From Candidatus Brocadia sinica JPN1 (GTDB lineage Bacteria; Planctomycetota; Brocadiia; Brocadiales; Brocadiaceae), in assembly GCF_000949635.1 (NCBI RefSeq), contig NZ_BAFN01000001.1, positions 806,001 through 870,000 of the forward strand: 64,000 nucleotides of DNA, in the 5' to 3' direction. The notes below the pieces were generated by a model. The model saw only the letters and a list, made by a program, of their open reading frames with translations. It was not told the origin of the DNA and did no database searches. The number at the start of each line of letters is the position of its first letter. Positions within the stretch are counted from its first letter, which is position 1. A program made the translations under genes and the position numbers. Positions 1-64,000 of this stretch are shown piece after piece.

Positions 1-2
1 TT

Positions 3-617
3 GCAGATTGCCTGAATGGATTCTTTACCGGAACAAAACCGCAGATTTCCGTTGCCGAAGAGTTTCAGCGGCTTCGGGACAAAGGGGCTGTGGCAGTCTG
101 GGCGCCAACTGCCTTGAGCTATACCTCCGGTCACCAGATACTGATGAGTGAATTCTACAAGGCTCTTTTTCAGGATAAACAATACGGCATGGGCGCCGCC
201 ACAACAGCTGCCAAGATCGCTACATACAGTCAAAACAGTTTCTGGGGTGAGTTGGTTGAAACCTTTGTGCTCTTTGGAGATCCCGTCACGGAATTAGGTG
301 TCTCCGCCGATTCCGGATCTCCCTTGTCAGTGCTTGCTCCTAATGGAGGTGAAGTCATAGTCTCCGGGTCGACTTTTACCGTGCAGTGGACAGCGCCTGA
401 TTCTATGGTAAAATTCAAACTCAGGTACTCCCTAGACAAGGGGCGTTCATGGAAAAAGATAGCAAAGAATGTAACAGATACAAGTTATGACTGGGACGTA
501 CCGGACATAAAAAACACCAGGAAAAAGTGCCTCATAGAGGTGACAGGATTTGATGAATCCGGGAAAAAAAGAGGCAAGGACAGATCGGATTCTCCTTTTA
601 CCATAGAGAAGAAATAA
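3..617 (+). CDS. C-terminal part of a gingipain-like (C25 family) secreted protease with an Ig-like tail
   Basis: The reading frame is open from the left edge, so the N-terminus and the catalytic His/Cys region lie outside the window. What remains starts ADCLNGFFTG and contains the end of a C25-type catalytic domain: a WAPTALSYTSGH stretch, then GMGAATTAAK and the closing ETFVLFGDPVTELG, which is typical of gingipain-like peptidases. From about PNGGEVIVSG onward comes a single beta-sandwich module with the W..A.......LRYSLDKGRSW...I pattern found at the C-terminus of secreted bacterial proteins. The stop codon overlaps the start of the next gene by one base (taATG), so the two are probably translationally coupled. 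The family assignment is from motif recognition; the active site cannot be checked here. Confidence 0.75.
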   Translation, partial: ADCLNGFFTGTKPQISVAEEFQRLRDKGAVAVWAPTALSYTSGHQILMSEFYKALFQDKQYGMGAATTAAKIATYSQNSFWGELVETFVLFGDPVTELGVSADSGSPLSVLAPNGGEVIVSGSTFTVQWTAPDSMVKFKLRYSLDKGRSWKKIAKNVTDTSYDWDVPDIKNTRKKCLIEVTGFDESGKKRGKDRSDSPFTIEKK

Positions 618-1186
618 TGGCTGAACGGAAACCCATGCAAGGGGCCATCATCGAAGCGGCGCTCGGCATATGGGGCGAGATGGGGAAGCAGCGCCTTATC
701 CCCATTACTGGCCGAAGCATGCTTCCCCTTATCCGGGATAGCGATCATGTATTGGTAATGCACGGCAGCGTCGGTATAAGACGGGGCGATGTGGTTGTTT
801 TCCGGCGTAAGGGCAAACTTTTCGCTCATCGGGCGCTAAGTATTTACGAAAGCAATGATGGCATCACATTCATTACCAAAGGGGATAATGTCCTCCAATT
901 CGATCCCCCCTTTGGCAGTAATGAGGTCATCGGACGTGTGATCGGCATCAAGAGAGGGGGCAGGCAAATATCTCTTGAGACCGCCACGTGGCGAATAGGG
1001 GGATGGCTCATTGCTGTTAGCACCCTGGCTTTGGCAAAATTGCGCAGTTGCGGTCGGATCTTCAATCATAAACCCTTGGAGCGCAGGCCGGGTCAATTTA
1101 CCGTTTTTCTGCGACGAGGCATGCGGTTTTTTTCGCTGCTTATTCGCAGAGTTGTCTTTGCAGCTCTCTGCCGTTGGAAAGAATGA
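617..1186 (+). CDS. S24/S26-type signal-peptidase-like serine protease
   Basis: The 189-residue protein has the S26 layout near its N-terminus: a GRSMLPLIRDSD box with the nucleophile Ser around residue 34, then RRGDVVVFRRKGKLFAHRAL, where the conserved basic position is His (HR) rather than the Lys of LepB, as in archaeal/ER/SipW-type enzymes. A KGDNVLQFDPP box and GRVIGIKRGG follow. The last 70 residues hold one or two hydrophobic segments rich in Arg, so membrane attachment at the C-terminal side is likely. It overlaps the C25 protease gene and is followed 39 bases later by a nucleotidyltransferase-like gene. Such stand-alone S26 proteins are found beside PF14907 nucleotidyltransferases in peptide-modification or exopolysaccharide clusters. 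Its substrate is unknown; it is not the housekeeping LepB, which is encoded at 42778. Confidence 0.75.
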   Translation: MAERKPMQGAIIEAALGIWGEMGKQRLIPITGRSMLPLIRDSDHVLVMHGSVGIRRGDVVVFRRKGKLFAHRALSIYESNDGITFITKGDNVLQFDPPFGSNEVIGRVIGIKRGGRQISLETATWRIGGWLIAVSTLALAKLRSCGRIFNHKPLERRPGQFTVFLRRGMRFFSLLIRRVVFAALCRWKE

Positions 1187-1225
1187 TTTATTTTCGCCGA
1201 GGGAACAAATGAAAAGGATGAAACG

Positions 1226-2272
1226 ATGAGACCGGAAGATAAACTTCTCTTTGCCTGCTCCCGGCAAAACTTTCTCTCTACACACCGGGAAACCGTGCTC
1301 GATATAGGCAATAAAGAAAAAATTTGCTGGGATGTTGTTTATTCTGCGGCGATGTTGCACGGCGTTGCCTCATTGATTTATGCTAATTTGCTGAAGTGTA
1401 TTGCGAACGCGAATCTTAGGATGCCTCAAGATATTATCGATAAATTTAAACTCTGTGTTGCAACCAATATTGTGAGGAAGGACCGCCGGGCGGAAAAAAT
1501 CGTGGAAGTGTTATCCTTCTTTAAAAGGAAGTCCATCGATGTCATGCTGATAAAAGGGGCTGCGCTGGATATTCTCGTGTACGATCAGCCCTGGTATATG
1601 ATTTCCAGCGATGTTGATTTAATTGTAAGACGTAGAAGAGAAGATATGGCTAAAGAAGATAAAAAAGAAATCGCGTCATTGCTCCATAATCTCAGCATTG
1701 AGTGTGAATACTTTCGGCATCATGATGTTGATATGGATAGAGTTTTACCGATAAACTTTCAAAAAATTTGGGACAATGCGACCAGAATTACATGGAGGGG
1801 GTGCGATGTATTTGTGATGTCGCCGGAAGATATGCTTCTGTCGGTATGCATCAACAGCTGTAGAAAGAGATTTTTCAGGCTGAAAGCGCTCTGTGATATT
1901 GCAGAAATTATTAATAAATATCGTGACTTGAAATGGGAGGAACTTACAAGGAATGCCAGGGAGTATGACTGTAACAATATTATTTACGCTGCAATTCTGA
2001 TTACAAAAATGACGGTGGGATGCAACCTGCCGGAAGGAGCGCTTGAAAAATTAGCAGACAGCAAAGCAAGGGCGGCAGTAATACGTTATTTAATAAGCCG
2101 GGTAAGCCGGGGCATAACCTTGTCTTCCTCATTTCCCTATTTTAAAAAAAACAAGAGAAATAAGTTGATGCGAAAAGCCCATTGGGCGCTGATTCTGCCG
2201 TACGCAACCTACCGATGGTATCAGGTGTGGCGAAAGATGAAACATATTTGGAAAACCAAACCGTGGAGTTGA
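1226..2272 (+). CDS. Nucleotidyltransferase family protein (PF14907-like)
   Basis: The 348-residue protein matches the uncharacterised nucleotidyltransferase family often found with S26 peptidases, PqqD-like proteins and HPr-kinase-like proteins. Visible hallmarks are an N-terminal helical part (AMLHGVASLIYANLL), then IDVMLIKGAALDILVY around residue 110 and the paired acidic motif SSDVDLIVRR, which is the nucleotidyltransferase G-S/D-x-D metal site. A C-terminal helical half follows (MSPEDMLLSVCINSCRKRFFRLKALCDIAEII). Start ATG at 1226 is preceded by gaaaaggatgaaacg, a reasonable ribosome site. The biochemical role is not known. The context (C25 protease and S26 peptidase upstream) suggests a secretion- or peptide-processing locus whose other members lie to the left of the window. 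Confidence 0.75.
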   Translation: MRPEDKLLFACSRQNFLSTHRETVLDIGNKEKICWDVVYSAAMLHGVASLIYANLLKCIANANLRMPQDIIDKFKLCVATNIVRKDRRAEKIVEVLSFFKRKSIDVMLIKGAALDILVYDQPWYMISSDVDLIVRRRREDMAKEDKKEIASLLHNLSIECEYFRHHDVDMDRVLPINFQKIWDNATRITWRGCDVFVMSPEDMLLSVCINSCRKRFFRLKALCDIAEIINKYRDLKWEELTRNAREYDCNNIIYAAILITKMTVGCNLPEGALEKLADSKARAAVIRYLISRVSRGITLSSSFPYFKKNKRNKLMRKAHWALILPYATYRWYQVWRKMKHIWKTKPWS

Positions 2273-2313
2273 CAAGGGCGCCCTATAGCTTTTTTGACAA
2301 ATTGTTGCCATAG

Positions 2314-2409
2314 ATAACAAAAGACGATATAAAACAGTGTTTGCATTATGCCGCTTCACTTATTAAGGATCAAGAATATATCCCATTTAAAGAGGCAACA
2401 CAGCATTGA
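2314..2409 (+). pseudogene. C-terminal relic of a DUF433-type antitoxin
   Basis: Reading from 2314 gives ITKDDIKQCLHYAASL followed by about 15 more residues and a TGA. The D.I..CL.YAA.L pattern is the C-terminal helix pair of DUF433 antitoxins. A TAG stop lies immediately upstream in frame (2311-2313), so the N-terminal helix-turn-helix part is gone. The TGA overlaps the TTG start of a toxin-like reading frame at 2406, which is the usual DUF433/DUF5615 arrangement. Calling it a relic rests on motif recognition in about 31 residues. Confidence 0.55.
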
Positions 2410-2537
2410 GATTTCTCGCGGATGAGAACATATTTCCCTCTCTTATATCGCATCTTCTCAAATTTAAAAACTACCATGCCGCTACCTTCAAGGGAAGGCT
2501 TGTCGTATTGTCTAAACTGGGATATAGAATAAGGTAG
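2406..2537 (+). pseudogene. N-terminal relic of a DUF5615 (PIN-like) toxin
   Basis: A 43-residue frame starting with TTG reads LRFLADENIFPSLISHL and so on. The (M/L)-(K/R)-FLADEN opening is the signature of DUF5615 PIN-like toxins, in which the first Asp is a catalytic acid. Normal family members are about 110 to 120 residues. Here the frame jumps to a short tail ending GYRIR and a TAG, so the central acidic residues are missing. It overlaps the DUF433 relic by four bases, supporting a former toxin-antitoxin operon. Neither half looks functional. Confidence 0.5.
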
Positions 2538-3002
2538 TTGTGTACGGTTGGTAGAACGCAAGTGAAACCCACCATCGACCGTTTGTCGCATGAAAAATCT
2601 GTTGGGTTTCGCCTTGCTCAACCCAACCTAATCTGGCTTATCCTTCGACATTCATTATTCCTTGTTCAATATTCGACATTGAAATCCCCAGAGTAAAAAA
2701 GGAACCAGGAAAAAGAGTTTTCACACCGTCATAATCTTATTTCCACATCCTGTCATAAGTCTTCAGCTACATTAGCCGTCAGCAATCAGCCTTCAGCCCT
2801 TTGCCAGACTGCTGAAGGCCGATCGCTGACCGTTAACATCTATTATTCTGACTTCTGTCTCCAGACTTCTGATTTCCATCGTCCATCTTCTAGCTTCCAT
2901 CTTCTCTCAATCACTCATCTAGAGGGGAATTATATAAGATTGAAATTCCTTAACATTAAATTAGGCCCTTTTTCTATTAGATAGGACGAACCCTCATAAA
3001 GC

Positions 3003-3054
3003 GAGAAACCGGAGTTTCTCAAACAAGGGCGTTCCCAAACTGGAGTTTGGGAAC
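3003..3054. repeat. Pair of small hairpins with identical loops
   Basis: Two adjacent stem-loops share the loop form (c/t)gga: gagaaac-cgga-gtttctc at 3003-3020 and gttcccaaac-tgga-gtttgggaac at 3031-3054. The matching design suggests a mobile palindromic repeat family rather than chance. Confidence 0.6.
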
Positions 3055-3152
3055 GAGTCCATTATGTTTGTATTTGCGTAAAATGGAAATTACACACCAT
3101 ATTTAACCCATCAAACCTTTTATGCGAGTCTCCCGTTCCTGAGAAATAAAAA

Positions 3153-3202
3153 AGCCTTACTGCAAGCATGTTCTATTGAAAAACATCTTCGGCAGTAAGG
3201 CT
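3153..3202. repeat. Inverted repeat, 11-bp arms
   Basis: agccttactgc at 3153-3163 is repeated in inverted form at 3192-3202, with a smaller inner pair (catgtt/aacatc). It lies between converging operons and could form a terminator-like hairpin, though no clear T-run follows. Confidence 0.5.
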
Positions 3203-3213
3203 GTCTTCCCACA

Positions 3214-3240
3214 AAGCCGTTTAAACTGTTTAAACGGCTT
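3214..3240. terminator. Palindrome, possible bidirectional terminator
   Basis: A 12-bp perfect stem (aagccgtttaaa / tttaaacggctt) with a 3-base loop sits downstream of both flanking operons. Perfect symmetry and location fit a bidirectional transcription stop; the absence of a long T-run lowers confidence. Confidence 0.4.
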
Positions 3241-3454
3241 AACAAGACCCTTTGCTTTGCGTCCTGTGATCGCTCAGGGTTTGCCTTTATCGTGATGTAT
3301 TTTATTATCGAATTGATCGATATGATTCATTTAGCAATACAAATACCAGAATACCAACAAATAAAAAGCAAATAGTAGTTTTGCCGGATGCGTCTTGCTT
3401 CACCCAACCTTAGAAAGCTAATTTCCGCAAAAAAGATATTTTCCATGGGAAGTT

Positions 3455-4012
3455 TTACGATACTGATTGATGATAAGCAGATTCTATCACTTGCATACCG
3501 CTTTCGAGCGCTTGTTTATTAATGGCAAACAAATTTCCCTTTTTTCCCTTCAGCATTGTCTGCAACTGATCTAAAATAAGGCTGGCAGAAAATAGCTTTT
3601 TAATAGACAGATAGGCGCCCAGCATCACGATATTTGAGGCCAGTACATTTCCCAGCTTGCTGGCAATCTCTGTCGCCGGTACTTTATAGATTTTTGCGTC
3701 AGGGGTGCTGTCTAATGTAATCATGGAGGCATTCAGGACAAGTAATCCGCCGGGCCTTAACATTCCCTTATATTTTTGATAGGAAGGCTGGTTCATAACA
3801 ATAATGGTGTCAGCTTCTTCAATGAGGGGAGAAAAGATTTCTTCGCTTGAAACAATCAGGTGATAGACGGCAGTTCCGCCTCTCACTTCTGTCCCATAGG
3901 AGGGGAAATACGTTACATATTTGCCATTGGTCATGGCGGCTTGCGCAAGTAATTTACCCAGCAGCATCATCCCCTGTCCGCCAAAACCGGCCAGGATTAT
4001 CTTTTCTATCAT
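3455..4012 (-). CDS. 2-oxoacid:ferredoxin oxidoreductase, gamma subunit
   Basis: The protein (185 residues from the ATG at 4012) starts MIEKIILAGFGGQGMMLLGK, the typical gamma-subunit opening with the GFGGQG loop. It continues with YFPSYGTEVRGGTA, which is diagnostic of KorC/VorC-type subunits. An in-frame GTG ten codons upstream (4042) is possible but has no better ribosome site and adds residues not seen in the family. The gamma subunit helps form the catalytic oxidoreductase with the alpha and beta subunits encoded immediately upstream (beta ends 92 bases away) and a ferredoxin-like delta subunit at 5993-6196. It is the last gene of the minus-strand block. Substrate (2-oxoglutarate or branched-chain 2-oxoacid) cannot be settled from sequence alone. 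Confidence 0.88.
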   Translation of the reverse strand: MIEKIILAGFGGQGMMLLGKLLAQAAMTNGKYVTYFPSYGTEVRGGTAVYHLIVSSEEIFSPLIEEADTIIVMNQPSYQKYKGMLRPGGLLVLNASMITLDSTPDAKIYKVPATEIASKLGNVLASNIVMLGAYLSIKKLFSASLILDQLQTMLKGKKGNLFAINKQALESGMQVIESAYHQSVS

Positions 4013-4104
4013 AGTGGTAAATGCTCTGCCACGAATGAACACAAATCTACACGAACAACAACGTCATCATACAATATTTTTTTTCGTATCCATGCGTGGA
4101 TAGC

Positions 4105-4851
4105 TTAGTTTTTACTCTCCCAATCTTTTACCACGCCGAGCGGGAAGGTACTAGACATTTCTTCATCAATGTATTTCATTGCTTCGTTGGGATCCATTCT
4201 CCAGTAGATTGGGCAGGGGGACAGAATTTCTATCAAGGAAAACCCCTTCTTCTCACGCTGTGTTTTAAATCCTTTTTCAATTGCCTTTTTGGTTTTACGA
4301 ATGTTTTCCGGGGAGGAGAGACAAACCCTTTCCAGGTAACTGGTGCCATCCAGGACGGACAGGAGTTCACACACACGAATGGGGTTTCCGTAGTTTATCG
4401 CGTCCCGCCCTGACGGGGTTGTGGCAGTTTTTTGCCCCAATAAGGTTGTTGGCGCCATCTGGCCATTTGTCATGCCATAGATTGCGTTATTGACGAAGAT
4501 AAACGTGATATTCTCTCCCCTGTTGGCGGCATGAATAATCTCTGCGGTTCCGATTGCCGCAAGATCCCCATCCCCCTGATAAGCAAACACGATATGGTCA
4601 GGATGCACCCTCTTAATACCTGTAGCCACAGCTGGGGGGCGGCCATGTGCAGCCTCGCACATGTCAATATCAAGATAATTATACGCAAGGACTGCGCATC
4701 CAACCGGAGCAAGCCCGATGGTTTTTCCGCGAATGCCCCACGCATCAATAATCTCGGCGATAAGTCTCAGGACAATTCCATGACCACAACCCGGACAAAA
4801 ATGCGTTGCTGTATCGTTAAATGTTTTTGGCCTTTCATATATAGGTCGCAT
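4105..4851 (-). CDS. 2-oxoacid:ferredoxin oxidoreductase, beta subunit (TPP-binding)
   Basis: The 248-residue subunit carries the thiamine pyrophosphate site: THFCPGCGHGIVLRL near the N-terminus, PVGCAVL, then GDGDLAAIG at about residue 93 and NNAIYGMTNGQM at about 120, which together bind the Mg-TPP. Length matches KorB/VorB-type beta subunits. It sits one base from the alpha-subunit gene (stop/start spacing 4852-4853), so the subunits are cotranslated. The enzyme oxidatively decarboxylates a 2-oxoacid to an acyl-CoA and reduces ferredoxin, or runs in reverse for CO2 fixation in anaerobes. Confidence 0.92.
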   Translation of the reverse strand: MRPIYERPKTFNDTATHFCPGCGHGIVLRLIAEIIDAWGIRGKTIGLAPVGCAVLAYNYLDIDMCEAAHGRPPAVATGIKRVHPDHIVFAYQGDGDLAAIGTAEIIHAANRGENITFIFVNNAIYGMTNGQMAPTTLLGQKTATTPSGRDAINYGNPIRVCELLSVLDGTSYLERVCLSSPENIRKTKKAIEKGFKTQREKKGFSLIEILSPCPIYWRMDPNEAMKYIDEEMSSTFPLGVVKDWESKN

Positions 4852-4852
4852 A

Positions 4853-5944
4853 TTACTTTACCTCAGCTAATTGTAATAACGTATTGGCGGCGCGGTTACC
4901 AGGCACGACTTCTACTATTTTTTTGATTACTTCTGACGATGTTGGCACCCCTCCGCCAGTTCTTCCGTAAAAATGAACCGGACACCTGCCCTCAACCGAG
5001 AGCCTTACATCCTCAACCATCTGTCCGGCGCTCATTTCAACCGTCAGGATACACTGCACTTTTTCTGATACCTTTTGAATAATTTCTTTCGGAAATGGCC
5101 ATAAGGTAATCGGGCGTATCAGACCCACTTTAAATTCAAGCCGTCTGCTCTTCCTGACGACCTCTTTGCATATCCTCGCTGACGTGCCGTAAGCAACCAG
5201 GACAATATCGGCCTTATGAGTATTGACTGCCTCATAACGGACTTCATGTTCTTCTATTATTTTATATTTTCTCTGCAAGTGGGCATTGAACTCTTCCAGC
5301 TGACCTTTCACAGGGTAAAAAGATTTTACAATATTTCGTTTTCTCCCTTCAGCGCCTGTCAGCGCCCAATTTTTCGGTGAAATATTTTTTTTGGGTTTTT
5401 TCTGGAATTCCACAGGTTCCATTAATTGACCGATCTGTGCGTCTCCCAGGATCATCACAGGGTTTCGGTACTTATCGGCAAGGTCAAAGGCATCGTAAAC
5501 AAGGTCAGCCATTTCCTGGACAGAACTGGGTGCAAGCACGATGGTATGATAATCGCCATGTCCCCCACCTTTTACCGCCTGGAAATAGTCTGCCTGTGAT
5601 GCCGAGATGTCTCCTAATCCAGGCCCTCCTCGCTGTATATTGACTATTACGCAGGGAAGTTCACTTCCGGCCAGATAGGAAATTCCCTCTTGTTTCAGGC
5701 TGATGCCAGGGCTGGACGATGAAGTCATTGCACGACCGCCAGCCGCAGCGCTCCCGTGAACCATACTAATGGCGGCAATCTCACTCTCTGCCTGGATAAA
5801 GGCGCCGCCGACCTGAGGCATCCGTATTGACATATAGTTGATAAGTTCATTCTGAGGTGTAATGGGATACCCGTAATAGTATCTGCAACCTGCCACTATT
5901 GCCGCTTCCGCCGCTGCCTCATTTCCGGTCAATAACTGTTTCAT
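4853..5944 (-). CDS. 2-oxoacid:ferredoxin oxidoreductase, alpha subunit
   Basis: The 363-residue protein begins MKQLLTGNEAAAEAAIVAGC and has YGYPITPQNELI, then SSSSPGISLKQEGISYLAG and NIQRGGPGLGDI, the motifs of KorA/VorB alpha subunits (pyrimidine-binding domain). The C-terminal domain II begins near VAYGTSARIC and ends with EGRCPVHFYGRTGG. It is the first of the alpha-beta-gamma genes and is preceded by the ferredoxin-like subunit, giving the order delta, alpha, beta, gamma. The short length is closer to VorB-type (2-oxoisovalerate) than to long fused PorA; 2-oxoglutarate is equally possible. Confidence 0.9.
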   Translation of the reverse strand: MKQLLTGNEAAAEAAIVAGCRYYYGYPITPQNELINYMSIRMPQVGGAFIQAESEIAAISMVHGSAAAGGRAMTSSSSPGISLKQEGISYLAGSELPCVIVNIQRGGPGLGDISASQADYFQAVKGGGHGDYHTIVLAPSSVQEMADLVYDAFDLADKYRNPVMILGDAQIGQLMEPVEFQKKPKKNISPKNWALTGAEGRKRNIVKSFYPVKGQLEEFNAHLQRKYKIIEEHEVRYEAVNTHKADIVLVAYGTSARICKEVVRKSRRLEFKVGLIRPITLWPFPKEIIQKVSEKVQCILTVEMSAGQMVEDVRLSVEGRCPVHFYGRTGGGVPTSSEVIKKIVEVVPGNRAANTLLQLAEVK

Positions 5945-5992
5945 AATAGATATGCCCCTGGCAAATTGTCTTTATAAATAACGGTTTTTCAC

Positions 5993-6196
5993 TTAATTAT
6001 AAATCTCTATTGCTACGTCAGGACACATTATTGCACATTTTTTACAACCATCACATTCTGAGTCTTCTCTGAACTTCACAGGATGCAGTCCATGTTCGTT
6101 TATGGCATCGGATACCACCAACGATTTGTTATGACATACGGGGATACAAAGAAGGCATCCCTTACAATAATTCTCTTTTATTCTAATTACGGCCAT
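5993..6196 (-). CDS. 4Fe-4S ferredoxin-type delta subunit of the oxidoreductase
   Basis: This 67-residue protein has two classical clusters: CKGCLLCIPVC at residues 11-21 and CDGCKKCAIMCP at about 48-59. It fits the delta subunit that passes electrons from the catalytic core to soluble ferredoxin. The start overlaps the 3' end of nadK by 14 bases, and the alpha-subunit gene follows after 48 bases, so it belongs to the same transcript. Confidence 0.9.
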   Translation of the reverse strand: MAVIRIKENYCKGCLLCIPVCHNKSLVVSDAINEHGLHPVKFREDSECDGCKKCAIMCPDVAIEIYN

Positions 6197-7025
6197 AATT
6201 TGGCTGTCCTCCCCAGTTCAACTTCTCGCGCAACACACCATAAAACGTTCGCGTGCCCGTATCAATCATCTGAACCTCAATATCTGACCTTTCGATCTTT
6301 ATCTTATCACCCATTTCCAGTTCGGTGAAGACCTGGCCATCTACGGTAAAACCGGCGCCACTTAACTGAGACAAGATTTCCATCTCGATCTTTACATCGC
6401 CTGAAACGACTAGCGGACGATTTGTAAGGGTGTGGGGGCATATGGGTACAATGATAAACGCATTTAAATCGGGTGTCAATAGTGGACCTCCCGCAGACAA
6501 TGAATGTGCCGTAGAGCCCAAAGGGGTCGATATAATTAAACCATCCGCCCTGTATGTCGCCACGTCTTCCCCGTTGATATGTAATTTTATAGAAATTAAT
6601 CTTGACAGAGATGAACGGGAGATTACCCCATCATTAATACCTGTTGATTCGTTCACGATTTTACCGGCACGTTCAAGACGGCACAAAAGGAGCATCCTTT
6701 TTCGCACCCGATAATTCCCTGTAAATATTTTTTCCAATGAAGCACATACGTTCCTTTCCATAAGCTCTGCCAGAAAACCAAATCGTCCCATATGCACGCC
6801 GATAATCGGTATCTGATTTCTTCCAAGCCCTCTGCAGGTCGAAAGGAGAGCTCCATCCCCCCCAAAAACCACGGCTATTTCGGCCCCCGGTTTTTCAAAT
6901 TTTCTTTCTTTCGATAAGTCAATAACTTCAGCAATGACATGTTTTTCCAGCCATGGTTTTAATCCGGAAATCGTATCAAATATCTTTTTCTTGCTTAAAT
7001 CGCCTAAAACCAGAATCTTTTTCAT
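6183..7025 (-). CDS. nadK: NAD kinase
   Basis: The 280-residue protein phosphorylates NAD to NADP in the cytosol. The GGDG motif (VVFGGDGALLST, about residue 55) with the catalytic Asp is present, followed by GVHMGRFGFLAEL, the conserved NDGVISR segment and the glycine-rich STPLGSTAHSLSAGGPL around residue 166, which forms the NAD site. The gene lies two bases downstream of dxs and overlaps the ferredoxin gene, so it is in the middle of a tight operon; supply of NADPH to the isoprenoid pathway next door is a plausible but inferred link. Confidence 0.95.
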   Translation of the reverse strand: MKKILVLGDLSKKKIFDTISGLKPWLEKHVIAEVIDLSKERKFEKPGAEIAVVFGGDGALLSTCRGLGRNQIPIIGVHMGRFGFLAELMERNVCASLEKIFTGNYRVRKRMLLLCRLERAGKIVNESTGINDGVISRSSLSRLISIKLHINGEDVATYRADGLIISTPLGSTAHSLSAGGPLLTPDLNAFIIVPICPHTLTNRPLVVSGDVKIEMEILSQLSGAGFTVDGQVFTELEMGDKIKIERSDIEVQMIDTGTRTFYGVLREKLNWGGQPNYGRN

Positions 7026-7027
7026 TC

Positions 7028-8962
7028 TTAAACGGTCAAACGCCGCTTTCCTGTCTTGGTAAATGAGTTATGTATGTCCATGAACCCAAGTGTTGCAATA
7101 AATTTATCTGCAATTCCATCCTCATCCAAACCGATATTTTTTAATATCAGATTCCGGGGTCCATGCTCAACAAAACGGTCGGGAATGCCCATTCTCACGA
7201 TTTTACCTGCGTCTTCCCTTGCATCAGAGACAAGTTCAAGCACAGCAGAGCCAAAACCACCCATCAGGGCATGGTCTTCCACGGTGATTATCAGTTTATG
7301 GTTCCTGACTAACTTCAAAATAAGTTCTTTGTCAAGGGGTTTGGCAAACCGGGCATTAACTACCGTCACCTCTATGCCTTTTTCACTCAGCTTTTCAGCA
7401 GCCTGCAGACATCGGTATACCATTGCGCCGTAGGCAAGAAGCACACCATCTGTCCCCTCTCTCAACACCTCAGACCTTCCAATCTCAAACGTCTTATAAG
7501 GTAAATTAGGTTTTTCGTCAGGAACATCCTCTTTGGGATATCGGATCGCAACAGTTTTATCCGAATCCAAAGCAAGCTTTAGCATAGACCTTAACTCATT
7601 TCCATCCTTTGGCGCCATTAAGACAATTTCCGGCAGATTACGCAGATATGCAATATCAAAGACACCGTTATGTGTGGGGCCGTCATTACCCACGATTCCG
7701 GCCCTATCCAGCACAAACACAACTTTATTCCTTTGCAGACAAACATCATGAAAGACCTGATCATAAGCCCTCTGCAGGAATGTCGAGTAGATAGCCACGA
7801 CGGGTTTCAGTCCCCCCGCAGACAATCCGTTAGCCAAACCCACGGCATGCTGTTCACAAATTCCCACATCATAAAACCGGTCTGGGAATTTTTTCCCAAA
7901 AGAAACCATGCCGGTTCCGTCAGGCATGGCAGCTGTAATGCCTACTACTTTAAGGTCGGTTTTTGCCAGTTCTACGAGGGTATCTCCGAAAATATTTGTG
8001 TAAGAAACTCTTTTGGCATCGTTAGAGGACTGTTTAATTTTTCCGTCGCACATTTCAAACTTGCCGGCGCTATGGTATTGAGTTGGATTCTGACACGCCG
8101 GTTCAAATCCACGGCCTTTTTCAGTTGCCACATGGAGAAGCACCGGGCCTTCGAGGTGTTTTATATCATTTAATGTCTCGATCAATATCCGGAAATCGTG
8201 CCCGTCAATTGGGCCAAAATAATTAAACCCAAGTTCTACAAATATCTGGCCCGGGGCAGCTCCCTTCCTTATTAATTCAACAATATGTTCCAGGGTCTTT
8301 TCAACTGGTTTGCCAAATACCGGCAAGAGGTTCAGTAAATTACGAGCCTCTTTCTTAAGATCGGCAAACAGCGGGGCCGTCCTGATTTTGTTCAGGTATT
8401 TTGAAAAAGCGCCCACGGTGTTGGATATCGACATCTCATTATCGTTTAGCACCACCAATACATTTTTCTTCAAGTCACCCGCATGATTTAACGCCTCCAG
8501 AGACATTCCAGCTCCTATAGCGCCATCGCCCACGACAGCCACAACCGATCTCTTGTATCCCAGTATCGCATCGGCGCAGGCCATCCCCAGAGCAGCCGAT
8601 ATGGCGTTCCCGCTATGGCCACACGTAAAGGGATCATAAACGCTCTCATTTTTGTCCGGGAAACCGCTGATCCCTTTATATTGTCTTAAGGTTGGAAATT
8701 TCGATTTTCGGCCGGTAAGAATCTTGTGGACATATGCCTGATGACCTACATCCCATACAATTTTATCCCTCTTAAAATCGAAACAATAATGGAGAGCAAT
8801 GGTTAACTCAACCACGCCAAGATTTGAAGAGAGATGACCTGGATTTTTTGAAACAACGTCCACGATTAATTCCCGAATTTCCGTTGCGAGTTTAGGCAAA
8901 TCCTCCATTTTTAACTTTTTCAAATCTTCCGGGCATTCAATACAATCCAATATTTTGCTCAT
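7028..8962 (-). CDS. dxs: 1-deoxy-D-xylulose-5-phosphate synthase
   Basis: The 644-residue enzyme condenses pyruvate and glyceraldehyde 3-phosphate, the first step of the methylerythritol phosphate route to isoprenoids. Domain I has LSSNLGVVELTIALH and the TPP/Mg motif GDGAIGAGMSLEALNHAG with NDNEMSIS. Domain II has the catalytic Glu region (ICEQHAVGLANGL) and DRAGIVGNDGPTHNG. The C-terminal transketolase domain ends with VEDHALMGGFGSAV. Length is standard for DXS. The short uncoded gap (58 bases) to xseB and the 2-base gap to nadK place it in the same operon; xseB-dxs linkage is common in bacteria. Confidence 0.96.
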   Translation of the reverse strand: MSKILDCIECPEDLKKLKMEDLPKLATEIRELIVDVVSKNPGHLSSNLGVVELTIALHYCFDFKRDKIVWDVGHQAYVHKILTGRKSKFPTLRQYKGISGFPDKNESVYDPFTCGHSGNAISAALGMACADAILGYKRSVVAVVGDGAIGAGMSLEALNHAGDLKKNVLVVLNDNEMSISNTVGAFSKYLNKIRTAPLFADLKKEARNLLNLLPVFGKPVEKTLEHIVELIRKGAAPGQIFVELGFNYFGPIDGHDFRILIETLNDIKHLEGPVLLHVATEKGRGFEPACQNPTQYHSAGKFEMCDGKIKQSSNDAKRVSYTNIFGDTLVELAKTDLKVVGITAAMPDGTGMVSFGKKFPDRFYDVGICEQHAVGLANGLSAGGLKPVVAIYSTFLQRAYDQVFHDVCLQRNKVVFVLDRAGIVGNDGPTHNGVFDIAYLRNLPEIVLMAPKDGNELRSMLKLALDSDKTVAIRYPKEDVPDEKPNLPYKTFEIGRSEVLREGTDGVLLAYGAMVYRCLQAAEKLSEKGIEVTVVNARFAKPLDKELILKLVRNHKLIITVEDHALMGGFGSAVLELVSDAREDAGKIVRMGIPDRFVEHGPRNLILKNIGLDEDGIADKFIATLGFMDIHNSFTKTGKRRLTV

Positions 8963-9020
8963 ATTTTATCGTATGGATAAATCTAAAAAGTTTAAAGTTT
9001 ATCGAATATTCACTCAATGT

Positions 9021-9269
9021 TCATTTTGCATTGTTATTTTGGGTCGTTTCAGTCCCAAAATCCCTGGTACGAAAGGCGCCGTTTTCATCTTTCACTAAGA
9101 TTTGAATCTTTTTTTCCGCGCCTTCTAACAGGACGACGCACTGTTTGTACAGTTTAATACCATCTTCGTATCCGGACAAGGTTTCATCAAGCGGCAAATC
9201 TCCCTTTTCGAGTCGTTCTACGATATCTTCCAATCCTTTTAGCGCTTCCTCAAATTTTATCTTTGCCAT
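9021..9269 (-). CDS. xseB: Exodeoxyribonuclease VII small subunit
   Basis: The 82-residue protein starts MAKIKFEEALKGLEDIVERL and has the LEKGDLPLDETLSGYEDGIKL core that defines XseB, with a short acidic/Gln-Asn tail. It assembles with XseA, encoded 17 bases upstream, into the single-strand-specific nuclease that trims DNA from both ends. Confidence 0.95.
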   Translation of the reverse strand: MAKIKFEEALKGLEDIVERLEKGDLPLDETLSGYEDGIKLYKQCVVLLEGAEKKIQILVKDENGAFRTRDFGTETTQNNNAK

Positions 9270-9286
9270 ATATTAAAAATTCGACC

Positions 9287-10531
9287 CTACTTTAGTATCT
9301 CAACAACCGAAGATACAATACCACCAGTAAAAAATCGTGTCTTCAGCCTTTGACCGACAGTTAATCCTTCAGTTGACTTAATGGGTTTATCATTTTCTCC
9401 GTTTGTAGTAATAGAATAACCCCTGTTCAAGACTTTTAACGGACTCACACTCTCCAATCTGCTTGCCAAAGCAGTCAGTCTCTCACGTTCTAATTCCAGG
9501 GTATGTCTGCCTGCCGTAACAAGCCGTTGCGCAAGTTCATCCAATTCCTGCTGTAGTCTGAATATCTTATCGAATGGCCTTTTAAATAAAAAACTGTTTT
9601 TAATCCTCAGCAATCTGGTTCTGGTAAGCAATATTTTATTATACAATGCTTGTATAAGTCTAGTCTTAATTTTTTCTAACGAATCTTTTACCTGGTCATA
9701 CCGGGGAACAACCAATTCACCCGCCTCGGTAGGTGTAAGCGCCCTCTTGTCAGCAACTAAGTCCGAAATAGTCACATCAATTTCATGTCCTACTGCTGAA
9801 ATAACAGGAATTTTCGAGGCATAAATGCTTCGCGCAACTACTTCTTCATTAAACGCCCACAAATCCTCCAAGCTACCGCCTCCTCTTCCTGCAATTATTA
9901 CGTCGATATCGGCGATAGCATTCAAATCAGTAATCGCCTGTGCAATTTCCTGCGCCGCGCCATCACCCTGTACCTTTACCGGATAGATGAGAATTTCCAC
10001 TTTTGCAAATCGTCTATTAATTACATTTAAGATGTCTCTGATTGCAGCGCCCGTTAAAGATGTCACAATGGCAATCTTTTTCGGAAGCAAAGGAAGCGGT
10101 TTTTTGTGTGCAGGGTCAAACAGACCTTCCTTTTCAAGACGCTCCTTTAATTGTAAAAATGCCAGTTGCAATGCCCCAATCCCTTTTGGCTCAATACGTT
10201 CAATAATCAACTGATACTGACCGCGGGCTTCGTACACAGTGACTGAACCAAAAGCCAAAACCTCCATCCCGTCCCTTACCTCAAATTTTATATTGTTCAC
10301 AACGGTTTTGAAAATAACGGCCTGAAGTTGTGCATCGGCATCTTTCAGTGTCAGATACACGTGTCCTGATGTAGGCCGCCTTACATTAGATGCCTCTCCT
10401 ACGACCCACAGGTTAAAAAATTCTTGTTCGAGCGAACCGCGTATCCTTCGGGTGAGTTCAGAAATTGTCAGTATCCTGTTTCGGCTTTTTGTTGTATCCA
10501 GTAATAAAGGCAACATCTCATTAAAGTTCAT
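9287..10531 (-). CDS. xseA: Exodeoxyribonuclease VII large subunit
   Basis: The 414-residue subunit has an N-terminal OB-fold (residues about 15-115, including GEASNVRRPTSGHVYLTLKD), then the catalytic domain with IVTSLTGAAIRDIL, AGRGGGSLEDLWAFNEE and ISAVGHEIDVTISDLVAD, followed by the long coiled-coil helices and the conserved C-terminal LNRGYSI segment. Domain order and length are as in the family. Start ATG at 10531 is the first in frame with the family's MNFNEM-like opening. It is the likely first gene after a 101-base gap from the ymdB-like gene. Confidence 0.95.
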   Translation of the reverse strand: MNFNEMLPLLLDTTKSRNRILTISELTRRIRGSLEQEFFNLWVVGEASNVRRPTSGHVYLTLKDADAQLQAVIFKTVVNNIKFEVRDGMEVLAFGSVTVYEARGQYQLIIERIEPKGIGALQLAFLQLKERLEKEGLFDPAHKKPLPLLPKKIAIVTSLTGAAIRDILNVINRRFAKVEILIYPVKVQGDGAAQEIAQAITDLNAIADIDVIIAGRGGGSLEDLWAFNEEVVARSIYASKIPVISAVGHEIDVTISDLVADKRALTPTEAGELVVPRYDQVKDSLEKIKTRLIQALYNKILLTRTRLLRIKNSFLFKRPFDKIFRLQQELDELAQRLVTAGRHTLELERERLTALASRLESVSPLKVLNRGYSITTNGENDKPIKSTEGLTVGQRLKTRFFTGGIVSSVVEILK

Positions 10532-10632
10532 ATATGAATTTCACTGTTGAGATTCTTCCGTTATACCTCGACTTTGTTCAGCATGACTACGCCCGGAGTG
10601 ATGTCATATCGGGTGAAGCCAGGGAATCCAAT

Positions 10633-11424
10633 TTAATCACCCTCTTTAACTTCGATTCTCCGTATGCTTTCTGCATTACCTGTTTGGCTGTCCACAACCA
10701 CCTTCACACCACTTATCCGGATATCCTTCTCTGCCACATCAAATCGAGTGGGCATCTGGGTCACAATTGCCTTTAATACGCACTCAATCTTTCTTCCCAG
10801 GACTGATTCATGCGGACCGGTCATCCCCAAATCGCTGATAAATGCCGTTCCTTTGGGCAAAATTTTTTCATCCGCAGTGGGCACATGGGTATGGGTGCCG
10901 ACAACGGCGCTCACCTTACCGTCGAGATACCATCCCATGGCAATCTTTTCTGAAGTTGCTTCTGCATGCATGTCCACAAAGATGATTTTTGTCTCTTTTG
11001 AAATATTCTTCAAAATCTCATCAGAAGCCCGGAAAGGACAATCTATCGGTTTCATAAACACCCGGCCTAATAAGTTAATCACTCCAATAGGATTGCCCAT
11101 CCTGGAATTCTTCACAACATAGCCTTTTCCTATTGCCAGAGGCGAATAATTTGCAGGTCTCAGGATGCTTTTATTGGTCTCCAGTGCAGGCAATATTTCC
11201 TTTTTATCCCACACATGGTCACCCGTGGTTATAACATCAATGCCATAGGAAAATAATTCCGCTGCTATTTCTCCTGTTATGCCTGCTCCTGCCGCCGCAT
11301 TTTCTCCATTTGCAATGCAAAAATGTATGTCTTCCCTGTCAATGAATAATTTTAACTTATCTTTCAATATGATACGGCCAGGTTTTCCCACAATATCACC
11401 AATAATTAAGACGTTAATTTTCAT
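10633..11424 (-). CDS. YmdB-like metallophosphoesterase (TIGR00282 family)
   Basis: The 263-residue protein matches the YmdB/TIGR00282 family of dinuclear-metal phosphodiesterases, which cleave 2',3'-cyclic or cyclic dinucleotide-type substrates in characterised members. Seen motifs are IIGDIVGKPGR at the N-terminus, NGENAAAGAGI, TTGDHVWDKKE, VDMHAEATSEK and GTHTHVPTADE, which supply the metal ligands. The start overlaps the coaD stop by four bases (ATGA), so the two are coupled. Substrate here is unknown. Confidence 0.9.
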   Translation of the reverse strand: MKINVLIIGDIVGKPGRIILKDKLKLFIDREDIHFCIANGENAAAGAGITGEIAAELFSYGIDVITTGDHVWDKKEILPALETNKSILRPANYSPLAIGKGYVVKNSRMGNPIGVINLLGRVFMKPIDCPFRASDEILKNISKETKIIFVDMHAEATSEKIAMGWYLDGKVSAVVGTHTHVPTADEKILPKGTAFISDLGMTGPHESVLGRKIECVLKAIVTQMPTRFDVAEKDIRISGVKVVVDSQTGNAESIRRIEVKEGD

Positions 11425-11921
11425 TCAGTATTCTTTCTGTACATATGCTTAAATTTTTGCGCCAGACGCCTTTCAACGTTGGGTGGAACAAATTGGCTCA
11501 CACTGCCTCCCAGGCTAACAGCTTCCTTGATAAGTGTAGAATTTAAAAAAGAATATTGTTCACTGGTCATTACAAATACCGTTTCGACTTCTTTATTGAG
11601 TACCCGGTTGGTCAGCGCCCTCTGAAATTCATACTCAAAGTCAGATACCGTACGTATGCCACGCAATATAATATTCGTTTTTTGTTTTTTGAGATAATCC
11701 ACCAACATGCCCTGAAAGCTGTCGACCTCAACATTTTTCAGGTCCTTTACATGCTCCTGAATCATTTCCATACGTTCCGCCACGGAGAACAGAGCATCTT
11801 TTAGCGGATTACATCCCACCGAAACGACCAACATGTCGAAAATAAGGCTCCCCCTCTTGATTACATCAAGGTGTCCGTTGGTAACAGGATCAAATGTTCC
11901 TGGATAAACTGCCTTTTTCAT
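11421..11921 (-). CDS. coaD: Phosphopantetheine adenylyltransferase
   Basis: The 166-residue enzyme makes dephospho-CoA from 4'-phosphopantetheine and ATP. It begins MKKAVYPGTFDPVTNGHLDV with the T/SxGH nucleotide motif (NGHLD), has RGIRTVSDFEYEFQ, and the C-terminal NSTLIKEAVSLGG motif corresponding to the ISSxxxR/KE signature. The gene lies 12 bases downstream of the lptD-like gene and overlaps the phosphoesterase gene. Confidence 0.95.
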   Translation of the reverse strand: MKKAVYPGTFDPVTNGHLDVIKRGSLIFDMLVVSVGCNPLKDALFSVAERMEMIQEHVKDLKNVEVDSFQGMLVDYLKKQKTNIILRGIRTVSDFEYEFQRALTNRVLNKEVETVFVMTSEQYSFLNSTLIKEAVSLGGSVSQFVPPNVERRLAQKFKHMYRKNTE

Positions 11922-11933
11922 CGTAACTATATC

Positions 11934-14729
11934 TCAAAACCAAAAACGTCTTGATCTTTTTTCCAATCCTTTCGGTGTTATATCAAACCTGTAGGAGCTA
12001 TCATTTCTCACCGGATCCAGCTCGAGCGTAAGACTCCCTACCCAATCATGAAAGTAACGGGATAATACAAAATTTGTTTTCAGATTCTTAGGTTTATTTT
12101 CCGTATCTCTGTCCCCGCCATCCTCAATTTCTAGCGACCTGAAGTCGTACTTTTCCCCCGCCATTATCCTCCATTTTTCACTAATCGTGTAATCAGCCCC
12201 AAGGATAAGGGTGGAACTGATATCCCTGATAAATCGGTGTCCGATAAAATATTGCCAGTCGGGAGGATTATAAATCTCAAGTCCCGAGGTAAAAACATCA
12301 AACTGAAAATCTTCCGTGTTAAACTCGTTCCTTTCAGAAACAAATGCAACGATATCCGTCAGTTGGGAACGAAAGTCTATATTGATAAAGTTATCCCTTC
12401 TGATGATAATGCCATTGATGCCATCATTGTAAAGACCGGCGCTCGTAGGAAACATATAATAATCCACGTTAAAATCGACAAAATCTACTGTTTTCTCAAA
12501 ACCAGGTTCTCCCCGTTTTGTCTGTAATTTGTTTTTTACCCCTATAACGGCAACCTGGGATGAATCCAAAGCATCAATCGCATCATGCTGATGAAATTCG
12601 CTGGGGTCTTCTGTAACAACCGGACTGTAAATATAACGCAACTCCGGAACGAAGATGTGCCGCAGGCGATTTATTTTAAAGAAATCGTTGTAAACACTAT
12701 AACTCCTCCAATGCGTCGAACTCCAATCAAATCCAAAAGAACCGATAAACCGCCCTGTAGCAGGGCCATTTTCCTCATCAACAGAGCCAGACGTGTCAAT
12801 GCTTTCCGTATAGCCGGTGGCTCTGCCTTCAACAAACGGATTTATGTTAAAAACCCATGGCTTGAATGGCATACTTACCCGGCTCACGCTATCAACCCTT
12901 GCAAGAGATTGTGGTTGAATCTCCGGCTCAGTCTGTTCGAAAGATCCGTCAAAATAGGTCGCTGAAGATTCTGAAGTAAATATCAGTATATTATCTCCAA
13001 TGGGCTCCCCTATGATTCGGTATGATGCCTCTGGCAGACGTTCCGCATATCTCCTCTCCCGTAAGGAATCTACCGTTGTATCAAATCCGTTAAACTGTTC
13101 GTTGATCAAAAACGTCCCTGCTGTAGTTTCGTGTATTCTCCGTAAATACAACACCGTCTCACGATCTTTTTCTTGTTTAAATTCATGCTTAAAAAACTCC
13201 CTGAGAAACCTTGGATCGCTCAAATAGGAATACTCCATATCCAAACGCCAATCATAAGGTAATTCCTGTCTGTGCCTCCAAAGAATGTCGCCACGGTCTT
13301 TATTGTCGATCGGCACATCATTAATATCGAAATCACCCTGATCTTTTATATAGTAGGTATTAACATAACCAAGGAGGTCTTCTCCTTTATACTCAAAATC
13401 GAGACCCGTACCCACCCCTCTTTTTTCCAAATAATCAAGATTTAGTGTAAGATCACTCCACTCTTTTTGCTTCCCGCCTGTAACTGCAAATAAATCCCAA
13501 TCTGTCCTGAGAAATGAACCAAAACGGGATGAGCTCCCGAATTGCCAGTCTTTTAAGATTCGCTCTCGCTTCCTTACATCAAGCGATAAATACGGCAGAT
13601 ACGCTACGGGGTACTTGCCTAAATAAAATGAGTTGTTCGTAGAAGATACGATGTTATGAATATCCCGCTGAACCAATCGGATCCTTTTCCCTTTAAAATG
13701 ATAGTGAGGATGTCCGTATCCACAAGTACTTATCGTGCCATTTTTTATTTCGTATTGTCCTTTGGCAACGTGTTTTATCTCTTCTCCCCCAACATAAGCC
13801 GGCATCCCTTCCAAAAAGGGCGCCTTGCTTTTTTCTGAACGCGGGTTCATTTCAGAGGCATCACTTATTTTCGTTTTTTTCTGCTGCTGAATAATTGTTT
13901 TTATCTTGCTGTTAATAAGAATCCCCTTGTCTTCCTTCACGTCCTCAAATATCTTGTCGGCAATCTGTAAATCGTCTTTACGTCGCATCGTCACATTTCC
14001 TTCTGCGTAAATTTCACACAAAGGTTGTTCCGAATACCTTGAACCATCCGGTTCTTTCTTTTCAAACCACAAGATTACGCTGTCGGCATCTATCGTCATA
14101 TCCTCTTTTTTGATTTCTACATTGCCCAGGGCCACAACGATGCGCCTGTCTCCCTCCTCCCACGAATCAATACTGTCGGCAACAATATCAACCATTTCTA
14201 TTTTTTCGGAAACGCCTGAAGTCGGAGCCTTCGTGGGAATCTCGGTGGATAAATACTCCTCTTTTTTCATGAAACGAATTTCCTCGCCCCGCAGGACAAC
14301 CTCTGTTTCCTGTGCCTCTTCAAAAGTTTCCATCGGTTGTGCCTCAGAATTGACTACAATACCCGTCATTGTCTCAAATCGTAAGTATACCTGTTCGTAC
14401 TTTTCATAGTTTTCATTCTGCAGGATAGTAACCTTCCCCTCACAATACACCTCCACTGTTGCTTCTGTGCGTTGCGCAGCCTCTTCCTCAGGAAACCAGC
14501 AAACGACCGTATCCGCTGTAATCTGAAATGGTCCTTGCAATATCCTTGCGTCTTTATGAGCAACAAAAATCCTGACTCCGTCTTTTTTCCAGGTACTGAT
14601 ACGATCGGCTGATAAGGAAAAGGGCCGCTGCTCTATATTTTTTACCGTAGAAAGCAAACTTTCTGCGTAATTATACTTATGTATGAAAAATAACGCGGCG
14701 AGAATGAAAAAAACTTGTAGAATTCGCAT
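11934..14729 (-). CDS. lptD: LptD-like LPS-assembly outer-membrane protein with two OstA domains
   Basis: The 931-residue protein starts with a signal peptide (MRILQVFFILAALFFIHKYN region). Two OstA/LptA-like beta-jellyroll domains follow, at about residues 40-125 (LSADRISTWKKDGVRIFVA...) and 178-270 (VADSIDSWEEGDRRIVVALG...). From about residue 300 the LptD barrel signature begins: GTISTCGYGHPHYHFKG, the NSFYLGKYPVAYLPYL segment and then many alternating, aromatic-rich barrel strands to the C-terminal ...SRRFWF, which ends in Phe as outer-membrane barrels do. Family function is insertion of lipopolysaccharide in the outer leaflet. Two N-terminal jellyrolls rather than one are unusual. The matching ATPase lptB is at 44382. 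It lies in an operon with coaD and the aminotransferase. Confidence 0.85.
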   Translation of the reverse strand: MRILQVFFILAALFFIHKYNYAESLLSTVKNIEQRPFSLSADRISTWKKDGVRIFVAHKDARILQGPFQITADTVVCWFPEEEAAQRTEATVEVYCEGKVTILQNENYEKYEQVYLRFETMTGIVVNSEAQPMETFEEAQETEVVLRGEEIRFMKKEEYLSTEIPTKAPTSGVSEKIEMVDIVADSIDSWEEGDRRIVVALGNVEIKKEDMTIDADSVILWFEKKEPDGSRYSEQPLCEIYAEGNVTMRRKDDLQIADKIFEDVKEDKGILINSKIKTIIQQQKKTKISDASEMNPRSEKSKAPFLEGMPAYVGGEEIKHVAKGQYEIKNGTISTCGYGHPHYHFKGKRIRLVQRDIHNIVSSTNNSFYLGKYPVAYLPYLSLDVRKRERILKDWQFGSSSRFGSFLRTDWDLFAVTGGKQKEWSDLTLNLDYLEKRGVGTGLDFEYKGEDLLGYVNTYYIKDQGDFDINDVPIDNKDRGDILWRHRQELPYDWRLDMEYSYLSDPRFLREFFKHEFKQEKDRETVLYLRRIHETTAGTFLINEQFNGFDTTVDSLRERRYAERLPEASYRIIGEPIGDNILIFTSESSATYFDGSFEQTEPEIQPQSLARVDSVSRVSMPFKPWVFNINPFVEGRATGYTESIDTSGSVDEENGPATGRFIGSFGFDWSSTHWRSYSVYNDFFKINRLRHIFVPELRYIYSPVVTEDPSEFHQHDAIDALDSSQVAVIGVKNKLQTKRGEPGFEKTVDFVDFNVDYYMFPTSAGLYNDGINGIIIRRDNFINIDFRSQLTDIVAFVSERNEFNTEDFQFDVFTSGLEIYNPPDWQYFIGHRFIRDISSTLILGADYTISEKWRIMAGEKYDFRSLEIEDGGDRDTENKPKNLKTNFVLSRYFHDWVGSLTLELDPVRNDSSYRFDITPKGLEKRSRRFWF

Positions 14730-14744
14730 GAGAAAAATTTAAAA

Positions 14745-15851
14745 TTAAAGCTGCGAAATGAATTTTTTTATGTGATAAATCACATGATCCTGTTCTTTCT
14801 GAGTAATCTCCGGAAAGATAGGCAGGGCTAATGTCTCGTGAGAAGCTCTTTCGGACTCAGGTAAAGCGCCTGGTTTGTACCCTAGGTACTCAAAACATTT
14901 TTGCAAATGAAGGGGAATCGGGTAGTAAATGGCAGTATCTATCCCCTCGCTCTCGAGATATTTCATCAACGCGTCTCTGTTTGGTGTCGCTATGACGTAC
15001 TGATGAAATATATGGATGTTATGGGGCTCTATTTGGGGTAGCCGGACGGATAATCCCTTTAAATGTTCCTGATAATATGCGGCAATCGTTCTGCGTTTCT
15101 CAGACCAGCCGTCCAGGTATTTAAGCTTCACTGACAGGATCGCAGCCTGGATGGCATCCAACCTTCCGTTAATGCCGATGTGCGAATGATAATACCTCGG
15201 TTTCGACCCATGCACCCTTAAGATTTTAACAAACTCAGCCAATTCGTCATCGTTGGTTGTTACAAGCCCCCCGTCGCCATAACCGCCAAGGTTTTTTGTG
15301 GGATAAAATGAAAAACACCCCAAGTCCCCCATAGAACCTGCATTTTTCCCTTTATAAACTGCCCCTATGGACTGTGCGGCATCTTCAATAACCACTAATC
15401 CGTTGGCATGCGCAATCTCAAGGATAGCATCCATATCGGCACATTGTCCATACAGATGGACAGGTAAGATCGCCTTAGTTTTTTTATTTACAGCCTGCGC
15501 AATCTTACTTACACTGATGTTGTAAGTAGAGGGATCAATATCCACAAATACAGGAACAGCCCCTAAACGCGCAATTGAACCAGCCGTTGCAAAGAAAGTA
15601 AAAGGAGTCGTAATAACCTCATCACCATTTTTAATGCCACATGCCATTAAGGCTAACAATAGTGCATCTGTACCCGAGGACACTCCAATGGCATGTTTAA
15701 CACAACAAATTTGTGCTATGCTATTTTCAAACGATTCGACGAAAGGGCCGAGGACAAAGGACTGACTAGCTATTACCTCTAAAACGGCTTTATTTATTTC
15801 CTCTCGGATACTTTCATACTGCCGCTTTAAATCCAGAGAACTTACTTTCAT
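14745..15851 (-). CDS. DegT/DnrJ/EryC1/StrS-family sugar aminotransferase
   Basis: The PLP enzyme (about 368 residues from the ATG at 15851) has IGVSSGTDALLLAL at the cofactor phosphate site, EDAAQSIGAVYKG, and FSFYPTKNLGGYGDGGLV with the Schiff-base lysine. These define the StrS/ArnB aminotransferases that transaminate keto-sugars for LPS or cell-surface glycans. An ATG seven codons upstream (15872) is possible; I prefer 15851 because family members begin close to M-K-V-x-x-L-D-L. It is the promoter-proximal gene of the minus-strand block, 15 bases before the lptD-like gene, which suits a surface-polysaccharide role. The exact sugar is unknown. Confidence 0.88.
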   Translation of the reverse strand: MKVSSLDLKRQYESIREEINKAVLEVIASQSFVLGPFVESFENSIAQICCVKHAIGVSSGTDALLLALMACGIKNGDEVITTPFTFFATAGSIARLGAVPVFVDIDPSTYNISVSKIAQAVNKKTKAILPVHLYGQCADMDAILEIAHANGLVVIEDAAQSIGAVYKGKNAGSMGDLGCFSFYPTKNLGGYGDGGLVTTNDDELAEFVKILRVHGSKPRYYHSHIGINGRLDAIQAAILSVKLKYLDGWSEKRRTIAAYYQEHLKGLSVRLPQIEPHNIHIFHQYVIATPNRDALMKYLESEGIDTAIYYPIPLHLQKCFEYLGYKPGALPESERASHETLALPIFPEITQKEQDHVIYHIKKFISQL

Positions 15852-15872
15852 CAATAGAATAATGGCTATCAT

Positions 15873-16218
15873 GTAGCCATTTAAATTTTAACTCCTAAGT
15901 TTGCTAAACTACTATATTTGCATCAACGTAGGTCGACATTATATTTCGCGAGATTGGATTTGTCAATTAAAAAAGGTGGTTTAAAACAACCTACTTTTAC
16001 AAAGCCTGAGTTGAGATGACAATTTTTAGATGTACGTATAATTAGGCTTGACACCACTATAGATATTTGTACTATATCGTTTAGCATTTATAGTTTTTAT
16101 TGAATAGACTGTCTGCTATTTTGAGAGATGCGAGGTTGACAGTGTATTAAAATCAGTGCCTTTGACTCAAATAAAATCAGAATAAAGAAAATCACATCTT
16201 TATTCCAATTTTTCATTC
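15873..16218. other. Divergent intergenic region
   Basis: This 346-base gap separates the minus-strand block from the plus-strand genes at 16219 and should hold promoters for both. The only element I can point to is a plus-strand promoter candidate at 16048-16075. The rest is A+T-rich without other clear structure. Confidence 0.6.
16048..16075 (+). promoter_or_regulatory. Candidate sigma-70 promoter
   Basis: A perfect -35 box TTGACA (16048-16053) is followed by 16 bases and TACTAT (16070-16075), which matches four of six -10 bases and is preceded by a TG. It could drive the membrane protein gene at 16219, leaving a leader of about 135 bases. Confidence 0.4.
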
Positions 16219-17085
16219 ATGACAAATAAAATTAACCAATCTATAGAACCGGCAAAGATACCACCGCCTCCACCCCACAAACCAATGAACACATGGAAGC
16301 ACCTGGTTGCGCATGTTTGCATATGGTTTCTGGTTGTAGTCCTTATCATGGTTTATTTTACTTCAACAGGTTCACCGCAAGCCGGCCTTCTGGAGGTCGG
16401 AACATCCGCCCTAATCTTCGTTGTTTTATTCCATCTCGTTATGAAATTCTTCCCTCTTGTTACGAAAATCATTACCTCGGTGATTGTAATAGGATTTGGA
16501 ATAGCATTAATCCTTGTTAATTATCACTATTTAAAAGTCGTTAAAAAAGATGCCTCCCTGAAGCAATTATTAGTGGGAGACCTGCTTGTTCATAAGATTT
16601 TAAAAACCGTCAAAAAAGAACCCATTGCTTTCGTAATCAAAGAGGAAATGCCTGAAACGGTCACCGAACCAAAATATGAAACACCGCAACTAGCAATATC
16701 GATTGACCAACTCAAAACAACAATTGCAAACCCCATCATAGCTGATCCGGAATTATCACGCATCACAGCGCTTGCGCCTGTAGTTAAAGCTGGAACAGTG
16801 TCTATAGCCGGAAAATATGAATCGGGAATATCGGTTAGCAATATGAACGAGGGAATTTTGGATTTGCAATTTACGGCAAAAGCATGCGATCCCATAATCC
16901 AGCCAGCTATGGAGAGGCAGTATCTTCCGTTTTTATCACTTCTTCCGTTCATTCAAGAAACGCCAATTGAACAATTACAAAGCCAGAAGATTCAACCCCC
17001 TCTATCCGAAATGACCTCAGCGGCCACGATTATTATGACAAAATTGAGCGGACCTTTAAAAGAAAGCCGCATACCGATTGATTAA
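16219..17085 (+). CDS. Unknown membrane protein
   Basis: I do not recognise this 288-residue protein. It has a Pro-rich cytosolic start (PPPPPHKP), then three hydrophobic segments at about residues 30-50 (VCIWFLVVVLIMVYF), 58-75 (SALIFVVLFHLVMKFF) and 78-98 (VIVIGFGIALILVNY), then about 190 residues without strong hydrophobic stretches. The soluble C-terminal half is mostly polar beta/loop-like sequence. It is followed by a TPR gene after 140 bases. No catalytic motif is apparent. A hypothetical membrane protein is the most that can be said. Confidence 0.7.
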   Translation: MTNKINQSIEPAKIPPPPPHKPMNTWKHLVAHVCIWFLVVVLIMVYFTSTGSPQAGLLEVGTSALIFVVLFHLVMKFFPLVTKIITSVIVIGFGIALILVNYHYLKVVKKDASLKQLLVGDLLVHKILKTVKKEPIAFVIKEEMPETVTEPKYETPQLAISIDQLKTTIANPIIADPELSRITALAPVVKAGTVSIAGKYESGISVSNMNEGILDLQFTAKACDPIIQPAMERQYLPFLSLLPFIQETPIEQLQSQKIQPPLSEMTSAATIIMTKLSGPLKESRIPID

Positions 17086-17225
17086 ATTACTACGATAGGG
17101 TCGGTAATGGAAAAAGTTACCTGAAAACCGGGAGAAAAGGATGAACCACAGAGACACAGAGAAAGGCTTCATATCCTCTGCGTGGTTATATTTTAACAAT
17201 ACCCAGGATCAATAAGGAGTAGCGT

Positions 17226-17960
17226 ATGAAAATGTACATGGTTATACCACTCATGCTGTTCGTTTTAGGAAACGTGGGTTACGGCCAGGATTATGGCAAA
17301 GATGAGTCTTTGGATGCCGCGATCAGGGAATTTCAACAGGCCGTAGAAAAAAAACCTCATTATGCTGAGGCGCATTACAACCTTGGGATTGCGTATAGTG
17401 AAAAAGGAATGTCAGAAGACGCCATTCATGAGTACAAAAAAACACTGGAGATTGAATCCAATTTTGTCAGGGCATATAATAACCTTGGAGTACTGTACTA
17501 TGAAATGGGCCGGCTAGACGAAGCCACCGAAACCCTTAAAAAGGCCATCACCGCATCTCCTCAATATGCGGAGGCACACTATAATCTGGGAATTGTTTAT
17601 TATGGGAAAAAGCAATACCCTGATGCCGTGTCAGCCTTTAAAAAGGCCGTGGAGCTTAATCCGAAATTTGAAAGAGGCTATTATAATTTAGGTGTCGCAT
17701 ACGCATCTATGGATGCTCTGGATGATTCCCTTATTGCATTTAAAAAGACCGTGGAAATTAACCCAAAATATTCGGACGCCTACTATAATATGGGAGTTGC
17801 CTATGCAAAGAAGGGCCTCCTTGACGATGCTATTAAGTCTCTGCAAAAAGCCCTGGAACTCAACCCAAACGACGATAAGTCTCATTTTGCCTTGGGTGTG
17901 ATCTACCAGGCCAAGCGGAAGATAAAAGTGTCAGAGGGGAAATCAGAAAAACCGCAATAA
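17226..17960 (+). CDS. Exported TPR-repeat protein
   Basis: The 244-residue protein has a signal peptide (MKMYMVIPLMLFVLGNVGYG) and then six consecutive 34-residue tetratricopeptide repeats from about residue 25 to 230, each with the A.YNLG.AY...G....A...F..A.E..P pattern. It probably acts as a protein-protein scaffold in the periplasm. The ATG at 17226 is preceded by aaggagtagcgt, a strong ribosome site. After the TAA the same frame stays open for another 42 codons (to about 18089) with plausible composition, so the gene may once have been longer, or a 29-codon ORF (18000-18089, with its own AAGGA) follows. The role is unknown; two phosphoesterases and a kinase are encoded downstream. Confidence 0.85.
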   Translation: MKMYMVIPLMLFVLGNVGYGQDYGKDESLDAAIREFQQAVEKKPHYAEAHYNLGIAYSEKGMSEDAIHEYKKTLEIESNFVRAYNNLGVLYYEMGRLDEATETLKKAITASPQYAEAHYNLGIVYYGKKQYPDAVSAFKKAVELNPKFERGYYNLGVAYASMDALDDSLIAFKKTVEINPKYSDAYYNMGVAYAKKGLLDDAIKSLQKALELNPNDDKSHFALGVIYQAKRKIKVSEGKSEKPQ

Positions 17961-18106
17961 CCTGCCTCAGAAGAACACAAACTATCGCTGAAAAGGACAA
18001 TGACCGCATGGTATATTCCCCAAAATGCGTTTGATGAGCAGAGTGAAAACCCACAGGAAAATGCCCAAGAATATTATCTTGAGACATAAACTGAAGGATT
18101 GAAAAC

Positions 18107-19315
18107 GTGCGTAAACAAATTAAAGCATTTCTGGTTGTCGTTATTACAGTTATTCTTTTTTCACAAAAACTTTACGCCCAACCCTTACATTTCATTGCTT
18201 ATGGTGATACCCGAAGGGATATGGAAACGATGGAAAAAACTCAGGTAAAGCATAATGCCATAGCCAGGGTAATACGGGATTTGGATCCTGATTTTATCTT
18301 ATTTTCAGGAGATATGATTTATTACCATGAATTTGAAAATTTTTTAACAGTGATCACCAACAACTATGAAGACAAAATGATCCCTCTCTATCCCGTTATC
18401 GGTAATCATGAACTTATGTTTGGTGAAAAAGTAGATACATTCATAAAAGATTTACGGGAAAAAATAGATGCCATAAATAAACCTGGAGAACCGGCGCCTT
18501 CTCATACAAAACTTTTGAAGGAAATAGAACTATTGCGAGGTAAATTGTATAAGGAAATTGATTCCATTATGGAAGCAAAATTAAAAAAGAGGAGCCGGCA
18601 GGTTTTATGCGAAGAAATTTGTGATACATTGAACCCTGCTTACATATCCTATTTAAAAGAATTGTTATGTGAAACGGCAGACGAGCAGTCCTGGTATTCT
18701 TTCGTTAAAGAAGCCGATAGGGTAAAAATAAAATTCATTGCCTTAAACTCATCTTTACCTGACGATGAAGAACAGTTCCAATGGTTCCTGGCTGAATTAA
18801 AGCAGTTTCGTGGCCCTAAAATAATTTTTGAACACTATCCGCCTTATTCAATCGGACATCACGGATGCACAGACTTACTCAATAGTAAATCCAAAGCGGC
18901 AAGGTTTCGCGATCGCTATACAAAGGTTTTTAACAATGCATCTCATAACATCATATTGGTTATCAGCGGCCACGACCATAACTACCAGCGCATTGTTAAG
19001 ACCGATAGAACAGGCGTTGTCCAGTTACCCATATATATCGTTTCAGGGGGAGGCGGCGCCGATTTAGCGGGTCAGGGTGAATGCGACATCTCCCAAATTC
19101 CTTTGGATGGCTTTCAATGTTTGGGGCTCATAACGGCTTATCAATTTGTCGATATCACAGCACATGCCGATGGTGAAAAAAATTTGATCCTGAAATGTAA
19201 AGTGCTTGGACTGAGATGCGACCTAACCAAAGGATTGCCGGATGACGATACCTTTGAAAGGCTCTTTGCACAGGATCGTCTGGAATTAATCGATGACTTC
19301 ATTTTACGTTGGTAA
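18107..19315 (+). CDS. Secreted calcineurin-like metallophosphoesterase
   Basis: The 402-residue protein begins at GTG with a signal peptide (MRKQIKAFLVVVITVILFSQ, cleavage near LYA). Metal-binding motifs of the calcineurin superfamily are in order: YGDTRRD, FSGDMIYY, IGNHELMFG, then FEHYPPYSIGHHG and SGHDHNYQR. The GNHE and GHDHNYQR pair resembles purple-acid-phosphatase-like members. Between motif three and four there is a long helical insert (residues about 105-200) with several Cys (CEEICD, LLCETAD), unusual for the family. A periplasmic phosphatase or phosphodiesterase is likely; the substrate is unknown. Confidence 0.85.
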   Translation: MRKQIKAFLVVVITVILFSQKLYAQPLHFIAYGDTRRDMETMEKTQVKHNAIARVIRDLDPDFILFSGDMIYYHEFENFLTVITNNYEDKMIPLYPVIGNHELMFGEKVDTFIKDLREKIDAINKPGEPAPSHTKLLKEIELLRGKLYKEIDSIMEAKLKKRSRQVLCEEICDTLNPAYISYLKELLCETADEQSWYSFVKEADRVKIKFIALNSSLPDDEEQFQWFLAELKQFRGPKIIFEHYPPYSIGHHGCTDLLNSKSKAARFRDRYTKVFNNASHNIILVISGHDHNYQRIVKTDRTGVVQLPIYIVSGGGGADLAGQGECDISQIPLDGFQCLGLITAYQFVDITAHADGEKNLILKCKVLGLRCDLTKGLPDDDTFERLFAQDRLELIDDFILRW

Positions 19316-19348
19316 AATGAACCAGTTCACCACAGAAATACACTGCCA

Positions 19349-19693
19349 ATGCAACTAAAGAGCTTCATACTATACTTTATTCTTGGTGGCGCCATTGTAA
19401 GTGTGGTGACATTTATGGGTTCCCAGGGAAAGGGCCTGCTGGCCGCCTTTGTAGCTACCTTTCCCACCATGACCGTACTGACCTTCACCCTGATTTACAG
19501 CAAGGCAGGACATGCCGCCACGGTAAATTATGCCAAAGGGCTGCTCCTGATGACTCCTCCGTGGATTCTCTACGTCTTGTGCCTTATCTTCCTGCTACCC
19601 CGGTGGGGGTTTATAAAGTCGCTTATAATTGCCGTAATGACCTACATAGTTCTTGCTGGCATTATCGGCATTGTCGTAAAGCATTATAAATAA
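19349..19693 (+). CDS. Small integral membrane protein, DUF3147/GlpM-like
   Basis: The 114-residue protein is nearly all hydrophobic, with four predicted membrane segments (about residues 5-21, 28-48, 60-84 and 90-110). The pattern of a glycine-rich first segment (FILGGAIVSVVTF) and a small second segment (GLLAAFVATFPTMTVLTF) resembles the GlpM/DUF3147 group. Function is not known. It lies 33 bases after the phosphoesterase and 20 before the kinase. Confidence 0.65.
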   Translation: MQLKSFILYFILGGAIVSVVTFMGSQGKGLLAAFVATFPTMTVLTFTLIYSKAGHAATVNYAKGLLLMTPPWILYVLCLIFLLPRWGFIKSLIIAVMTYIVLAGIIGIVVKHYK

Positions 19694-19713
19694 TCGGAAG
19701 AAGCACCGAAGAA

Positions 19714-20571
19714 ATGACCACAAGGTATCGAATAACTGATAAAGATAGAAAAATTTATCATGTCATGTACAGAATTAATAAATATCAATTCAACGAATTT
19801 AAGTGCCAGGCAAGTTTACACAAGTCCAACTATGCCGTTTTAATTAATGTACCAGACAAGGGGATAAAATACTCTCCTGACTTTGACTTTTCAGAAGAAT
19901 ATTACATCTTGAAGGAACTCAATCACCCGCAAATACCAACAGCCAGCGATTTTGGACAGGGGGAGTTATTCAGAGACGGGAAATTTTTAATCAAGCAAAA
20001 TTTTATCGTATTACAGCACATCAACGGATACGATCTTGTGGAGTATTACAGCGAAAAGGACGTTGAAAATGCTGTTACTGTTGAAGAAATCATTAAGCTG
20101 TTTATAACTGTTTGTGATCCCTTGCAGCATCTCCATAACAAGCACTATGTTCATTGCGATTTAAAACCCGGACATTTGATCCTTAATCAAAGGACAGGAT
20201 TGATACACCTTATAGACTTTGAATTAGCCATTAAAAGGGGAGGAATTATTAAGGGAATTAGCAGAGAATATGCGTCTCCGGAACAGTTACAGATGCTCAA
20301 CTATCTCAAGGATCTGCCCCGGAAGGTACATTATGAAGCGCTTTCTTCTTCCATTCGGCTGGATGGTAGGACAGATCTCTACGCCGTTGGCCTTATACTC
20401 TATCAGATACTAACAAAAAAATTATGGCAGTCAGAAAAGATTTTACCCCGCAAAATGAACAGCCAGATACCACAGAGACTGGAGGACATCCTGAACGGGC
20501 TCTTAGAGGTAAACGTCGCCAATAGAATCCCATCAGCAGAGGAATTAAAAAGTTTATTAAGCAACATTTGA
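19714..20571 (+). CDS. Atypical Ser/Thr protein-kinase-like protein
   Basis: The 285-residue protein is a single kinase domain without transmembrane segment. The catalytic loop HCDLKPGHLIL (about residue 148) with Asp and the downstream polar residue, the ISREYASPEQL activation/APE-like segment and the GRTDLYAVGLILYQILT helix F region are clear. Two positions are unusual: the N-lobe strand that should carry the ATP-anchoring Lys reads YAVLINV, with no Lys at the expected place, and the DFG triplet reads DFE (LIDFELA). The Mg-binding Asp remains. It may be a weak kinase or a pseudokinase. The phosphoesterase gene follows after 31 bases, suggesting opposing or linked signalling roles (inference). 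Confidence 0.78.
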   Translation: MTTRYRITDKDRKIYHVMYRINKYQFNEFKCQASLHKSNYAVLINVPDKGIKYSPDFDFSEEYYILKELNHPQIPTASDFGQGELFRDGKFLIKQNFIVLQHINGYDLVEYYSEKDVENAVTVEEIIKLFITVCDPLQHLHNKHYVHCDLKPGHLILNQRTGLIHLIDFELAIKRGGIIKGISREYASPEQLQMLNYLKDLPRKVHYEALSSSIRLDGRTDLYAVGLILYQILTKKLWQSEKILPRKMNSQIPQRLEDILNGLLEVNVANRIPSAEELKSLLSNI

Positions 20572-20602
20572 ATATAATCATTTTATGCATTTAAAATAAC
20601 CC

Positions 20603-21526
20603 GTGAAAAACATCATCTTATCAGATATTCACAGCAACGTAGATGCCTTATTGTCCGTAATGAAAGAAATCACTGAAAAGGAAGGCAAGATTGACAGGCT
20701 ATTAATCGCTGGCGATATTGTTGGTTACGGCGCGTCGCCAAATGAGTGCTGCGACATTGTCCGTTATCTAATCTATGGCAGAAAGAAGGTTGCTTTAGAA
20801 AACATTTATAAAATCGTAGCACAACTATACTTTACCTCCGAACAACAGAAAAACCTGCTGAATGCCGTCATGTCATTAGAGAAAAAAGGCATTACTATCT
20901 GTGGGAATCATGACAGGGAGGCAGGAGGTGAGCCGTCCCTTACTACCGAAATGAACCCCATAGCAATGACTGCTGTAGAGTGGACCAAAGGGGTGTTGAC
21001 AAAGGAGAATATCAAATTTTTGAAGAGCCTTTCTCTGAGGATGAAATTTAGCAAGGAAGAATTTGAGATCGTACACAGTACGCCGTCCTATCCACAAGGT
21101 TACGAATATGTCAGAAACGCAAGTGTGTTAAAGTATACATCTCTATGGTCAAAGGTCACCTTTGGAGGTCATACGCATCGCCCCTCAGCATACATTTACA
21201 CGAAGGAAATAAGAACGGTAAACGCCTCTGTCTTGTTTCCGGCGGATAATTACGATATGAGACTGATGCTTATTGAAAAGCAGTCAACGAATAAAGCAGA
21301 ATCTTTCGATATCGATTCAAACAGGGATTGGAAATATTACATCAATGTGGGTTCAGTAGGTCAGCCGAGGGATGGAAATCCACAAGCATGTTACGTGGTG
21401 TTCGATTCTGCTTCCAAACATCTCGACTTCAGGCGGGTGCCCTATAATGCAGAAGCAGCGTCGAAAAAAATAAGAGACGCAAAACTACCAAATGAACTGG
21501 CTGAAAGGGTATTAAAGGGTGTTTAG
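20603..21526 (+). CDS. Cytosolic calcineurin-like metallophosphoesterase (YfcE/MPE family)
   Basis: The 307-residue protein starts at GTG with LSDIHSNVDAL, followed by IAGDIVGYGASPNEC, ICGNHDREA, VHSTPSYPQG, TFGGHTHRPS and NVGSVGQPRDGN. All metal-ligand motifs are intact. This DIHSN/GDIVGYG/GNHD/GGHTHRP/GSVGQPRD series defines the YfcE-like phosphodiesterase group. No signal peptide is present. The neighbouring kinase-like gene suggests it could reverse a phosphorylation, but nucleotide phosphodiesters are also possible substrates. Its 3' end overlaps the convergent moaC gene by 15 bases. Confidence 0.85.
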   Translation: MKNIILSDIHSNVDALLSVMKEITEKEGKIDRLLIAGDIVGYGASPNECCDIVRYLIYGRKKVALENIYKIVAQLYFTSEQQKNLLNAVMSLEKKGITICGNHDREAGGEPSLTTEMNPIAMTAVEWTKGVLTKENIKFLKSLSLRMKFSKEEFEIVHSTPSYPQGYEYVRNASVLKYTSLWSKVTFGGHTHRPSAYIYTKEIRTVNASVLFPADNYDMRLMLIEKQSTNKAESFDIDSNRDWKYYINVGSVGQPRDGNPQACYVVFDSASKHLDFRRVPYNAEAASKKIRDAKLPNELAERVLKGV

Positions 21527-22003
21527 ATCTTTACCAAAAACAAACGTCCCGCTCTTTCCACCCGATTTTTCCACCAGATGAATGTCGCTAACCACCATCC
21601 CTTTATCTACGGATTTGCACATATCGTATATGGTAATTGCACAAACGGCAGCCGCGGTAATCGCCTCCATTTCCACCCCGGTTTTTCCGGTAACTCTCAC
21701 TTCCGAAAACACTTCAATTTCATTCACGGAATTATTCGTGTAATCGATCTTTACGCCCGTTAAGTTGAGTGGATGACACATCGGAATCAGGGTAAAGGTC
21801 TGCTTTGCCGCCATAATGCCTGCAACTCTGGCCACCTCCAGCACATCTCCCTTCTGTACCTTCTTATCGATAATGAGCCGGAAAGTTTCTGGTTTCATAA
21901 TAACCTTTGCATGGGCAATGGCGATTCTGTTTGTAATTTCTTTATTACTGACATCCACCATGCGGGATGCGCCCTGTTCGTCAAAATGGGTTAACTGTGT
22001 CAT
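21512..22003 (-). CDS. moaC: Cyclic pyranopterin monophosphate synthase
   Basis: The 163-residue protein catalyses the second half of the first step of molybdenum cofactor synthesis, after MoaA. Signatures are THFDEQGASRMVDVSNKE at the start, IPMCHPLNLTGV with the conserved CHPL, GKTGVEMEAITAAAVCAITI and CKSVDKGM with the catalytic Lys/Asp pair, ending in EKSGGKSG. Length is normal. It stands alone on the minus strand, convergent with the phosphoesterase and divergent from nadE. Confidence 0.95.
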   Translation of the reverse strand: MTQLTHFDEQGASRMVDVSNKEITNRIAIAHAKVIMKPETFRLIIDKKVQKGDVLEVARVAGIMAAKQTFTLIPMCHPLNLTGVKIDYTNNSVNEIEVFSEVRVTGKTGVEMEAITAAAVCAITIYDMCKSVDKGMVVSDIHLVEKSGGKSGTFVFGKDLNTL

Positions 22004-22129
22004 TGCTTAATATCTGCCTTTCTTTCTGTGGCATTTTTAATAAAGATATTTTGTAAAAGTATCAGAAAGAGAAGGCAAAGTCAATGGAATGTCCGCACGT
22101 ACATGTGCAAATATCGGAACAAGGTTTAA

Positions 22130-22158
22130 TTGGATTTTTGTCTTTTTTCTTATACAAT
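22130..22158 (+). promoter_or_regulatory. Candidate sigma-70 promoter for nadE-murI
   Basis: TTGGAT (22130-22135), a 17-base spacer and TACAAT (22153-22158) form a good match to the consensus, five of six at -10. It lies about 90 bases before the preferred nadE start in the moaC-nadE divergent gap. Confidence 0.5.
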
Positions 22159-22248
22159 TAAGGCAAAAACAGGAAACCAGTCTAATATCAGGGACTTAAG
22201 AATAAAATTTGTTTGCTAAAGACGCACTTACATATTACATTAAAAAGC

Positions 22249-23892
22249 ATGAAAATTGCGCTGGCACAGATTAATCAAACGGTAGGTGACTTTCCAAAGA
22301 ATGCCGAAAAAATCTGCTCGTACATTGAACGTGCCAGGAGACGAAATGCTGACCTTGTCGTCTTTCCTGAATTGTCTGTTACAGGTTATCCTCCAAAGGA
22401 TTTTCTTGACGTTCCCGCATTTATCGATGAGAACTTAAGAACTCTTGATACAATAGCCAGCCGCGTGTATGATATTTCTGCAATTGTAGGCTTCGTCGAC
22501 AGAAACAAACGACGTCATGGTAAGTTTGTCCATAATGCGGCGGCATTTATTCAAGACCACAAAATTGTCTCTGTCCATCACAAGTCACTCCTGCCGACAT
22601 ATGATGTCTTTGATGAATGCCGTTACTTTGAGCCGGCACATACGATTTCTCCGGTAAAATTTATGGACTCCATATTGGGTATATCTATCTGTGAAGATAT
22701 ATGGAATGACGAAGAGTTTTGGCCACGTCCCTTATATGAGATAGACCCCATTGAGAACCTGATCTCTTACGGGGCGAATGTCATGATAAATATCTCTTCA
22801 TCGCCCTTTACCGTGGAGAAGCATGACAAGATACGATTGCGCATGCTCATACACGATGCCATGAAATATAAAGTTCCTTTTATCTATGTAAATCAGGTGG
22901 GGGGTAATGATGACCTCGTCTTCGATGGAAACAGTGTCGTAATAAATGCCCAGGGCAGGCTTATTGCGCAGGCTGCCTCCTTTGAAGAAGATTTGATGGT
23001 GGTCGATATAGAAAACCCGGCGGTACAAATACAACCCAGGACCTATTCCCCTATCGAAACCGTCCATATGGCCTTAATTGCCGGACTCCGGGATTATGTC
23101 ATAAAGTGCGGCTTTAAAAAAGTGGTCATTGGTCTCAGCGGGGGGATTGATTCTGCAGTAACCGCTGCGCTGGCCGTAGAAGCCCTGGACAATGAAAATG
23201 TTGTTGGGGTGCTCATGCCATCCCGGTTTTCTTCACAGGGCAGTGTCGATGACGCTGTGAAACTTTCTCAGAATCTGGGTATCGCCTACAAGGTTATACC
23301 CATTCAAGACGTATTTGAAACATATCAGAAAACCCTGCAGACAGAATTCAAAGGAATTCCCTTTGATAGTACCGAAGAAAATCTTCAGGCACGCATCCGT
23401 GGCAATATCCTGATGGCGCTTTCCAATAAGTATGGATACCTTGTTCTGACAACGGGAAATAAGTCGGAACTGGCCGTAGGCTATTGTACCTTGTATGGAG
23501 ACATGAGTGGCGGATTTGCCTTGATCTCCGATGTCCCAAAGACGATGGTCTATGAACTGGCGAGGTATATTAATCGGGAAAAAGAGATTATCCCGCTGAA
23601 TTCTATCGTCAAGCCCCCTTCGGCTGAATTGAAACCGAATCAATTCGATCAGGACAGTTTACCCCCTTATGATGTGCTGGATGGTATCCTGAAGGCATAT
23701 GTGGAAGATGCCAGAGGAATTGATGAAATTATTCGGATAGGGTTTGATGAAAAGGTTGTGCGTGAGATTATCAGAAAGGTAAACAGGAATGAATACAAGA
23801 GACGGCAGGCAGCCCCTGGAATCAAGGTAACTTCCAAGGCATTTGGATTAGGCAGGCGAATGCCCATCGCCCATAATTTTATGTGTCAATAA
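22249..23892 (+). CDS. nadE: Glutamine-dependent NAD+ synthetase
   Basis: The two-domain enzyme amidates nicotinic acid adenine dinucleotide to NAD. The N-terminal nitrilase-like glutaminase domain (residues 1 to about 270) shows the Glu-Lys-Cys triad in FPELSVTGYPP, HHKSLLPTYDVFDE and GISICEDIW. The C-terminal ATP-pyrophosphatase domain shows GLSGGIDSAVTAAL, LTTGNKSELAVGYCTLYGDM and KPPSAELKPNQFDQDSLPPY. I chose the ATG at 22249 (MKIALAQINQTVGDF) over a TTG twelve codons upstream because it matches the family's start. Length about 547 residues is typical. Confidence 0.95.
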   Translation: MKIALAQINQTVGDFPKNAEKICSYIERARRRNADLVVFPELSVTGYPPKDFLDVPAFIDENLRTLDTIASRVYDISAIVGFVDRNKRRHGKFVHNAAAFIQDHKIVSVHHKSLLPTYDVFDECRYFEPAHTISPVKFMDSILGISICEDIWNDEEFWPRPLYEIDPIENLISYGANVMINISSSPFTVEKHDKIRLRMLIHDAMKYKVPFIYVNQVGGNDDLVFDGNSVVINAQGRLIAQAASFEEDLMVVDIENPAVQIQPRTYSPIETVHMALIAGLRDYVIKCGFKKVVIGLSGGIDSAVTAALAVEALDNENVVGVLMPSRFSSQGSVDDAVKLSQNLGIAYKVIPIQDVFETYQKTLQTEFKGIPFDSTEENLQARIRGNILMALSNKYGYLVLTTGNKSELAVGYCTLYGDMSGGFALISDVPKTMVYELARYINREKEIIPLNSIVKPPSAELKPNQFDQDSLPPYDVLDGILKAYVEDARGIDEIIRIGFDEKVVREIIRKVNRNEYKRRQAAPGIKVTSKAFGLGRRMPIAHNFMCQ

Positions 23893-23897
23893 ATCGA

Positions 23898-24716
23898 ATG
23901 GAAAACCCAGGAGCTAAATTACCCATAGGGGTCTTCGATTCTGGCATTGGAGGGATCTCTGTCCTTGCCGAGATAATCAAGACACTGCCTTACGAGGAGT
24001 TTGTTTATTTTGCTGATATACTTCATTCCCCTTACGGGACCAAGCAAGAAAATGTTGTTCGTTCCTTATCCATCAAGGCAACTGAATTCCTATCTTTGTT
24101 GGGCATTAAGTCCCTGGTCGTCGCATGTAATACAGCTACAAGCGTTGCGATTCAGGAGATTCGAAAAATGTATCCCTTCCCCGTGGTTGGTATGGAACCT
24201 GCCGTAAAACCAGCCGTGGAACTGGGATCCACGGGGAAAATTCTCGTTATGGCTACCCCTCTTACGTTAAAAAGCAAAAAATTTAACGAGTTGGTGTATC
24301 ATTACAAACATCTTGCCGAGATCGTTCCGCTCCCATGCGCGGGGCTTGTGGAGATCATTGAACGTGATCATTCCCAGGGTCAAGAAATTACAGAATATCT
24401 TTCTCGTTTGTTTTCGTCAGTAAACAAAGAGGGTATTTCATCTGTCGTCCTGGGTTGTACTCATTATGTCTTAATAAAAAAAGAAATTGTAAATATGGTG
24501 GGAAGTAAAATTGTTATTATAGATGGGAATTGTGGAACAGCCAGACATTTACGAAAAGCTCTTCAAAACGAATGTCTGCTGAATGATGAGACTGCGAAGG
24601 AACCCCATATTCCTTTAAGAGCAAAGGTAAGGTTTTATATCTCCGGAGATGAAAGGGAGGTGATGATAACGAAGTGTAAACAGTTATTACAAAATGAAGG
24701 GATTATCTGTGGATAG
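23898..24716 (+). CDS. murI: Glutamate racemase
   Basis: The 272-residue enzyme makes D-glutamate for peptidoglycan. Motifs are GVFDSGIGGISVL, VVACNTATSVAI with the first catalytic Cys, and VLGCTHYVLI with the second. The ATG at 23898 (MENPGAKLPIG) is preferred; a GTG at 23883, overlapping nadE, is an alternative. The gene follows nadE directly and is probably cotranscribed. With the amidase at 50587 it implies peptidoglycan metabolism in this organism. Confidence 0.94.
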   Translation: MENPGAKLPIGVFDSGIGGISVLAEIIKTLPYEEFVYFADILHSPYGTKQENVVRSLSIKATEFLSLLGIKSLVVACNTATSVAIQEIRKMYPFPVVGMEPAVKPAVELGSTGKILVMATPLTLKSKKFNELVYHYKHLAEIVPLPCAGLVEIIERDHSQGQEITEYLSRLFSSVNKEGISSVVLGCTHYVLIKKEIVNMVGSKIVIIDGNCGTARHLRKALQNECLLNDETAKEPHIPLRAKVRFYISGDEREVMITKCKQLLQNEGIICG

Positions 24717-24773
24717 AGATTCTCTCGTCGTGTTAAATCTGATAAAATTCAATTAAGAAAGAGGAGAAACAAT

Positions 24774-25265
24774 ATGTCGACTATGGATAATTTGAAGAAT
24801 GCCTTTGCGGGTGAATCGCAGGCCAACAGGAAATATCTCGCCTTTGCCAAAAAGGCAGACGAAGAGGGTCTTCAGCAGGTTGCGAAGCTGTTTCGGGCTG
24901 CGGCCGAGGCGGAAACGGTACATGCCCATAACCATCTGCGGGTAATGGGGGGTATTAAGAGTACAAAAGAAAATATCCAGGAGGCCATTGGAGGGGAGAC
25001 GCACGAGTTTACCAAGATGTATCCCCAGATGATCGAAGAGGCAAAGAAAGAGGGAAACAAACAGGCATTGCAGAGCTTTGAAATTGCCAGCAAAGTAGAA
25101 AAGATCCATGCCGACCTTTATCAAAAGGCATTGAATAATCTGGGCAAAAACGAGGCCGTGGATTACTATGTTTGCCAGGTCTGTGGAAATACCGTTGAAA
25201 AGGCCGCACCGGATAAGTGCCCCATTTGCGGTGCATCAAAATCCATGTTTACCAGGATTAGCTAG
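24774..25265 (+). CDS. Rubrerythrin
   Basis: The 163-residue protein has the di-iron four-helix bundle (FAGESQANRKYLAFAKKADEEG with the first Glu, then AEAETVHAHNHL and the second-half SFEIASKVEKIHADLY) and a C-terminal rubredoxin-like zinc-ribbon-type iron site (YVCQVCGNTVEKAAPDKCPICGAS). It reduces hydrogen peroxide in anaerobes and protects oxygen-labile Fe-S enzymes such as the ferredoxin oxidoreductases encoded nearby. Start ATG is preceded by aagaaagaggagaaacaat, a strong ribosome site. Confidence 0.95.
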   Translation: MSTMDNLKNAFAGESQANRKYLAFAKKADEEGLQQVAKLFRAAAEAETVHAHNHLRVMGGIKSTKENIQEAIGGETHEFTKMYPQMIEEAKKEGNKQALQSFEIASKVEKIHADLYQKALNNLGKNEAVDYYVCQVCGNTVEKAAPDKCPICGASKSMFTRIS

Positions 25266-25311
25266 CGAGGTATTGTCGCAGACAGATGAACACGAATCGT
25301 AAGTGATTAGC

Positions 25312-25361
25312 TCAGCCATCAGCGGCCAGGCAAAAATCGGATGCTGACCACTGATGGCTGA
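25312..25361. repeat. Dispersed inverted repeat (tcagccatcag family)
   Basis: tcagccatcag (25312-25322) pairs with ctgatggctga (25351-25361). Related tcagc/ctgaagg words occur near 2760-2830, so this is a dispersed intergenic family. It may also end the rubrerythrin transcript. Confidence 0.55.
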
Positions 25362-25379
25362 CCGCCTTGAAAAAATCTA

Positions 25380-26153
25380 ATGATTGAGATATACAAAAAA
25401 CTACCCAAAACAAATTGTGGTAAATGTGGCGTACCCACCTGTATGGCCTTTGCACTTAAGGTAAAAAATGCGCAGCTTAAGATAAGGGATTGTCCTTATG
25501 TCGCCAGGGAAAATGCAGAATCGGTTCCCCGGAAACCCACGATTACCATGGACGATAATTACGAACGGGTAAGCAATGAATTAGAAGTTGAGGCAAAACG
25601 TACAGACTTCAAAGAGTCGGCTCGTGCCATTGGCGGCCATTTTGAAGCTAAAAATGACCAGGAAACGATACGGCTTGCCATGCTAAACAAATCTTACGAG
25701 ATGCGCAAAGAGGGTTTATTTGAAGATAATACGTATTGTCATGATTCATGGTCAAAGATCATTATGTATGATTACATCCGCAGAAAAGGCAATAAGCCTT
25801 TAACAGGGGATTGGGTTACGTTGGGATATTTCCCTAATACTGCTTCGCATGTAAAGGCATTCCAACGAAGCGCGGAAGAAAAAATTGCGGCAACCTTCAA
25901 TAAAAATATGAACGGTCTGAAGATTCGCAGTAAGGAACTGGGTGGAGCGGAAAGTCAAGGCAAAATGAAGGCCGATTATATTTGTCGTTTTGACCTCTTG
26001 CCACGCATACCTTTATATGTATGCTTTTGGGATGCCGATGAAGAGTTTCCGGCGAGTTGCAAGCTCTTTCTGGACAGCAGTGCAGAGGCTTACATCGACA
26101 TAGAATATCTTGCCTATCTTGTGGAAAGATTTGTTGAAGTGTTTGTCAAGTAA
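25380..26153 (+). CDS. DUF3786 protein with N-terminal 4Fe-4S domain
   Basis: The 257-residue protein begins MIEIYKKLPKTNCGKCGVPT and continues with CMAFALKV and CPYV, a CxxCxxxxC...C motif of the PF04060 Fe-S domain seen in corrinoid/CO-dehydrogenase proteins and RnfB. From about residue 90 it becomes a DUF3786 domain (YEMRKEGLFEDNTYCHDSWSK; PLTGDWVTLGYFPNTASHV; DLLPRIPLYVCFWDADEEFP). This fusion is known in anaerobes; the activity is not defined, though a redox or corrinoid-related role is suspected. No neighbour gives a strong clue. Confidence 0.8.
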   Translation: MIEIYKKLPKTNCGKCGVPTCMAFALKVKNAQLKIRDCPYVARENAESVPRKPTITMDDNYERVSNELEVEAKRTDFKESARAIGGHFEAKNDQETIRLAMLNKSYEMRKEGLFEDNTYCHDSWSKIIMYDYIRRKGNKPLTGDWVTLGYFPNTASHVKAFQRSAEEKIAATFNKNMNGLKIRSKELGGAESQGKMKADYICRFDLLPRIPLYVCFWDADEEFPASCKLFLDSSAEAYIDIEYLAYLVERFVEVFVK

Positions 26154-26320
26154 CCTGTTATTGACCACAGACATAAACATAATAAATGTCTATCGGGACA
26201 AGGCAATACCTGACAGGGAAATTCTCCTGTACCACCAACTACTATTTTCTCGATGTATCTATTTCCTAGATGTGTGTACAATCCTAAAAGTTAACCATAA
26301 TAATGTCTTATAAAAATATT

Positions 26321-26396
26321 GTAACACTTTAGTTTTTTGAAAAAATAGGGGCGAACATTGCTATTTTGCGAATTTTTCAAAAAACTAAAGTGTTAC
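26321..26396. mobile_element. MITE-like element with the same ends as the local IS66 elements
   Basis: The 76-bp element is an imperfect palindrome whose arms (about 24 bp, gtaacactttagttttttga and inverse) match the outer ends of the two 2413-bp IS elements at 36517 and 56620 (gtaacactttagttctttga) with one change. It has no coding capacity and a 25-base centre. The flanks do not show an 8-bp duplication, so it is old or arose by deletion. It could be mobilised in trans by the IS66 transposase; that is an inference. Confidence 0.65.
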
Positions 26397-26431
26397 AAGA
26401 AATATACTTCTTAAATCAGTTCATACATTTT

Positions 26432-26965
26432 TCATATGAGACCGTATGCTCTTTTAACTTCTTCTATTATCTCATGCAATAAACTGCGCCTTATGAAGAG
26501 TGTCGATTTTAGTGGAATTTCTTTAAGCTTTCTCATAGTTTCATGAGGGGTAAATTGTTTTCTTCTTATAGCCCTTAATAATACACCGATAGTACCGTGA
26601 GCCCTTATCCCAAGAGTTTTAGCTACAAGCCTTGCAGAGGCATCATCTGTTAGGAGAATAGAATCGGGATATTGAGAACATAAGGCTATTGCCTCTACTT
26701 CTCCAGTATCAAGACAAAATAACTTACAAACGGAGAGTATGTCCTCGTCCAATATGACACTAACTTTTTCAAAATTAATATCTCTGTTTTTGAAAATAGA
26801 CGGTCTGTGATACTCTACCTCACGCCATACCGCATCGGGAATTATTAGTCTTTGAAAATCCGTTAAAAGATAAAGGCAGTCAATCTCTTCGAGATGAATT
26901 ATTGGGCCTGCATCCAATATAACGTTCTGGATGGAATTAGTCTTTTCCACGCAGTCCCCATTCAA
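26432..26965 (-). CDS. PIN-domain toxin of a type II toxin-antitoxin pair
   Basis: The 177-residue protein has a PIN ribonuclease fold. Acidic residues appear in order in VILDAGPIIHLEEI (first Asp), DTGEVEAIALC (Glu) and LLTDDASARLVAK (Asp pair). The pattern is of the DUF3368-like group, which has extra C-terminal helices (TMRKLKEIPLKSTLFIR). The gene overlaps the antitoxin gene by 29 bases on the same strand. It probably cleaves RNA when the antitoxin is degraded. It may start later in the overlap (for example at VILDAG); the first Met is at 26965. Confidence 0.82.
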   Translation of the reverse strand: MNGDCVEKTNSIQNVILDAGPIIHLEEIDCLYLLTDFQRLIIPDAVWREVEYHRPSIFKNRDINFEKVSVILDEDILSVCKLFCLDTGEVEAIALCSQYPDSILLTDDASARLVAKTLGIRAHGTIGVLLRAIRRKQFTPHETMRKLKEIPLKSTLFIRRSLLHEIIEEVKRAYGLI

Positions 26966-27131
26966 TATCTTCTTTTATGAATTTTTCCATAAGCTCAGGT
27001 TTGTGGGTTTCAAGAAAACGACGCAAGGCTTCTGTGATAACGGACTTTTCATCTTGAAACCAGCCAGCATCTATAAGTAATTTAATTTGTTCATAAAGCT
27101 TATCTGGCAATTCAGCCTGTAATACCTTCAC
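26937..27131 (-). CDS. Ribbon-helix-helix-like antitoxin
   Basis: The 64-residue protein reads LQAELPDKLYEQIKLLIDAG followed by DEKSVITEALRRFLETHK, a short N-terminal strand plus two helices as in CopG/RHH antitoxins. It lies directly upstream of and overlaps the PIN toxin gene, with a strong AAGGAGG ribosome site (minus strand). It should bind DNA at the upstream inverted repeat and neutralise the toxin through its C-terminus (family knowledge). Confidence 0.75.
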   Translation of the reverse strand: MKVLQAELPDKLYEQIKLLIDAGWFQDEKSVITEALRRFLETHKPELMEKFIKEDIEWGLRGKD

Positions 27132-27163
27132 AACACACCTCCTTTCAAACTCAATATTGATAT

Positions 27164-27213
27164 TTTGTACTAGACCATTTTATGTATAATTTTATCATAA
27201 GAATTAGTACAAA
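27164..27213 (-). promoter_or_regulatory. Putative promoter/operator of the PIN toxin-antitoxin pair
   Basis: tttgtacta (27164-27172) and tagtacaaa (27205-27213) are inverted half-sites 32 bases apart. On the minus strand TTGTAC with a 17-18 base spacer to TTATAC/TATACA gives a possible sigma-70 promoter inside this arrangement, as expected for autoregulated toxin-antitoxin operons. Confidence 0.4.
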
Positions 27214-27271
27214 TTATACGTAATTTTGATGATTATAATAGACTTCACTACGGTACAGCACCTTTAACAAT

Positions 27272-27337
27272 CCTTGTTTCTATTCCTTTTGAGGACTTCG
27301 AGGAGTTGATTAAAGTTGTGTTCGTGATATTCCTTTT
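27272..27337 (-). pseudogene. Fragment of a type IIG restriction-modification C-terminus (direct repeat copy 1)
   Basis: On the minus strand this 66-bp piece reads KEYHEHNFNQLLEVLKRNRN, then stops making sense. The same stretch recurs at 28033-28097 with about 80% identity and one base missing, where it runs on into a longer tail typical of Eco57I-like N6-methyltransferase/endonucleases. It ends exactly at the hicA stop codon. It is a duplicated scrap, not a gene. Confidence 0.55.
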
Positions 27338-27565
27338 CTATAACAATCTTGTAAATTCATCAACGGATAAATGTGCTTGTTTAATGATATGGGATAATGT
27401 AGACCTCTTGATAGGATTGTGCGCTGGGACTGTGAGTTTTAGTGTTCTTTCTGCCGTATGCTTTTGCAGACGTATATGACTGCCTTTTTGCCGGACAATT
27501 ACCCATCCATCACGATGTAAAGCATTAATGACCTGTCCATAATTCAAATTCGGAACTTTTGTCAT
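27338..27565 (-). CDS. hicA: HicA family mRNA interferase toxin
   Basis: The 75-residue protein has the HicA double-stranded-RNA-binding-like fold: NYGQVINALHRDGWVIVRQK, then GSHIRLQKH with the catalytic His, then LTVPAHNPIKRSTLSHIIKQ. Its start overlaps the hicB stop by four bases, with hicB first, the less common but known order. It cleaves mRNA in a ribosome-independent manner in characterised homologues. Confidence 0.88.
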   Translation of the reverse strand: MTKVPNLNYGQVINALHRDGWVIVRQKGSHIRLQKHTAERTLKLTVPAHNPIKRSTLSHIIKQAHLSVDEFTRLL

Positions 27566-27765
27566 AGAGCAATTTCTAATACCTGCGCATCAGGATTAAA
27601 CCTCAGATCATCGTCAACTGGTTCAAGATACAATTCAATGGCTTCTCTAATATTTTTTAATGCCTCTTCCTTCGTATTGCCTTCGCTTATACAACCAGGA
27701 AGTGAAGGAACGATTGCCGTAAATCCCCCTTCATCACTTGGTTCTAAAATTACTTGAATTTTCAT
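27562..27765 (-). CDS. hicB: HicB family antitoxin
   Basis: The 67-residue protein starts MKIQVILEPSDEGGFTAIVP and has SLPGCISEGNTKEEALKNIR EAIELYL, the HicB N-terminal partial RNase-H fold. It lacks the C-terminal DNA-binding domain of longer HicB proteins, as do many short ones. It is coupled to hicA by a 4-base overlap and should neutralise it. Confidence 0.88.
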   Translation of the reverse strand: MKIQVILEPSDEGGFTAIVPSLPGCISEGNTKEEALKNIREAIELYLEPVDDDLRFNPDAQVLEIAL

Positions 27766-27787
27766 TTTTTTTATCCCCCAATGTTTT

Positions 27788-28097
27788 TTAAACTAACCAC
27801 GCATATTTCATCCCATTATCACAGTTAGGCTGATAAAAGTCAATCATTCCTATCATTTGCCTGACGATCTTAATTTCCTCAGATGTCAATCCATACAGTC
27901 TGTAAACAATTTCATCTATCAACTCATCTGTCGCCTTAATTCTGGCTTTTACTGGTTCGAGGATCGATATGCTACGATCAAACTGCTTTTCAAGCATTTC
28001 TTGCTTACTTCGATCTGATGGGTCTATGGACACCTTGTTTCTGTTTTTCTTGAGGACCTCGAGGAGTTGTTAAAGTCGTGTTCTTGGTATTTCTTTT
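27788..28097 (-). pseudogene. C-terminal remnant of a type IIG (Eco57I-like) restriction-modification protein
   Basis: From 28097 the minus strand reads KKYQEHDFN, then after a one-base deletion QLLEVLKKNRNKVSIDPSDR, and on to DELIDEIVYRLYGLTSEEIK before a stop at 27788. The LLEVLKKNRxK..IDPSDR and IDEIVYRLYGLTxEEI patterns are the C-terminal end of large N6-methyltransferase/endonuclease fusions. The catalytic domains (NPPY) are absent from the window. From the GTG at 28033 an 81-codon frame remains open but is only the tail. The first 65 bp are repeated at 27272-27337. Confidence 0.65.
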
Positions 28098-28444
28098 AGA
28101 CAGTACTGGTAAGGTTGGGTAAATCCTGTCCTGAGTTTATCGAGGGGCGAAGCACGCCCACAAAAAAAAGCATTGATGGGTTTGCGCTGATTAACACATC
28201 CTATTTGACTAAACATTTCCATCGACCAATTTTTTTTAAAATAGTATTTTATTCTATCAGCACTGAAGTTTGCCACACTGGCATTGAAAGCCGCCATTTG
28301 ACCGTTTTGCATGCCAAATATTTTTCTGACAATCATCACAATGGAAAGCCTTTTCGAAATCATCTATTAATCTCACAAAAATGACGCTATTTTCCGAAAG
28401 AAAACAAATTTGCGAACAAAGTGGAATGTGGTAATACGATTGAT
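28098..28444. other. Non-coding stretch, origin unclear
   Basis: About 350 bases with no convincing gene. It contains a repeat-like scrap (cctgagtttatcgaggggcga, a common dispersed intergenic type) around 28128-28150. Short open frames on both strands exist but have no family resemblance or ribosome site. Confidence 0.5.
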
Positions 28445-28852
28445 TTAGATAAGATAGGTAGAATTGAGTTGATATAATCTCGTGGAATAATATTGATCCG
28501 GAGGCAAATGATGGAAGATTTTTGAAGTAAACCAGAGGATTTGATTATCCAGACGAACTGAAAAACATAGGGGTAAATGGTGTTTTAGGGTAAGGCTGAC
28601 ATTTTGAGAAACAGATGTGTTTCCTGATAAATAATCAAAAGACAAAATATTCTTTACGTCTCTATGTTCCGTTTCTCCTACTCCATGACCTCCTAATCCA
28701 TGATCTTCATGCGTGTGATGAATATGAACAGTATTATGTTCAAAATGAATTTCATGTTCATGTTCCAAAAGCTCACCCATTGTCGCATTTGACAGACAAA
28801 ATGCAAGGGCTATTAATATGAAGTGAAGTTTGGTTGGTCTTATTTTTATCAT
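28445..28852 (-). CDS. Small exported His-rich protein
   Basis: From the ATG at 28852 the protein has a signal peptide (MIKIRPTKLHFILIALAFCL) and then a dense His/Glu stretch (ELLEHEHEIHFEHNTVHIHH, then HEDHGLGGHGVGE). This looks like a periplasmic metal-binding linker such as those encoded beside heavy-metal efflux pumps. The C-terminal 70 residues are not recognised. It is isolated on the minus strand, divergent from the metal/oxyanion cluster at 29194, so a shared regulation is possible. An in-frame ATG six codons upstream exists. Function is inferred only from composition. Confidence 0.55.
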   Translation of the reverse strand: MIKIRPTKLHFILIALAFCLSNATMGELLEHEHEIHFEHNTVHIHHTHEDHGLGGHGVGETEHRDVKNILSFDYLSGNTSVSQNVSLTLKHHLPLCFSVRLDNQILWFTSKIFHHLPPDQYYSTRLYQLNSTYLI

Positions 28853-28917
28853 CGGGAATATGCAGAACAAAACACTAAAAAATCTTCAGATATGATATTA
28901 ATTCATAAATATTTGTA

Positions 28918-28983
28918 GTGTCAACAAATTTTCATAAATTAATTGCAAAACCGAATCTCACCTATATGAAAATTTGTTGACAC
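28918..28983. repeat. 66-bp inverted-repeat element (MITE-like)
   Basis: gtgtcaacaaattttcat (28918-28935) and its perfect inverse (28966-28983) bound a 30-base centre. Perfect 18-bp ends and the short length suggest a MITE or an IS relic. Each arm also contains TTGACA on the outward or inward strand, so it could supply -35 boxes to the divergent genes at 28852 and 29194. Confidence 0.6.
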
Positions 28984-28996
28984 AAAAGGATGTTTT

Positions 28997-29029
28997 GTTA
29001 CAATAATAACATTATGTTACTATTGTAAC
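28997..29029. promoter_or_regulatory. Palindromic operator candidate
   Basis: gttacaataataacat and atgttactattgtaac form a near-perfect palindrome over 33 bases with one mismatch, in the divergent gap between the His-rich gene and the ChrB cluster. Its length and symmetry fit a dimeric repressor site; which regulator would bind is unknown. Confidence 0.45.
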
Positions 29030-29052
29030 ATATACCAAATTGTCTTTGCTCA

Positions 29053-29154
29053 GAGGTTAAGGATTCAGCTTTACCAGAGGTTGGCAAGATTGGTTTATGG
29101 ACAAAGGCCGATGCACAGACACATTTTGATAATCTCATGCTTACCGATACATAG
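29053..29154 (+). pseudogene. C-terminal scrap of a LamG/concanavalin-like domain protein
   Basis: The frame from 29053 reads EVKDSALPEVGKIGLWTKAD, then AQTHFDNLMLTDT and a TAG. The GKIGLWTKADxxTxFDNL pattern is the last strands of secreted 3-keto-disaccharide hydrolase/LamG-like domains. No start or preceding domain is visible. It shows the ChrB cluster was placed next to a truncated gene. Confidence 0.5.
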
Positions 29155-29193
29155 CTGTCTGAATCACCATATAAAGAGATACATTTTTTACCA

Positions 29194-30012
29194 GTGGACA
29201 AGTTAAATAAAAAAATATTATGGTTAATAATACTCCTCTGTGCTTTAGGAGGATTAGTTGCCCCTAAAAATGTCCTGGCATTGCGGCCTTTTGTTACAAC
29301 AGATGCTGATGTAGTTGAACCCAATATTGCGGAGATAGAATTGGGAATATTTGGATTGCATGAGCAAAAGCATCCTGGTCCTGACGAATTCGTATTAGAC
29401 GTATCGAGTATCCGTTTTAACTATGGGTTGCCATGGGATAGCGAAATTGTGCTTGAAACTGTAGGTGAATTAATCGATAGCGAATATGTAGGAACGCTGG
29501 GCGTAAAGGAGAAACAATTTGCTGATACGGCAGCCTTTTACAAAAAGGTCTGGTGGCGTAGTGGCGAGAACGGAGGCTGGACACCTAATTTTGCTACAGA
29601 GACAGGTTTTGTATTTCCTACAGAAAAGGGAACCTCAGGATTAGATTTTGAAGGTGCCGGTATCTTCTCGTGGTATTTGGAGAAATTAACATGCCACCTC
29701 ACCCTTGGTGGAGGTACAAAAAAAGAGGCTTTTGAGCATAACACGCGAGGACTCTATATTTATGGTATTATAGTGGATATTCCCCTACCCCAATGTAAAA
29801 AACTTCATCTTGTATCAGAATACAGTGGAGAAAAGGTAGAAAATGCTATCCTGGATCATCAATTGTTGGGTGGAGTGGTATGGGAAGGACCGCTCAATAT
29901 AGATTATGATATTGCAGGGTTTGCAGGTTTAAACAGCGAAAGCGTGGATTGGGGCATAACAATGGGTATAACTTTTTTTATTGGTAAAAAAAGCGGAGGA
30001 GGTAAGACGTAA
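29194..30012 (+). CDS. Putative outer-membrane beta-barrel protein of the metal cluster
   Basis: The 272-residue protein starts at GTG with a positively charged N-terminus and a hydrophobic signal segment (ILWLIILLCALGGLVAP). The mature part has alternating strands rich in Gly and aromatics (RPFVTTDADVVEPNIAEIEL; FATETGFVFPTEKG; FSWYLEKLTCHLTLGGGT) and an ending GITMGITFFIGKK, resembling PF13557-type outer membrane proteins. No catalytic motif is seen. It precedes ChrB by about 215 bases. The start is uncertain because no good ribosome site precedes the GTG. Confidence 0.6.
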   Translation: MDKLNKKILWLIILLCALGGLVAPKNVLALRPFVTTDADVVEPNIAEIELGIFGLHEQKHPGPDEFVLDVSSIRFNYGLPWDSEIVLETVGELIDSEYVGTLGVKEKQFADTAAFYKKVWWRSGENGGWTPNFATETGFVFPTEKGTSGLDFEGAGIFSWYLEKLTCHLTLGGGTKKEAFEHNTRGLYIYGIIVDIPLPQCKKLHLVSEYSGEKVENAILDHQLLGGVVWEGPLNIDYDIAGFAGLNSESVDWGITMGITFFIGKKSGGGKT

Positions 30013-30227
30013 GTATTTGCTTTGGGTGGGTTCAGGTTTGTAACCTGAATCAAGAATTTGGAATATTTCCATGGTACTTAGACTATGCGGCGATATGAGC
30101 TATCGACCGTGCAAATTATATGGGTTCAATTTACAAAATTGAACCCCCAGGGCAAGAGGTTGTTTGGCCGGCATGTGTCGTATATCTAAAAATTCGCTGC
30201 CAAAGTCAGCCTAATTTAATAATAGCT

Positions 30228-31211
30228 ATGAATAAATGGATACTTCTTACACATCAAATTGCACAAGATGCGCCAAACCTTAGGGTAAAGGTCTGGCGGC
30301 ATCTGAAAAAACTGGGGGCAGTACTCTTCAAAAATGCCGTATATTTACTCCCTTATACGAAGGAACATGAGGAGAGTACGCAGTGGATTTGTAAACAAAT
30401 TAGAGACAGTGGAAGTGATGCATCACTCTTTATTACTGAATCAATGGACAAAAAGCACAATGAAGAAATTATAAAAACCTTTCAAGAATCCTGTAATAAG
30501 GAGTATGTTCCATTCACTGATCAATGCAATGATGTGCTAAAACAGATAGAACAGATAGAAGGGACAGAAGGTGTAACAGACCGTTTTGTAGAAGATTTGA
30601 AAAGGAAATTAAGCGAGATAATAAAAGGCGCTGATGAGGTAGCAAAGATCGATTTTTTCCATGCCCCACAGAGAGAAGTGATCCTGAAAAAAATTGAATC
30701 TATACGCCAGAAGATAGAAAAATGGTCTAAAAAAATGAAAGAAGAAGCACCTGTGGCCAATAAAGTTTATCAAAAAAAGGACTTCCTGGGTAAAAAATGG
30801 GTAACGCGAAAAGATATTTATATCGATCGTTTAGCATCTGCCTGGCTTATCAGAAGATTTATCGATCCAGATGCAAAGTTCGTCTTTCTATCCAAAGGAG
30901 AAAATAACCTACCAAAAAATGCTATACCTTTCGATATGTATGGCGCAGAATTTACCCATCATGGCGATGCCTGTACCTTTGAAATCCTAATCAGGGTGTT
31001 TGATTTAAAAGATCCTGCTTTACGACCAATTGCAGAAATTGTGCATGATATAGATTTGAAAGATAATAAATATAATCGCAAAGAGGCCGATGGAATAGGT
31101 CAAATTATCACGGGTCTTAGCAAAAAACTCAGCAACGATAATACGTTATTGGAAAAGGGTATGGAGATATTTGATGCCCTCTATCACTATTACTTTTCAA
31201 ACTATGATTAG
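30228..31211 (+). CDS. chrB: ChrB-type chromate-resistance/regulatory protein
   Basis: The 327-residue protein has both ChrB parts. The N-terminal domain (MNKWILLTHQIAQDAPNLRV, then VWRHLKKLGAVLFKNAVYLL) resembles a PaaX/ChrB sensor region. The C-terminal ChrB domain begins WVTRKDIYIDRLASAWLIRR and has PFDMYGAEFTHHGDACTFE and IAEIVHDIDLKDNKY. ChrB proteins respond to chromate and support its detoxification. I start at ATG 30228 because the family opens M-x-W-x-L-L; the open frame upstream (to 30120) is not conserved-looking. ChrA, the usual chromate transporter, is not present; an MFS gene follows instead. Confidence 0.85.
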   Translation: MNKWILLTHQIAQDAPNLRVKVWRHLKKLGAVLFKNAVYLLPYTKEHEESTQWICKQIRDSGSDASLFITESMDKKHNEEIIKTFQESCNKEYVPFTDQCNDVLKQIEQIEGTEGVTDRFVEDLKRKLSEIIKGADEVAKIDFFHAPQREVILKKIESIRQKIEKWSKKMKEEAPVANKVYQKKDFLGKKWVTRKDIYIDRLASAWLIRRFIDPDAKFVFLSKGENNLPKNAIPFDMYGAEFTHHGDACTFEILIRVFDLKDPALRPIAEIVHDIDLKDNKYNRKEADGIGQIITGLSKKLSNDNTLLEKGMEIFDALYHYYFSNYD

Positions 31212-31295
31212 GGTGGATTAAGACGTTGGTTTTTACGCCGAATTCACCTTCAATATTTTGTGATATGGTAGATTCGCTTCGTTTAATCCACCCTA
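31211..31295. terminator. Long inverted repeat after chrB
   Basis: agggtggattaa (31211-31222) is repeated inverted at 31284-31295. The arms begin at the chrB stop codon, so it may act as a terminator or attenuator; it also resembles a dispersed ggtggatt-type intergenic repeat. Confidence 0.45.
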
Positions 31296-31333
31296 CCGCT
31301 ATTACACTATAAAAGCGAAAGGAGGTAGTTAAA

Positions 31334-31588
31334 ATGCCACCACTTGATGATCATTTTAAAAATAGCAAGGAAAGGACAGGGAATGCTTATGAGGAGCTTC
31401 ATCACTGGATTGATGATAATAAGATAAAAGCCCCGGAAATCCACGACCTTGCAAAAATTCACGAAAATATAGCATACGTCCATGAAAGATGGGGAGAAGT
31501 AGCGGTTCAGGAGTTTGTGCTCCATATAAAAGAAGACCTGGAACATAGATTAAAAGAAAATCTGCAATACTTTGGGCTTTTCAAATGA
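31334..31588 (+). CDS. Small unknown protein between chrB and the MFS gene
   Basis: The 84-residue protein (MPPLDDHFKNSKERTGNAYE opening) is charged and helical, with several His (ELHHWIDD, VHERWGEV, LHIKEDLEHR). No known domain is recognised. A strong AGGAGG ribosome site precedes the ATG and the stop overlaps the MFS start by four bases, so it is a real, coupled gene. A metal- or oxyanion-related role is suggested only by context. Confidence 0.75.
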   Translation: MPPLDDHFKNSKERTGNAYEELHHWIDDNKIKAPEIHDLAKIHENIAYVHERWGEVAVQEFVLHIKEDLEHRLKENLQYFGLFK

Positions 31589-32817
31589 CAAACAATACCA
31601 GAGTATTATCCCCATTCGTTGCCCTTTGCACAGTGGGGTTCTTCGCAAGGATGAGTTATGCTATGGCAAGAACCCCACTCTTGCCCCTCTTTGCGTTATC
31701 ACTAGGCGCAGGCCCGGAGGCAATTGGGTTTGTCGTTGGCGCTTCTACCATAACAGGGATCTTTTTCAAGTTACCAGCAGGTACACTTTCCGATATTTAC
31801 GGCAGATACAGGATGCTGTTTCTCAGCGTCCTGGTTTTTGCATTTACCCCTTTTCTTTACTATCTGGTAACAAGTTACTGGCAACTCGTTTCTCTCAGAT
31901 TCTTCCACGGATTGGCCACATCGATCTATGGACCGGTTGCCATGGCGACAATCGCCGATATTGCCGGGGAGAAAAAGGGGGAAAGGCTCTCGATATTTTC
32001 ATCTATTACCATTATCGGAAATCTCATTGGTGCGCCGCTCGGCGGATATATCCTCAAGTATCTGGCTGGCAACGGAAGTAATTCTGTACACCATTTTCAT
32101 AGTGCATATCTCGTCTGTGGGATTATTGGCCTGATTTCTTTGGGTTTTACCGTAAAACCGATGACTTCAAGAAGATCAGAAATCATACACATCAAAAATC
32201 CCCTGAGTGAAGTATGGCGGAAGTTCTTTAAAGGCATCAGGGAGGTCATCAGCGACTATCGGATTATCATCACCAGTAACATGGAAGGTATACAAAATCT
32301 GTCGGTTGGAGCCCTGGAGGCTTTTTTGCCTATTTATGCCGTTACTGTGGCAAAATTAAATCCATTTCTGGCCGGAATTCTGTGGGGTGCACAGGTAGTT
32401 ACCACAATCCTTGCAAAACCGGTTATGGGGAGGATCTCCGATCGATACGGGAGAAAGCCTATAATCTTCTCCGGGATGTGGATATGTGCTATTTCTTTGG
32501 CGTGTATCCCTTTGACGCAAAACTTTTACTTTTTGATCCTTTTAGCTGCCGTCTTTGGTGTTGGCGAAGCATTTGTGACCTCTTCTTCGGCTGCTATGGT
32601 CGCTGATTTCTGTAAGGAACAGAACTATGGCGCTGCCATGGGGACGTTCGGAAGTATCTTTGATATTGGTCATGCCTCGGGCCCTATTTTAGCCGGATTC
32701 CTTTTGTCGCATCTGAGTTATCAATATTCGTTTGTTATTATTGCCCTTTTGTTGATAGTATCGTCATTTATTTTTACGCTGAAAGTGCCGGAAAAACAAA
32801 AAGAGGTGAAATTATGA
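31585..32817 (+). CDS. MFS transporter
   Basis: The 410-residue protein has about 12 membrane segments and the MFS loop 2-3 motif (GTLSDIYGRYRMLFLS) and its repeat (GRISDRYGRKPIIFSG). It is in the drug/sugar-type MFS 1 group. Overlaps at both ends (4 bases) with the small gene upstream and the binding-protein gene downstream show a single transcript. In a ChrB cluster it may export chromate or a metal chelate; the substrate is not deducible. Confidence 0.88.
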   Translation: MTNNTRVLSPFVALCTVGFFARMSYAMARTPLLPLFALSLGAGPEAIGFVVGASTITGIFFKLPAGTLSDIYGRYRMLFLSVLVFAFTPFLYYLVTSYWQLVSLRFFHGLATSIYGPVAMATIADIAGEKKGERLSIFSSITIIGNLIGAPLGGYILKYLAGNGSNSVHHFHSAYLVCGIIGLISLGFTVKPMTSRRSEIIHIKNPLSEVWRKFFKGIREVISDYRIIITSNMEGIQNLSVGALEAFLPIYAVTVAKLNPFLAGILWGAQVVTTILAKPVMGRISDRYGRKPIIFSGMWICAISLACIPLTQNFYFLILLAAVFGVGEAFVTSSSAAMVADFCKEQNYGAAMGTFGSIFDIGHASGPILAGFLLSHLSYQYSFVIIALLLIVSSFIFTLKVPEKQKEVKL

Positions 32818-33812
32818 AATTTATTACCTTGATGATTTTCGTTCCGTTACTCTTCCTAAGAATATGCCTGGGAGGAGAAGTCGTTGTTTATACCTCAGAA
32901 GATAAGGTCTTCTCGGAACCTATTCTTCAACAGTTTGAGAAAAGAACAGGGATAAAGGTTCGTGCTATTTATGATACGGAAGAGACAAAGAGTACCGGTT
33001 TGGTTAACCGCCTGATTGCCGAAAAGGATAATCCACGGGCAGATGTGTTCTGGAGCGGGGATCCGGTACGGCCTGTATTACTTGAGATGAGAGGTATTAT
33101 AACACCGTATATTTCAATTTCAGCGTTGGATATCCCGGAAATCTACAAGGATAACGAGGGGTATTGGACTGGTTTTTCCGCGCGTGCCCGCATTATTCTT
33201 TACAATACAAATCTCGTAAACACGGATGAGAAGCCATTATCCCTGTTTGATCTTACAAAGCCAAAATGGAGAGGGCAAGTTGCCATCGCAAACCCATTAT
33301 TTGGCACTACCTCCATACATATGGCAGCCCTTTTTATTACATTGGGTGATGAAAAGGCAAGGAAATTTCTCCAGGACTTGAAAGCAAATGGGGTAAAAAT
33401 TGTCTCATCGAATGGTGAGGTAAAACGACTTGTTGCAAGAGGAGAGGTTATGGCCGGTCTTACCGATACGGATGATGCGAACGTTGCTATTCAGGAGGGA
33501 AGTCCGGTAAAGATAGTGTTTCCGAACCAGCAAGATATGGGTACGCTTATTATGCCGAATATGGTTTGTCTTATAAAGAATAGCCCAAATCCAGAAAATG
33601 GGAAAAAATTAATTGATTTTCTTTTGAGTAAAGAAGTTGAAAAAAGCCTTGCATGGGCACCGTGCGCACAAATGCCACTGAGATACGATGTACGGACACC
33701 CGCGGACGTATTAACCATCGATGCCGTAAAAGGTATGGATGTTAATTATCATGACGTTGCGAAGAAGTTAGAAGAGATTGGAGAATTTCTCAAGCAATGG
33801 GTAGGGCAGTAA
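32814..33812 (+). CDS. Ferric-iron ABC transporter periplasmic binding protein (FbpA/FutA-like)
   Basis: The 332-residue protein has a signal peptide (MKFITLMIFVPLLFLRICLG) and the opening EVVVYTSEDKVFSEPILQQF typical of class-II Fe(III) binding proteins. NPRADVFWSGDP, GFSARARIILYNTN, WRGQVAIANPLFGTT and GLTDTDDANVA match the FbpA-type pocket. It should deliver ferric iron or another oxyanion-bound metal to the permease encoded after a 239-base gap. It overlaps the MFS gene by four bases. Confidence 0.86.
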   Translation: MKFITLMIFVPLLFLRICLGGEVVVYTSEDKVFSEPILQQFEKRTGIKVRAIYDTEETKSTGLVNRLIAEKDNPRADVFWSGDPVRPVLLEMRGIITPYISISALDIPEIYKDNEGYWTGFSARARIILYNTNLVNTDEKPLSLFDLTKPKWRGQVAIANPLFGTTSIHMAALFITLGDEKARKFLQDLKANGVKIVSSNGEVKRLVARGEVMAGLTDTDDANVAIQEGSPVKIVFPNQQDMGTLIMPNMVCLIKNSPNPENGKKLIDFLLSKEVEKSLAWAPCAQMPLRYDVRTPADVLTIDAVKGMDVNYHDVAKKLEEIGEFLKQWVGQ

Positions 33813-33842
33813 TCTAATGTTTATGGAATTTCAAACACACAT

Positions 33843-33870
33843 GTAGTGGCAAGGCGCGCCTTGCCACTAC
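33843..33870. repeat. Perfect 28-bp palindrome
   Basis: gtagtggcaaggcg followed by its exact inverse. It lies 30 bases after the binding-protein gene, so it may stop transcription before the permease gene or be a dispersed palindrome. Confidence 0.65.
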
Positions 33871-33952
33871 GCTGTTAAAAGTCGCTGAAGACCCAATTTA
33901 ACAAATTTTGGAGATACTATAGTAAACGTAATAAATAAGTATACATGCAAGC

Positions 33953-34020
33953 GTCATTGCGAGGGCGATAGCCCGAAGCAATCTCCAAGACCTGGATTGC
34001 TTCGCTTCGCTCGCAATGAC
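33953..34020. repeat. Dispersed REP-like inverted repeat
   Basis: gtcattgcgag at 33953-33963 and ctcgcaatgac at 34010-34020 bound a 68-bp element with inner gaagcaatc/gattgcttc arms. This cattgcga...gcaatg type is a widely found intergenic repeat. It lies just before the permease start. Confidence 0.6.
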
Positions 34021-34051
34021 AACTTTCTTTTTGCGTTCACTATATTGAAAG

Positions 34052-35680
34052 ATGCAAAAAAGAGTAACGTTGGGGTTTTTCTTTACGTTGTTTATCTGTA
34101 CTACATTCATACCAATTGTGTGGATGTTCGGAAGCTCTCTCTATGAGGATGGTAGGTTTTCATTTGTTTATTACAGGGATATTTTTTTAACACAAAGATA
34201 TGTAAGGGTTATCCTTAATAGTCTTATCCTTGCCTCTATCACAACCGCGTTATCTTCGCTTGCAGGTATTCCCGCAGGATTTTTTTTGTCGAAAACAAAT
34301 CTTCCCCTGAAAAATATCTTTAAAATATGTTTTCTTATCCCATTTATTATACCATCTTACATAGTAGGTATTGCGTGGGCAAATTTATTAGGAAGGACAG
34401 GATTTTTGAATACCCTCCTGTCTCAATATACGCCGCTCTCCCCTGAGCCAATCTCAAACTTTATGTATAGTTTATATGGTGCTTCGTTTATCCTTTCGAT
34501 AAATCTCTTTCCTGTCGTAATGTTAATGACTGAATACGCTCTAAAAAATGTAAATCCTCGGCTTGAAGAGAGCGGCCTTATAGCAGGGAATATTTTTCAG
34601 GTAGTACGACAAATTACATTACCCTTAGTTGCCCCTGCCATTCTTTCCAGCATGATGATTGTTTTTATACTGTCGCTTTCTGAGTTTGGGATACCGTCGT
34701 TATTGCAGGTTAATGTACTTACCACCCAGATATTTACCCAATTTAGCGCCTTTTATAATGCGAAGGCTGCAACGGCAATTGCCTTCCCACTCATCGTAAT
34801 TACCATCATGCTTATGATAGTAGAGCAGGTTTATTTCCGGGGAAAGTCGTTTGAGATATTGGGAAGAAGGGCTTCAAATAATACGATACACTATCAAGAA
34901 AGATGGCTTACTGTTATAGGTACACTCTTCTGTACCTTTATTTTCATTCTCTGTGTTATTGTTCCCCTTACTACCCTTATGGTAAACAGTAAAACAGTAT
35001 CGGCATATTATGATGCATTTCGTTTAGCAAAGACTGGTATCAAAAATACTATCCTCTACGGTTTTCTGGGAGCTACCTTCCTTACCGTTGTGGGTTTCTT
35101 TTTGGGTTATCTTTCAGAAAAAGTTCAATCAAAATTGAGAAACAGTATAGCGCCGTTTATTTGGCTATTTTTTGCAGTGCCTGCAACGGTGATAGGTGTC
35201 GGACTCATTAAGGTCTGCAATAGGCCTGAAGGTATATTCCAGTTTATCTATGGTTCTTTATGGATCATTATTTTGGGGTATGGGGCGCGTTTTTTGCCAT
35301 TATCGAGCCGTATTATGGCAAATTATTTTAAGCAGGTTTCCAATTCAACAGAGGAAGCAGGCATAGTAATGGGTGCCTCATGGTTCCGCATTTTAAAGAA
35401 AATTATCGTGCCTTTACAAGGGTATGGGATAGTCGCTGCATGGTTGATTTCTTTCATGTTTTGTGTTGGAGAATTGGGTACAACGATACTGGTTTATCCA
35501 CCGGGACACGAAACGCTTCCAATAACACTATTCACCGTGATGGTAAATAGTCCGGTAAACATTGTATCGGCGCTTTCTCTTATCATTGTGGTAATGACAT
35601 TATTACCTCTCGGCATTTTCCTTGCGACCTCAAGATATTTCCTGACAATGGAAGCAAAGGGTAGCAGAGTCCTACGGTAA
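34052..35680 (+). CDS. Ferric-iron ABC transporter permease (FbpB-like, fused double domain)
   Basis: The 542-residue protein has about 12 membrane segments in two binding-protein-dependent transport domains. Each has the cytoplasmic EAA-like loop: LEESGLIAGNIFQVVRQITL at about residue 173 and STEEAGIVMGASWFRILKK at about residue 435. This duplicated layout is typical of FbpB/ThiP-type permeases. It pairs with the upstream binding protein. The C-terminus (MEAKGSRVLR) is unusual and the downstream ATPase gene is damaged, which suggests a deletion at the junction. Confidence 0.85.
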   Translation: MQKRVTLGFFFTLFICTTFIPIVWMFGSSLYEDGRFSFVYYRDIFLTQRYVRVILNSLILASITTALSSLAGIPAGFFLSKTNLPLKNIFKICFLIPFIIPSYIVGIAWANLLGRTGFLNTLLSQYTPLSPEPISNFMYSLYGASFILSINLFPVVMLMTEYALKNVNPRLEESGLIAGNIFQVVRQITLPLVAPAILSSMMIVFILSLSEFGIPSLLQVNVLTTQIFTQFSAFYNAKAATAIAFPLIVITIMLMIVEQVYFRGKSFEILGRRASNNTIHYQERWLTVIGTLFCTFIFILCVIVPLTTLMVNSKTVSAYYDAFRLAKTGIKNTILYGFLGATFLTVVGFFLGYLSEKVQSKLRNSIAPFIWLFFAVPATVIGVGLIKVCNRPEGIFQFIYGSLWIIILGYGARFLPLSSRIMANYFKQVSNSTEEAGIVMGASWFRILKKIIVPLQGYGIVAAWLISFMFCVGELGTTILVYPPGHETLPITLFTVMVNSPVNIVSALSLIIVVMTLLPLGIFLATSRYFLTMEAKGSRVLR

Positions 35681-36509
35681 TACGATCGTTTATAATAATA
35701 GTATCTTCCAAAAAGAACGTCATATCGGAATGGTGTTTCAAGACCTCGCCCTCTGGCCGCATATGACGGTATATCAAAACATAGAGTTTGGATTAAAGAC
35801 AATTGGGCTTACAAGAACTGAGAGACAAAAGAGGATTGAGGCTGTTCTTGGCAAGGTCAATATGCAAAAATATGCCAACGAGTACCCTGCAAGACTTTCA
35901 GGAGGACAACAACAGCTCATTGCCATTGCAAGGTCTATTGTTACAGAACCAAAGTTACTCCTCATGGACGAGCCCTTATCGAATATTGATGTGCAATTGC
36001 GTGATGATATTAGAAAGGAATTAAAACGTATTCAGCAGGAGACGGAGATTACCACAGTTTATGTAACTCACGACCAGGAAGATGCATTTCTGTTAGCAGA
36101 TAAGATAGCCGTAATGAATGCAGGAGTAGTGGAGCAGATCGCTAGTCCCGAGGAGATTTATTTTTCTCCGGGATCACTTTTCATGGCTAATTTTATCGGA
36201 GAATCGAATACTATACGGGTAAGAATAGTAGACAGGGATAAAGTAGTAACCCCATGAGGTGAGTTGGTATGTTGGACAAAGGGTCATGAGAGGGGAGATG
36301 CCTTTCTTTTTTTTAGACTATATCAAGTACAGGTTGAGCAAAATGGTTTTTATGAAGGGGTAATTATAAAACGGGAATTTATAGGGGGAAGGTACAGATA
36401 TTATATCGAGATTCCTAAAGGTGAAATTAAATTCTATAATCAAAAATTTTATAGAATAGGTGAATTAGTCAGGTTTTCCATTAAAGAAGCGAACCTATTA
36501 TTTTCTTAA
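35679..36509 (+). pseudogene. Broken ferric-iron ABC transporter ATPase (FbpC-like)
   Basis: The frame from about 35679 reads NTIVYNNSIFQKERHIGMVF then QDLALWPHMTVYQNIEFGL, the Q-loop region, and has LSGGQQQLIAIARS, LLLMDEPLSNIDVQ and YVTHDQEDAFLLADK. The N-terminal 60 to 80 residues with the Walker A motif are missing: upstream bases in this frame belong to the permease gene's 3' end. A TGA at 36255-36257 then cuts the C-terminal TOBE-like domain, which continues in the same frame (GELVCWTKGHERGD ...) to a TAA at 36507-36509. Without a P-loop it cannot bind ATP normally, so the system would need another ATPase to work. An IS lies 7 bases after the final stop. Confidence 0.75.
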
Positions 36510-36666
36510 AAAAACCGTAACACTTTAGTTCTTTGAAAAATTAACAAGCGATTTTATAGGCCAACCCAGAAGGCGTTTTTACCGTAAGAGCGTTAAAACG
36601 CAAAAAAACGCTGGCGTCAGTTTGCCATTTATGGTATAAAGGGCTTCAGAGAAAAGGAATCTGATT

Positions 36667-37548
36667 ATGAAGCCTATCCTATTCCACTACCGTTCACGAG
36701 AACTGCATGCAGACGATATAGCCTTTATCAAGGCTCTCACTGAGCGTCATTTTCTCAGAGGGCGAAGTTATATTTCCCGTGAACTCTGCAAGAGCTGGAA
36801 CTGGATGCAGCCCAATGGCAAGTTGAAAGAATACGCAGCACGAGACCTCCTTCTGAGATTGGAAGAGCAGGGATTGGTTTCGCTTCCGCCACGAATACGG
36901 CCGAAAAACAATCTCAAACCCAAGGTCTTTGATCAGATGCCCCTTTTCGTCAAAAGAACACTGGAAGGTGCCATCACCGAGTATGAAACCCCGACGGTCC
37001 AGGTGGTAAGAGACCATCAAGAGAGGTACCTCTGGGGTTATCTCCTTCATCACTACCACTACCTCGGATGTCCCCGGCTTGTTGGCGAACACATCAGGCA
37101 CATCGTACATATCGGCAACCAGGTCGTTGCCTGTCTTGGATGGGCAAGTGCCGCATGGAAGGTCAAAGACCGTGATCGTTTCATCGGATGGGATGAGTCT
37201 ACCAAACGGATACACTTGCATTTGATTGCAAGTAACGTGCGATTTCTCATTCCACCCTGGGTTATGATCAAACACCTTGCATCCAAGGTATTATCCCTCG
37301 CCCTGAGGCGTTTGTCACATGACTGGAAATCCGTCTATGGCCATCCCGTGTATTTGGCTGAAACCTTTGTTGATACCGCACGGTTTCAAGGCACCTGCTA
37401 CCAGGCAGCCAATTGGATTCGTGTTGGGAAAACCCAAGGGAATGCAAAACGGGGCAATCGCTATCAGTATCATGGACAGCCTAAGGAACTCTACCTCTAT
37501 CCTCTTGAGAGAAACTTCCGGAGGTTTCTTGCTCATGACCAGGGATGA
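36667..37548 (+). CDS. DUF4338 (DruA-like) protein in the IS66-type element
   Basis: The 293-residue protein has the DUF4338 hallmarks: YHYLGCPRLVGEHIRHIV, VACLGWASAAWKVKDRDRFI, then NVRFLIPPWVMIKHLASKVL, GHPVYLAETFVDTARFQGTC and YQAANWIRVGKTQG. DUF4338 is known from DruA of the Druantia anti-phage system, where its activity is unresolved. Here it lies inside the IS ends with an AAGGA ribosome site at the right spacing, and its end overlaps the transposase start by 14 bases, so it is part of the element. The N-terminal 100 residues form a separate, helical, possibly DNA-binding part. It may be a transposition partner rather than a defence protein (inference). Confidence 0.88.
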   Translation: MKPILFHYRSRELHADDIAFIKALTERHFLRGRSYISRELCKSWNWMQPNGKLKEYAARDLLLRLEEQGLVSLPPRIRPKNNLKPKVFDQMPLFVKRTLEGAITEYETPTVQVVRDHQERYLWGYLLHHYHYLGCPRLVGEHIRHIVHIGNQVVACLGWASAAWKVKDRDRFIGWDESTKRIHLHLIASNVRFLIPPWVMIKHLASKVLSLALRRLSHDWKSVYGHPVYLAETFVDTARFQGTCYQAANWIRVGKTQGNAKRGNRYQYHGQPKELYLYPLERNFRRFLAHDQG

Positions 37549-38905
37549 AGCCATAGCCATTTTAGAGATGGACAGAGAGGATGCGATTCAGGCCATCCTG
37601 ATACTGGCCGAGAAAGCAGAGAACTATGACAGACTCTGCGATAAACCGAGTCCAACCACCCCGTCCGGCATGACACCCCCTTATCTCAAGCCCGCAGGCA
37701 AAAGGAAAAGACGGCCTTGTGGCAGGAAACACGGACATAAGGGGATTTCCCGGAAACGGCCGGAAAAAATAACTGCCTATCAGACACATACCCTCAAGAG
37801 TTGTCCTGATTGCCACCAGCCACTGCAAAATCCGGTAAGAACGTATAAGCGATACATCGAAGATATCCCACAGATTGATCCGGTCGTGACTGAACATACG
37901 GTTCATGGTTCCTGGTGTTCTTGTTGTAGAAAGATTGTCCAGCCTACGGTCACAGACGCGTTGCCAAATGCCCGACTCGGATTGCGCCTCGTTGTCTTTA
38001 CCGCCTGGCTTCATTACTTAGTCGGCATAAGTATAAACAATATCGTAAAGATGGTTTCCGTATTTTTCAACTTTCACATAAGCGCCGGTGGTTTAACCCA
38101 GGCTTGGAAGTCCCTTGCAACACTCCTGGAATCACGGTATAACGATATTGGACAAAAAGTCTCCGCAAGTGCCGTTTTACACGCAGATGAAACAGGGTGG
38201 CGGTTGAACGGGAAAACCCATTGGTTATGGTGTTTTACCACCAAAACCCTCTGCTACTACCTCATAACACGCAATCGGGGGTCGCCTGTCATAGAAAAGT
38301 TCTTAGGCAGACTATTCAAGGGCATCCTGATTTGTGACTTCTGGGGCGCTTATAACAAGATAAACGCACTGGCAAAGCAGCGGTGTTTCTATCATCTGTT
38401 CACGGAACTGGTAAAAGTCGACACATACAATCGGTCAATTCCATGGAAAGCTTTCCGGAAAAAACTCTCTCGTGTGCTCAAAGACGCATTGCGGTTATCG
38501 GAGGAAAAGAACCATTTGAGTCCAGAATGCTTTCTTCGGTTGAAAAAGAGATTACATTATCGGCTTGAACAGTTTTTGATAACACCCTATCAGGATAAAG
38601 ACGCACAAAGACTGATCAAACGTCTGAATCGCCATAAAGAGGAACTCTTTACGTTCCTGGAACATGAGGGCGTGAGTCCCTATAATAACCATGCTGAGCA
38701 ACAGATGCGAAAGCCGGTATTGACTCGAAAGATCTCACAACAAAATCGTTCTGCTCAAGGTGCGAATACCCAGGCTATCCTTATGACATTGCTTCGCTCT
38801 GCGGAATTACAAGGTGCTAATCCCGTTGAAAACCTTCTGGCAATTGCCAAAAACGCCCTGACGGTAAAAACGCCTTCTGGGTTGGCCTATAAAATCGCTT
38901 GTTAA
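37535..38905 (+). CDS. IS66-family transposase (TnpC-like)
   Basis: The 456-residue transposase begins MTRDEAIAILEMDREDAIQA, preceded by a ggagg ribosome site ten bases before. It has a Cys-rich zinc finger (CPDCHQPL ... CSCCRKI), the GRKHGHKG basic stretch and the DDE catalytic residues in VLHADETGWRLNGKTHW, ICDFWGAYNKI and NNHAEQQMRKP. The C-terminal residues LTVKTPSGLAYKIAC are encoded inside the right terminal inverted repeat. A longer frame upstream exists only because it overlaps the DUF4338 gene. Confidence 0.94.
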   Translation: MTRDEAIAILEMDREDAIQAILILAEKAENYDRLCDKPSPTTPSGMTPPYLKPAGKRKRRPCGRKHGHKGISRKRPEKITAYQTHTLKSCPDCHQPLQNPVRTYKRYIEDIPQIDPVVTEHTVHGSWCSCCRKIVQPTVTDALPNARLGLRLVVFTAWLHYLVGISINNIVKMVSVFFNFHISAGGLTQAWKSLATLLESRYNDIGQKVSASAVLHADETGWRLNGKTHWLWCFTTKTLCYYLITRNRGSPVIEKFLGRLFKGILICDFWGAYNKINALAKQRCFYHLFTELVKVDTYNRSIPWKAFRKKLSRVLKDALRLSEEKNHLSPECFLRLKKRLHYRLEQFLITPYQDKDAQRLIKRLNRHKEELFTFLEHEGVSPYNNHAEQQMRKPVLTRKISQQNRSAQGANTQAILMTLLRSAELQGANPVENLLAIAKNALTVKTPSGLAYKIAC

Positions 38906-38929
38906 TTTTTCAAAGAACTAAAGTGTTAC

Positions 38930-39262
38930 AAAAAACCTAGTTTTTTTAGAAGCCATCCCAAAACCCCTTCTGTCTTTTATGATAATAACGGAATACCTTT
39001 TAAAGCCAGGCACATTCAACTAAACTTTAAAAAAGCTTTGAAATATGCAGAAATAGAGGATTTTCGATTCCATGACTTAAGGCATTGTTTTGCATCCTGG
39101 CATCGTCAATCAGGGGTTGACCGGGATACCCTTGCCGAACTTATGGGACACAAAGATACAAGAATGACCAGAAGATATGCCCATATTACCCCTGGACATC
39201 TGAGAAAGGCCGTTGAACTGTTAGAGAAAAGCTATAGCGAATATAGCACAAATTTGGCATAA
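38930..39262 (+). pseudogene. 3' remnant of a tyrosine recombinase/phage-type integrase
   Basis: From the IS end the frame reads KPSFFRSHPKTPSVFYDNNG and later has FRFHDLRHCFASWH (box with Arg and His), LAELMGHKDTRMTRRYAHIT with the second Arg/His and the catalytic Tyr. This is the C-terminal catalytic half of a site-specific integrase. The N-terminal part is missing. Because the 8-bp target duplication sits precisely at the junction, the gene was already cut before the IS arrived, and the left neighbour (the ABC fragment) is a different gene. Confidence 0.75.
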
Positions 39263-39534
39263 TTAAATGTTAATATGGCCATACAAATGGCTTAAATGCG
39301 TGTTCTTATGGCTGTTAACGTTTTAATCTAAACTTATTTTCGATGCCCTGAAAGGGCGATACATAATCTTAATTCAATGACGTTGCATCCTGAGCGTGCC
39401 GAAGGACCAGCCGAACTATGAAGGAAACTTTTACCAATTATTTAAAGTAAATACATGCTGATATCAGAAATCCTCAAAACCCGTACAAAGAAAATGAAAA
39501 TCCCGATGCAACGAAATAATAAGGAGAATTTATT

Positions 39535-39714
39535 ATGGCTAATTGCTGGAAGTGTGGTCTCTATCTTGGAGAAAAAGACGAATGGAAAAAGATGACTACC
39601 GCGAAGGGAGATATCTGCATTCTCTGTTACAATAAGGCCAAAGAGGTTGACGAACCCCGTATCAAGGCTGATATGGATGCCTTTTTAAAAGAGAAAAGAG
39701 GGAATAACAGCTAA
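39535..39714 (+). CDS. Small zinc-ribbon protein
   Basis: A 59-codon gene with AAGGAG eight bases before the ATG. The protein begins MANCWKCGLYLGEKDEWKKM and has CILCYNKAKE; the CxxC...CxxC pairs (residues 4-7 and 28-31) suggest one zinc ribbon, followed by a charged helix. Nothing similar is known to me by name. It stands alone between the integrase relic and the ROK gene. Confidence 0.65.
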   Translation: MANCWKCGLYLGEKDEWKKMTTAKGDICILCYNKAKEVDEPRIKADMDAFLKEKRGNNS

Positions 39715-40046
39715 AGGACGTTGAACGTAAGACTTTCTATAGCAGGTTTGCTTTTTCTCGTTTCTTCATAACTCTGTTGCTATTGTATAAGAAACGATGT
39801 TGAAAAATCAGGAAAATCATTTCTATTTCTTAACAATAAATAGTTACGTTCATCTTTAACATAGTCCTGGCATATTATGCATATAAGTTGACTTAGCATA
39901 AGACTTTTGTTAATATTTTGAGCTTATGTAAATGAATTATAGCCTTTGTTTGGGGGCAAATATTTTTAACAGGAGTAACTGTTGTGTATTGCTGATTTTA
40001 TCTGAATACATGCCGTGCTCTTCTCTGAAACAAGGATTCATAAAAT
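39715..40046. other. Intergenic region before the ROK-lepA operon
   Basis: About 330 A+T-rich bases without a credible gene. It should carry the promoter of the downstream operon, but I cannot point to a convincing -35/-10 pair. Confidence 0.5.
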
Positions 40047-41006
40047 TTGGGTAACTATATAATCGGTATAGACCTGGGCGGTACGAATCTAAAGGCAGGT
40101 ATCGTTGATACGGATGGGAAAATCCTTCATCGCCTTTCCACAAAAACCAATTCTCATGCCGATTCGCAGATCATATCTAATCAAATCCTTTTGCTGATTG
40201 CTGAAATCATACAGGGTGCTCGTATAAAAGAATCTGATATGATTGGTGTTGGGCTGGGATCGCCAGGCCTTGTCGATAAAAGAGGCGAAACGGTCCTCTT
40301 TTCTCCCAATCTGCCACGCTGGCGGAATATCCCTATCAAACGCATAGTAGCAGAACGGTTTTCTAAACCCTGTGTATTGGAAAACGATGCCAATGCAGCT
40401 GCATGGGGAGAGAAGTGGGCAGGGGCGGGGAAGGAAGTTCGTTCCCTGGTGATGCTAACCCTGGGCACAGGGATTGGGGGCGGTATTGTTATTGATAATA
40501 AGTTATGGCGGGGCGCCAGTAATGTGGCAGCGGAGATTGGTCACATGGTAATTCAGATGGATGGCCCTCAATGCAATTGCGGCAATCGTGGATGTGTTGA
40601 AGTATATGCATCGGCTACAGGCATGGTACGACGTTTTAAAGAGGTGTTAAAGAGCGGTAAATTTTCGTCATTAAAAATTTCTGATGAAATTACGGCAAGG
40701 ATGATCAGCGATGCTGCCTTTCAGGGCGACAGGGCGTCGTTAGATATTATTGAAGAGACGGGGCGTTACCTTGGTATTGCCCTTATTAATATTATGCATA
40801 TATTAAATCCGGAGATGATTGTGTTGGCAGGCGGTATGATTGGTTCCGGGGAATTATTGATGAATCCCATAAGACAGGTCACTCAGCGGGGGGCCTTCGA
40901 GGCATCATATAAAGATACGAAAATCGTGTTTTCGCAGCTTGGCAACGATGCGGGGATTATAGGAGCGGCAGGATGTCTACTGACAGAATTAGAAATTTCT
41001 GTATAA
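40047..41006 (+). CDS. ROK-family sugar kinase
   Basis: The 319-residue protein starts at TTG (aagga nine bases upstream; a stop codon lies two codons before). It has the ATP motif [27 protein letters not shown], the ROK signature region [14 protein letters not shown] and the zinc motif [27 protein letters not shown] supplies the catalytic Asp region. It is probably a glucokinase. The 3' end overlaps lepA by 34 bases, so both are in one operon. Confidence 0.9.
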
Positions 41007-42769
41007 TTGCGCATATTGACCATGGAAAGTCTACCCTGGCGGACAGATTGTTGGAAAAGACGAATACCATCACATCCAGAGAGTTCCGTAACCAGATGCT
41101 GGATGATATGGATCTGGAGCGCGAACGCGGTATTACCATCAAGGCCAGTGCGGTTGCGCTGAAACTGGCGCGGGATGGCAAGGAGTACAACCTCAATTTG
41201 ATAGATACACCCGGTCATGTGGACTTCAGCTACGAGGTTTCCAGAAGTTTGGGCGCCTGCGAAGGGGCGCTGTTGCTGGTTGATGCCTCACAAGGTGTCG
41301 AGGCACAGACAGTTGCCAACGCCTATCTTGCCATGGAACACAATTTGGCCATCATTCCTGTTATTAGCAAGATCGATCTGCCGCAATCCCGACCTTACGA
41401 TGTACTTACTGAAATGGAAAAAACCCTGGGTATTGACCCGGCAGATGCGTTGATGGTCAGTGCAAAAACCGGAGAAGGTGTCGGTGAAATCTTTGGAGCT
41501 ATCATCAAGCGGATACCACCGCCGAAAGGCAATCCCCACGCACCGTTAAAATCCCTGATCTTTGATTCGGTCTATGACGAATATCGCGGTGTTATTGTGT
41601 ATCTGCGTATCTTTGACGGCTCTATTAAGGTGGGTGACGAGATATACATGATGAAGACGAACCGCTTTTTCAGGGTAGAAGAGGTCGGCGTATTCAAGCC
41701 AAAAATGGTAGCAAAAGATGGCCTCTCAGCAGGTGAGGTAGGCTACTGTATTGCCAACATTAAATCCATTCATGACGTTAAGGTGGGAGATACGGTTACC
41801 CATAATAAGGAACGTGCCGAAGAGGCGTTGCCTGGGTACCGGGCGCCCATGCCCATGGTATACTGTGGTGTCTATCCGGCAGATAATGCCGATTTTCACG
41901 TGTTGCGTGAGGCACTGGAACGGTTGAGCCTGAACGATTCGTCATTTACCTTTGAGCCGGAGACTTCACAGGCGCTTGGATTCGGTTTTCGTTGCGGGTT
42001 TCTTGGCCTCTTGCACATGGAAATTGTCCAGGAGCGACTGGAACGGGAGAGCAATATCAACATTGTACAGACCGCTCCCAACGTGACCTATGAGATATTG
42101 AAAACCAATAAAGAGGTAATTAAGGTCGATAACCCGGAAAAGGTTCCCCCGGTGAATGAAATTGAGGAATTCAGAGAACCAATCGTGCGTGCCAGTTTTG
42201 TTTTACCCACAGAATATGTCGGAACTATTATGCAATTCGCAGAAGGTCGCAGGGGAAGATATAAGAGTACCGAATATCTCAGTGAAAGGCGTGCGATACT
42301 TACCTATGAGCTGCCGTTAGCTGAAATCATCTTTGATTTTTTTGACAAGATGAAATCCGCCACACGGGGCTATGGAACACTGGATTATGATTTTGTCGGG
42401 TATGAGCCTGCGGACCTTGTAAAATTGGATATTCTTGTGTCAGGTAAACGCGTAGATGCCCTTTCAACCATCGTCCACAGGAAAGATGCGGAGACGAAAG
42501 GTAGAAGACTGGTTAAAAAACTCAAGAACGAAATTTCACGACACCTCTTCGAGGTAGTTTTACAGGCGGCGATCGGAAGCAGAGTTATTGCAAGGGAAAC
42601 GATCCGTCCAATTGCAAAAAATGTAACAGCCAAGTGTTATGGTGGCGATATTACACGAAAACGAAAACTTTTGGAAAAACAGAAAGAAGGCAAAAGGCGA
42701 ATGAAATCTATCGGGAACGTGGAAATCCCACAGAAGGCGTTCTTGTCTGTATTATCCGTTGATGAATGA
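40973..42769 (+). CDS. lepA: Elongation factor 4 (LepA)
   Basis: The 598-residue GTPase begins [20 protein letters not shown] with the G1 loop, then [12 protein letters not shown] (G2), [12 protein letters not shown] (G3) and SKIDLP (G4). EF-G-like domains II, III and V follow, ending with the LepA-specific C-terminal domain ([20 protein letters not shown]). Full length is normal. It back-translocates stalled ribosomes. lepB follows directly, the classic lepA-lepB linkage. Confidence 0.97.
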
Positions 42770-42777
42770 GGTGCAGG

Positions 42778-44283
42778 ATGGCTGATAGAAAAGGACAACA
42801 AACAAACTCCGGAGTGAACGATAAGACAAAAAAGCGGAAAAGCAAATTACGCGAAAATATCGAATCGATAGCCATAGCAGTCGCGCTGGCCTTTGCTATC
42901 CGCTATTTTGTGGTGGAGGCATTTAAAATCCCTACTGGCTCGATGGCGCCAACCTTATTGGGTGAGCATAAGGATGTAAAATGTCCGAATTGCAGCTGGT
43001 TTTTTTATGCCGACCGTCAGAGTGAAAGCGCTACGTGTCCCAATTGCCAATCCAGGATAAGTCTTTCGGCTTATTGCGATGTTTGCAATAACAGGATCCG
43101 TTATAATTGGCCGGCATGGTTATGGAGAAAGGGGTCTTGTCCAAGCTGCAAAACAACAGTCACCTGGTCAGACTTGTCAAACCGGGTAATTCACGGTGGA
43201 AACAGGATCGTGGTCAATAAATTCTGGTACAAATTTAAAGATCCGCAACGATGGGATGTCGTAGTGTTTATCTATCCGCTATACGACCTTACCTGTAAAA
43301 ATTGTTCCACACAACTTCCTGATACGGAATGGCACGAGGGCTTCCGTTGTCCCCGGTGTGGCTCGACAAGATTCTCAAAGAAAACGAAGAATTATATTAA
43401 ACGTCTCATTGGTTTACCTGGTGAAAAGCTCCAGATCGTCAATGGCGATATTTATATCAACGACAGGATACAAAGAAAACCTGATTCTGTACAGGATACG
43501 CTGTGGCTACCGGTTTACAACAGTTATTATCTGGCAAAGGAAACTGACGACCCAACGTGGATAACAGGCAGCGGCGCATGGAAAATTAATGAAAACTCAG
43601 TTGTTTTGGATAATATGTCAGAAAATAATCCGGAGACGTCTCTTGTAACGTTTGGGAGAAACATTTCTGACCAAAATGGTTACAATAACAGGTCTGGCAG
43701 CAATGAAATGGGTGACGTAAAGATTATCTTTGATGTAACGCTCTTAAAGGGTTCACAATGTTTGGAACTTGTCCTTGAAAAAAACAACAATATATTTACT
43801 GCCATTATCCCAGCGGACGATACGAATGCAAAAGGTCGTCTTATAAAAGATGGAAATGTCGTTTTGGAAACAGGTATCCGTTTGCAAACCGGAAGCACAC
43901 AAAAGATCGAGTTTTCAAACGTAGATCATGTGGTGTCCCTCTCCATAAACAAAGATAAGGTTTTTGTATTTGATTATGATGACGGAATGGTACCTGATTC
44001 ACGTCCGTTTGATACCAGTAAAATTCGTTTTGGTGGTACCCGCATACATGGGACTTTTGAAAATATTAAGATTTTCCATGATATTTATTACACCAGTCTC
44101 GCGGCTGGTACATGGGGTACAACTGAAGCGATCCAGCTGGGTGAGAAGGATTATTTTATGCTCGGAGACAATAGCAGAAACAGTAATGACAGCCGTGTAT
44201 GGAAGTTCGTGCCGGAAGATAATCTCGTAGGCAAAGCATTCTTTGTATTCTGGCCTCTGGATACGATGAAGTTTATAAAATAG
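42778..44283 (+). CDS. lepB: Signal peptidase I with inserted zinc ribbons and a beta-sandwich domain
   Basis: The protein (about 501 residues from ATG 42778; an ATG four codons earlier overlaps lepA) is an inner-membrane S26 peptidase that removes signal peptides. A helix at about residues 25-45 (IAIAVALAFAIRYFVVEAFK) precedes box B KIPTGSMAPTL with the nucleophile Ser. Box D is KNYIKRLIGLPGEKLQ with the catalytic Lys, and box E is GDNSRNSNDSRVW. Two unusual inserts occur: between boxes B and D lie at least six CxxC pairs (CPNCSWFF, CPNCQSRI, CDVCNNRI, CPSCKTTV, CKNCSTQL, CPRCGSTR), likely zinc ribbons; between D and E lies a roughly 170-residue LamG-like insert. Normal LepB is about 250-320 residues. 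Confidence 0.9.
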   Translation: MADRKGQQTNSGVNDKTKKRKSKLRENIESIAIAVALAFAIRYFVVEAFKIPTGSMAPTLLGEHKDVKCPNCSWFFYADRQSESATCPNCQSRISLSAYCDVCNNRIRYNWPAWLWRKGSCPSCKTTVTWSDLSNRVIHGGNRIVVNKFWYKFKDPQRWDVVVFIYPLYDLTCKNCSTQLPDTEWHEGFRCPRCGSTRFSKKTKNYIKRLIGLPGEKLQIVNGDIYINDRIQRKPDSVQDTLWLPVYNSYYLAKETDDPTWITGSGAWKINENSVVLDNMSENNPETSLVTFGRNISDQNGYNNRSGSNEMGDVKIIFDVTLLKGSQCLELVLEKNNNIFTAIIPADDTNAKGRLIKDGNVVLETGIRLQTGSTQKIEFSNVDHVVSLSINKDKVFVFDYDDGMVPDSRPFDTSKIRFGGTRIHGTFENIKIFHDIYYTSLAAGTWGTTEAIQLGEKDYFMLGDNSRNSNDSRVWKFVPEDNLVGKAFFVFWPLDTMKFIK

Positions 44284-44381
44284 ACTTTTGTAAAAAATTG
44301 AGCGACTTTGTTATACAAGTAAAGGAAAAATATCAAAGTGCAAAATAATAAATCAAAATTCAAAATTCAGTTTAGTTCATT

Positions 44382-45200
44382 ATGAATTTACTAAGAGCAG
44401 AGGGGCTAACAAAGGCGTACGGTAAACGTACCGTTGTGAATCAGGTCAGTTTTGAGGTTAATGACGGGGAGATCGTGGGTTTGCTCGGTCAAAACGGTGC
44501 GGGTAAAAGCACCTCCTTCAGCATGATTATTGGTGTTGTCCGGCCCGATAGTGGCCGTGTGATTTTTCAAAATGAAGATATTACTGACTTCCCCATCTAC
44601 CTGCGGGCGCGGAAAGGGATGGGATACCTGTGCCAGGAGTCATCCGTTTTTCAGCGGCTGACGGTGGAGGAAAATATTCTCGCCATCCTGGAGACACACC
44701 GATACAATTCCGACGAGAAATACAAACGCCTGATCGAATTGCTTACCGAATTTAACTTAAAACATCTGGCAAAAAACAAGGCATTTACTCTATCAGGTGG
44801 TGAAAGAAGGCGACTTGAAATTGCACGGGCGCTCGCCAGTTCCCCCACGATGATCCTCCTTGACGAACCATTCACGGGTGTTGATCCCATTGCCGTTAAT
44901 GAGGTACAAGACATCCTCCTGAGACTCAAGAATAAGGGCATTGGTCTGCTTATCACAGACCACAATGTCCGTGAAGCCCTCAGTATTACAAACCACTCGT
45001 ACATCATAAGCGAAGGCACGGTTGTTGCCAGAGGTACCACCCAGGAAATCTTAAATAACCCCATCGCACGCCAATCCTATTTAGGAGATAACTTTCCCAC
45101 CAGCGAACATAGATTAACAGACTTCAAAGACCTCAACAATAAAAAGTCGATAGATACCGACCGAAAACCCATTGTTCGCAAAGATACTATCATCAAGTAA
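44382..45200 (+). CDS. lptB: Lipopolysaccharide export ATPase LptB
   Basis: The 272-residue cytosolic ATPase powers LPS extraction from the inner membrane. Walker A is GLLGQNGAGKSTSFSMI, the LptB-type GYLCQESSVFQRLTVEEN follows, then the signature LSGGERRRLEIARAL, Walker B MILLDEPFTGVDPIA and the H-loop LLITDHNVRE. The last 30 residues are a polar extension. It partners with LptD at 11934 (inferred) and with permeases outside the window. Confidence 0.94.
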   Translation: MNLLRAEGLTKAYGKRTVVNQVSFEVNDGEIVGLLGQNGAGKSTSFSMIIGVVRPDSGRVIFQNEDITDFPIYLRARKGMGYLCQESSVFQRLTVEENILAILETHRYNSDEKYKRLIELLTEFNLKHLAKNKAFTLSGGERRRLEIARALASSPTMILLDEPFTGVDPIAVNEVQDILLRLKNKGIGLLITDHNVREALSITNHSYIISEGTVVARGTTQEILNNPIARQSYLGDNFPTSEHRLTDFKDLNNKKSIDTDRKPIVRKDTIIK

Positions 45201-45325
45201 TATTTGACATTCTGCAATTTTTAAGAAATAAAAAAATATCCAAAGAACCGACTGGTGATTCGTCATTCTTGCTCTGCATTTCTAAAGCCAAAGTTGCAGA
45301 GAAGCTATTGAGTAAGAAAGATACC

Positions 45326-47128
45326 ATGGACAAAGAAGAATTTTTCAGTGAGGATGTTTTAGCGGGTAAATTATACGACAGGATTGTTATTAAAAAATTG
45401 CTGTCGTATCTACTGCGTTATAAAGTATCGGGCTTGCTCTCTATTTTTATGGTACTCATCACCACCGTTTTGTTTTTGCTCGGTCCGTATCTCTTTGGAT
45501 ATGCAATTGATCATGGCATTAACAAAGGGGATAAGACATTAATATATCGGACTGCATTGGCCATACTGGGTATCGAGACATTACGGTTATTATTGGTGGT
45601 GGCGCAAAGTTATAATATCCAGACCATTGGACAGAAGGTTATGATGGATATGCGCATGGAGCTTTTTAATCACGTCCAATCACTCCCTGTTTCTTTTTTT
45701 GATAAAAATCCTGTCGGAAGGATCGTTACGCGCCTTACCAACGATATTGCGGCAATTGGAGAACTCTTTTCAGCCGGCGTCATTGTGGTAATTGGTGACA
45801 TCTTTATTATCATTGGCATATTCGTAGCTATGTTTATGCTAAACTCGAAACTTGCACTCATCACGCTTTCCGTCTTTCCAATTATCGTGACAATCGCCCT
45901 CTGGTTTGGCGGTCGAATGAAGAACTCATTCCGGGAGATACGGCGTAAGCTGGCACGCATCAATGCTTATCTCAATGAAAATATCACAGGAATGAAGGTC
46001 ATCCAGCTCTTTAACCGGGAAAAAAAGAACTATCATAAATTTGACGAAATTAACAACGACTATTTAAAAGAACAAGTCAAATATATCCGCTATTTCGCCG
46101 TGTTCCAGCCTGCAATTAATATGGTGAGTGCACTGGCGGTTGGCCTGGTACTCTGGTACGGCGCGGTGAGGTACATGCACGGGTTTCTCACCCTTGGGGT
46201 TTTAGTGGCATTCCTGGCTTATATTCACGACCTCTTTGAGCCCATCCGGGATATCGTGGAAAAGTACAATATTTTTCAAGGCGCCATGGCGTCATCCGAG
46301 CGCGTATTTGGTCTCATGAAAGAGCCGTCCGAGATAGACTACATTATCTCTAATCCTAGCAAAGAAGTTTCTAAAAAAGATTTTAAAGGCGAGATAACAT
46401 TCGAAAATGTCTGGTTTGCTTACAATGGAAAGAATTACGTATTAAAAGATATCTCTTTTCATATAGAACCGGGACAATCTGTTGCACTGGTAGGTGTAAC
46501 GGGCAGCGGGAAGACGTCAATCGCAAGTGTTTTAACACGTCTCTATGAAATTCAAATGGGTAACATACTGCTTGATCAGATCGATATAGGAAAGATAGAA
46601 AAGATAGGACTGCGATATGTCGTTGGATTGGTAAGCCAGGACATATTTTTATTTGCAGGTACGTTAAGGGACAATATTACCCTGTTTAAATCCGTATCAG
46701 ATTCAGAGGTCTTGGGGACCATCGGGACATTAGGATTAATACCCTTTATCGATCGTATGCCAAAAGGGCTCGATACGGAGATTGCCGAACGGGGTGCAAA
46801 TCTTTCCGTAGGTGAACGCCAATTTATCTCTTTATCCAGGATCATTGTCTACGATCCACGGGTAATAATTCTTGACGAGGCAACTTCCAGCATGGACCCC
46901 CTTTCTGAAATTCTGATCCAGAATGCCCTTCATAAAGTGACTCAGGGCAGGACGTCCATCTTCATTGCCCATCGACTATCCACCATCCTCCACTGTGACA
47001 AGATTATTGTATTAAGCAAGGGAGAGAAGGTAGAAGAGGGTAGTCATGAAAAACTCCTGCGTTTAAACGGTATTTACAGCCATCTCTATAAGGTGTACAT
47101 GAAGGAGGAGTTGGTAGGGCATGGGTAA
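45326..47128 (+). CDS. MsbA-like ABC exporter (half transporter)
   Basis: The protein (600 residues from ATG 45326) has six membrane helices (residues about 30-330) and a C-terminal ATPase domain: Walker A LVGVTGSGKTSIASVL, signature LSVGERQFISLSR (Val in place of the second Gly of LSGGQ), Walker B VIILDEATSSMDPLSE and H-loop IFIAHRLSTI. Its likely substrate is a lipid or lipid-linked compound, given the neighbouring lptB. A TTG 19 codons upstream is an alternative start; I prefer the ATG because the family starts near the first helix. Confidence 0.88.
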   Translation: MDKEEFFSEDVLAGKLYDRIVIKKLLSYLLRYKVSGLLSIFMVLITTVLFLLGPYLFGYAIDHGINKGDKTLIYRTALAILGIETLRLLLVVAQSYNIQTIGQKVMMDMRMELFNHVQSLPVSFFDKNPVGRIVTRLTNDIAAIGELFSAGVIVVIGDIFIIIGIFVAMFMLNSKLALITLSVFPIIVTIALWFGGRMKNSFREIRRKLARINAYLNENITGMKVIQLFNREKKNYHKFDEINNDYLKEQVKYIRYFAVFQPAINMVSALAVGLVLWYGAVRYMHGFLTLGVLVAFLAYIHDLFEPIRDIVEKYNIFQGAMASSERVFGLMKEPSEIDYIISNPSKEVSKKDFKGEITFENVWFAYNGKNYVLKDISFHIEPGQSVALVGVTGSGKTSIASVLTRLYEIQMGNILLDQIDIGKIEKIGLRYVVGLVSQDIFLFAGTLRDNITLFKSVSDSEVLGTIGTLGLIPFIDRMPKGLDTEIAERGANLSVGERQFISLSRIIVYDPRVIILDEATSSMDPLSEILIQNALHKVTQGRTSIFIAHRLSTILHCDKIIVLSKGEKVEEGSHEKLLRLNGIYSHLYKVYMKEELVGHG

Positions 47129-47480
47129 TTATGCAAAATTATGGAAATTTTCAGTAGTGGAAATTATAAAATTACCATTGATGAATATGTTTTACTCATA
47201 GATAAATACGAATACATCAAAAATAGTAACTATTCAGCGAAAATATTTTAAATTTTATTCGACAGGTATTTTGTGCTGAACTTGTAACATTCTTTGTTTG
47301 GAGCATAATGCTGTATATTGTTTACCAGTGGTTTTTGTAGGTCATACCACGCCATTGCATAAACAGAAAACGCCGGTGGTTGTCATCAATTTATTTTCGT
47401 GCCTTAGCGTGGAATATGGCGCATAAAATATGGATAAAAAAGTCTGTGATAAATAGCCCTACCAGAGAAATTAAGGTTAT
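47129..47480. other. Non-coding stretch before an IS66 relic
   Basis: About 350 A+T-rich bases with no gene I can support. It may be the degraded left end of the IS66 relic that follows; no terminal repeat is recognised. Confidence 0.4.
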
Positions 47481-48414
47481 TTGGTCAGGTGTTATCCATT
47501 AAAGGTAAAGGGCATAGACGTCGAAGCTACGCTCAAAAAAGTAGAGAGAGTTCTTTCGGAAGAGAAAGAGTTGTCGCCAGCCATAAGGTCAATGGTTGAG
47601 TTGCTGATATTTCTCATAACCCTGCTGGCGAACCTTTGAGGAGAAAGCCAAAGCAGAACTTGCCCAATCAGATGCGTTGCATATAGATGGAACGGGCATT
47701 AATAAGAATGGGGACAAGTATTGGTTGCATTGTGTATCCAATAGTTTATGGACACACTTTTCCCCTCATGAGAAACGGGGAACTGAGGCAATGGATAGCA
47801 TAGGGATATTACCCAAATTTAGGGGAATTCTCTGTCACGACCACTGGAAGCCGTATTATAAGTGTGATTGTACCCATGCATTATATGACGTCCACCACTT
47901 AAGGGAATTGACGGGGGTGTGGGAGGAAGATAAGCAGCAATGGGCAAAAGATACGATATCATTGTCCGAAGGGATAAATCGTGCGGTGAAGGATGCGGGA
48001 GGTTTATTAGAAATCAGCGAAGCTGAAAAATACCGGCAAAGGTACCGGTTGATATTAAAAAACGCAGAGGCAGAATGTCCTGCGCCTGATGAAACCAACC
48101 GCAAGGGGAAAAGGGGGAGAATGAAAAGGACAAAAGCCCGGAATCTTCTGGAGCGATTAATAGAGTGCGAGGATGATGTGTTCAGATTCATGGACAATAA
48201 AATCGTTCCCTTTACGAACAATTTAGGTGAAAATGATATCCGGATGACAAAGGTTCAGCAGAAAATATCGGGCTGTTTCCGTTCTCTGGATGGCGCTAAA
48301 ATTTTCTGCCGTATTCGTAGCTATCTCTCAACCTGTCGAAAACAAGGGGTAAGTTCGTGCCTTGCTTTAAAGACGTTGTTTCGTGGTGAATTGCCTGATT
48401 TTGTTTGCTCTTAA
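47481..48414 (+). pseudogene. Internally deleted IS66-family transposase
   Basis: The N-terminal scrap (VKGIDVEATLKKVERVLSEE ... VELLIFLITLLANL) ends at a TGA at 47637. In another frame the C-terminal half follows from about 47638: FEEKAKAELAQSDALHIDGT with the first catalytic Asp, ILCHDHWKPYYKC with the second, and NNLGENDIRMTKVQ with the Glu. The central zinc finger and linker are gone. It is a different IS66 lineage from the elements at 36517 and 56620. It lies between the MsbA-like exporter and porB and may have separated porB from former partners. Confidence 0.8.
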
Positions 48415-48488
48415 CGGTAGCGCTTGAAAATACGCTGAGTAATTATTTATCTTTTATCTTTGATTTTTAATTTATATTTAATCTCAGT

Positions 48489-49442
48489 ATGGAATTGACC
48501 CTTATAAAAACTATCAAAGACCTTCCTGCGGAAGAGAATCTTTTCCCTGGCACCCCTACATGTGCAGGCTGCGGAGGTCTTTTGTCTTTGAGACACTGCC
48601 TGAAGGCTTTGGGAAAAAAGACTGTAATTGTAAATGCCGCCGGTTGTTTTACCCTGCTTTCTATCTATCCATTCACACCTTTTCAGAATTCCTGGCTCTA
48701 TACAGCAATGGCCTGTGCCCCTGCCGGGGCACAAGGTATAAGAGATGCCCTTGACATATTGATAAAAAAGGGAAGATTGAATCCCGAAGAAGATTTGAAG
48801 GTGGTTGTGCTGACGGGCGATGGGGTTGCTTATGACATAGGCCTTGCATCCACATCGGGGGCCATGCATCGCAATCTTGACTTCTATTACATCTGCTCCG
48901 ATAACGAGGCATATGGGAATACCGGCTTCCAGTCGTCGGGCGCGACACCCTTTGCATCAAAGACGGGGACAACACCCGTAGGGAAGATAAGTCCAACCGG
49001 GGCATTACTCCCTAAAAAGGACCTCTTTGAGATATGGAGAAGTCACAAACCACCATATCTTGCAACCATCTCTCCGGCCCACCCCGTTGACCTGATTAAC
49101 AAGTTTAAAAAGGCAAAACAGTATAGAGGGCCGAAACTCTTCATAAGCCTTTCCCCTTGTCCTCCCGGATGGACAACAGATCCAGCCCATTCTGCCAGGC
49201 TAGCGAAGCTCGCAGTGGATACGGGTATCTGGGCATTGAAAGAGGCCATTTATGGTGAGGTAACGCATACGATTATTCCAAGGAAATTTAAACCGGCCGA
49301 AGAATATTTAAAAGAACAGGGGAGGTTTTCACATCTTTTTAAACCGGTGAGACAGGAGGACATCCTCAGGAGGATACAAACGGCGGTTGATCAGTATTGG
49401 AATGAGGTTTTGGATAACCGCAACACTCTTGGTAATTCATGA
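48489..49442 (+). CDS. porB: Pyruvate:ferredoxin oxidoreductase beta subunit
   Basis: The 317-residue protein has the PorB pattern: PTCAGCGGLLSLRHCLKAL with the first Cys pair, VVLTGDGVAYDIGLASTSGA for TPP/Mg, CSDNEAYGNTGFQSSGATPF and LSPCPPGWTTDP. Cluster ligands are the Cys in CAGC, in NAAGC and the late PCPPG region. The usual porA, porG and porD genes are not next to it, which is unusual; the stop overlaps the next gene by four bases. It oxidises pyruvate with CoA or runs in the reductive direction with ferredoxin. Confidence 0.85.
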   Translation: MELTLIKTIKDLPAEENLFPGTPTCAGCGGLLSLRHCLKALGKKTVIVNAAGCFTLLSIYPFTPFQNSWLYTAMACAPAGAQGIRDALDILIKKGRLNPEEDLKVVVLTGDGVAYDIGLASTSGAMHRNLDFYYICSDNEAYGNTGFQSSGATPFASKTGTTPVGKISPTGALLPKKDLFEIWRSHKPPYLATISPAHPVDLINKFKKAKQYRGPKLFISLSPCPPGWTTDPAHSARLAKLAVDTGIWALKEAIYGEVTHTIIPRKFKPAEEYLKEQGRFSHLFKPVRQEDILRRIQTAVDQYWNEVLDNRNTLGNS

Positions 49443-50332
49443 AAAGAGGATACGCAGCACACACGCAGAAACAGGAAAACAGAAGTTCAGGGACGGCACC
49501 GGCAGCCCAGAAAAAGGGCATCACTTCATCCGAAGTGCAGAAATTCCAGGAAATGATCTACTGCTATTACCGGGAACACGGCCGCAATCTTCCCTGGCGG
49601 ATGACACAAAACCCCTATCATATCCTCATCTCAGAAATTATGTTACAGCAAACCCAGGTACAGAGGGTCATAGGAAAGTACGAACGTTTCATCAAAATAT
49701 TCCCTGATTTTTCTTCCCTTGCCCGGACGCCGCTCCGCACGGTACTCAGTGAATGGCAGGGATTGGGTTACAACCGCCGGGCAATAGCCTTAAAAAAGAT
49801 TTCTCAAAGGGTCACAGAAGAATTTCATGGAAATCTTCCCTCTGCTGTAGAAACATTAATTACCTTTCCCGGAATCGGCAAGGCGACCGCTTCTGCAATT
49901 TCTGCCTTTGCATTTCACATACCTACGGTTTTCATTGAGACGAATATACGGAGGGTATTTATCCACAGTTTTTTTCGTGATAAGACGAATATCACGGATG
50001 CCGAAATCCTTCCCCTGGTAGAAAAGACCCTTGACACTTCCAATCCCCGGCAGTGGTATTATGCCCTCATGGATTATGGAGTAATGCTGAAGCAGAAATA
50101 TGAAAATTTTAACAAAAGAAGCGCCCATTACCAAAAGCAGTCCCCATTTCAAGGTTCCAACAGGCAAGTGCGGGGAATGATTTTGAAAGCCCTTGCCGGT
50201 GCATCTTCTGTTTCCGAACCGGAAATGGCGCAAAAATTTCAGATAAGCAAGGAAAAACTAACAAGCAATCTTATTCAGTTGGAAAAAGAAGGTTTTATTA
50301 AAAAGAAAAGGAAAAAGTTTACCTTAGCTTAA
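49439..50332 (+). CDS. MutY-like A/G adenine DNA glycosylase lacking the Fe-S cluster
   Basis: The 297-residue protein has the HhH-GPD core: LPWRMTQNPYHILISEIMLQ with the catalytic Glu region (QQTQVQRV), then LSEWQGLGYNRRA, LITFPGIGKATASAIS (helix-hairpin-helix) and FIETNIRRVFIHSFF. In the last motif the usual catalytic Asp position reads Glu. After MDYGVMLKQ no Cys ladder appears, so the 4Fe-4S cluster of MutY/Nth is absent. The C-terminal 60 residues look like a winged helix (LEKEGFIKKKRKK) rather than a MutT-like domain. The gene overlaps porB by four bases. Confidence 0.82.
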   Translation: MKRGYAAHTQKQENRSSGTAPAAQKKGITSSEVQKFQEMIYCYYREHGRNLPWRMTQNPYHILISEIMLQQTQVQRVIGKYERFIKIFPDFSSLARTPLRTVLSEWQGLGYNRRAIALKKISQRVTEEFHGNLPSAVETLITFPGIGKATASAISAFAFHIPTVFIETNIRRVFIHSFFRDKTNITDAEILPLVEKTLDTSNPRQWYYALMDYGVMLKQKYENFNKRSAHYQKQSPFQGSNRQVRGMILKALAGASSVSEPEMAQKFQISKEKLTSNLIQLEKEGFIKKKRKKFTLA

Positions 50333-50462
50333 GATCCGGAAAGAAAAATAACCTTTTCTGAAGGTACGCAATACGTGTTTAAAATTCCTACGAAGAGTGC
50401 AAAAAAACCACAACAACCATTTTTTTATGGACAATTCCCCTGAAAAACAACCGAAAATAACG

Positions 50463-50476
50463 AGGCATATTATTTG
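50463..50476 (+). promoter_or_regulatory. Weak sigma-54 promoter candidate
   Basis: ggcatattatttgc has the GG-N10-GC spacing of -24/-12 promoters, 110 bases before the amidase gene. Only the core dinucleotides match well. Confidence 0.25.
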
Positions 50477-50586
50477 CGAAACTTTAAATGAGAAATATGA
50501 TACTGGCAGATGAATTTTGTTGTTCAGGAGAAATTGTAACCATTTCAGGTGCTTAGCCGGTATCAAATCTATTTAGGAGAATACCC

Positions 50587-51210
50587 ATGCATTCCCGGTG
50601 GAGAATATATATTTGTGTGTCTTTTCTTGTCGTTCTTGGCATGCATGGTTGTCATACACCGCCTGCTCAAAAATCTATGACTGTCATGAAACCTCGAGAA
50701 AGTGCCACGATTCCTGAAAAATCCCATGAAAGAGTGGAGCCTTATATTGTCAGTCGGTTAGATCGCTATTTTGTGCGAGACTGGAAGTACATCGTTATCC
50801 ATCATAGCGCCTCAGCATCCGGTAGCGCCGTCGAGTTTGATAGATTTCATAGGGAAAAAAGGGGATGGGAGAATGGCCTGGGATATCATTTTGTGATCGG
50901 GAATGGAAACGGCACCCCGGATGGAGAAATTGAGATCGGTAATCGATGGGTAAATCAGATCAATGGCGCCCATGCCGGCGTGGAGGAATACAACCATTAC
51001 GGCATAGGAATATGCCTTGTGGGAAACTTTAACGAATCCTCTCCAACGGCGGCACAAATGGCCTCACTTTCAGTATTAACGGAATACTTACAGAACAGAT
51101 GTCATATTCCTTCGGAAAATGTCATCATGCACAGACACTGCAGGCAGACGGATTGTCCAGGACGAAATTTTCCTTATTATAAATTGCTTGCCAATACCTA
51201 TCGTTATTGA
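50587..51210 (+). CDS. N-acetylmuramoyl-L-alanine amidase (Amidase_2/PGRP), lipoprotein
   Basis: The 207-residue protein has a signal peptide ending in a lipobox-like LGMHGC, then the amidase core from about residue 65: WKYIVIHHSASASGS with zinc His, FHREKRGWENGLGYHFVIGN with Tyr and His, GIGICLVGNFNESSPT, and MHRHCRQTDCPGRNFPY with the third ligand. All zinc ligands appear present. It should cleave the peptide from glycan in peptidoglycan from the periplasmic side. A candidate -24/-12 site lies upstream. Confidence 0.88.
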   Translation: MHSRWRIYICVSFLVVLGMHGCHTPPAQKSMTVMKPRESATIPEKSHERVEPYIVSRLDRYFVRDWKYIVIHHSASASGSAVEFDRFHREKRGWENGLGYHFVIGNGNGTPDGEIEIGNRWVNQINGAHAGVEEYNHYGIGICLVGNFNESSPTAAQMASLSVLTEYLQNRCHIPSENVIMHRHCRQTDCPGRNFPYYKLLANTYRY

Positions 51211-51260
51211 AATATATCACACCGATTTGAAATTCAATGATCTTCGTGAGAGCAATAGAC

Positions 51261-54200
51261 TTATCGGTGTTTATTTGACTTTTTAGTGATATTCAAATTA
51301 ATAATTTCCCGATATTTTTTTAGCCTTTCATCCTGTTTCAGTCTAAATCGCAACGGTTGGTGTCCCCTTCGGCATATGGTGGCGAATTCGCACCATGCAC
51401 ATTTTTGTGTATCTTCTGCCGGTGAAACGGGAAAGATGCCTTCACGGATGACCTGGAGAAATTCCCGCAAGGTCTCCCAGTATTGTTCCTTGCACGACAT
51501 CCAGCCATCACTGTCAATGGTCTTTTTTGGCGGACATATCTGCCCCTTCTTTTCCTCCATAGACTCTGCAACGTAAACAAAGGATGCCTCATCCAGATTG
51601 GCCTGATCTTTGGGAATGCGACCCTTCTCAATTTCCTCCGATAGTAAATGTTCTGCCATGGTGATATAGAAGGGGAGTTGCAATCTTTGCCCCCGGATGG
51701 CAGATTTTAAGAGATTTTCCACAGAAAACCTCCCGGATTTGTAATCGATCACATGAAAACTAGCCATGTCTCCTGCTTGTTTTATATCTATCCGATCGAT
51801 CTTTCCCTTAAACGTTATCTTTGTACCCTCTTCCTGTTTAAAGGATGCAGGGATGAGTTTGAACAAGTCATTCTGTGGACCCAGTTTTACTGTCTTTTCC
51901 AGGTAAGTGGGGATATAGCCCGTTTTTTCGATCTGTTCGAGATCCCATGTTATAAATCTTGTGAGAAGATCAAGTATCTCCTCTTTTTCTATTTCCCAGA
52001 TGATCGGGTATGGAGTCGGTATCTTTTGTTCTATTTCTGTGAAATATTTTTGGGCAATACTGCGCAAAAGTTCTATGGAATTTACATTGTGTCCCTTTGT
52101 TTCAAAATATCCTTTCTCTATCAGGGTATGATAAAAATCCCTTAGTATGCTGTGATAAAGGGTGCCAAGATCCACGGCTGCTATCATCCCAGCCGCCTCC
52201 GGCTCTTCCAGGGACTCCAATCCGAGAATCTTGCTCATGAAAAACTTAAACGGACAGACCCCAAAGACCTCTACCGCCGTTGGGCTAAGACCCTGGCATG
52301 CCTGCTCATTCAGCCATTCGGACATGTCACCAATGACCCCATCGCATGATGTTAAGTAAGGCGTGTAGCCTTCGAGAAAATCTAAGCTTGACTGTGAGCG
52401 ATCAAAGACGTCACGGTTGATTCCAAAGGTCTTCAGAAAACAGGTAGGGTCTATTCGGTCGAGCGCCATACGAATACCAATCTCTTTGGGTGTAAGCAAG
52501 GACACTTCTGTATTGGATAGCTTGTCTTTAATACCCCGTGGAATGTAAACTTCGTATTCCGGCTTTTGCCAAAGATTCTTTCCTGTTACGGATATCCCTT
52601 TCATACTTTGAAGGATATCCATGAGGTAATGTGATTGAACCTTCGGCTTTCCTGCTTCATCTGAACGTTCATGGAGGAGATAGAGTCGCTCCCATGCGGC
52701 GTTTAACAAGAACGTGAAGAGCAAACGCTCCTCGTCAAATCCCCGGAGCTTTTCAGGAATGAAATTTCCCAGGACTTCTGAAAGCCTGCGGCGGACATGG
52801 TCACGCAAAAAGGGTTCTTCAGAAATAGCACGGGGAAATACCTTTTCATTGAGACCCAATAGAAACAAGGCACGGAAAGGAATGCCGCGGGCCGACATGG
52901 CATCCAGAACCTTTACACCCCTGCCGTTTCCCGATCCCAAGGGTAAGGATCCCTGCCGACATGCGTCTATTAAGGTATCTATAAATTGATCCCGCGTTAC
53001 CTCTTCACCCAAACAATCCAGGGTGCATAAAGTGCGCAACAAATCCCCTATTTTATCCAGTATTAAGAGGTCTCTTTCTTTATCCCCAGGATTCCTGCCT
53101 TCAGAGGGAATGTGAATGTAGTTCCAGAGAAAATGAGTTATTTTTTGACCCATAATCGTCCATGATGCCTTTTCGGGAAGGGAAGATAAATCATTTGATA
53201 ACGTATAGAGGATATTTTTCAGAAGTTTCACTTGATCCGTGGGGATGTGGATGCGCCCACCTGCCTCTTCATTATCTGGAAACATATTTTTTCCCCCCCT
53301 GACCCTCCCCTCACAAAGAGGGGAATACGAAGGGGTATTTCCGTCAATATTTGTTTCATCTTTTGATATGGATTTTTCATTATCCAGGTCAACAGATTCT
53401 GACGGCATAACACTCGCTTGCTCAAGCCTCGACAACCAGCACGTGATATCACCCCGAATACCCAGCCTTCTGCTCAGGATGTCCCAGAGATCGGGGCGTG
53501 GAATAACTCCCTGAGGATCACACGGCGGCATCTTGAAGTAAGGTGACCAGAGCAATTCAATGACCATAGGACGATAGAAATCTTCCCGTTTCAGCGTGAG
53601 GATCTGTTGGATGACTTTTACCAATGGATACCTTTCCAGAGGCTCCTGTGCGCTGGTTATAAATGGGATATAATTCTCCTGGAATATTCTTTTGATGGCA
53701 TCGGTGTAAGGGTCAAGCGATCTTGCAACTACGCCGATCTCCTCCATCTTATAACCCTCATCCACTAATGTAAGTATCTCCTTAGCAACTATCCAGACCT
53801 CATCCCTTTTGCCTGAGGCATTTATAATACGTATATCTGATACGGGTTTCGTATTGTGAGTTGTGTGTTGTGTCTTTAACCTATGTCCCGCAACCTGTAA
53901 CTCGTAACCCGCAACAAAACTATCTTCGGATTGGGGAGCCATCAGGTATGAGAATCCGGTATCACCCTCTGCAGATAGCTCCTCTACATCACGCGCCTGT
54001 CCCAGGACGAATGATTCATAAAAGGGCTTTACATAGGAAAAGGCGGGATGTTTCCTTTGGTAGGGCAGAAAGAGGATTGCCGGATAAGTCCTGAATATTT
54101 CTCCAAAAAAATCCTGTTCAACTCCTGTAAGATCATAAAACCCATATGCCAGGATGCGATCAAAACCATTAAGAAATCCGGAATCCGGTACACATGCAGT

Positions 54201-54755
54201 GGCCATACGAAAGACATCAGAATAGTGGGACATATTTAAGGTTTTCAATTTCCGGCAGAACATGTTATGGAGATGTACGACTCCGTGGAGATTCTGTATT
54301 TCCATACCTTCGACGAATCCTTCACGAACAGCCTCTTTCAAGTCATCGACCCGAACATTTGCGTCAATAAGGTCTTGTATGACCTGGAATAGGGCTTTAG
54401 CGAGGGCAGGCAGGGACTGTACATTTTTAAAAAAAGACTCTTGAGTCGTATATTGTTTTAATAATCCGGCAATGATGCTTTCATAAATAACCGGCTGTTG
54501 AATAATCTGGCCTGTGTTTATCCCTGAGCGTCTGCATATCTCATTTGCAAAGACAGAGAAGTTCATAAACGAGATATTCATAAATGAGGCGTTATGCTCC
54601 TGAACCAGGCGTTCCTGGAGGCGATTCAGCATCCAGTTTGTAGGCGCCACAACGGCAAGGGGTGCTAAGGGATCGTTCTCTTTTAACGTTTGTATGGTAT
54701 TTACAAACGAATTTTCAAGGGCTGGGTGATAGTGTCCGATCTTAACGGATAACAT
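51261..54755 (-). CDS. AddB/RecB-like PD-(D/E)XK nuclease-helicase with repeat-derived insertions
   Basis: The 1164-residue protein resembles AddB/RexB-type subunits. The N-terminal region (LAVVAPTNWMLNRLQERLVQ) lacks a Walker A lysine, so it is helicase-like but probably without ATPase there. Later regions are VLDAMSARGIPFRALFLLGL and LRGFDEERLLFTFLLNAAWE. The C-terminal nuclease has GTLYHSILRDFYHTL with His, DRIDIKQAGDMASF and HVIDYKSGRF. A 4Fe-4S site is suggested by VCPFKFFMSK together with CAWCEFATICRRG near the end. Two stretches, about residues 278-302 (53845-53920) and 473-492 (53280-53335), look like translated intergenic repeats. Its AddA partner is not adjacent. The role would be DNA end resection. 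Confidence 0.8.
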   Translation of the reverse strand: MLSVKIGHYHPALENSFVNTIQTLKENDPLAPLAVVAPTNWMLNRLQERLVQEHNASFMNISFMNFSVFANEICRRSGINTGQIIQQPVIYESIIAGLLKQYTTQESFFKNVQSLPALAKALFQVIQDLIDANVRVDDLKEAVREGFVEGMEIQNLHGVVHLHNMFCRKLKTLNMSHYSDVFRMATACVPDSGFLNGFDRILAYGFYDLTGVEQDFFGEIFRTYPAILFLPYQRKHPAFSYVKPFYESFVLGQARDVEELSAEGDTGFSYLMAPQSEDSFVAGYELQVAGHRLKTQHTTHNTKPVSDIRIINASGKRDEVWIVAKEILTLVDEGYKMEEIGVVARSLDPYTDAIKRIFQENYIPFITSAQEPLERYPLVKVIQQILTLKREDFYRPMVIELLWSPYFKMPPCDPQGVIPRPDLWDILSRRLGIRGDITCWLSRLEQASVMPSESVDLDNEKSISKDETNIDGNTPSYSPLCEGRVRGGKNMFPDNEEAGGRIHIPTDQVKLLKNILYTLSNDLSSLPEKASWTIMGQKITHFLWNYIHIPSEGRNPGDKERDLLILDKIGDLLRTLCTLDCLGEEVTRDQFIDTLIDACRQGSLPLGSGNGRGVKVLDAMSARGIPFRALFLLGLNEKVFPRAISEEPFLRDHVRRRLSEVLGNFIPEKLRGFDEERLLFTFLLNAAWERLYLLHERSDEAGKPKVQSHYLMDILQSMKGISVTGKNLWQKPEYEVYIPRGIKDKLSNTEVSLLTPKEIGIRMALDRIDPTCFLKTFGINRDVFDRSQSSLDFLEGYTPYLTSCDGVIGDMSEWLNEQACQGLSPTAVEVFGVCPFKFFMSKILGLESLEEPEAAGMIAAVDLGTLYHSILRDFYHTLIEKGYFETKGHNVNSIELLRSIAQKYFTEIEQKIPTPYPIIWEIEKEEILDLLTRFITWDLEQIEKTGYIPTYLEKTVKLGPQNDLFKLIPASFKQEEGTKITFKGKIDRIDIKQAGDMASFHVIDYKSGRFSVENLLKSAIRGQRLQLPFYITMAEHLLSEEIEKGRIPKDQANLDEASFVYVAESMEEKKGQICPPKKTIDSDGWMSCKEQYWETLREFLQVIREGIFPVSPAEDTQKCAWCEFATICRRGHQPLRFRLKQDERLKKYREIINLNITKKSNKHR

Positions 54756-54893
54756 CTTTAGTTTACCTTACAAAAACCTCTTTTTACGTTTTTTGAAATT
54801 GATTCATAATCCGTTGACTACTATACACTAAATTCGAATTTCGGATTTCCATAACAGAAAAGTATTTATAGAAACCTTTCATGAGACTCACTA

Positions 54894-56150
54894 TCAGATA
54901 TCATCTCTTTTAAGAGGCTCTGCCCCATTGGTCAGTTCTAGACTCTTGATGTGTGGCAGAGATGCGCCAATAATACCTTCTATATCGCCATACATACCGA
55001 CGGTATTATTGACTATCCTTTCAATCTGTTTTTCTCTCTTTGCCCATATTTTTATCATTGCCCTTTTTTCCTGATCCAGATCTTCTTTCATAGATTTAAA
55101 GGATTCCACGATTGCCTCAATTCTTTGCCGGAATTCCGGTCCTGACAAATAATTGTAAAGTACCTCCATCTTTTCACTTTTACCGACAATGGATAATTTG
55201 TGTTGTGCCAACTCTATTAAACTCGTCCGTAAAACTGACGCCAGGGCAGTTGACAATAAAGAACTCGTGACCCACACCCCCTCTATTTGTCCAAAACTTT
55301 CTACTTCCATGGGCAGGGTTTCTGTCACCAGAACGGCAATTTCTGCCTTTACCTCTCTTTGGTCGTCTTTCAGTTTTGATAGCCAGCCGTCATTCCAGGC
55401 CTTCGTATGCTTTGATTCCCATAGAATGGTGCCGCAATAATGGCCACTCCGGTTATGGACTTTTTGCGCAATATCAGCCCCCTTAATTCCTTTGGGTACC
55501 GGTTGGATTTCATCAACCGGAAATTGGGTCCTTAAAAGGGATTCCAAATCCAACTCCAGCACCTCCCCCTGGGTTTGTATGGAACCCTGATGTGCCTTGC
55601 GTTTGGCTTCATCAAGGGCCTTTTTGGTGTCTTCCAGTTGTTTCTCTTTTTCCAGGAGTTTTAGGCGATTTTCTTCCTCCGCTTCTTTTCTTGCTTTTTC
55701 AAAGATCAGCTTGCGCTCTTCGTCAAGCTTTCTGGTTATTTCGAGTTCCTGGTTCTTTCTCAATTCTTCTAACTCGCGTATCTTCTTGCGAAATTCTAAC
55801 TCGGCCTTTTGGGCCTCGGCAATTTTCACCTCTTTTTCATTATTCTGTTCCTGCAAATCTTTTAACTTAACCTGAATGGCGTTCTCAATCTCTTTTCTAG
55901 CCTCTTGCTTTAGCTTTTCTCTTTCGGCCTGCAATCTCTGGGAGACCTGCTGGTCAATTGCCTTCTGTGAGTCTTCCAGAATTTTCTTCTCTTCTGCAAG
56001 TATCTTCTCACGTTTGGCAAGCTCTAATTCTCTATCCCGTGATTTCAGTTCGAACTCTTTTCGAAGCCCTTCTTTTATCTGATGAGAGAGCGTTTCAGTT
56101 AATGGTATCTCTTTACCGCAATAGGGGCATGTTATCGTTTGATCTGACAT
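54894..56150 (-). CDS. DUF2130 protein (RmuC-like coiled coil)
   Basis: The 418-residue protein starts with a zinc motif (ITCPYCGKEIPLTETLSHQI), has a long charged coiled coil (residues about 25-190), then the DUF2130 core: GEVLELDLESLLRTQFPVDE, PVPKGIKGADIAQKVHNRSG, GTILWESKHTKAWNDGWLSK, which carries a PD-(D/E)XK-like E-x-K site. Such proteins are linked to DNA metabolism and are common beside restriction systems. It is followed upstream (minus strand) by an hsdM relic and an FRG gene. The role is not established. Confidence 0.85.
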   Translation of the reverse strand: MSDQTITCPYCGKEIPLTETLSHQIKEGLRKEFELKSRDRELELAKREKILAEEKKILEDSQKAIDQQVSQRLQAEREKLKQEARKEIENAIQVKLKDLQEQNNEKEVKIAEAQKAELEFRKKIRELEELRKNQELEITRKLDEERKLIFEKARKEAEEENRLKLLEKEKQLEDTKKALDEAKRKAHQGSIQTQGEVLELDLESLLRTQFPVDEIQPVPKGIKGADIAQKVHNRSGHYCGTILWESKHTKAWNDGWLSKLKDDQREVKAEIAVLVTETLPMEVESFGQIEGVWVTSSLLSTALASVLRTSLIELAQHKLSIVGKSEKMEVLYNYLSGPEFRQRIEAIVESFKSMKEDLDQEKRAMIKIWAKREKQIERIVNNTVGMYGDIEGIIGASLPHIKSLELTNGAEPLKRDDI

Positions 56151-56193
56151 ATCGTTATCCTAAAGCATGTACAAGTATTGTGCCTCTTTCATT

Positions 56194-56340
56194 TTATCCC
56201 GGTTTGGAAAACTCATCTGCCATCTTCAGGAACGGCATATATGTGAGTTGCTCTAAATAATCGCCATAGCCTACGCCATCATCCCGTAGGGTGTGGCAGA
56301 AGCTCCATATCTTACTGACTAGTGAACTTGTATTCATCAT
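56194..56340 (-). pseudogene. N-terminal relic of a type I restriction methyltransferase (HsdM)
   Basis: From the ATG at 56340 the minus strand reads MMNTSSLVSKIWSFCHTLRD, then DGVGYGDYLEQLTYMPFLKM and ADEFSKPG before a stop at 56194. LVSKIWSFCHxLRDDGVxYGDYxEQLTYLLFLKMADE is the characteristic start of HsdM subunits; the SAM-binding and NPPF parts are missing. The start overlaps the stop of the FRG gene (ATGA), so hsdM was cotranslated with it. The DUF2130 gene begins 44 bases after the stop. Confidence 0.8.
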
Positions 56341-56619
56341 AATTCATCTTTTAATAACGTATATTTCCAAGAGGAATAACCTGCTACACCATCAAGCCCC
56401 GGATACATTGTACTTTGATTTATTCCACATCTATCTAAAGAATGCCTAATATCTTTAAATAAGCTTTTATCAATTGTAAATTTAATCAAGTGTCTTTATA
56501 TCTTTTAATTTTATCAAAGCTCGTAAATTTATCCTTACGCTCAGAAAAAGCATGAACGGAAAACCATCCATTTTGTGAAATAATTCTTGGAGAAATAAGT
56601 TCTGGTTGAAAGATTATAG
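56337..56619 (-). pseudogene. FRG-domain gene, 3' part (split by the IS)
   Basis: On the minus strand the frame continues directly after the IS target site as FQPELISPRIISQNGWFSVH, then AFSERKDKFTSFDKIKRYK. A one-base frameshift follows near 56495, and the second frame gives FTIDKSLFKDIRHSLDRCGI, then STMYPGLDGVAGYSSWK. These are the C-terminal motifs of FRG proteins (PRIxxQxGxF and CGIn...FPGLDG). The gene ends at a TGA overlapping the hsdM relic's ATG. See the 5' part at 59033-59490. Confidence 0.72.
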
Positions 56620-56643
56620 GTAACACTTTAGTTCTTTGAAAAA

Positions 56644-58014
56644 TTAACAAGCGATTTTATAGGCCAACCCAGAAGGCGTTTTTACCGTCAGGGCGTTTTT
56701 GGCAATTGCCAGAAGGTTTTCAACGGGATTAGCACCTTGTAATTCCGCAGAGCGAAGCAATGTCATAAGGATAGCCTGGGTATTCGCACCTTGAGCAGAA
56801 CGATTTTGTTGTGAGATCTTTCGAGTCAATACCGGCTTTCGCATCTGTTGCTCAGCATGGTTATTATAGGGACTCACGCCCTCATGTTCCAGGAACGTAA
56901 AGAGTTCCTCTTTATGGCGATTCAGACGTTTGATCAGTCTTTGTGCGTCTTTATCCTGATAGGGTGTTATCAAAAACTGTTCAAGCCGATAATGTAATCT
57001 CTTTTTCAACCGAAGAAAGCATTCTGGACTCAAATGGTTCTTTTCCTCCGATAACCGCAATGCGTCTTTGAGCACACGAGAGAGTTTTTTCCGGAAAGCT
57101 TTCCATGGAATTGACCGATTGTATGTGTCGACTTTTACCAGTTCCGTGAACAGATGATAGAAACACCGCTGCTTTGCCAGTGCGTTTATCTTGTTATAAG
57201 CGCCCCAGAAGTCACAAATCAGGATGCCCTTGAATAGTCTGCCTAAGAACTTTTCTATGACAGGCGACCCCCGATTGCGTGTTATGAGGTAGTAGCAGAG
57301 GGTTTTGGTGGTAAAACACCATAACCAATGGGTTTTCCCGTTCAACCGCCACCCTGTTTCATCTGCGTGTAAAACGGCACTTGCGGAGACTTTTTGTCCA
57401 ATATCGTTATACCGTGATTCCAGGAGTGTTGCAAGGGACTTCCAAGCCTGGGTTAAACCACCGGCGCTTATGTGAAAGTTGAAAAATACGGAAACCATCT
57501 TTACGATATTGTTTATACTTATGCCGACTAAGTAATGAAGCCAGGCGGTAAAGACAACGAGGCGCAATCCGAGTCGGGCATTTGGCAACGCGTCTGTGAC
57601 CGTAGGCTGGACAATCTTTCTACAACAAGAACACCAGGAACCATGAACCGTATGTTCAGTCACGACCGGATCAATCTGTGGGATATCTTCGATGTATCGC
57701 TTATACGTTCTTACCGGATTTTGCAGTGGCTGGTGGCAATCAGGACAACTCTTGAGGGTATGTGTCTGATAGGCAGTTATTTTTTCCGGCCGTTTCCGGG
57801 AAATCCCCTTATGTCCGTGTTTCCTGCCACAAGGCCGTCTTTTCCTTTTGCCTGCGGGCTTGAGATAAGAGGGTGTCATGCCGGACGGGGTGGTTGGACT
57901 CGGTTTATCGCAGAGTCTGTCATAGTTCTCTGCTTTCTCGGCCAGTATCAGGATGGCCTGAATCGCATCCTCTCTGTCCATCTCTAAAATGGCTATGGCT
58001 TCATCCCTGGTCAT
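56644..58014 (-). CDS. IS66-family transposase, copy 2
   Basis: The 456-residue protein is identical to the transposase at 37535 except for one seen substitution (MTPSYLKP instead of MTPPYLKP). DDE residues (HADETGWR, CDFWGAYN, NNHAEQQMR) and Cys motifs are intact, so it should be active. It overlaps the DUF4338 gene by 14 bases. Confidence 0.93.
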   Translation of the reverse strand: MTRDEAIAILEMDREDAIQAILILAEKAENYDRLCDKPSPTTPSGMTPSYLKPAGKRKRRPCGRKHGHKGISRKRPEKITAYQTHTLKSCPDCHQPLQNPVRTYKRYIEDIPQIDPVVTEHTVHGSWCSCCRKIVQPTVTDALPNARLGLRLVVFTAWLHYLVGISINNIVKMVSVFFNFHISAGGLTQAWKSLATLLESRYNDIGQKVSASAVLHADETGWRLNGKTHWLWCFTTKTLCYYLITRNRGSPVIEKFLGRLFKGILICDFWGAYNKINALAKQRCFYHLFTELVKVDTYNRSIPWKAFRKKLSRVLKDALRLSEEKNHLSPECFLRLKKRLHYRLEQFLITPYQDKDAQRLIKRLNRHKEELFTFLEHEGVSPYNNHAEQQMRKPVLTRKISQQNRSAQGANTQAILMTLLRSAELQGANPVENLLAIAKNALTVKTPSGLAYKIAC

Positions 58015-58882
58015 GAGCAAGAAACCTCCGGAAGTTTCTCTCAAGAGGATAGAGGTAGAGTTCCTTAGGCTGTCCATGATACTGATAGCGATTGCCCCGT
58101 TTTGCATTCCCTTGGGTTTTCCCAACACGAATCCAATTGGCTGCCTGGTAGCAGGTGCCTTGAAACCGTGCGGTATCAACAAAGGTTTCAGCCAAATACA
58201 CGGGATGGCCATAGACGGATTTCCAGTCATGTGACAAACGCCTCAGGGCGAGGGATAATACCTTGGATGCAAGGTGTTTGATCATAACCCAGGGTGGAAT
58301 GAGAAATCGCACGTTACTTGCAATCAAATGCAAGTGTATCCGTTTGGTAGACTCATCCCATCCGATGAAACGATCACGGTCTTTGACCTTCCATGCGGCA
58401 CTTGCCCATCCAAGACAGGCAACGACCTGGTTGCCGATATGTACGATGTGCCTGATGTGTTCGCCAACAAGCCGGGGACATCCGAGGTAGTGGTAGTGAT
58501 GAAGGAGATAACCCCAGAGGTACCTCTCTTGATGGTCTCTTACCACCTGGACCGTCGGGGTTTCATACTCGGTGATGGCACCTTCCAGTGTTCTTTTGAC
58601 GAAAAGGGGCATCTGATCAAAGACCTTGGGTTTGAGATTGTTTTTCGGCCGTATTCGTGGCGGAAGCGAAACCAATCCCTGCTCTTCCAATCTCAGAAGG
58701 AGGTCTCGTGCTGCGTATTCTTTCAACTTGCCATTGGGCTGCATCCAGTTCCAACTCTTGCAGAGTTCACGGGAAATATAACTTCGCCCTCTGAGAAAAT
58801 GACGCTCAGTGAGAGCCTTGATAAAGGCTATATCGTCTGCATGCAGTTCTCGTGAACGGTAGTGGAATAGGATAGGCTTCAT
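58001..58882 (-). CDS. DUF4338 (DruA-like) protein, copy 2
   Basis: The 293-residue protein is identical to that at 36667 at the protein level as far as I can compare; one synonymous base differs in the Ser codon of LCKSWNW. Both copies keep full-length frames, suggesting that the gene is needed by the element. Confidence 0.88.
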   Translation of the reverse strand: MKPILFHYRSRELHADDIAFIKALTERHFLRGRSYISRELCKSWNWMQPNGKLKEYAARDLLLRLEEQGLVSLPPRIRPKNNLKPKVFDQMPLFVKRTLEGAITEYETPTVQVVRDHQERYLWGYLLHHYHYLGCPRLVGEHIRHIVHIGNQVVACLGWASAAWKVKDRDRFIGWDESTKRIHLHLIASNVRFLIPPWVMIKHLASKVLSLALRRLSHDWKSVYGHPVYLAETFVDTARFQGTCYQAANWIRVGKTQGNAKRGNRYQYHGQPKELYLYPLERNFRRFLAHDQG

Positions 58883-59032
58883 AATCAGATTCCTTTTCTC
58901 TGAAGCCCTTTATACCATAAATGGCAAACTGACGCCAGCGTTTTTTTGCGTTTTAACGCTCTTACGGTAAAAACGCCTTCTGGGTTGGCCTATAAAATCG
59001 CTTGTTAATTTTTCAAAGAACTAAAGTGTTAC

Positions 59033-59490
59033 GATTATAGTTTTTTTTATAGAGGAAAGCTTATCTTCCTTCTTCTTTGCGTTTTTTAGATAATCAGACA
59101 CTATTGGTTTGAATGCCCAAACGACACCATAATCATTCTCGCATGGTTTTTCTACTGTAAACCATAGTGCTACCAGCGGGCTACTTGTCCGGTCCAGCAA
59201 TCTTGTGAGTAGCCCATGATGCCGAGCTAGTGCCAATAATTGGAATTTATTATGTGGCAACTCACTAATGTGTGGTTTAGAAAATCTTTTAAATGTTTCA
59301 AGTAGTTTTTTTTCAAGTTTTTCTATATTAATACTTTTATCTCTTATTAGCCCATCTTCGACTAAACGCCCCACTTTAGGTCGTAGTGGCCAATCAATGT
59401 TTTGACCTCTGTACAAGAAATCGTCTGACGAACATTTTTTTCGATTGTCCGTATAAAGTGAGAGAATGATTCTATTTTAATTTCTTTCAT
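59033..59490 (-). pseudogene. FRG-domain gene, 5' part (split by the IS)
   Basis: From the ATG at 59490 the minus strand reads [20 protein letters not shown], the usual FRG start. After a one-base frameshift near 59420 comes [20 protein letters not shown] with the RGQ motif, then [20 protein letters not shown] and [10 protein letters not shown]. The frame reaches the IS at KKTIIxxx; joining the pieces across the 8-bp target restores KKTII-FQPELISPR in frame. FRG proteins are of unknown biochemistry and are often in defence loci. Two frameshifts indicate the gene decayed further, unless they are sequencing errors. Confidence 0.78.
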
Positions 59491-59734
59491 ATTTGATCAT
59501 TAAATTATGTTTTTTTCCTCAAATACTTTTTTAAATGATCTGTCACAGGGTTTCGTTTTCCAGCAAGCTGGAAGTTATGGTTTCATCTAATTTACCACAA
59601 ACCGAGAGATTACTTTCCATTTTTTAACAATGGTTTTTAACCCCTAAGGGGTGATATTGCCGTTGTATTTCACCCCTTCGGGGTTGGATATGGTGTTACG
59701 GTTTTTACCTATAATCATGTCATCCCTTCGGGAT

Positions 59735-59962
59735 TGTTTTCTTTCGCGTCTCATTCTTCGCATCACCCTCTCCCTGTCTGACTTTATCCACTTCAAGAGT
59801 TTTAACGCCGGTTCTTCTTTAATGTTTTGTTCTACCAGTTTTCCTTCAAATATCTTTTTTAAAATGCTTTGGCGTAGGGCTTCGCTTTGTTGTAAGCTTT
59901 GGGGCAGTAGTTTCTTCCAGAATTACCGCAAACAGAGAAGCACCTTCACATATTTCAAGCAA
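59735..59962 (-). pseudogene. HsdS C-terminal relic A
   Basis: On the minus strand this copy begins LLEICEGASLFAVILEETTA, then a one-base insertion (gggg for ggg near 59911) shifts the frame into SLQQSEALRQSILKKIFEGK and LVEQNIKEEPALKLLKWI. The EALRQSILKKxFExKLV...DEPA..LL..I pattern is the conserved C-terminal helix end of type I restriction specificity subunits. It is about 90% identical to relic B. Confidence 0.7.
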
Positions 59963-60138
59963 TGGTTTTTTAATCCCGAAGGGATGTAATTATTATAGCA
60001 ATATCATCGTGAAATATTTTTAAACCCCGAAGGGGTGATATATTATCGTTACCGTCATTTTATTGTACATCTTCTGGTTTGTGTATTATTTACTGCTCAT
60101 ATCGATAATCCATCGTAACTCAGTCAGTGGTGGAAATA

Positions 60139-60600
60139 TTACTCCATCCATTCAAATAAATATTTTTCATTATAGTCAATTTCAAATTTCTTTAAAAAGT
60201 CAATATACTCCTCCCGGAAGGTTTTTTTGCAGTGATGCTCCTCTTGATTCAATATGTAATCGTAAACATTCTGAATGTGTGAATGAGAATATGAAAATGC
60301 GCCATATCCTTCCTGCCAGGAAAATTTCCCTTTCACTAATCTTTTCTCATTGATAAAATTGGATGAATTGTTTTTGATATCACGAACCAAATCGGAAATA
60401 GCCATAGTCGGTCGCAACCCGACAAAAGCATGAATATGGTCAGGCATGCCATTGACAATGATTGGCTTTTGTTCTTTGCCTTTGATGACGCCGGCAATGT
60501 ATTTATGCAATTCCTCTTTCCATTCCTTACGAATGAGATTTTCCCATCCTTTTACCGTGAAGACAACTTGGATGTAAACTTGTGAAAATGTGCCTGCCAT
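60139..60600 (-). CDS. IS200/IS605-type (Y1, HUH) transposase, REP-associated
   Basis: The 153-residue protein starts MAGTFSQVYIQVVFTVKGWE and has NGMPDHIHAFVGLRPTMAIS with the HUH pair (HIH), then SWQEGYGAFSYSHSHIQNVY and DYILNQEEHH with the catalytic Tyr candidate. It is complete in size for TnpA of IS200. It is embedded in the hairpin array, with hairpins about 100 bases after its stop (60024) and just upstream of its start (60617), as RAYT-type transposases are. No TnpB gene follows. It probably cuts single-stranded DNA at hairpins. Confidence 0.85.
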   Translation of the reverse strand: MAGTFSQVYIQVVFTVKGWENLIRKEWKEELHKYIAGVIKGKEQKPIIVNGMPDHIHAFVGLRPTMAISDLVRDIKNNSSNFINEKRLVKGKFSWQEGYGAFSYSHSHIQNVYDYILNQEEHHCKKTFREEYIDFLKKFEIDYNEKYLFEWME

Positions 60601-60773
60601 AGAATTCCCCCTTTTAATCCCAAAGGGATGTTATTTTTATAACAATACCGTTGCGCAATTATTTCTGAACCCCGAAGGGGTGATATATTTTCGGCTCGTC
60701 ATTCTATTTCACCCCTTAGGGGTTGGATTTTGTGTTATGGTCTTTACCTATAATCATATCATCCCTTCGGGAT

Positions 60774-61001
60774 TTATTTTCTTTCGCGTCTCATTCTTCG
60801 CATCACCCTCTCCCTGTCTGACTTTATCCACTTCAAGAGTTTTAATGCCGGTTCATCTTTAATGTTTTGTTCTACCAGTTTTCTTTCAAATATCTTTTTC
60901 AAAATGCTTTGCCGTAGGGCTTCGCTTTGCTGCAAGCTTTGGGCAGTAGTTTCTTCTAGAATTATCACAAACGGAGAAGCGCCTTCACATATTTCAAGCA
61001 A
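60774..61001 (-). pseudogene. HsdS C-terminal relic B
   Basis: A 75-codon frame from a TTG reads LLEICEGASPFVIILEETTA, then QSLQQSEALRQSILKKIFER and KLVEQNIKDEPALKLLKWIK. It holds only the final coiled-coil helix and tail of HsdS; target-recognition domains are absent. No ribosome site is evident. It lies inside a roughly 390-bp unit that is repeated at 59639-60036. Confidence 0.72.
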
Positions 61002-61157
61002 TGGTTTTCTAATCCCAAAGGGATGTTATTATTATAGCATATCAGTAAGAGAATATTTTTTAACCCCGAAGGGGTGATATTGCCGTTGTATTTCACCCCT
61101 TCGAGGTTGGATATGGTGTTACGGTTTTTACCTATAGTCATGTCATCCCTTCGGGAT

Positions 61158-61264
61158 TTTTTCTTCAGCGCCTCATCCTTCTCCCTTTCTGCCTTTATCC
61201 TCTCCAGGAGTTTTGATACCGGTTCGTCTTTTGGGTTTTACTCATCCAGCTCTCCTTCAAATGC
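61158..61264 (-). pseudogene. HsdS C-terminal relic C
   Basis: The minus strand reads AFEGELDE, a TAA stop, then NPKDEPVSKLLERIKAEREK. This is nearly the textbook HsdS end (AFEGELV.QNPKDEPAS.LLERIKAEREK), from a different lineage than relics A and B, with a nonsense codon. It is followed by the same hairpin type (61145-61157). Confidence 0.65.
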
Positions 61265-62218
61265 CTATAATTTTCACAAAATTCTAAATACTGATACCTG
61301 CTCGATCATTTCTTGAAATATCCCCGACTTTTATAGAATGGAAATTTACCTTTTGATTTCCCTTGCATAATGATTGGAAAGCCATATCCCTGAAAAATTT
61401 TACACACCGCCCCCAACTTCACAACAGAGAGGCATTTGTTTTCCGTCCATCATATTTATATCACCCTTTCAGGGTTTGTTAATTCCCTTTTCTCATTTTG
61501 CTATAAGCATATCAGCCCTTCGGGCTTGGCTGCTAGATTTTCTTTAATGGAGTACGTACTTGATGACACCTACCCTTATATCTTGTATTTCGGTTGCGGT
61601 CTTCTATACTACATATGCTACCAGGTGTCGTTAAGTGCATACCCCACTTTTTCTTTATGAGGTGCGCACTTGACGGCACTCGCTCAGCATATTTCGGTCT
61701 TACCACGATCTATTGGGTGCAGTTATAGCTTAACAAATCAGGTTTTACTGTTTGCTGGAGTAAACACAAAAAATTCAGTTTGATTTTCAGAAAAAACATC
61801 GGCTTTTTGCTATACATCAAGCATACCCCACCTTTTTATGTACGAAACACCGAAGGTGTATAATGATTATAGAAAACTTCTCTGTACTTTCACACGCAAA
61901 GGGAAGGTTTTCGTTATTCAGGTATTTGAGTTTCGCCGAGGCATATCCTCGTCATAAAAACATATCAGATTTGATGAAAACATACAAGCTTCAAATTGTC
62001 TTGAATGCCTGAAAAATACTGGTAAAATCATGAGAGGACAAAATACATCAAGACATCGAAAAGGCCATGAAAATATTGTTAAAGAAATTTTTCCTTGGTT
62101 TTCATATAATCATGTGACTTTACACCGCACATTTCTTGTATGTATCCTTATCGGCGTTAATTCGTGGCTCAATAATTTTAATTATATGAGAAAAGCCACC
62201 TATTTTTGGAGTACTTTC
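61265..62218. other. Non-coding tail of the repeat region
   Basis: About 950 bases with scattered REP-like hairpins (61463, 61514, 61847) and otherwise no gene I can support. Open frames crossing it include the hairpins themselves and have no family resemblance. The frame upstream of the EamA start (from 62030) is open but reads as non-coding. Confidence 0.5.
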
Positions 62219-62635
62219 ATGGAAACATTTTTCCTTGCCTTACTTACAGCCTTTATTTGGGGATTCGTGCCTTTTCTGGAAAAGGTAGGACTCTCGTCTG
62301 TTGAACCCACTGCAGCGTACATGGTAAGATGTTCAGGCGTTTTTCTGGGTGTTGTAATCCTTATCGCTTTTACCCCTCAGTTTCCATCCTTTGGGAAGAT
62401 GGGGGTTAAATCGATTTTCTTTCTTATCTTTGCTGGTATTCTGGCGGGTGTTGTAGCACAATTGGTATTTTACAAGGCGCTCAAGATGGGTGAGATATCA
62501 AGGGTTATTCCCATTACAAGCTGTTACCCGTTATTTACATTTCTTTTGGGTTGGATTTTCCTGGGCGAGGAGGTGACTCTGTCCAAGGTAGCAGGTATGT
62601 TACTTATTTTAGGCGGGATATTGCTCTTAAAATAG
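62219..62635 (+). CDS. Small EamA/DMT-family transporter
   Basis: The 138-residue protein starts METFFLALLTAFIWGFVPFL with a GGAG ribosome site eight bases upstream. It is one EamA repeat with four to five membrane segments; the hallmark pair AFIWGFVPFLEKVGL and SRVIPITSCYPLFTFLLGWI...GEEVTLSKVAGMLLILGGI is present. Single-repeat forms act as dimers. An open frame extends 63 codons upstream but lacks conservation-like composition. The histidine-kinase gene follows after six bases. Confidence 0.82.
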   Translation: METFFLALLTAFIWGFVPFLEKVGLSSVEPTAAYMVRCSGVFLGVVILIAFTPQFPSFGKMGVKSIFFLIFAGILAGVVAQLVFYKALKMGEISRVIPITSCYPLFTFLLGWIFLGEEVTLSKVAGMLLILGGILLLK

Positions 62636-62641
62636 TTTTTT

Positions 62642-64000
62642 ATGAATTATTACAGAAACATCTTCAAAAGTATTAAGATACAACTCATCTCTTATATCTG
62701 TCTTTTAACCACCGTTCCGTTATTGTTTGTTTGTGTCGTGGAATATTACAGTAGTAAGAGCGCCATTGAGCAGCGGATGATCGAACAACTGACCTCCATT
62801 GCTGACCTGAAAAAAAGTGAGCTGAACAATTGGCTGGAAGAGCGGTTGACCGATACCTCGGTAATTGCCCGCAACAAGGTGCTTGCTGCGGCAGCAACAA
62901 GCCTTTTACAGCAGAGGAGAAGATTTGAAAGTATCGATGAGTTGAGAAAATCAGAAGCCGGCCGTATAAATTATGAACGGATTTTAGACAATCTTCATGT
63001 CCTGAAGCAGTTTTATAAACATTACAACGTTATCTCTATAATAGACGGTGCAAATGGAGAGGTGGTTATATCCACATACCCCGGGATCGTGGGTAAAACC
63101 CTGAGCTCGTTTGGCAGTTATATAGATACCCTCGGGAAAAAAGAGGTAGCCGTGAAGGATATCTACACCTCTGAACTGACCGACCAGAATTGTATGACGT
63201 ATTTTTGCCCGGTTTGCATGACAGATACCATTACCCTGGAAAGCAGCGATATTATCATTGGCGCCATATTATTGGATGTTAATGTGAAAAACAGCGTTGA
63301 ACCGGTGATTCGCAACTGGCCAGGAATGGGAACAACAGGAGAAACACTCCTGGTGAGGAGAGAAGGGAATACCATTGTCTATTTAAATGACCTTCGTCAC
63401 AAGGAGGGAGCGGCCTTGCAATTTATCAGCCCCATCCATTCTACCCTGGATATCCCTTCGGTGTTAAGCTCCGGTGGCGAAGAAGGGATTAAAGAATCTG
63501 TAGACTACAGGAATGTTCCCGTACTTTCTGCCTACCGGCACATCCCCGTTCTCAATTGGGGACTTGTGGCAAAACAGGATTTAACAGAGGCATTTGCCCC
63601 GGTTGAAAAACTGAAAAACCGCGTTGTCGTGCTGATCTTTGTTTGTATTACCGTTGTCATTGCTCTTGGCGTTTCATTCACCAATCGTATTACGCAACCT
63701 CTGTTACAACTGGCGCAGGGGGCGAAGGCTATTGGTTCAGGAAATCTTGACCATCGTATATCGATTCTATCGGAGAATGAGGTGGGTCTTCTTGCCAAAG
63801 AATTTAATCACATGGCTGCAAAACTGAAAGAGTCATATTCAAATCTGGAACAAAAGGTGGAGGAACGAACGGCCCAGTTGCTGCGAGCCGAGCGACTCGC
63901 TGCGGTAGGTGAGCTTGCAGCCGAGGTGGCCCATGAAATCAATAACCCGTTAGGTGGTTTGCAGAATTTTGCCAGCATGATTGAACATGAACCGGAAAAT
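62642..64000 (+). CDS. Membrane sensor histidine kinase (5' part, runs off the window)
   Basis: The frame from ATG 62642 is open for 453 codons to the window end. It has a first membrane helix at about residues 13-30 (LISYICLLTTVPLLFVCVVE), an extracytoplasmic double-Cache-like sensor of about 290 residues (IIDGANGEVVISTYPGIVGK; LLDVNVKNSVEPVIRNWPGM; SAYRHIPVLNWGLVAKQD), a second helix at about 325-345 (VVVLIFVCITVVIALGVSFT) and a HAMP domain (ITQPLLQLAQGAKAIGSGNL). A coiled coil then leads to the HisKA region ERLAAVGELAAEVAHEINNP with the phospho-acceptor His. The ATPase domain lies beyond the window. The sensed ligand is unknown; four Cys in the sensor (NCMTYFCPVC) are notable. Confidence 0.9.
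   Translation, partial: MNYYRNIFKSIKIQLISYICLLTTVPLLFVCVVEYYSSKSAIEQRMIEQLTSIADLKKSELNNWLEERLTDTSVIARNKVLAAAATSLLQQRRRFESIDELRKSEAGRINYERILDNLHVLKQFYKHYNVISIIDGANGEVVISTYPGIVGKTLSSFGSYIDTLGKKEVAVKDIYTSELTDQNCMTYFCPVCMTDTITLESSDIIIGAILLDVNVKNSVEPVIRNWPGMGTTGETLLVRREGNTIVYLNDLRHKEGAALQFISPIHSTLDIPSVLSSGGEEGIKESVDYRNVPVLSAYRHIPVLNWGLVAKQDLTEAFAPVEKLKNRVVVLIFVCITVVIALGVSFTNRITQPLLQLAQGAKAIGSGNLDHRISILSENEVGLLAKEFNHMAAKLKESYSNLEQKVEERTAQLLRAERLAAVGELAAEVAHEINNPLGGLQNFASMIEHEPEN

Follow-up and report, generated by a model that had tools for sequence, protein, structure and literature searches.

The window, i.e., the whole stretch of 64,000 nucleotides analysed here, originates from Candidatus Brocadia sinica JPN1. 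Read on the minus strand from 61425 down to 59528, it carries residues 13-65 of a type I specificity subunit (hsdS), a C-terminal piece of hsdS (tail C), a palindrome, tail B, a further palindrome, the transposase gene tnpA, half a palindrome, tail A, three quarters of a palindrome and tail D. The whole feature spans approximately 59528-61526 and exceeds the region 59735-61264 that had been singled out originally.

All tails lie on the minus strand. Tail C (61148..61264) matches residues 423-458 of the HsdS of G010:C7 with 75% identity (E = 1.7e-9), tail B (60762..60959, within a 75-residue open frame at 60774-61001) matches residues 401-462 of the same protein with 64% identity, and tail A (59737..59916) matches it with 67% identity. 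The DNA of tail A is 90.6% identical to that of tail B, with a one-base insertion upstream of tail A. A search of the genome with a tail consensus built from intact HsdS genes retrieved B, A, C and the degenerate tail D with genome-wide E values of 8.7e-17, 1.1e-15, 3.1e-10 and 7.1e-5, respectively; residue shuffling yields z values of 25.8 (A), 28.3 (B) and 19.0 (C). The original prediction of three relics of the HsdS C-terminus is thus borne out for A, B and C, but it missed the truncated tail D (59528..59623; 53% identity to HsdS residues 390-421, E = 0.001), which aligns with the other tails and ends abruptly shortly before an FRG reading frame. The proposed alignment of units A (59639-60036) and B (60669-61075) gave 90.2% identity over the aligned columns, where about 90% had been stated originally. 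Relic C had been called different, with only the last 35 to 75 residues preserved in each relic. Its segment 61063-61264 aligns with the beginning of the A unit at 86.6% identity, and it also retains hsdS residues 13-65 (61267..61425, minus strand), frameshifted and joined directly to tail C. By tblastn this N-terminal part shows 70% identity to the HsdS of G010:C74 (E = 1e-17), and at the DNA level 91% identity with the intact G010:C74 gene extends to the junction at about codon 65, directly after which the tail follows. Relic C is the hsdS gene itself, residues 13-65 having been joined to the tail through an internal deletion.

The assignment to HsdS relies on intact relatives, since Pfam holds no HsdS family that covers the tail; accordingly, a Pfam search of the relic frames A, B and C returned no HsdS match, an outcome that had been named as grounds for abandoning the idea. 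In relatives, the tail query matches the end of long open frames that span 326-513 codons, with up to 77% identity, and two of these full-length genes ending in the tail are HsdS according to NCBIfam (PRK09737). A PDB sequence search with the tail gave only weak matches to unrelated proteins, and a search of a plasmid collection gave no match. The tails thus share the conserved C-terminal sequence of full-length HsdS, for A, B and C that of intact proteins from related Candidatus Brocadia genomes, but the two target-recognition domains of a specificity subunit are absent from A, B and D, and C contains only the start of the first one. Judged from their sequence, the four tails are relics and not functional HsdS. 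The search for a full hsdS with the same 3' end plus hairpin, as had been suggested, was unsuccessful in the genome itself, where the only other hsdS (C1:1261650-1263216) lacks this tail, but it succeeded in sister genomes.

Within the window, 13 of the 24 G+C-rich hairpins fall into the 2.1 kb of 59500-61600. The full element is not the single hairpin pair described originally: it is a palindrome of approximately 160 nt with four hairpins, H1-H2-H3-H4, that folds into one long hairpin. The complete copy between tails C and B (61005..61162, minus strand, as all copies) has a folding z of -6.48, none of 200 shuffled sequences being as stable, and, just as in intact relatives, the tail reading frame has its end within H1. 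The second complete copy, between tail B and tnpA (60612..60778), has its hairpins at 60761, 60711, 60669 and 60617. Between tnpA and tail A only the half element H3-H4 is found (59968..60040; hairpins at 60024 and 59973), and between tails A and D three quarters, H1-H2-H3 (59636..59738; hairpins at 59722, 59672 and 59640). The element occurs at no fewer than seven other places in the genome. Such an inverted palindromic pair, able to fold into a single hairpin and scattered over the genome, corresponds to what is termed a REPIN. An empty-site comparison for the dispersed palindromes was dominated by genus-wide repeats. In most Brocadia genomes searched, a repeat of approximately 305 bp (L053:1674-1976) whose core is the four-hairpin palindrome is present in many copies.

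TnpA (60139..60600, minus strand), an intact frame of 153 residues, is an IS200-type Y1 transposase (PF01797, E = 1.3e-24; NCBIfam transpos_IS200, 62.9 bits with a cut-off of 55), and the original statement that A and B flank it as direct repeats is correct. At E ≤ 1e-20 it is single-copy in the genome. It is not a RAYT (class 2 TnpA_REP): the NCBIfam model REP_Tyr_transpos scores 28.4 bits with a cut-off of 80, and the protein carries the motif Y---Q instead of the Y---NP signature of RAYTs. Its motifs DHIH, SWQEG and YILNQEEHH, read by eye, fit subclass 1.2 (DH[IV]H, WQ, Y---Q--HH; PMC6006769), so that in terms of motifs the window transposase matches this subclass of IS200/IS605-type TnpA. 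Among 25 loci with related tnpA genes, 24 show hairpins within 400 nt on either side, where the rest of the window would predict 0.15 per 800 nt. The hairpin sequences vary between TnpA lineages. In relatives, tnpA is placed between the same two defence genes, hsdS and hsdM. G003 possesses two tandem tnpA genes that are 91% alike (L077:3196-4299); the second is 99% identical to tnpA of G010:C7, and therefore two TnpA lineages lie together in one array.

The flanks of the window, 50001-56168 and 61946-64000, are syntenic with G009 at 90-92% and 95% identity, respectively. Between the same flanks G009 holds an intact operon hsdR-hsdS-tnpA-hsdM. In the window hsdR is missing, and of HsdM only the first approximately 50 residues are left (56185..56340, minus strand; PF12161 HsdM_N, E = 1.5e-7; 82% identity to residues 6-55 of the HsdM of G003). 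The locus is therefore a decayed type I restriction-modification operon in an anammox bacterium. It has gained an IS66-type transposase, a DruA-like gene and a frameshifted remnant of an FRG-domain gene (59021..59490, minus strand), whose start frame (59362-59490) lies apart from the frame that matches PF08867 (59021-59416, E = 8.9e-23). The IS66-type transposase frame overlaps the frame of the Druantia DruA family (PF14236, E = 1.9e-41) at 56644-58882, both inserted in the dead operon. A 16-nt sequence, GCATACCCCACTTTTT, is present twice in direct orientation upstream of the hsdS relic, at 61637-61652 and 61821-61836; the two copies lie 184 bp apart and are 94% identical.

Extra tails also accompany intact hsdS genes. 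In G010:C74 an intact hsdS of 449 codons is followed by two tails at a spacing of 392 bp, and G010:C7 has an intact hsdS with a tail, tnpA and another tail behind it. One extra tail is present in G015 (hsdS, tail, tnpA, hsdM) and in the uncultured Chlorobi bacterium L064 (hsdS, tnpA, tail, hsdM). In these relatives the extra tails alternate with four-hairpin palindromes of the same kind and are joined by an IS200-type transposase, all between hsdS and hsdM. Because intact hsdS genes in G010, G015 and the Chlorobi bacterium have extra tails downstream, the copies are not just decay products; the hsdS end was duplicated repeatedly. This upholds the predicted duplication of hsdS 3' ends together with hairpins. 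G003 has the same chromosomal neighbours as the window, with two tails and two tnpA genes; most of its hsdR and hsdS is lost, approximately 74 N-terminal residues of HsdR being joined to a tail, and its decay is independent of that in the window.

In a survey of 392 genomes of the phylum at E ≤ 1e-7, short orphan tail frames were found only in G000, G003 and G010, and all tail matches outside these loci lie in open frames of at least 274 codons; the extra tail of G015 falls below this threshold and was detected only by a more sensitive comparison. No extra tail was found at G007, G009 and G026, which carry another TnpA lineage, or at G016. G011 and G024 have lone hsdS tails with no matching hairpins or tnpA nearby. 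These look like ordinary hsdS remnants, and tail survival alone therefore does not require palindromes. Approximately 500 bp from the lone tail of G011 lies a CRISPR-like array (L084:137-944) in which an identical 22-nt palindromic repeat recurs at a distance of about 71 bp. The Chlorobi tail relic contains two insertions of approximately 20-25 nt that are able to form hairpins and are absent from the intact hsdS tail of that genome (L064:6041-6450). The extra tail found in G015 is broken up by a different repeat, which has inverted ends, GTAGGGTGGATTAAG...CTTAATCCACCCTAC (L080:9380-9500). A break point common to window C, the G003 tail t1 and the G015 tail r, AGGCATTTGAAGG, was considered as a specific recombination site and dropped after inspection: the joins in the window and in G003 have short stretches of microhomology, and what G015 carries there is the interrupted tail.

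Two observations bear on the history of the copies. In tails A and B of the window, t2 of G003 and r1 of G010:C7, the 5' end meets the palindrome in one and the same degenerate sequence, and this copy therefore predates these species; the Chlorobi locus has a comparable arrangement but is joined differently. The tail r1 of G010:C74 is a recombinant: its left part resembles r2 and its right part the intact hsdS over approximately 80 consecutive diagnostic columns, preceded by a short mixed stretch. Since unequal crossing-over between hsdS and a relic yields such a hybrid directly, recombination is supported, with the reservation that the tail comes from a draft genome, on a contig of 3.9 kb, and that such assemblies may resolve tandem repeats wrongly. 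Between relics, dN/dS amounts to 0.23-0.60, compared with 0.00-0.25 between intact tails, each calculated from few sites. A and B differ by several synonymous and few amino-acid changes, a pattern that could hint at constraint, albeit in small numbers.

The stretch between hsdS and hsdM appears to have a history of its own. The HsdM proteins of G003, G007, G009 and G026 are 92-95% alike, but the TnpA proteins of G009, G026 and G007 are only 55-58% alike to that of G003, which gives two TnpA groups. The HsdR of G016 is only about 76% alike to the others, but in TnpA it agrees with G015 at 98%; the divergence of the G016 HsdM (67%) was left out owing to masked bases in the contig. Given these discordant identities, the stretch appears to have been exchanged separately from the neighbouring genes.

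We consider it probable that, within a type I operon which has since decayed, the 3' end of hsdS was duplicated together with the palindrome and that unequal homologous recombination changed the number of copies, which drifted while the operon died. The ancestral minus-strand order would have been hsdR-hsdS-[tail/palindrome units]-tnpA-hsdM, the gap between hsdS and hsdM in this lineage hosting the IS200-type transposase and palindromes shaped like REPINs, i.e., inverted pairs of hairpin repeats. The hsdS 3' end and the adjoining palindrome would have been duplicated as a tandem unit of approximately 390 bp while the operon was alive; we infer an illegitimate joining at the palindrome end as the origin of the first copy. 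Unequal homologous recombination between hsdS and the tail copies may then have altered the copy number, the copies, presumably devoid of function, drifting as noncoding sequence. In the window lineage, the operon subsequently died, losing hsdR, most of hsdM and the middle of hsdS (relic C) and leaving the tail array with tnpA behind.

The tails might also have been multiplied by TnpA itself, as the original prediction allowed beside recombination: putative single-strand cuts at the palindromes would carry tail plus palindrome as a unit and produce tandem copies directly. Such a transposition is possible in principle, as the Brocadia tails begin within approximately 10 nt of the end of H4, TnpA carries an HuH motif (DHIH) and a Y motif, as expected, related tnpA loci are flanked by hairpins far above background, and the palindromes are scattered through genome and genus. 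It is nevertheless unlikely, for in the genome itself tails of this type occur only in the hsd locus, all in the same orientation and none beside the dispersed palindromes elsewhere, and r1 of G010:C74 is better explained by homologous recombination. Very improbable is the other origin proposed at the outset, leftovers of an hsdS cassette array for switching specificity. The presence of more than one partial copy of hsdS within a single type I locus does recall known inverting systems (PMC7394358), but the repeats here are direct and not inverted, no recombinase or invertase gene was recognised among the tails, and target-recognition domains are absent from A, B and D and from the extra tails of relatives, no relic comprising a complete one.

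Another competitor, improbable and less likely than transposition by TnpA, is serial replacement, in which each tail is the remnant of a former full hsdS that was displaced by a new hsdS and palindrome block recombining at the C-terminal region. In L064 of the Chlorobi, the homology between hsdS and the relic passes the stop codon and ends before the hairpin, as though the 3' end of an older hsdS had taken up the block, and the separate exchange of the gap, seen as discordance of the TnpA lineage with HsdM and HsdR, fits as well. Repeated independent displacement, however, would not be expected to leave Brocadia tails that all start at the same point of hsdS, with no remnant of target recognition. 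More speculatively, the tail may be a working part of a hairpin-transposase block, its copies acting as homology arms: through them the block of palindrome, tnpA and palindrome would enter, leave or be exchanged behind related type I hsdS genes, across genera and even phyla, with an intact hsdS restored each time; we regard this as improbable. Duplication followed by unequal homologous recombination remains our preferred reading.

Some elements insert at gene 3' ends, so that a displaced 3' end stays behind. The present loci resemble these in the succession of intact gene, transposase block and spare gene 3' end, but they have no site-specific integrase, and the copied segment is long (approximately 190-235 bp) and repeated several times in tandem. 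With the REPIN/REPtron systems of RAYTs (TnpA_REP; PMC3116915, PMC6006769) they have in common that the Y1 transposase is single-copy and lies between inverted pairs of short palindromes, which also occur scattered over the genome. They differ in the IS200-like Y---Q--HH signature of subclass 1.2, with a score below the RAYT cut-off, in half elements that each consist of two hairpins about 50 nt apart, and in the siting of the closest TnpA lineage in the hsdS-hsdM gap. TnpA of subclass 1.2 agrees with ours in its length of about 150 residues, the motifs DHIH, WQ and YILNQEEHH and a low copy number; as described, it generally lacks typical IS200 end structures and occurs mostly in Cyanobacteria and Bacteroidetes, whereas the genes found here belong to Planctomycetota and Chlorobi and are flanked by hairpins (PMC6006769). 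Extra partial copies of hsdS are also known from type I loci in which hsdS is duplicated and accompanied by inverted repeats (PMC7394358), but here the copies comprise the C-terminal conserved region alone, are directly oriented and bring no alternative target-recognition domains. Our literature searches, covering openly licensed papers, found no paper on a link between hsdS, IS200 and palindromes or on REP-associated transposases with hsdS.

The finding joins two topics that are usually treated separately: pairs of REPIN-type palindromes and transposases, and the way in which specificity genes of type I restriction systems evolve. Should tail copies exchange sequence with a live hsdS, recombination at a defence locus would be recorded in a form that is easy to score. 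Furthermore, a lineage within the little-studied subclass 1.2 transposases gains candidate cognate hairpins, whose binding and cleavage are directly testable.
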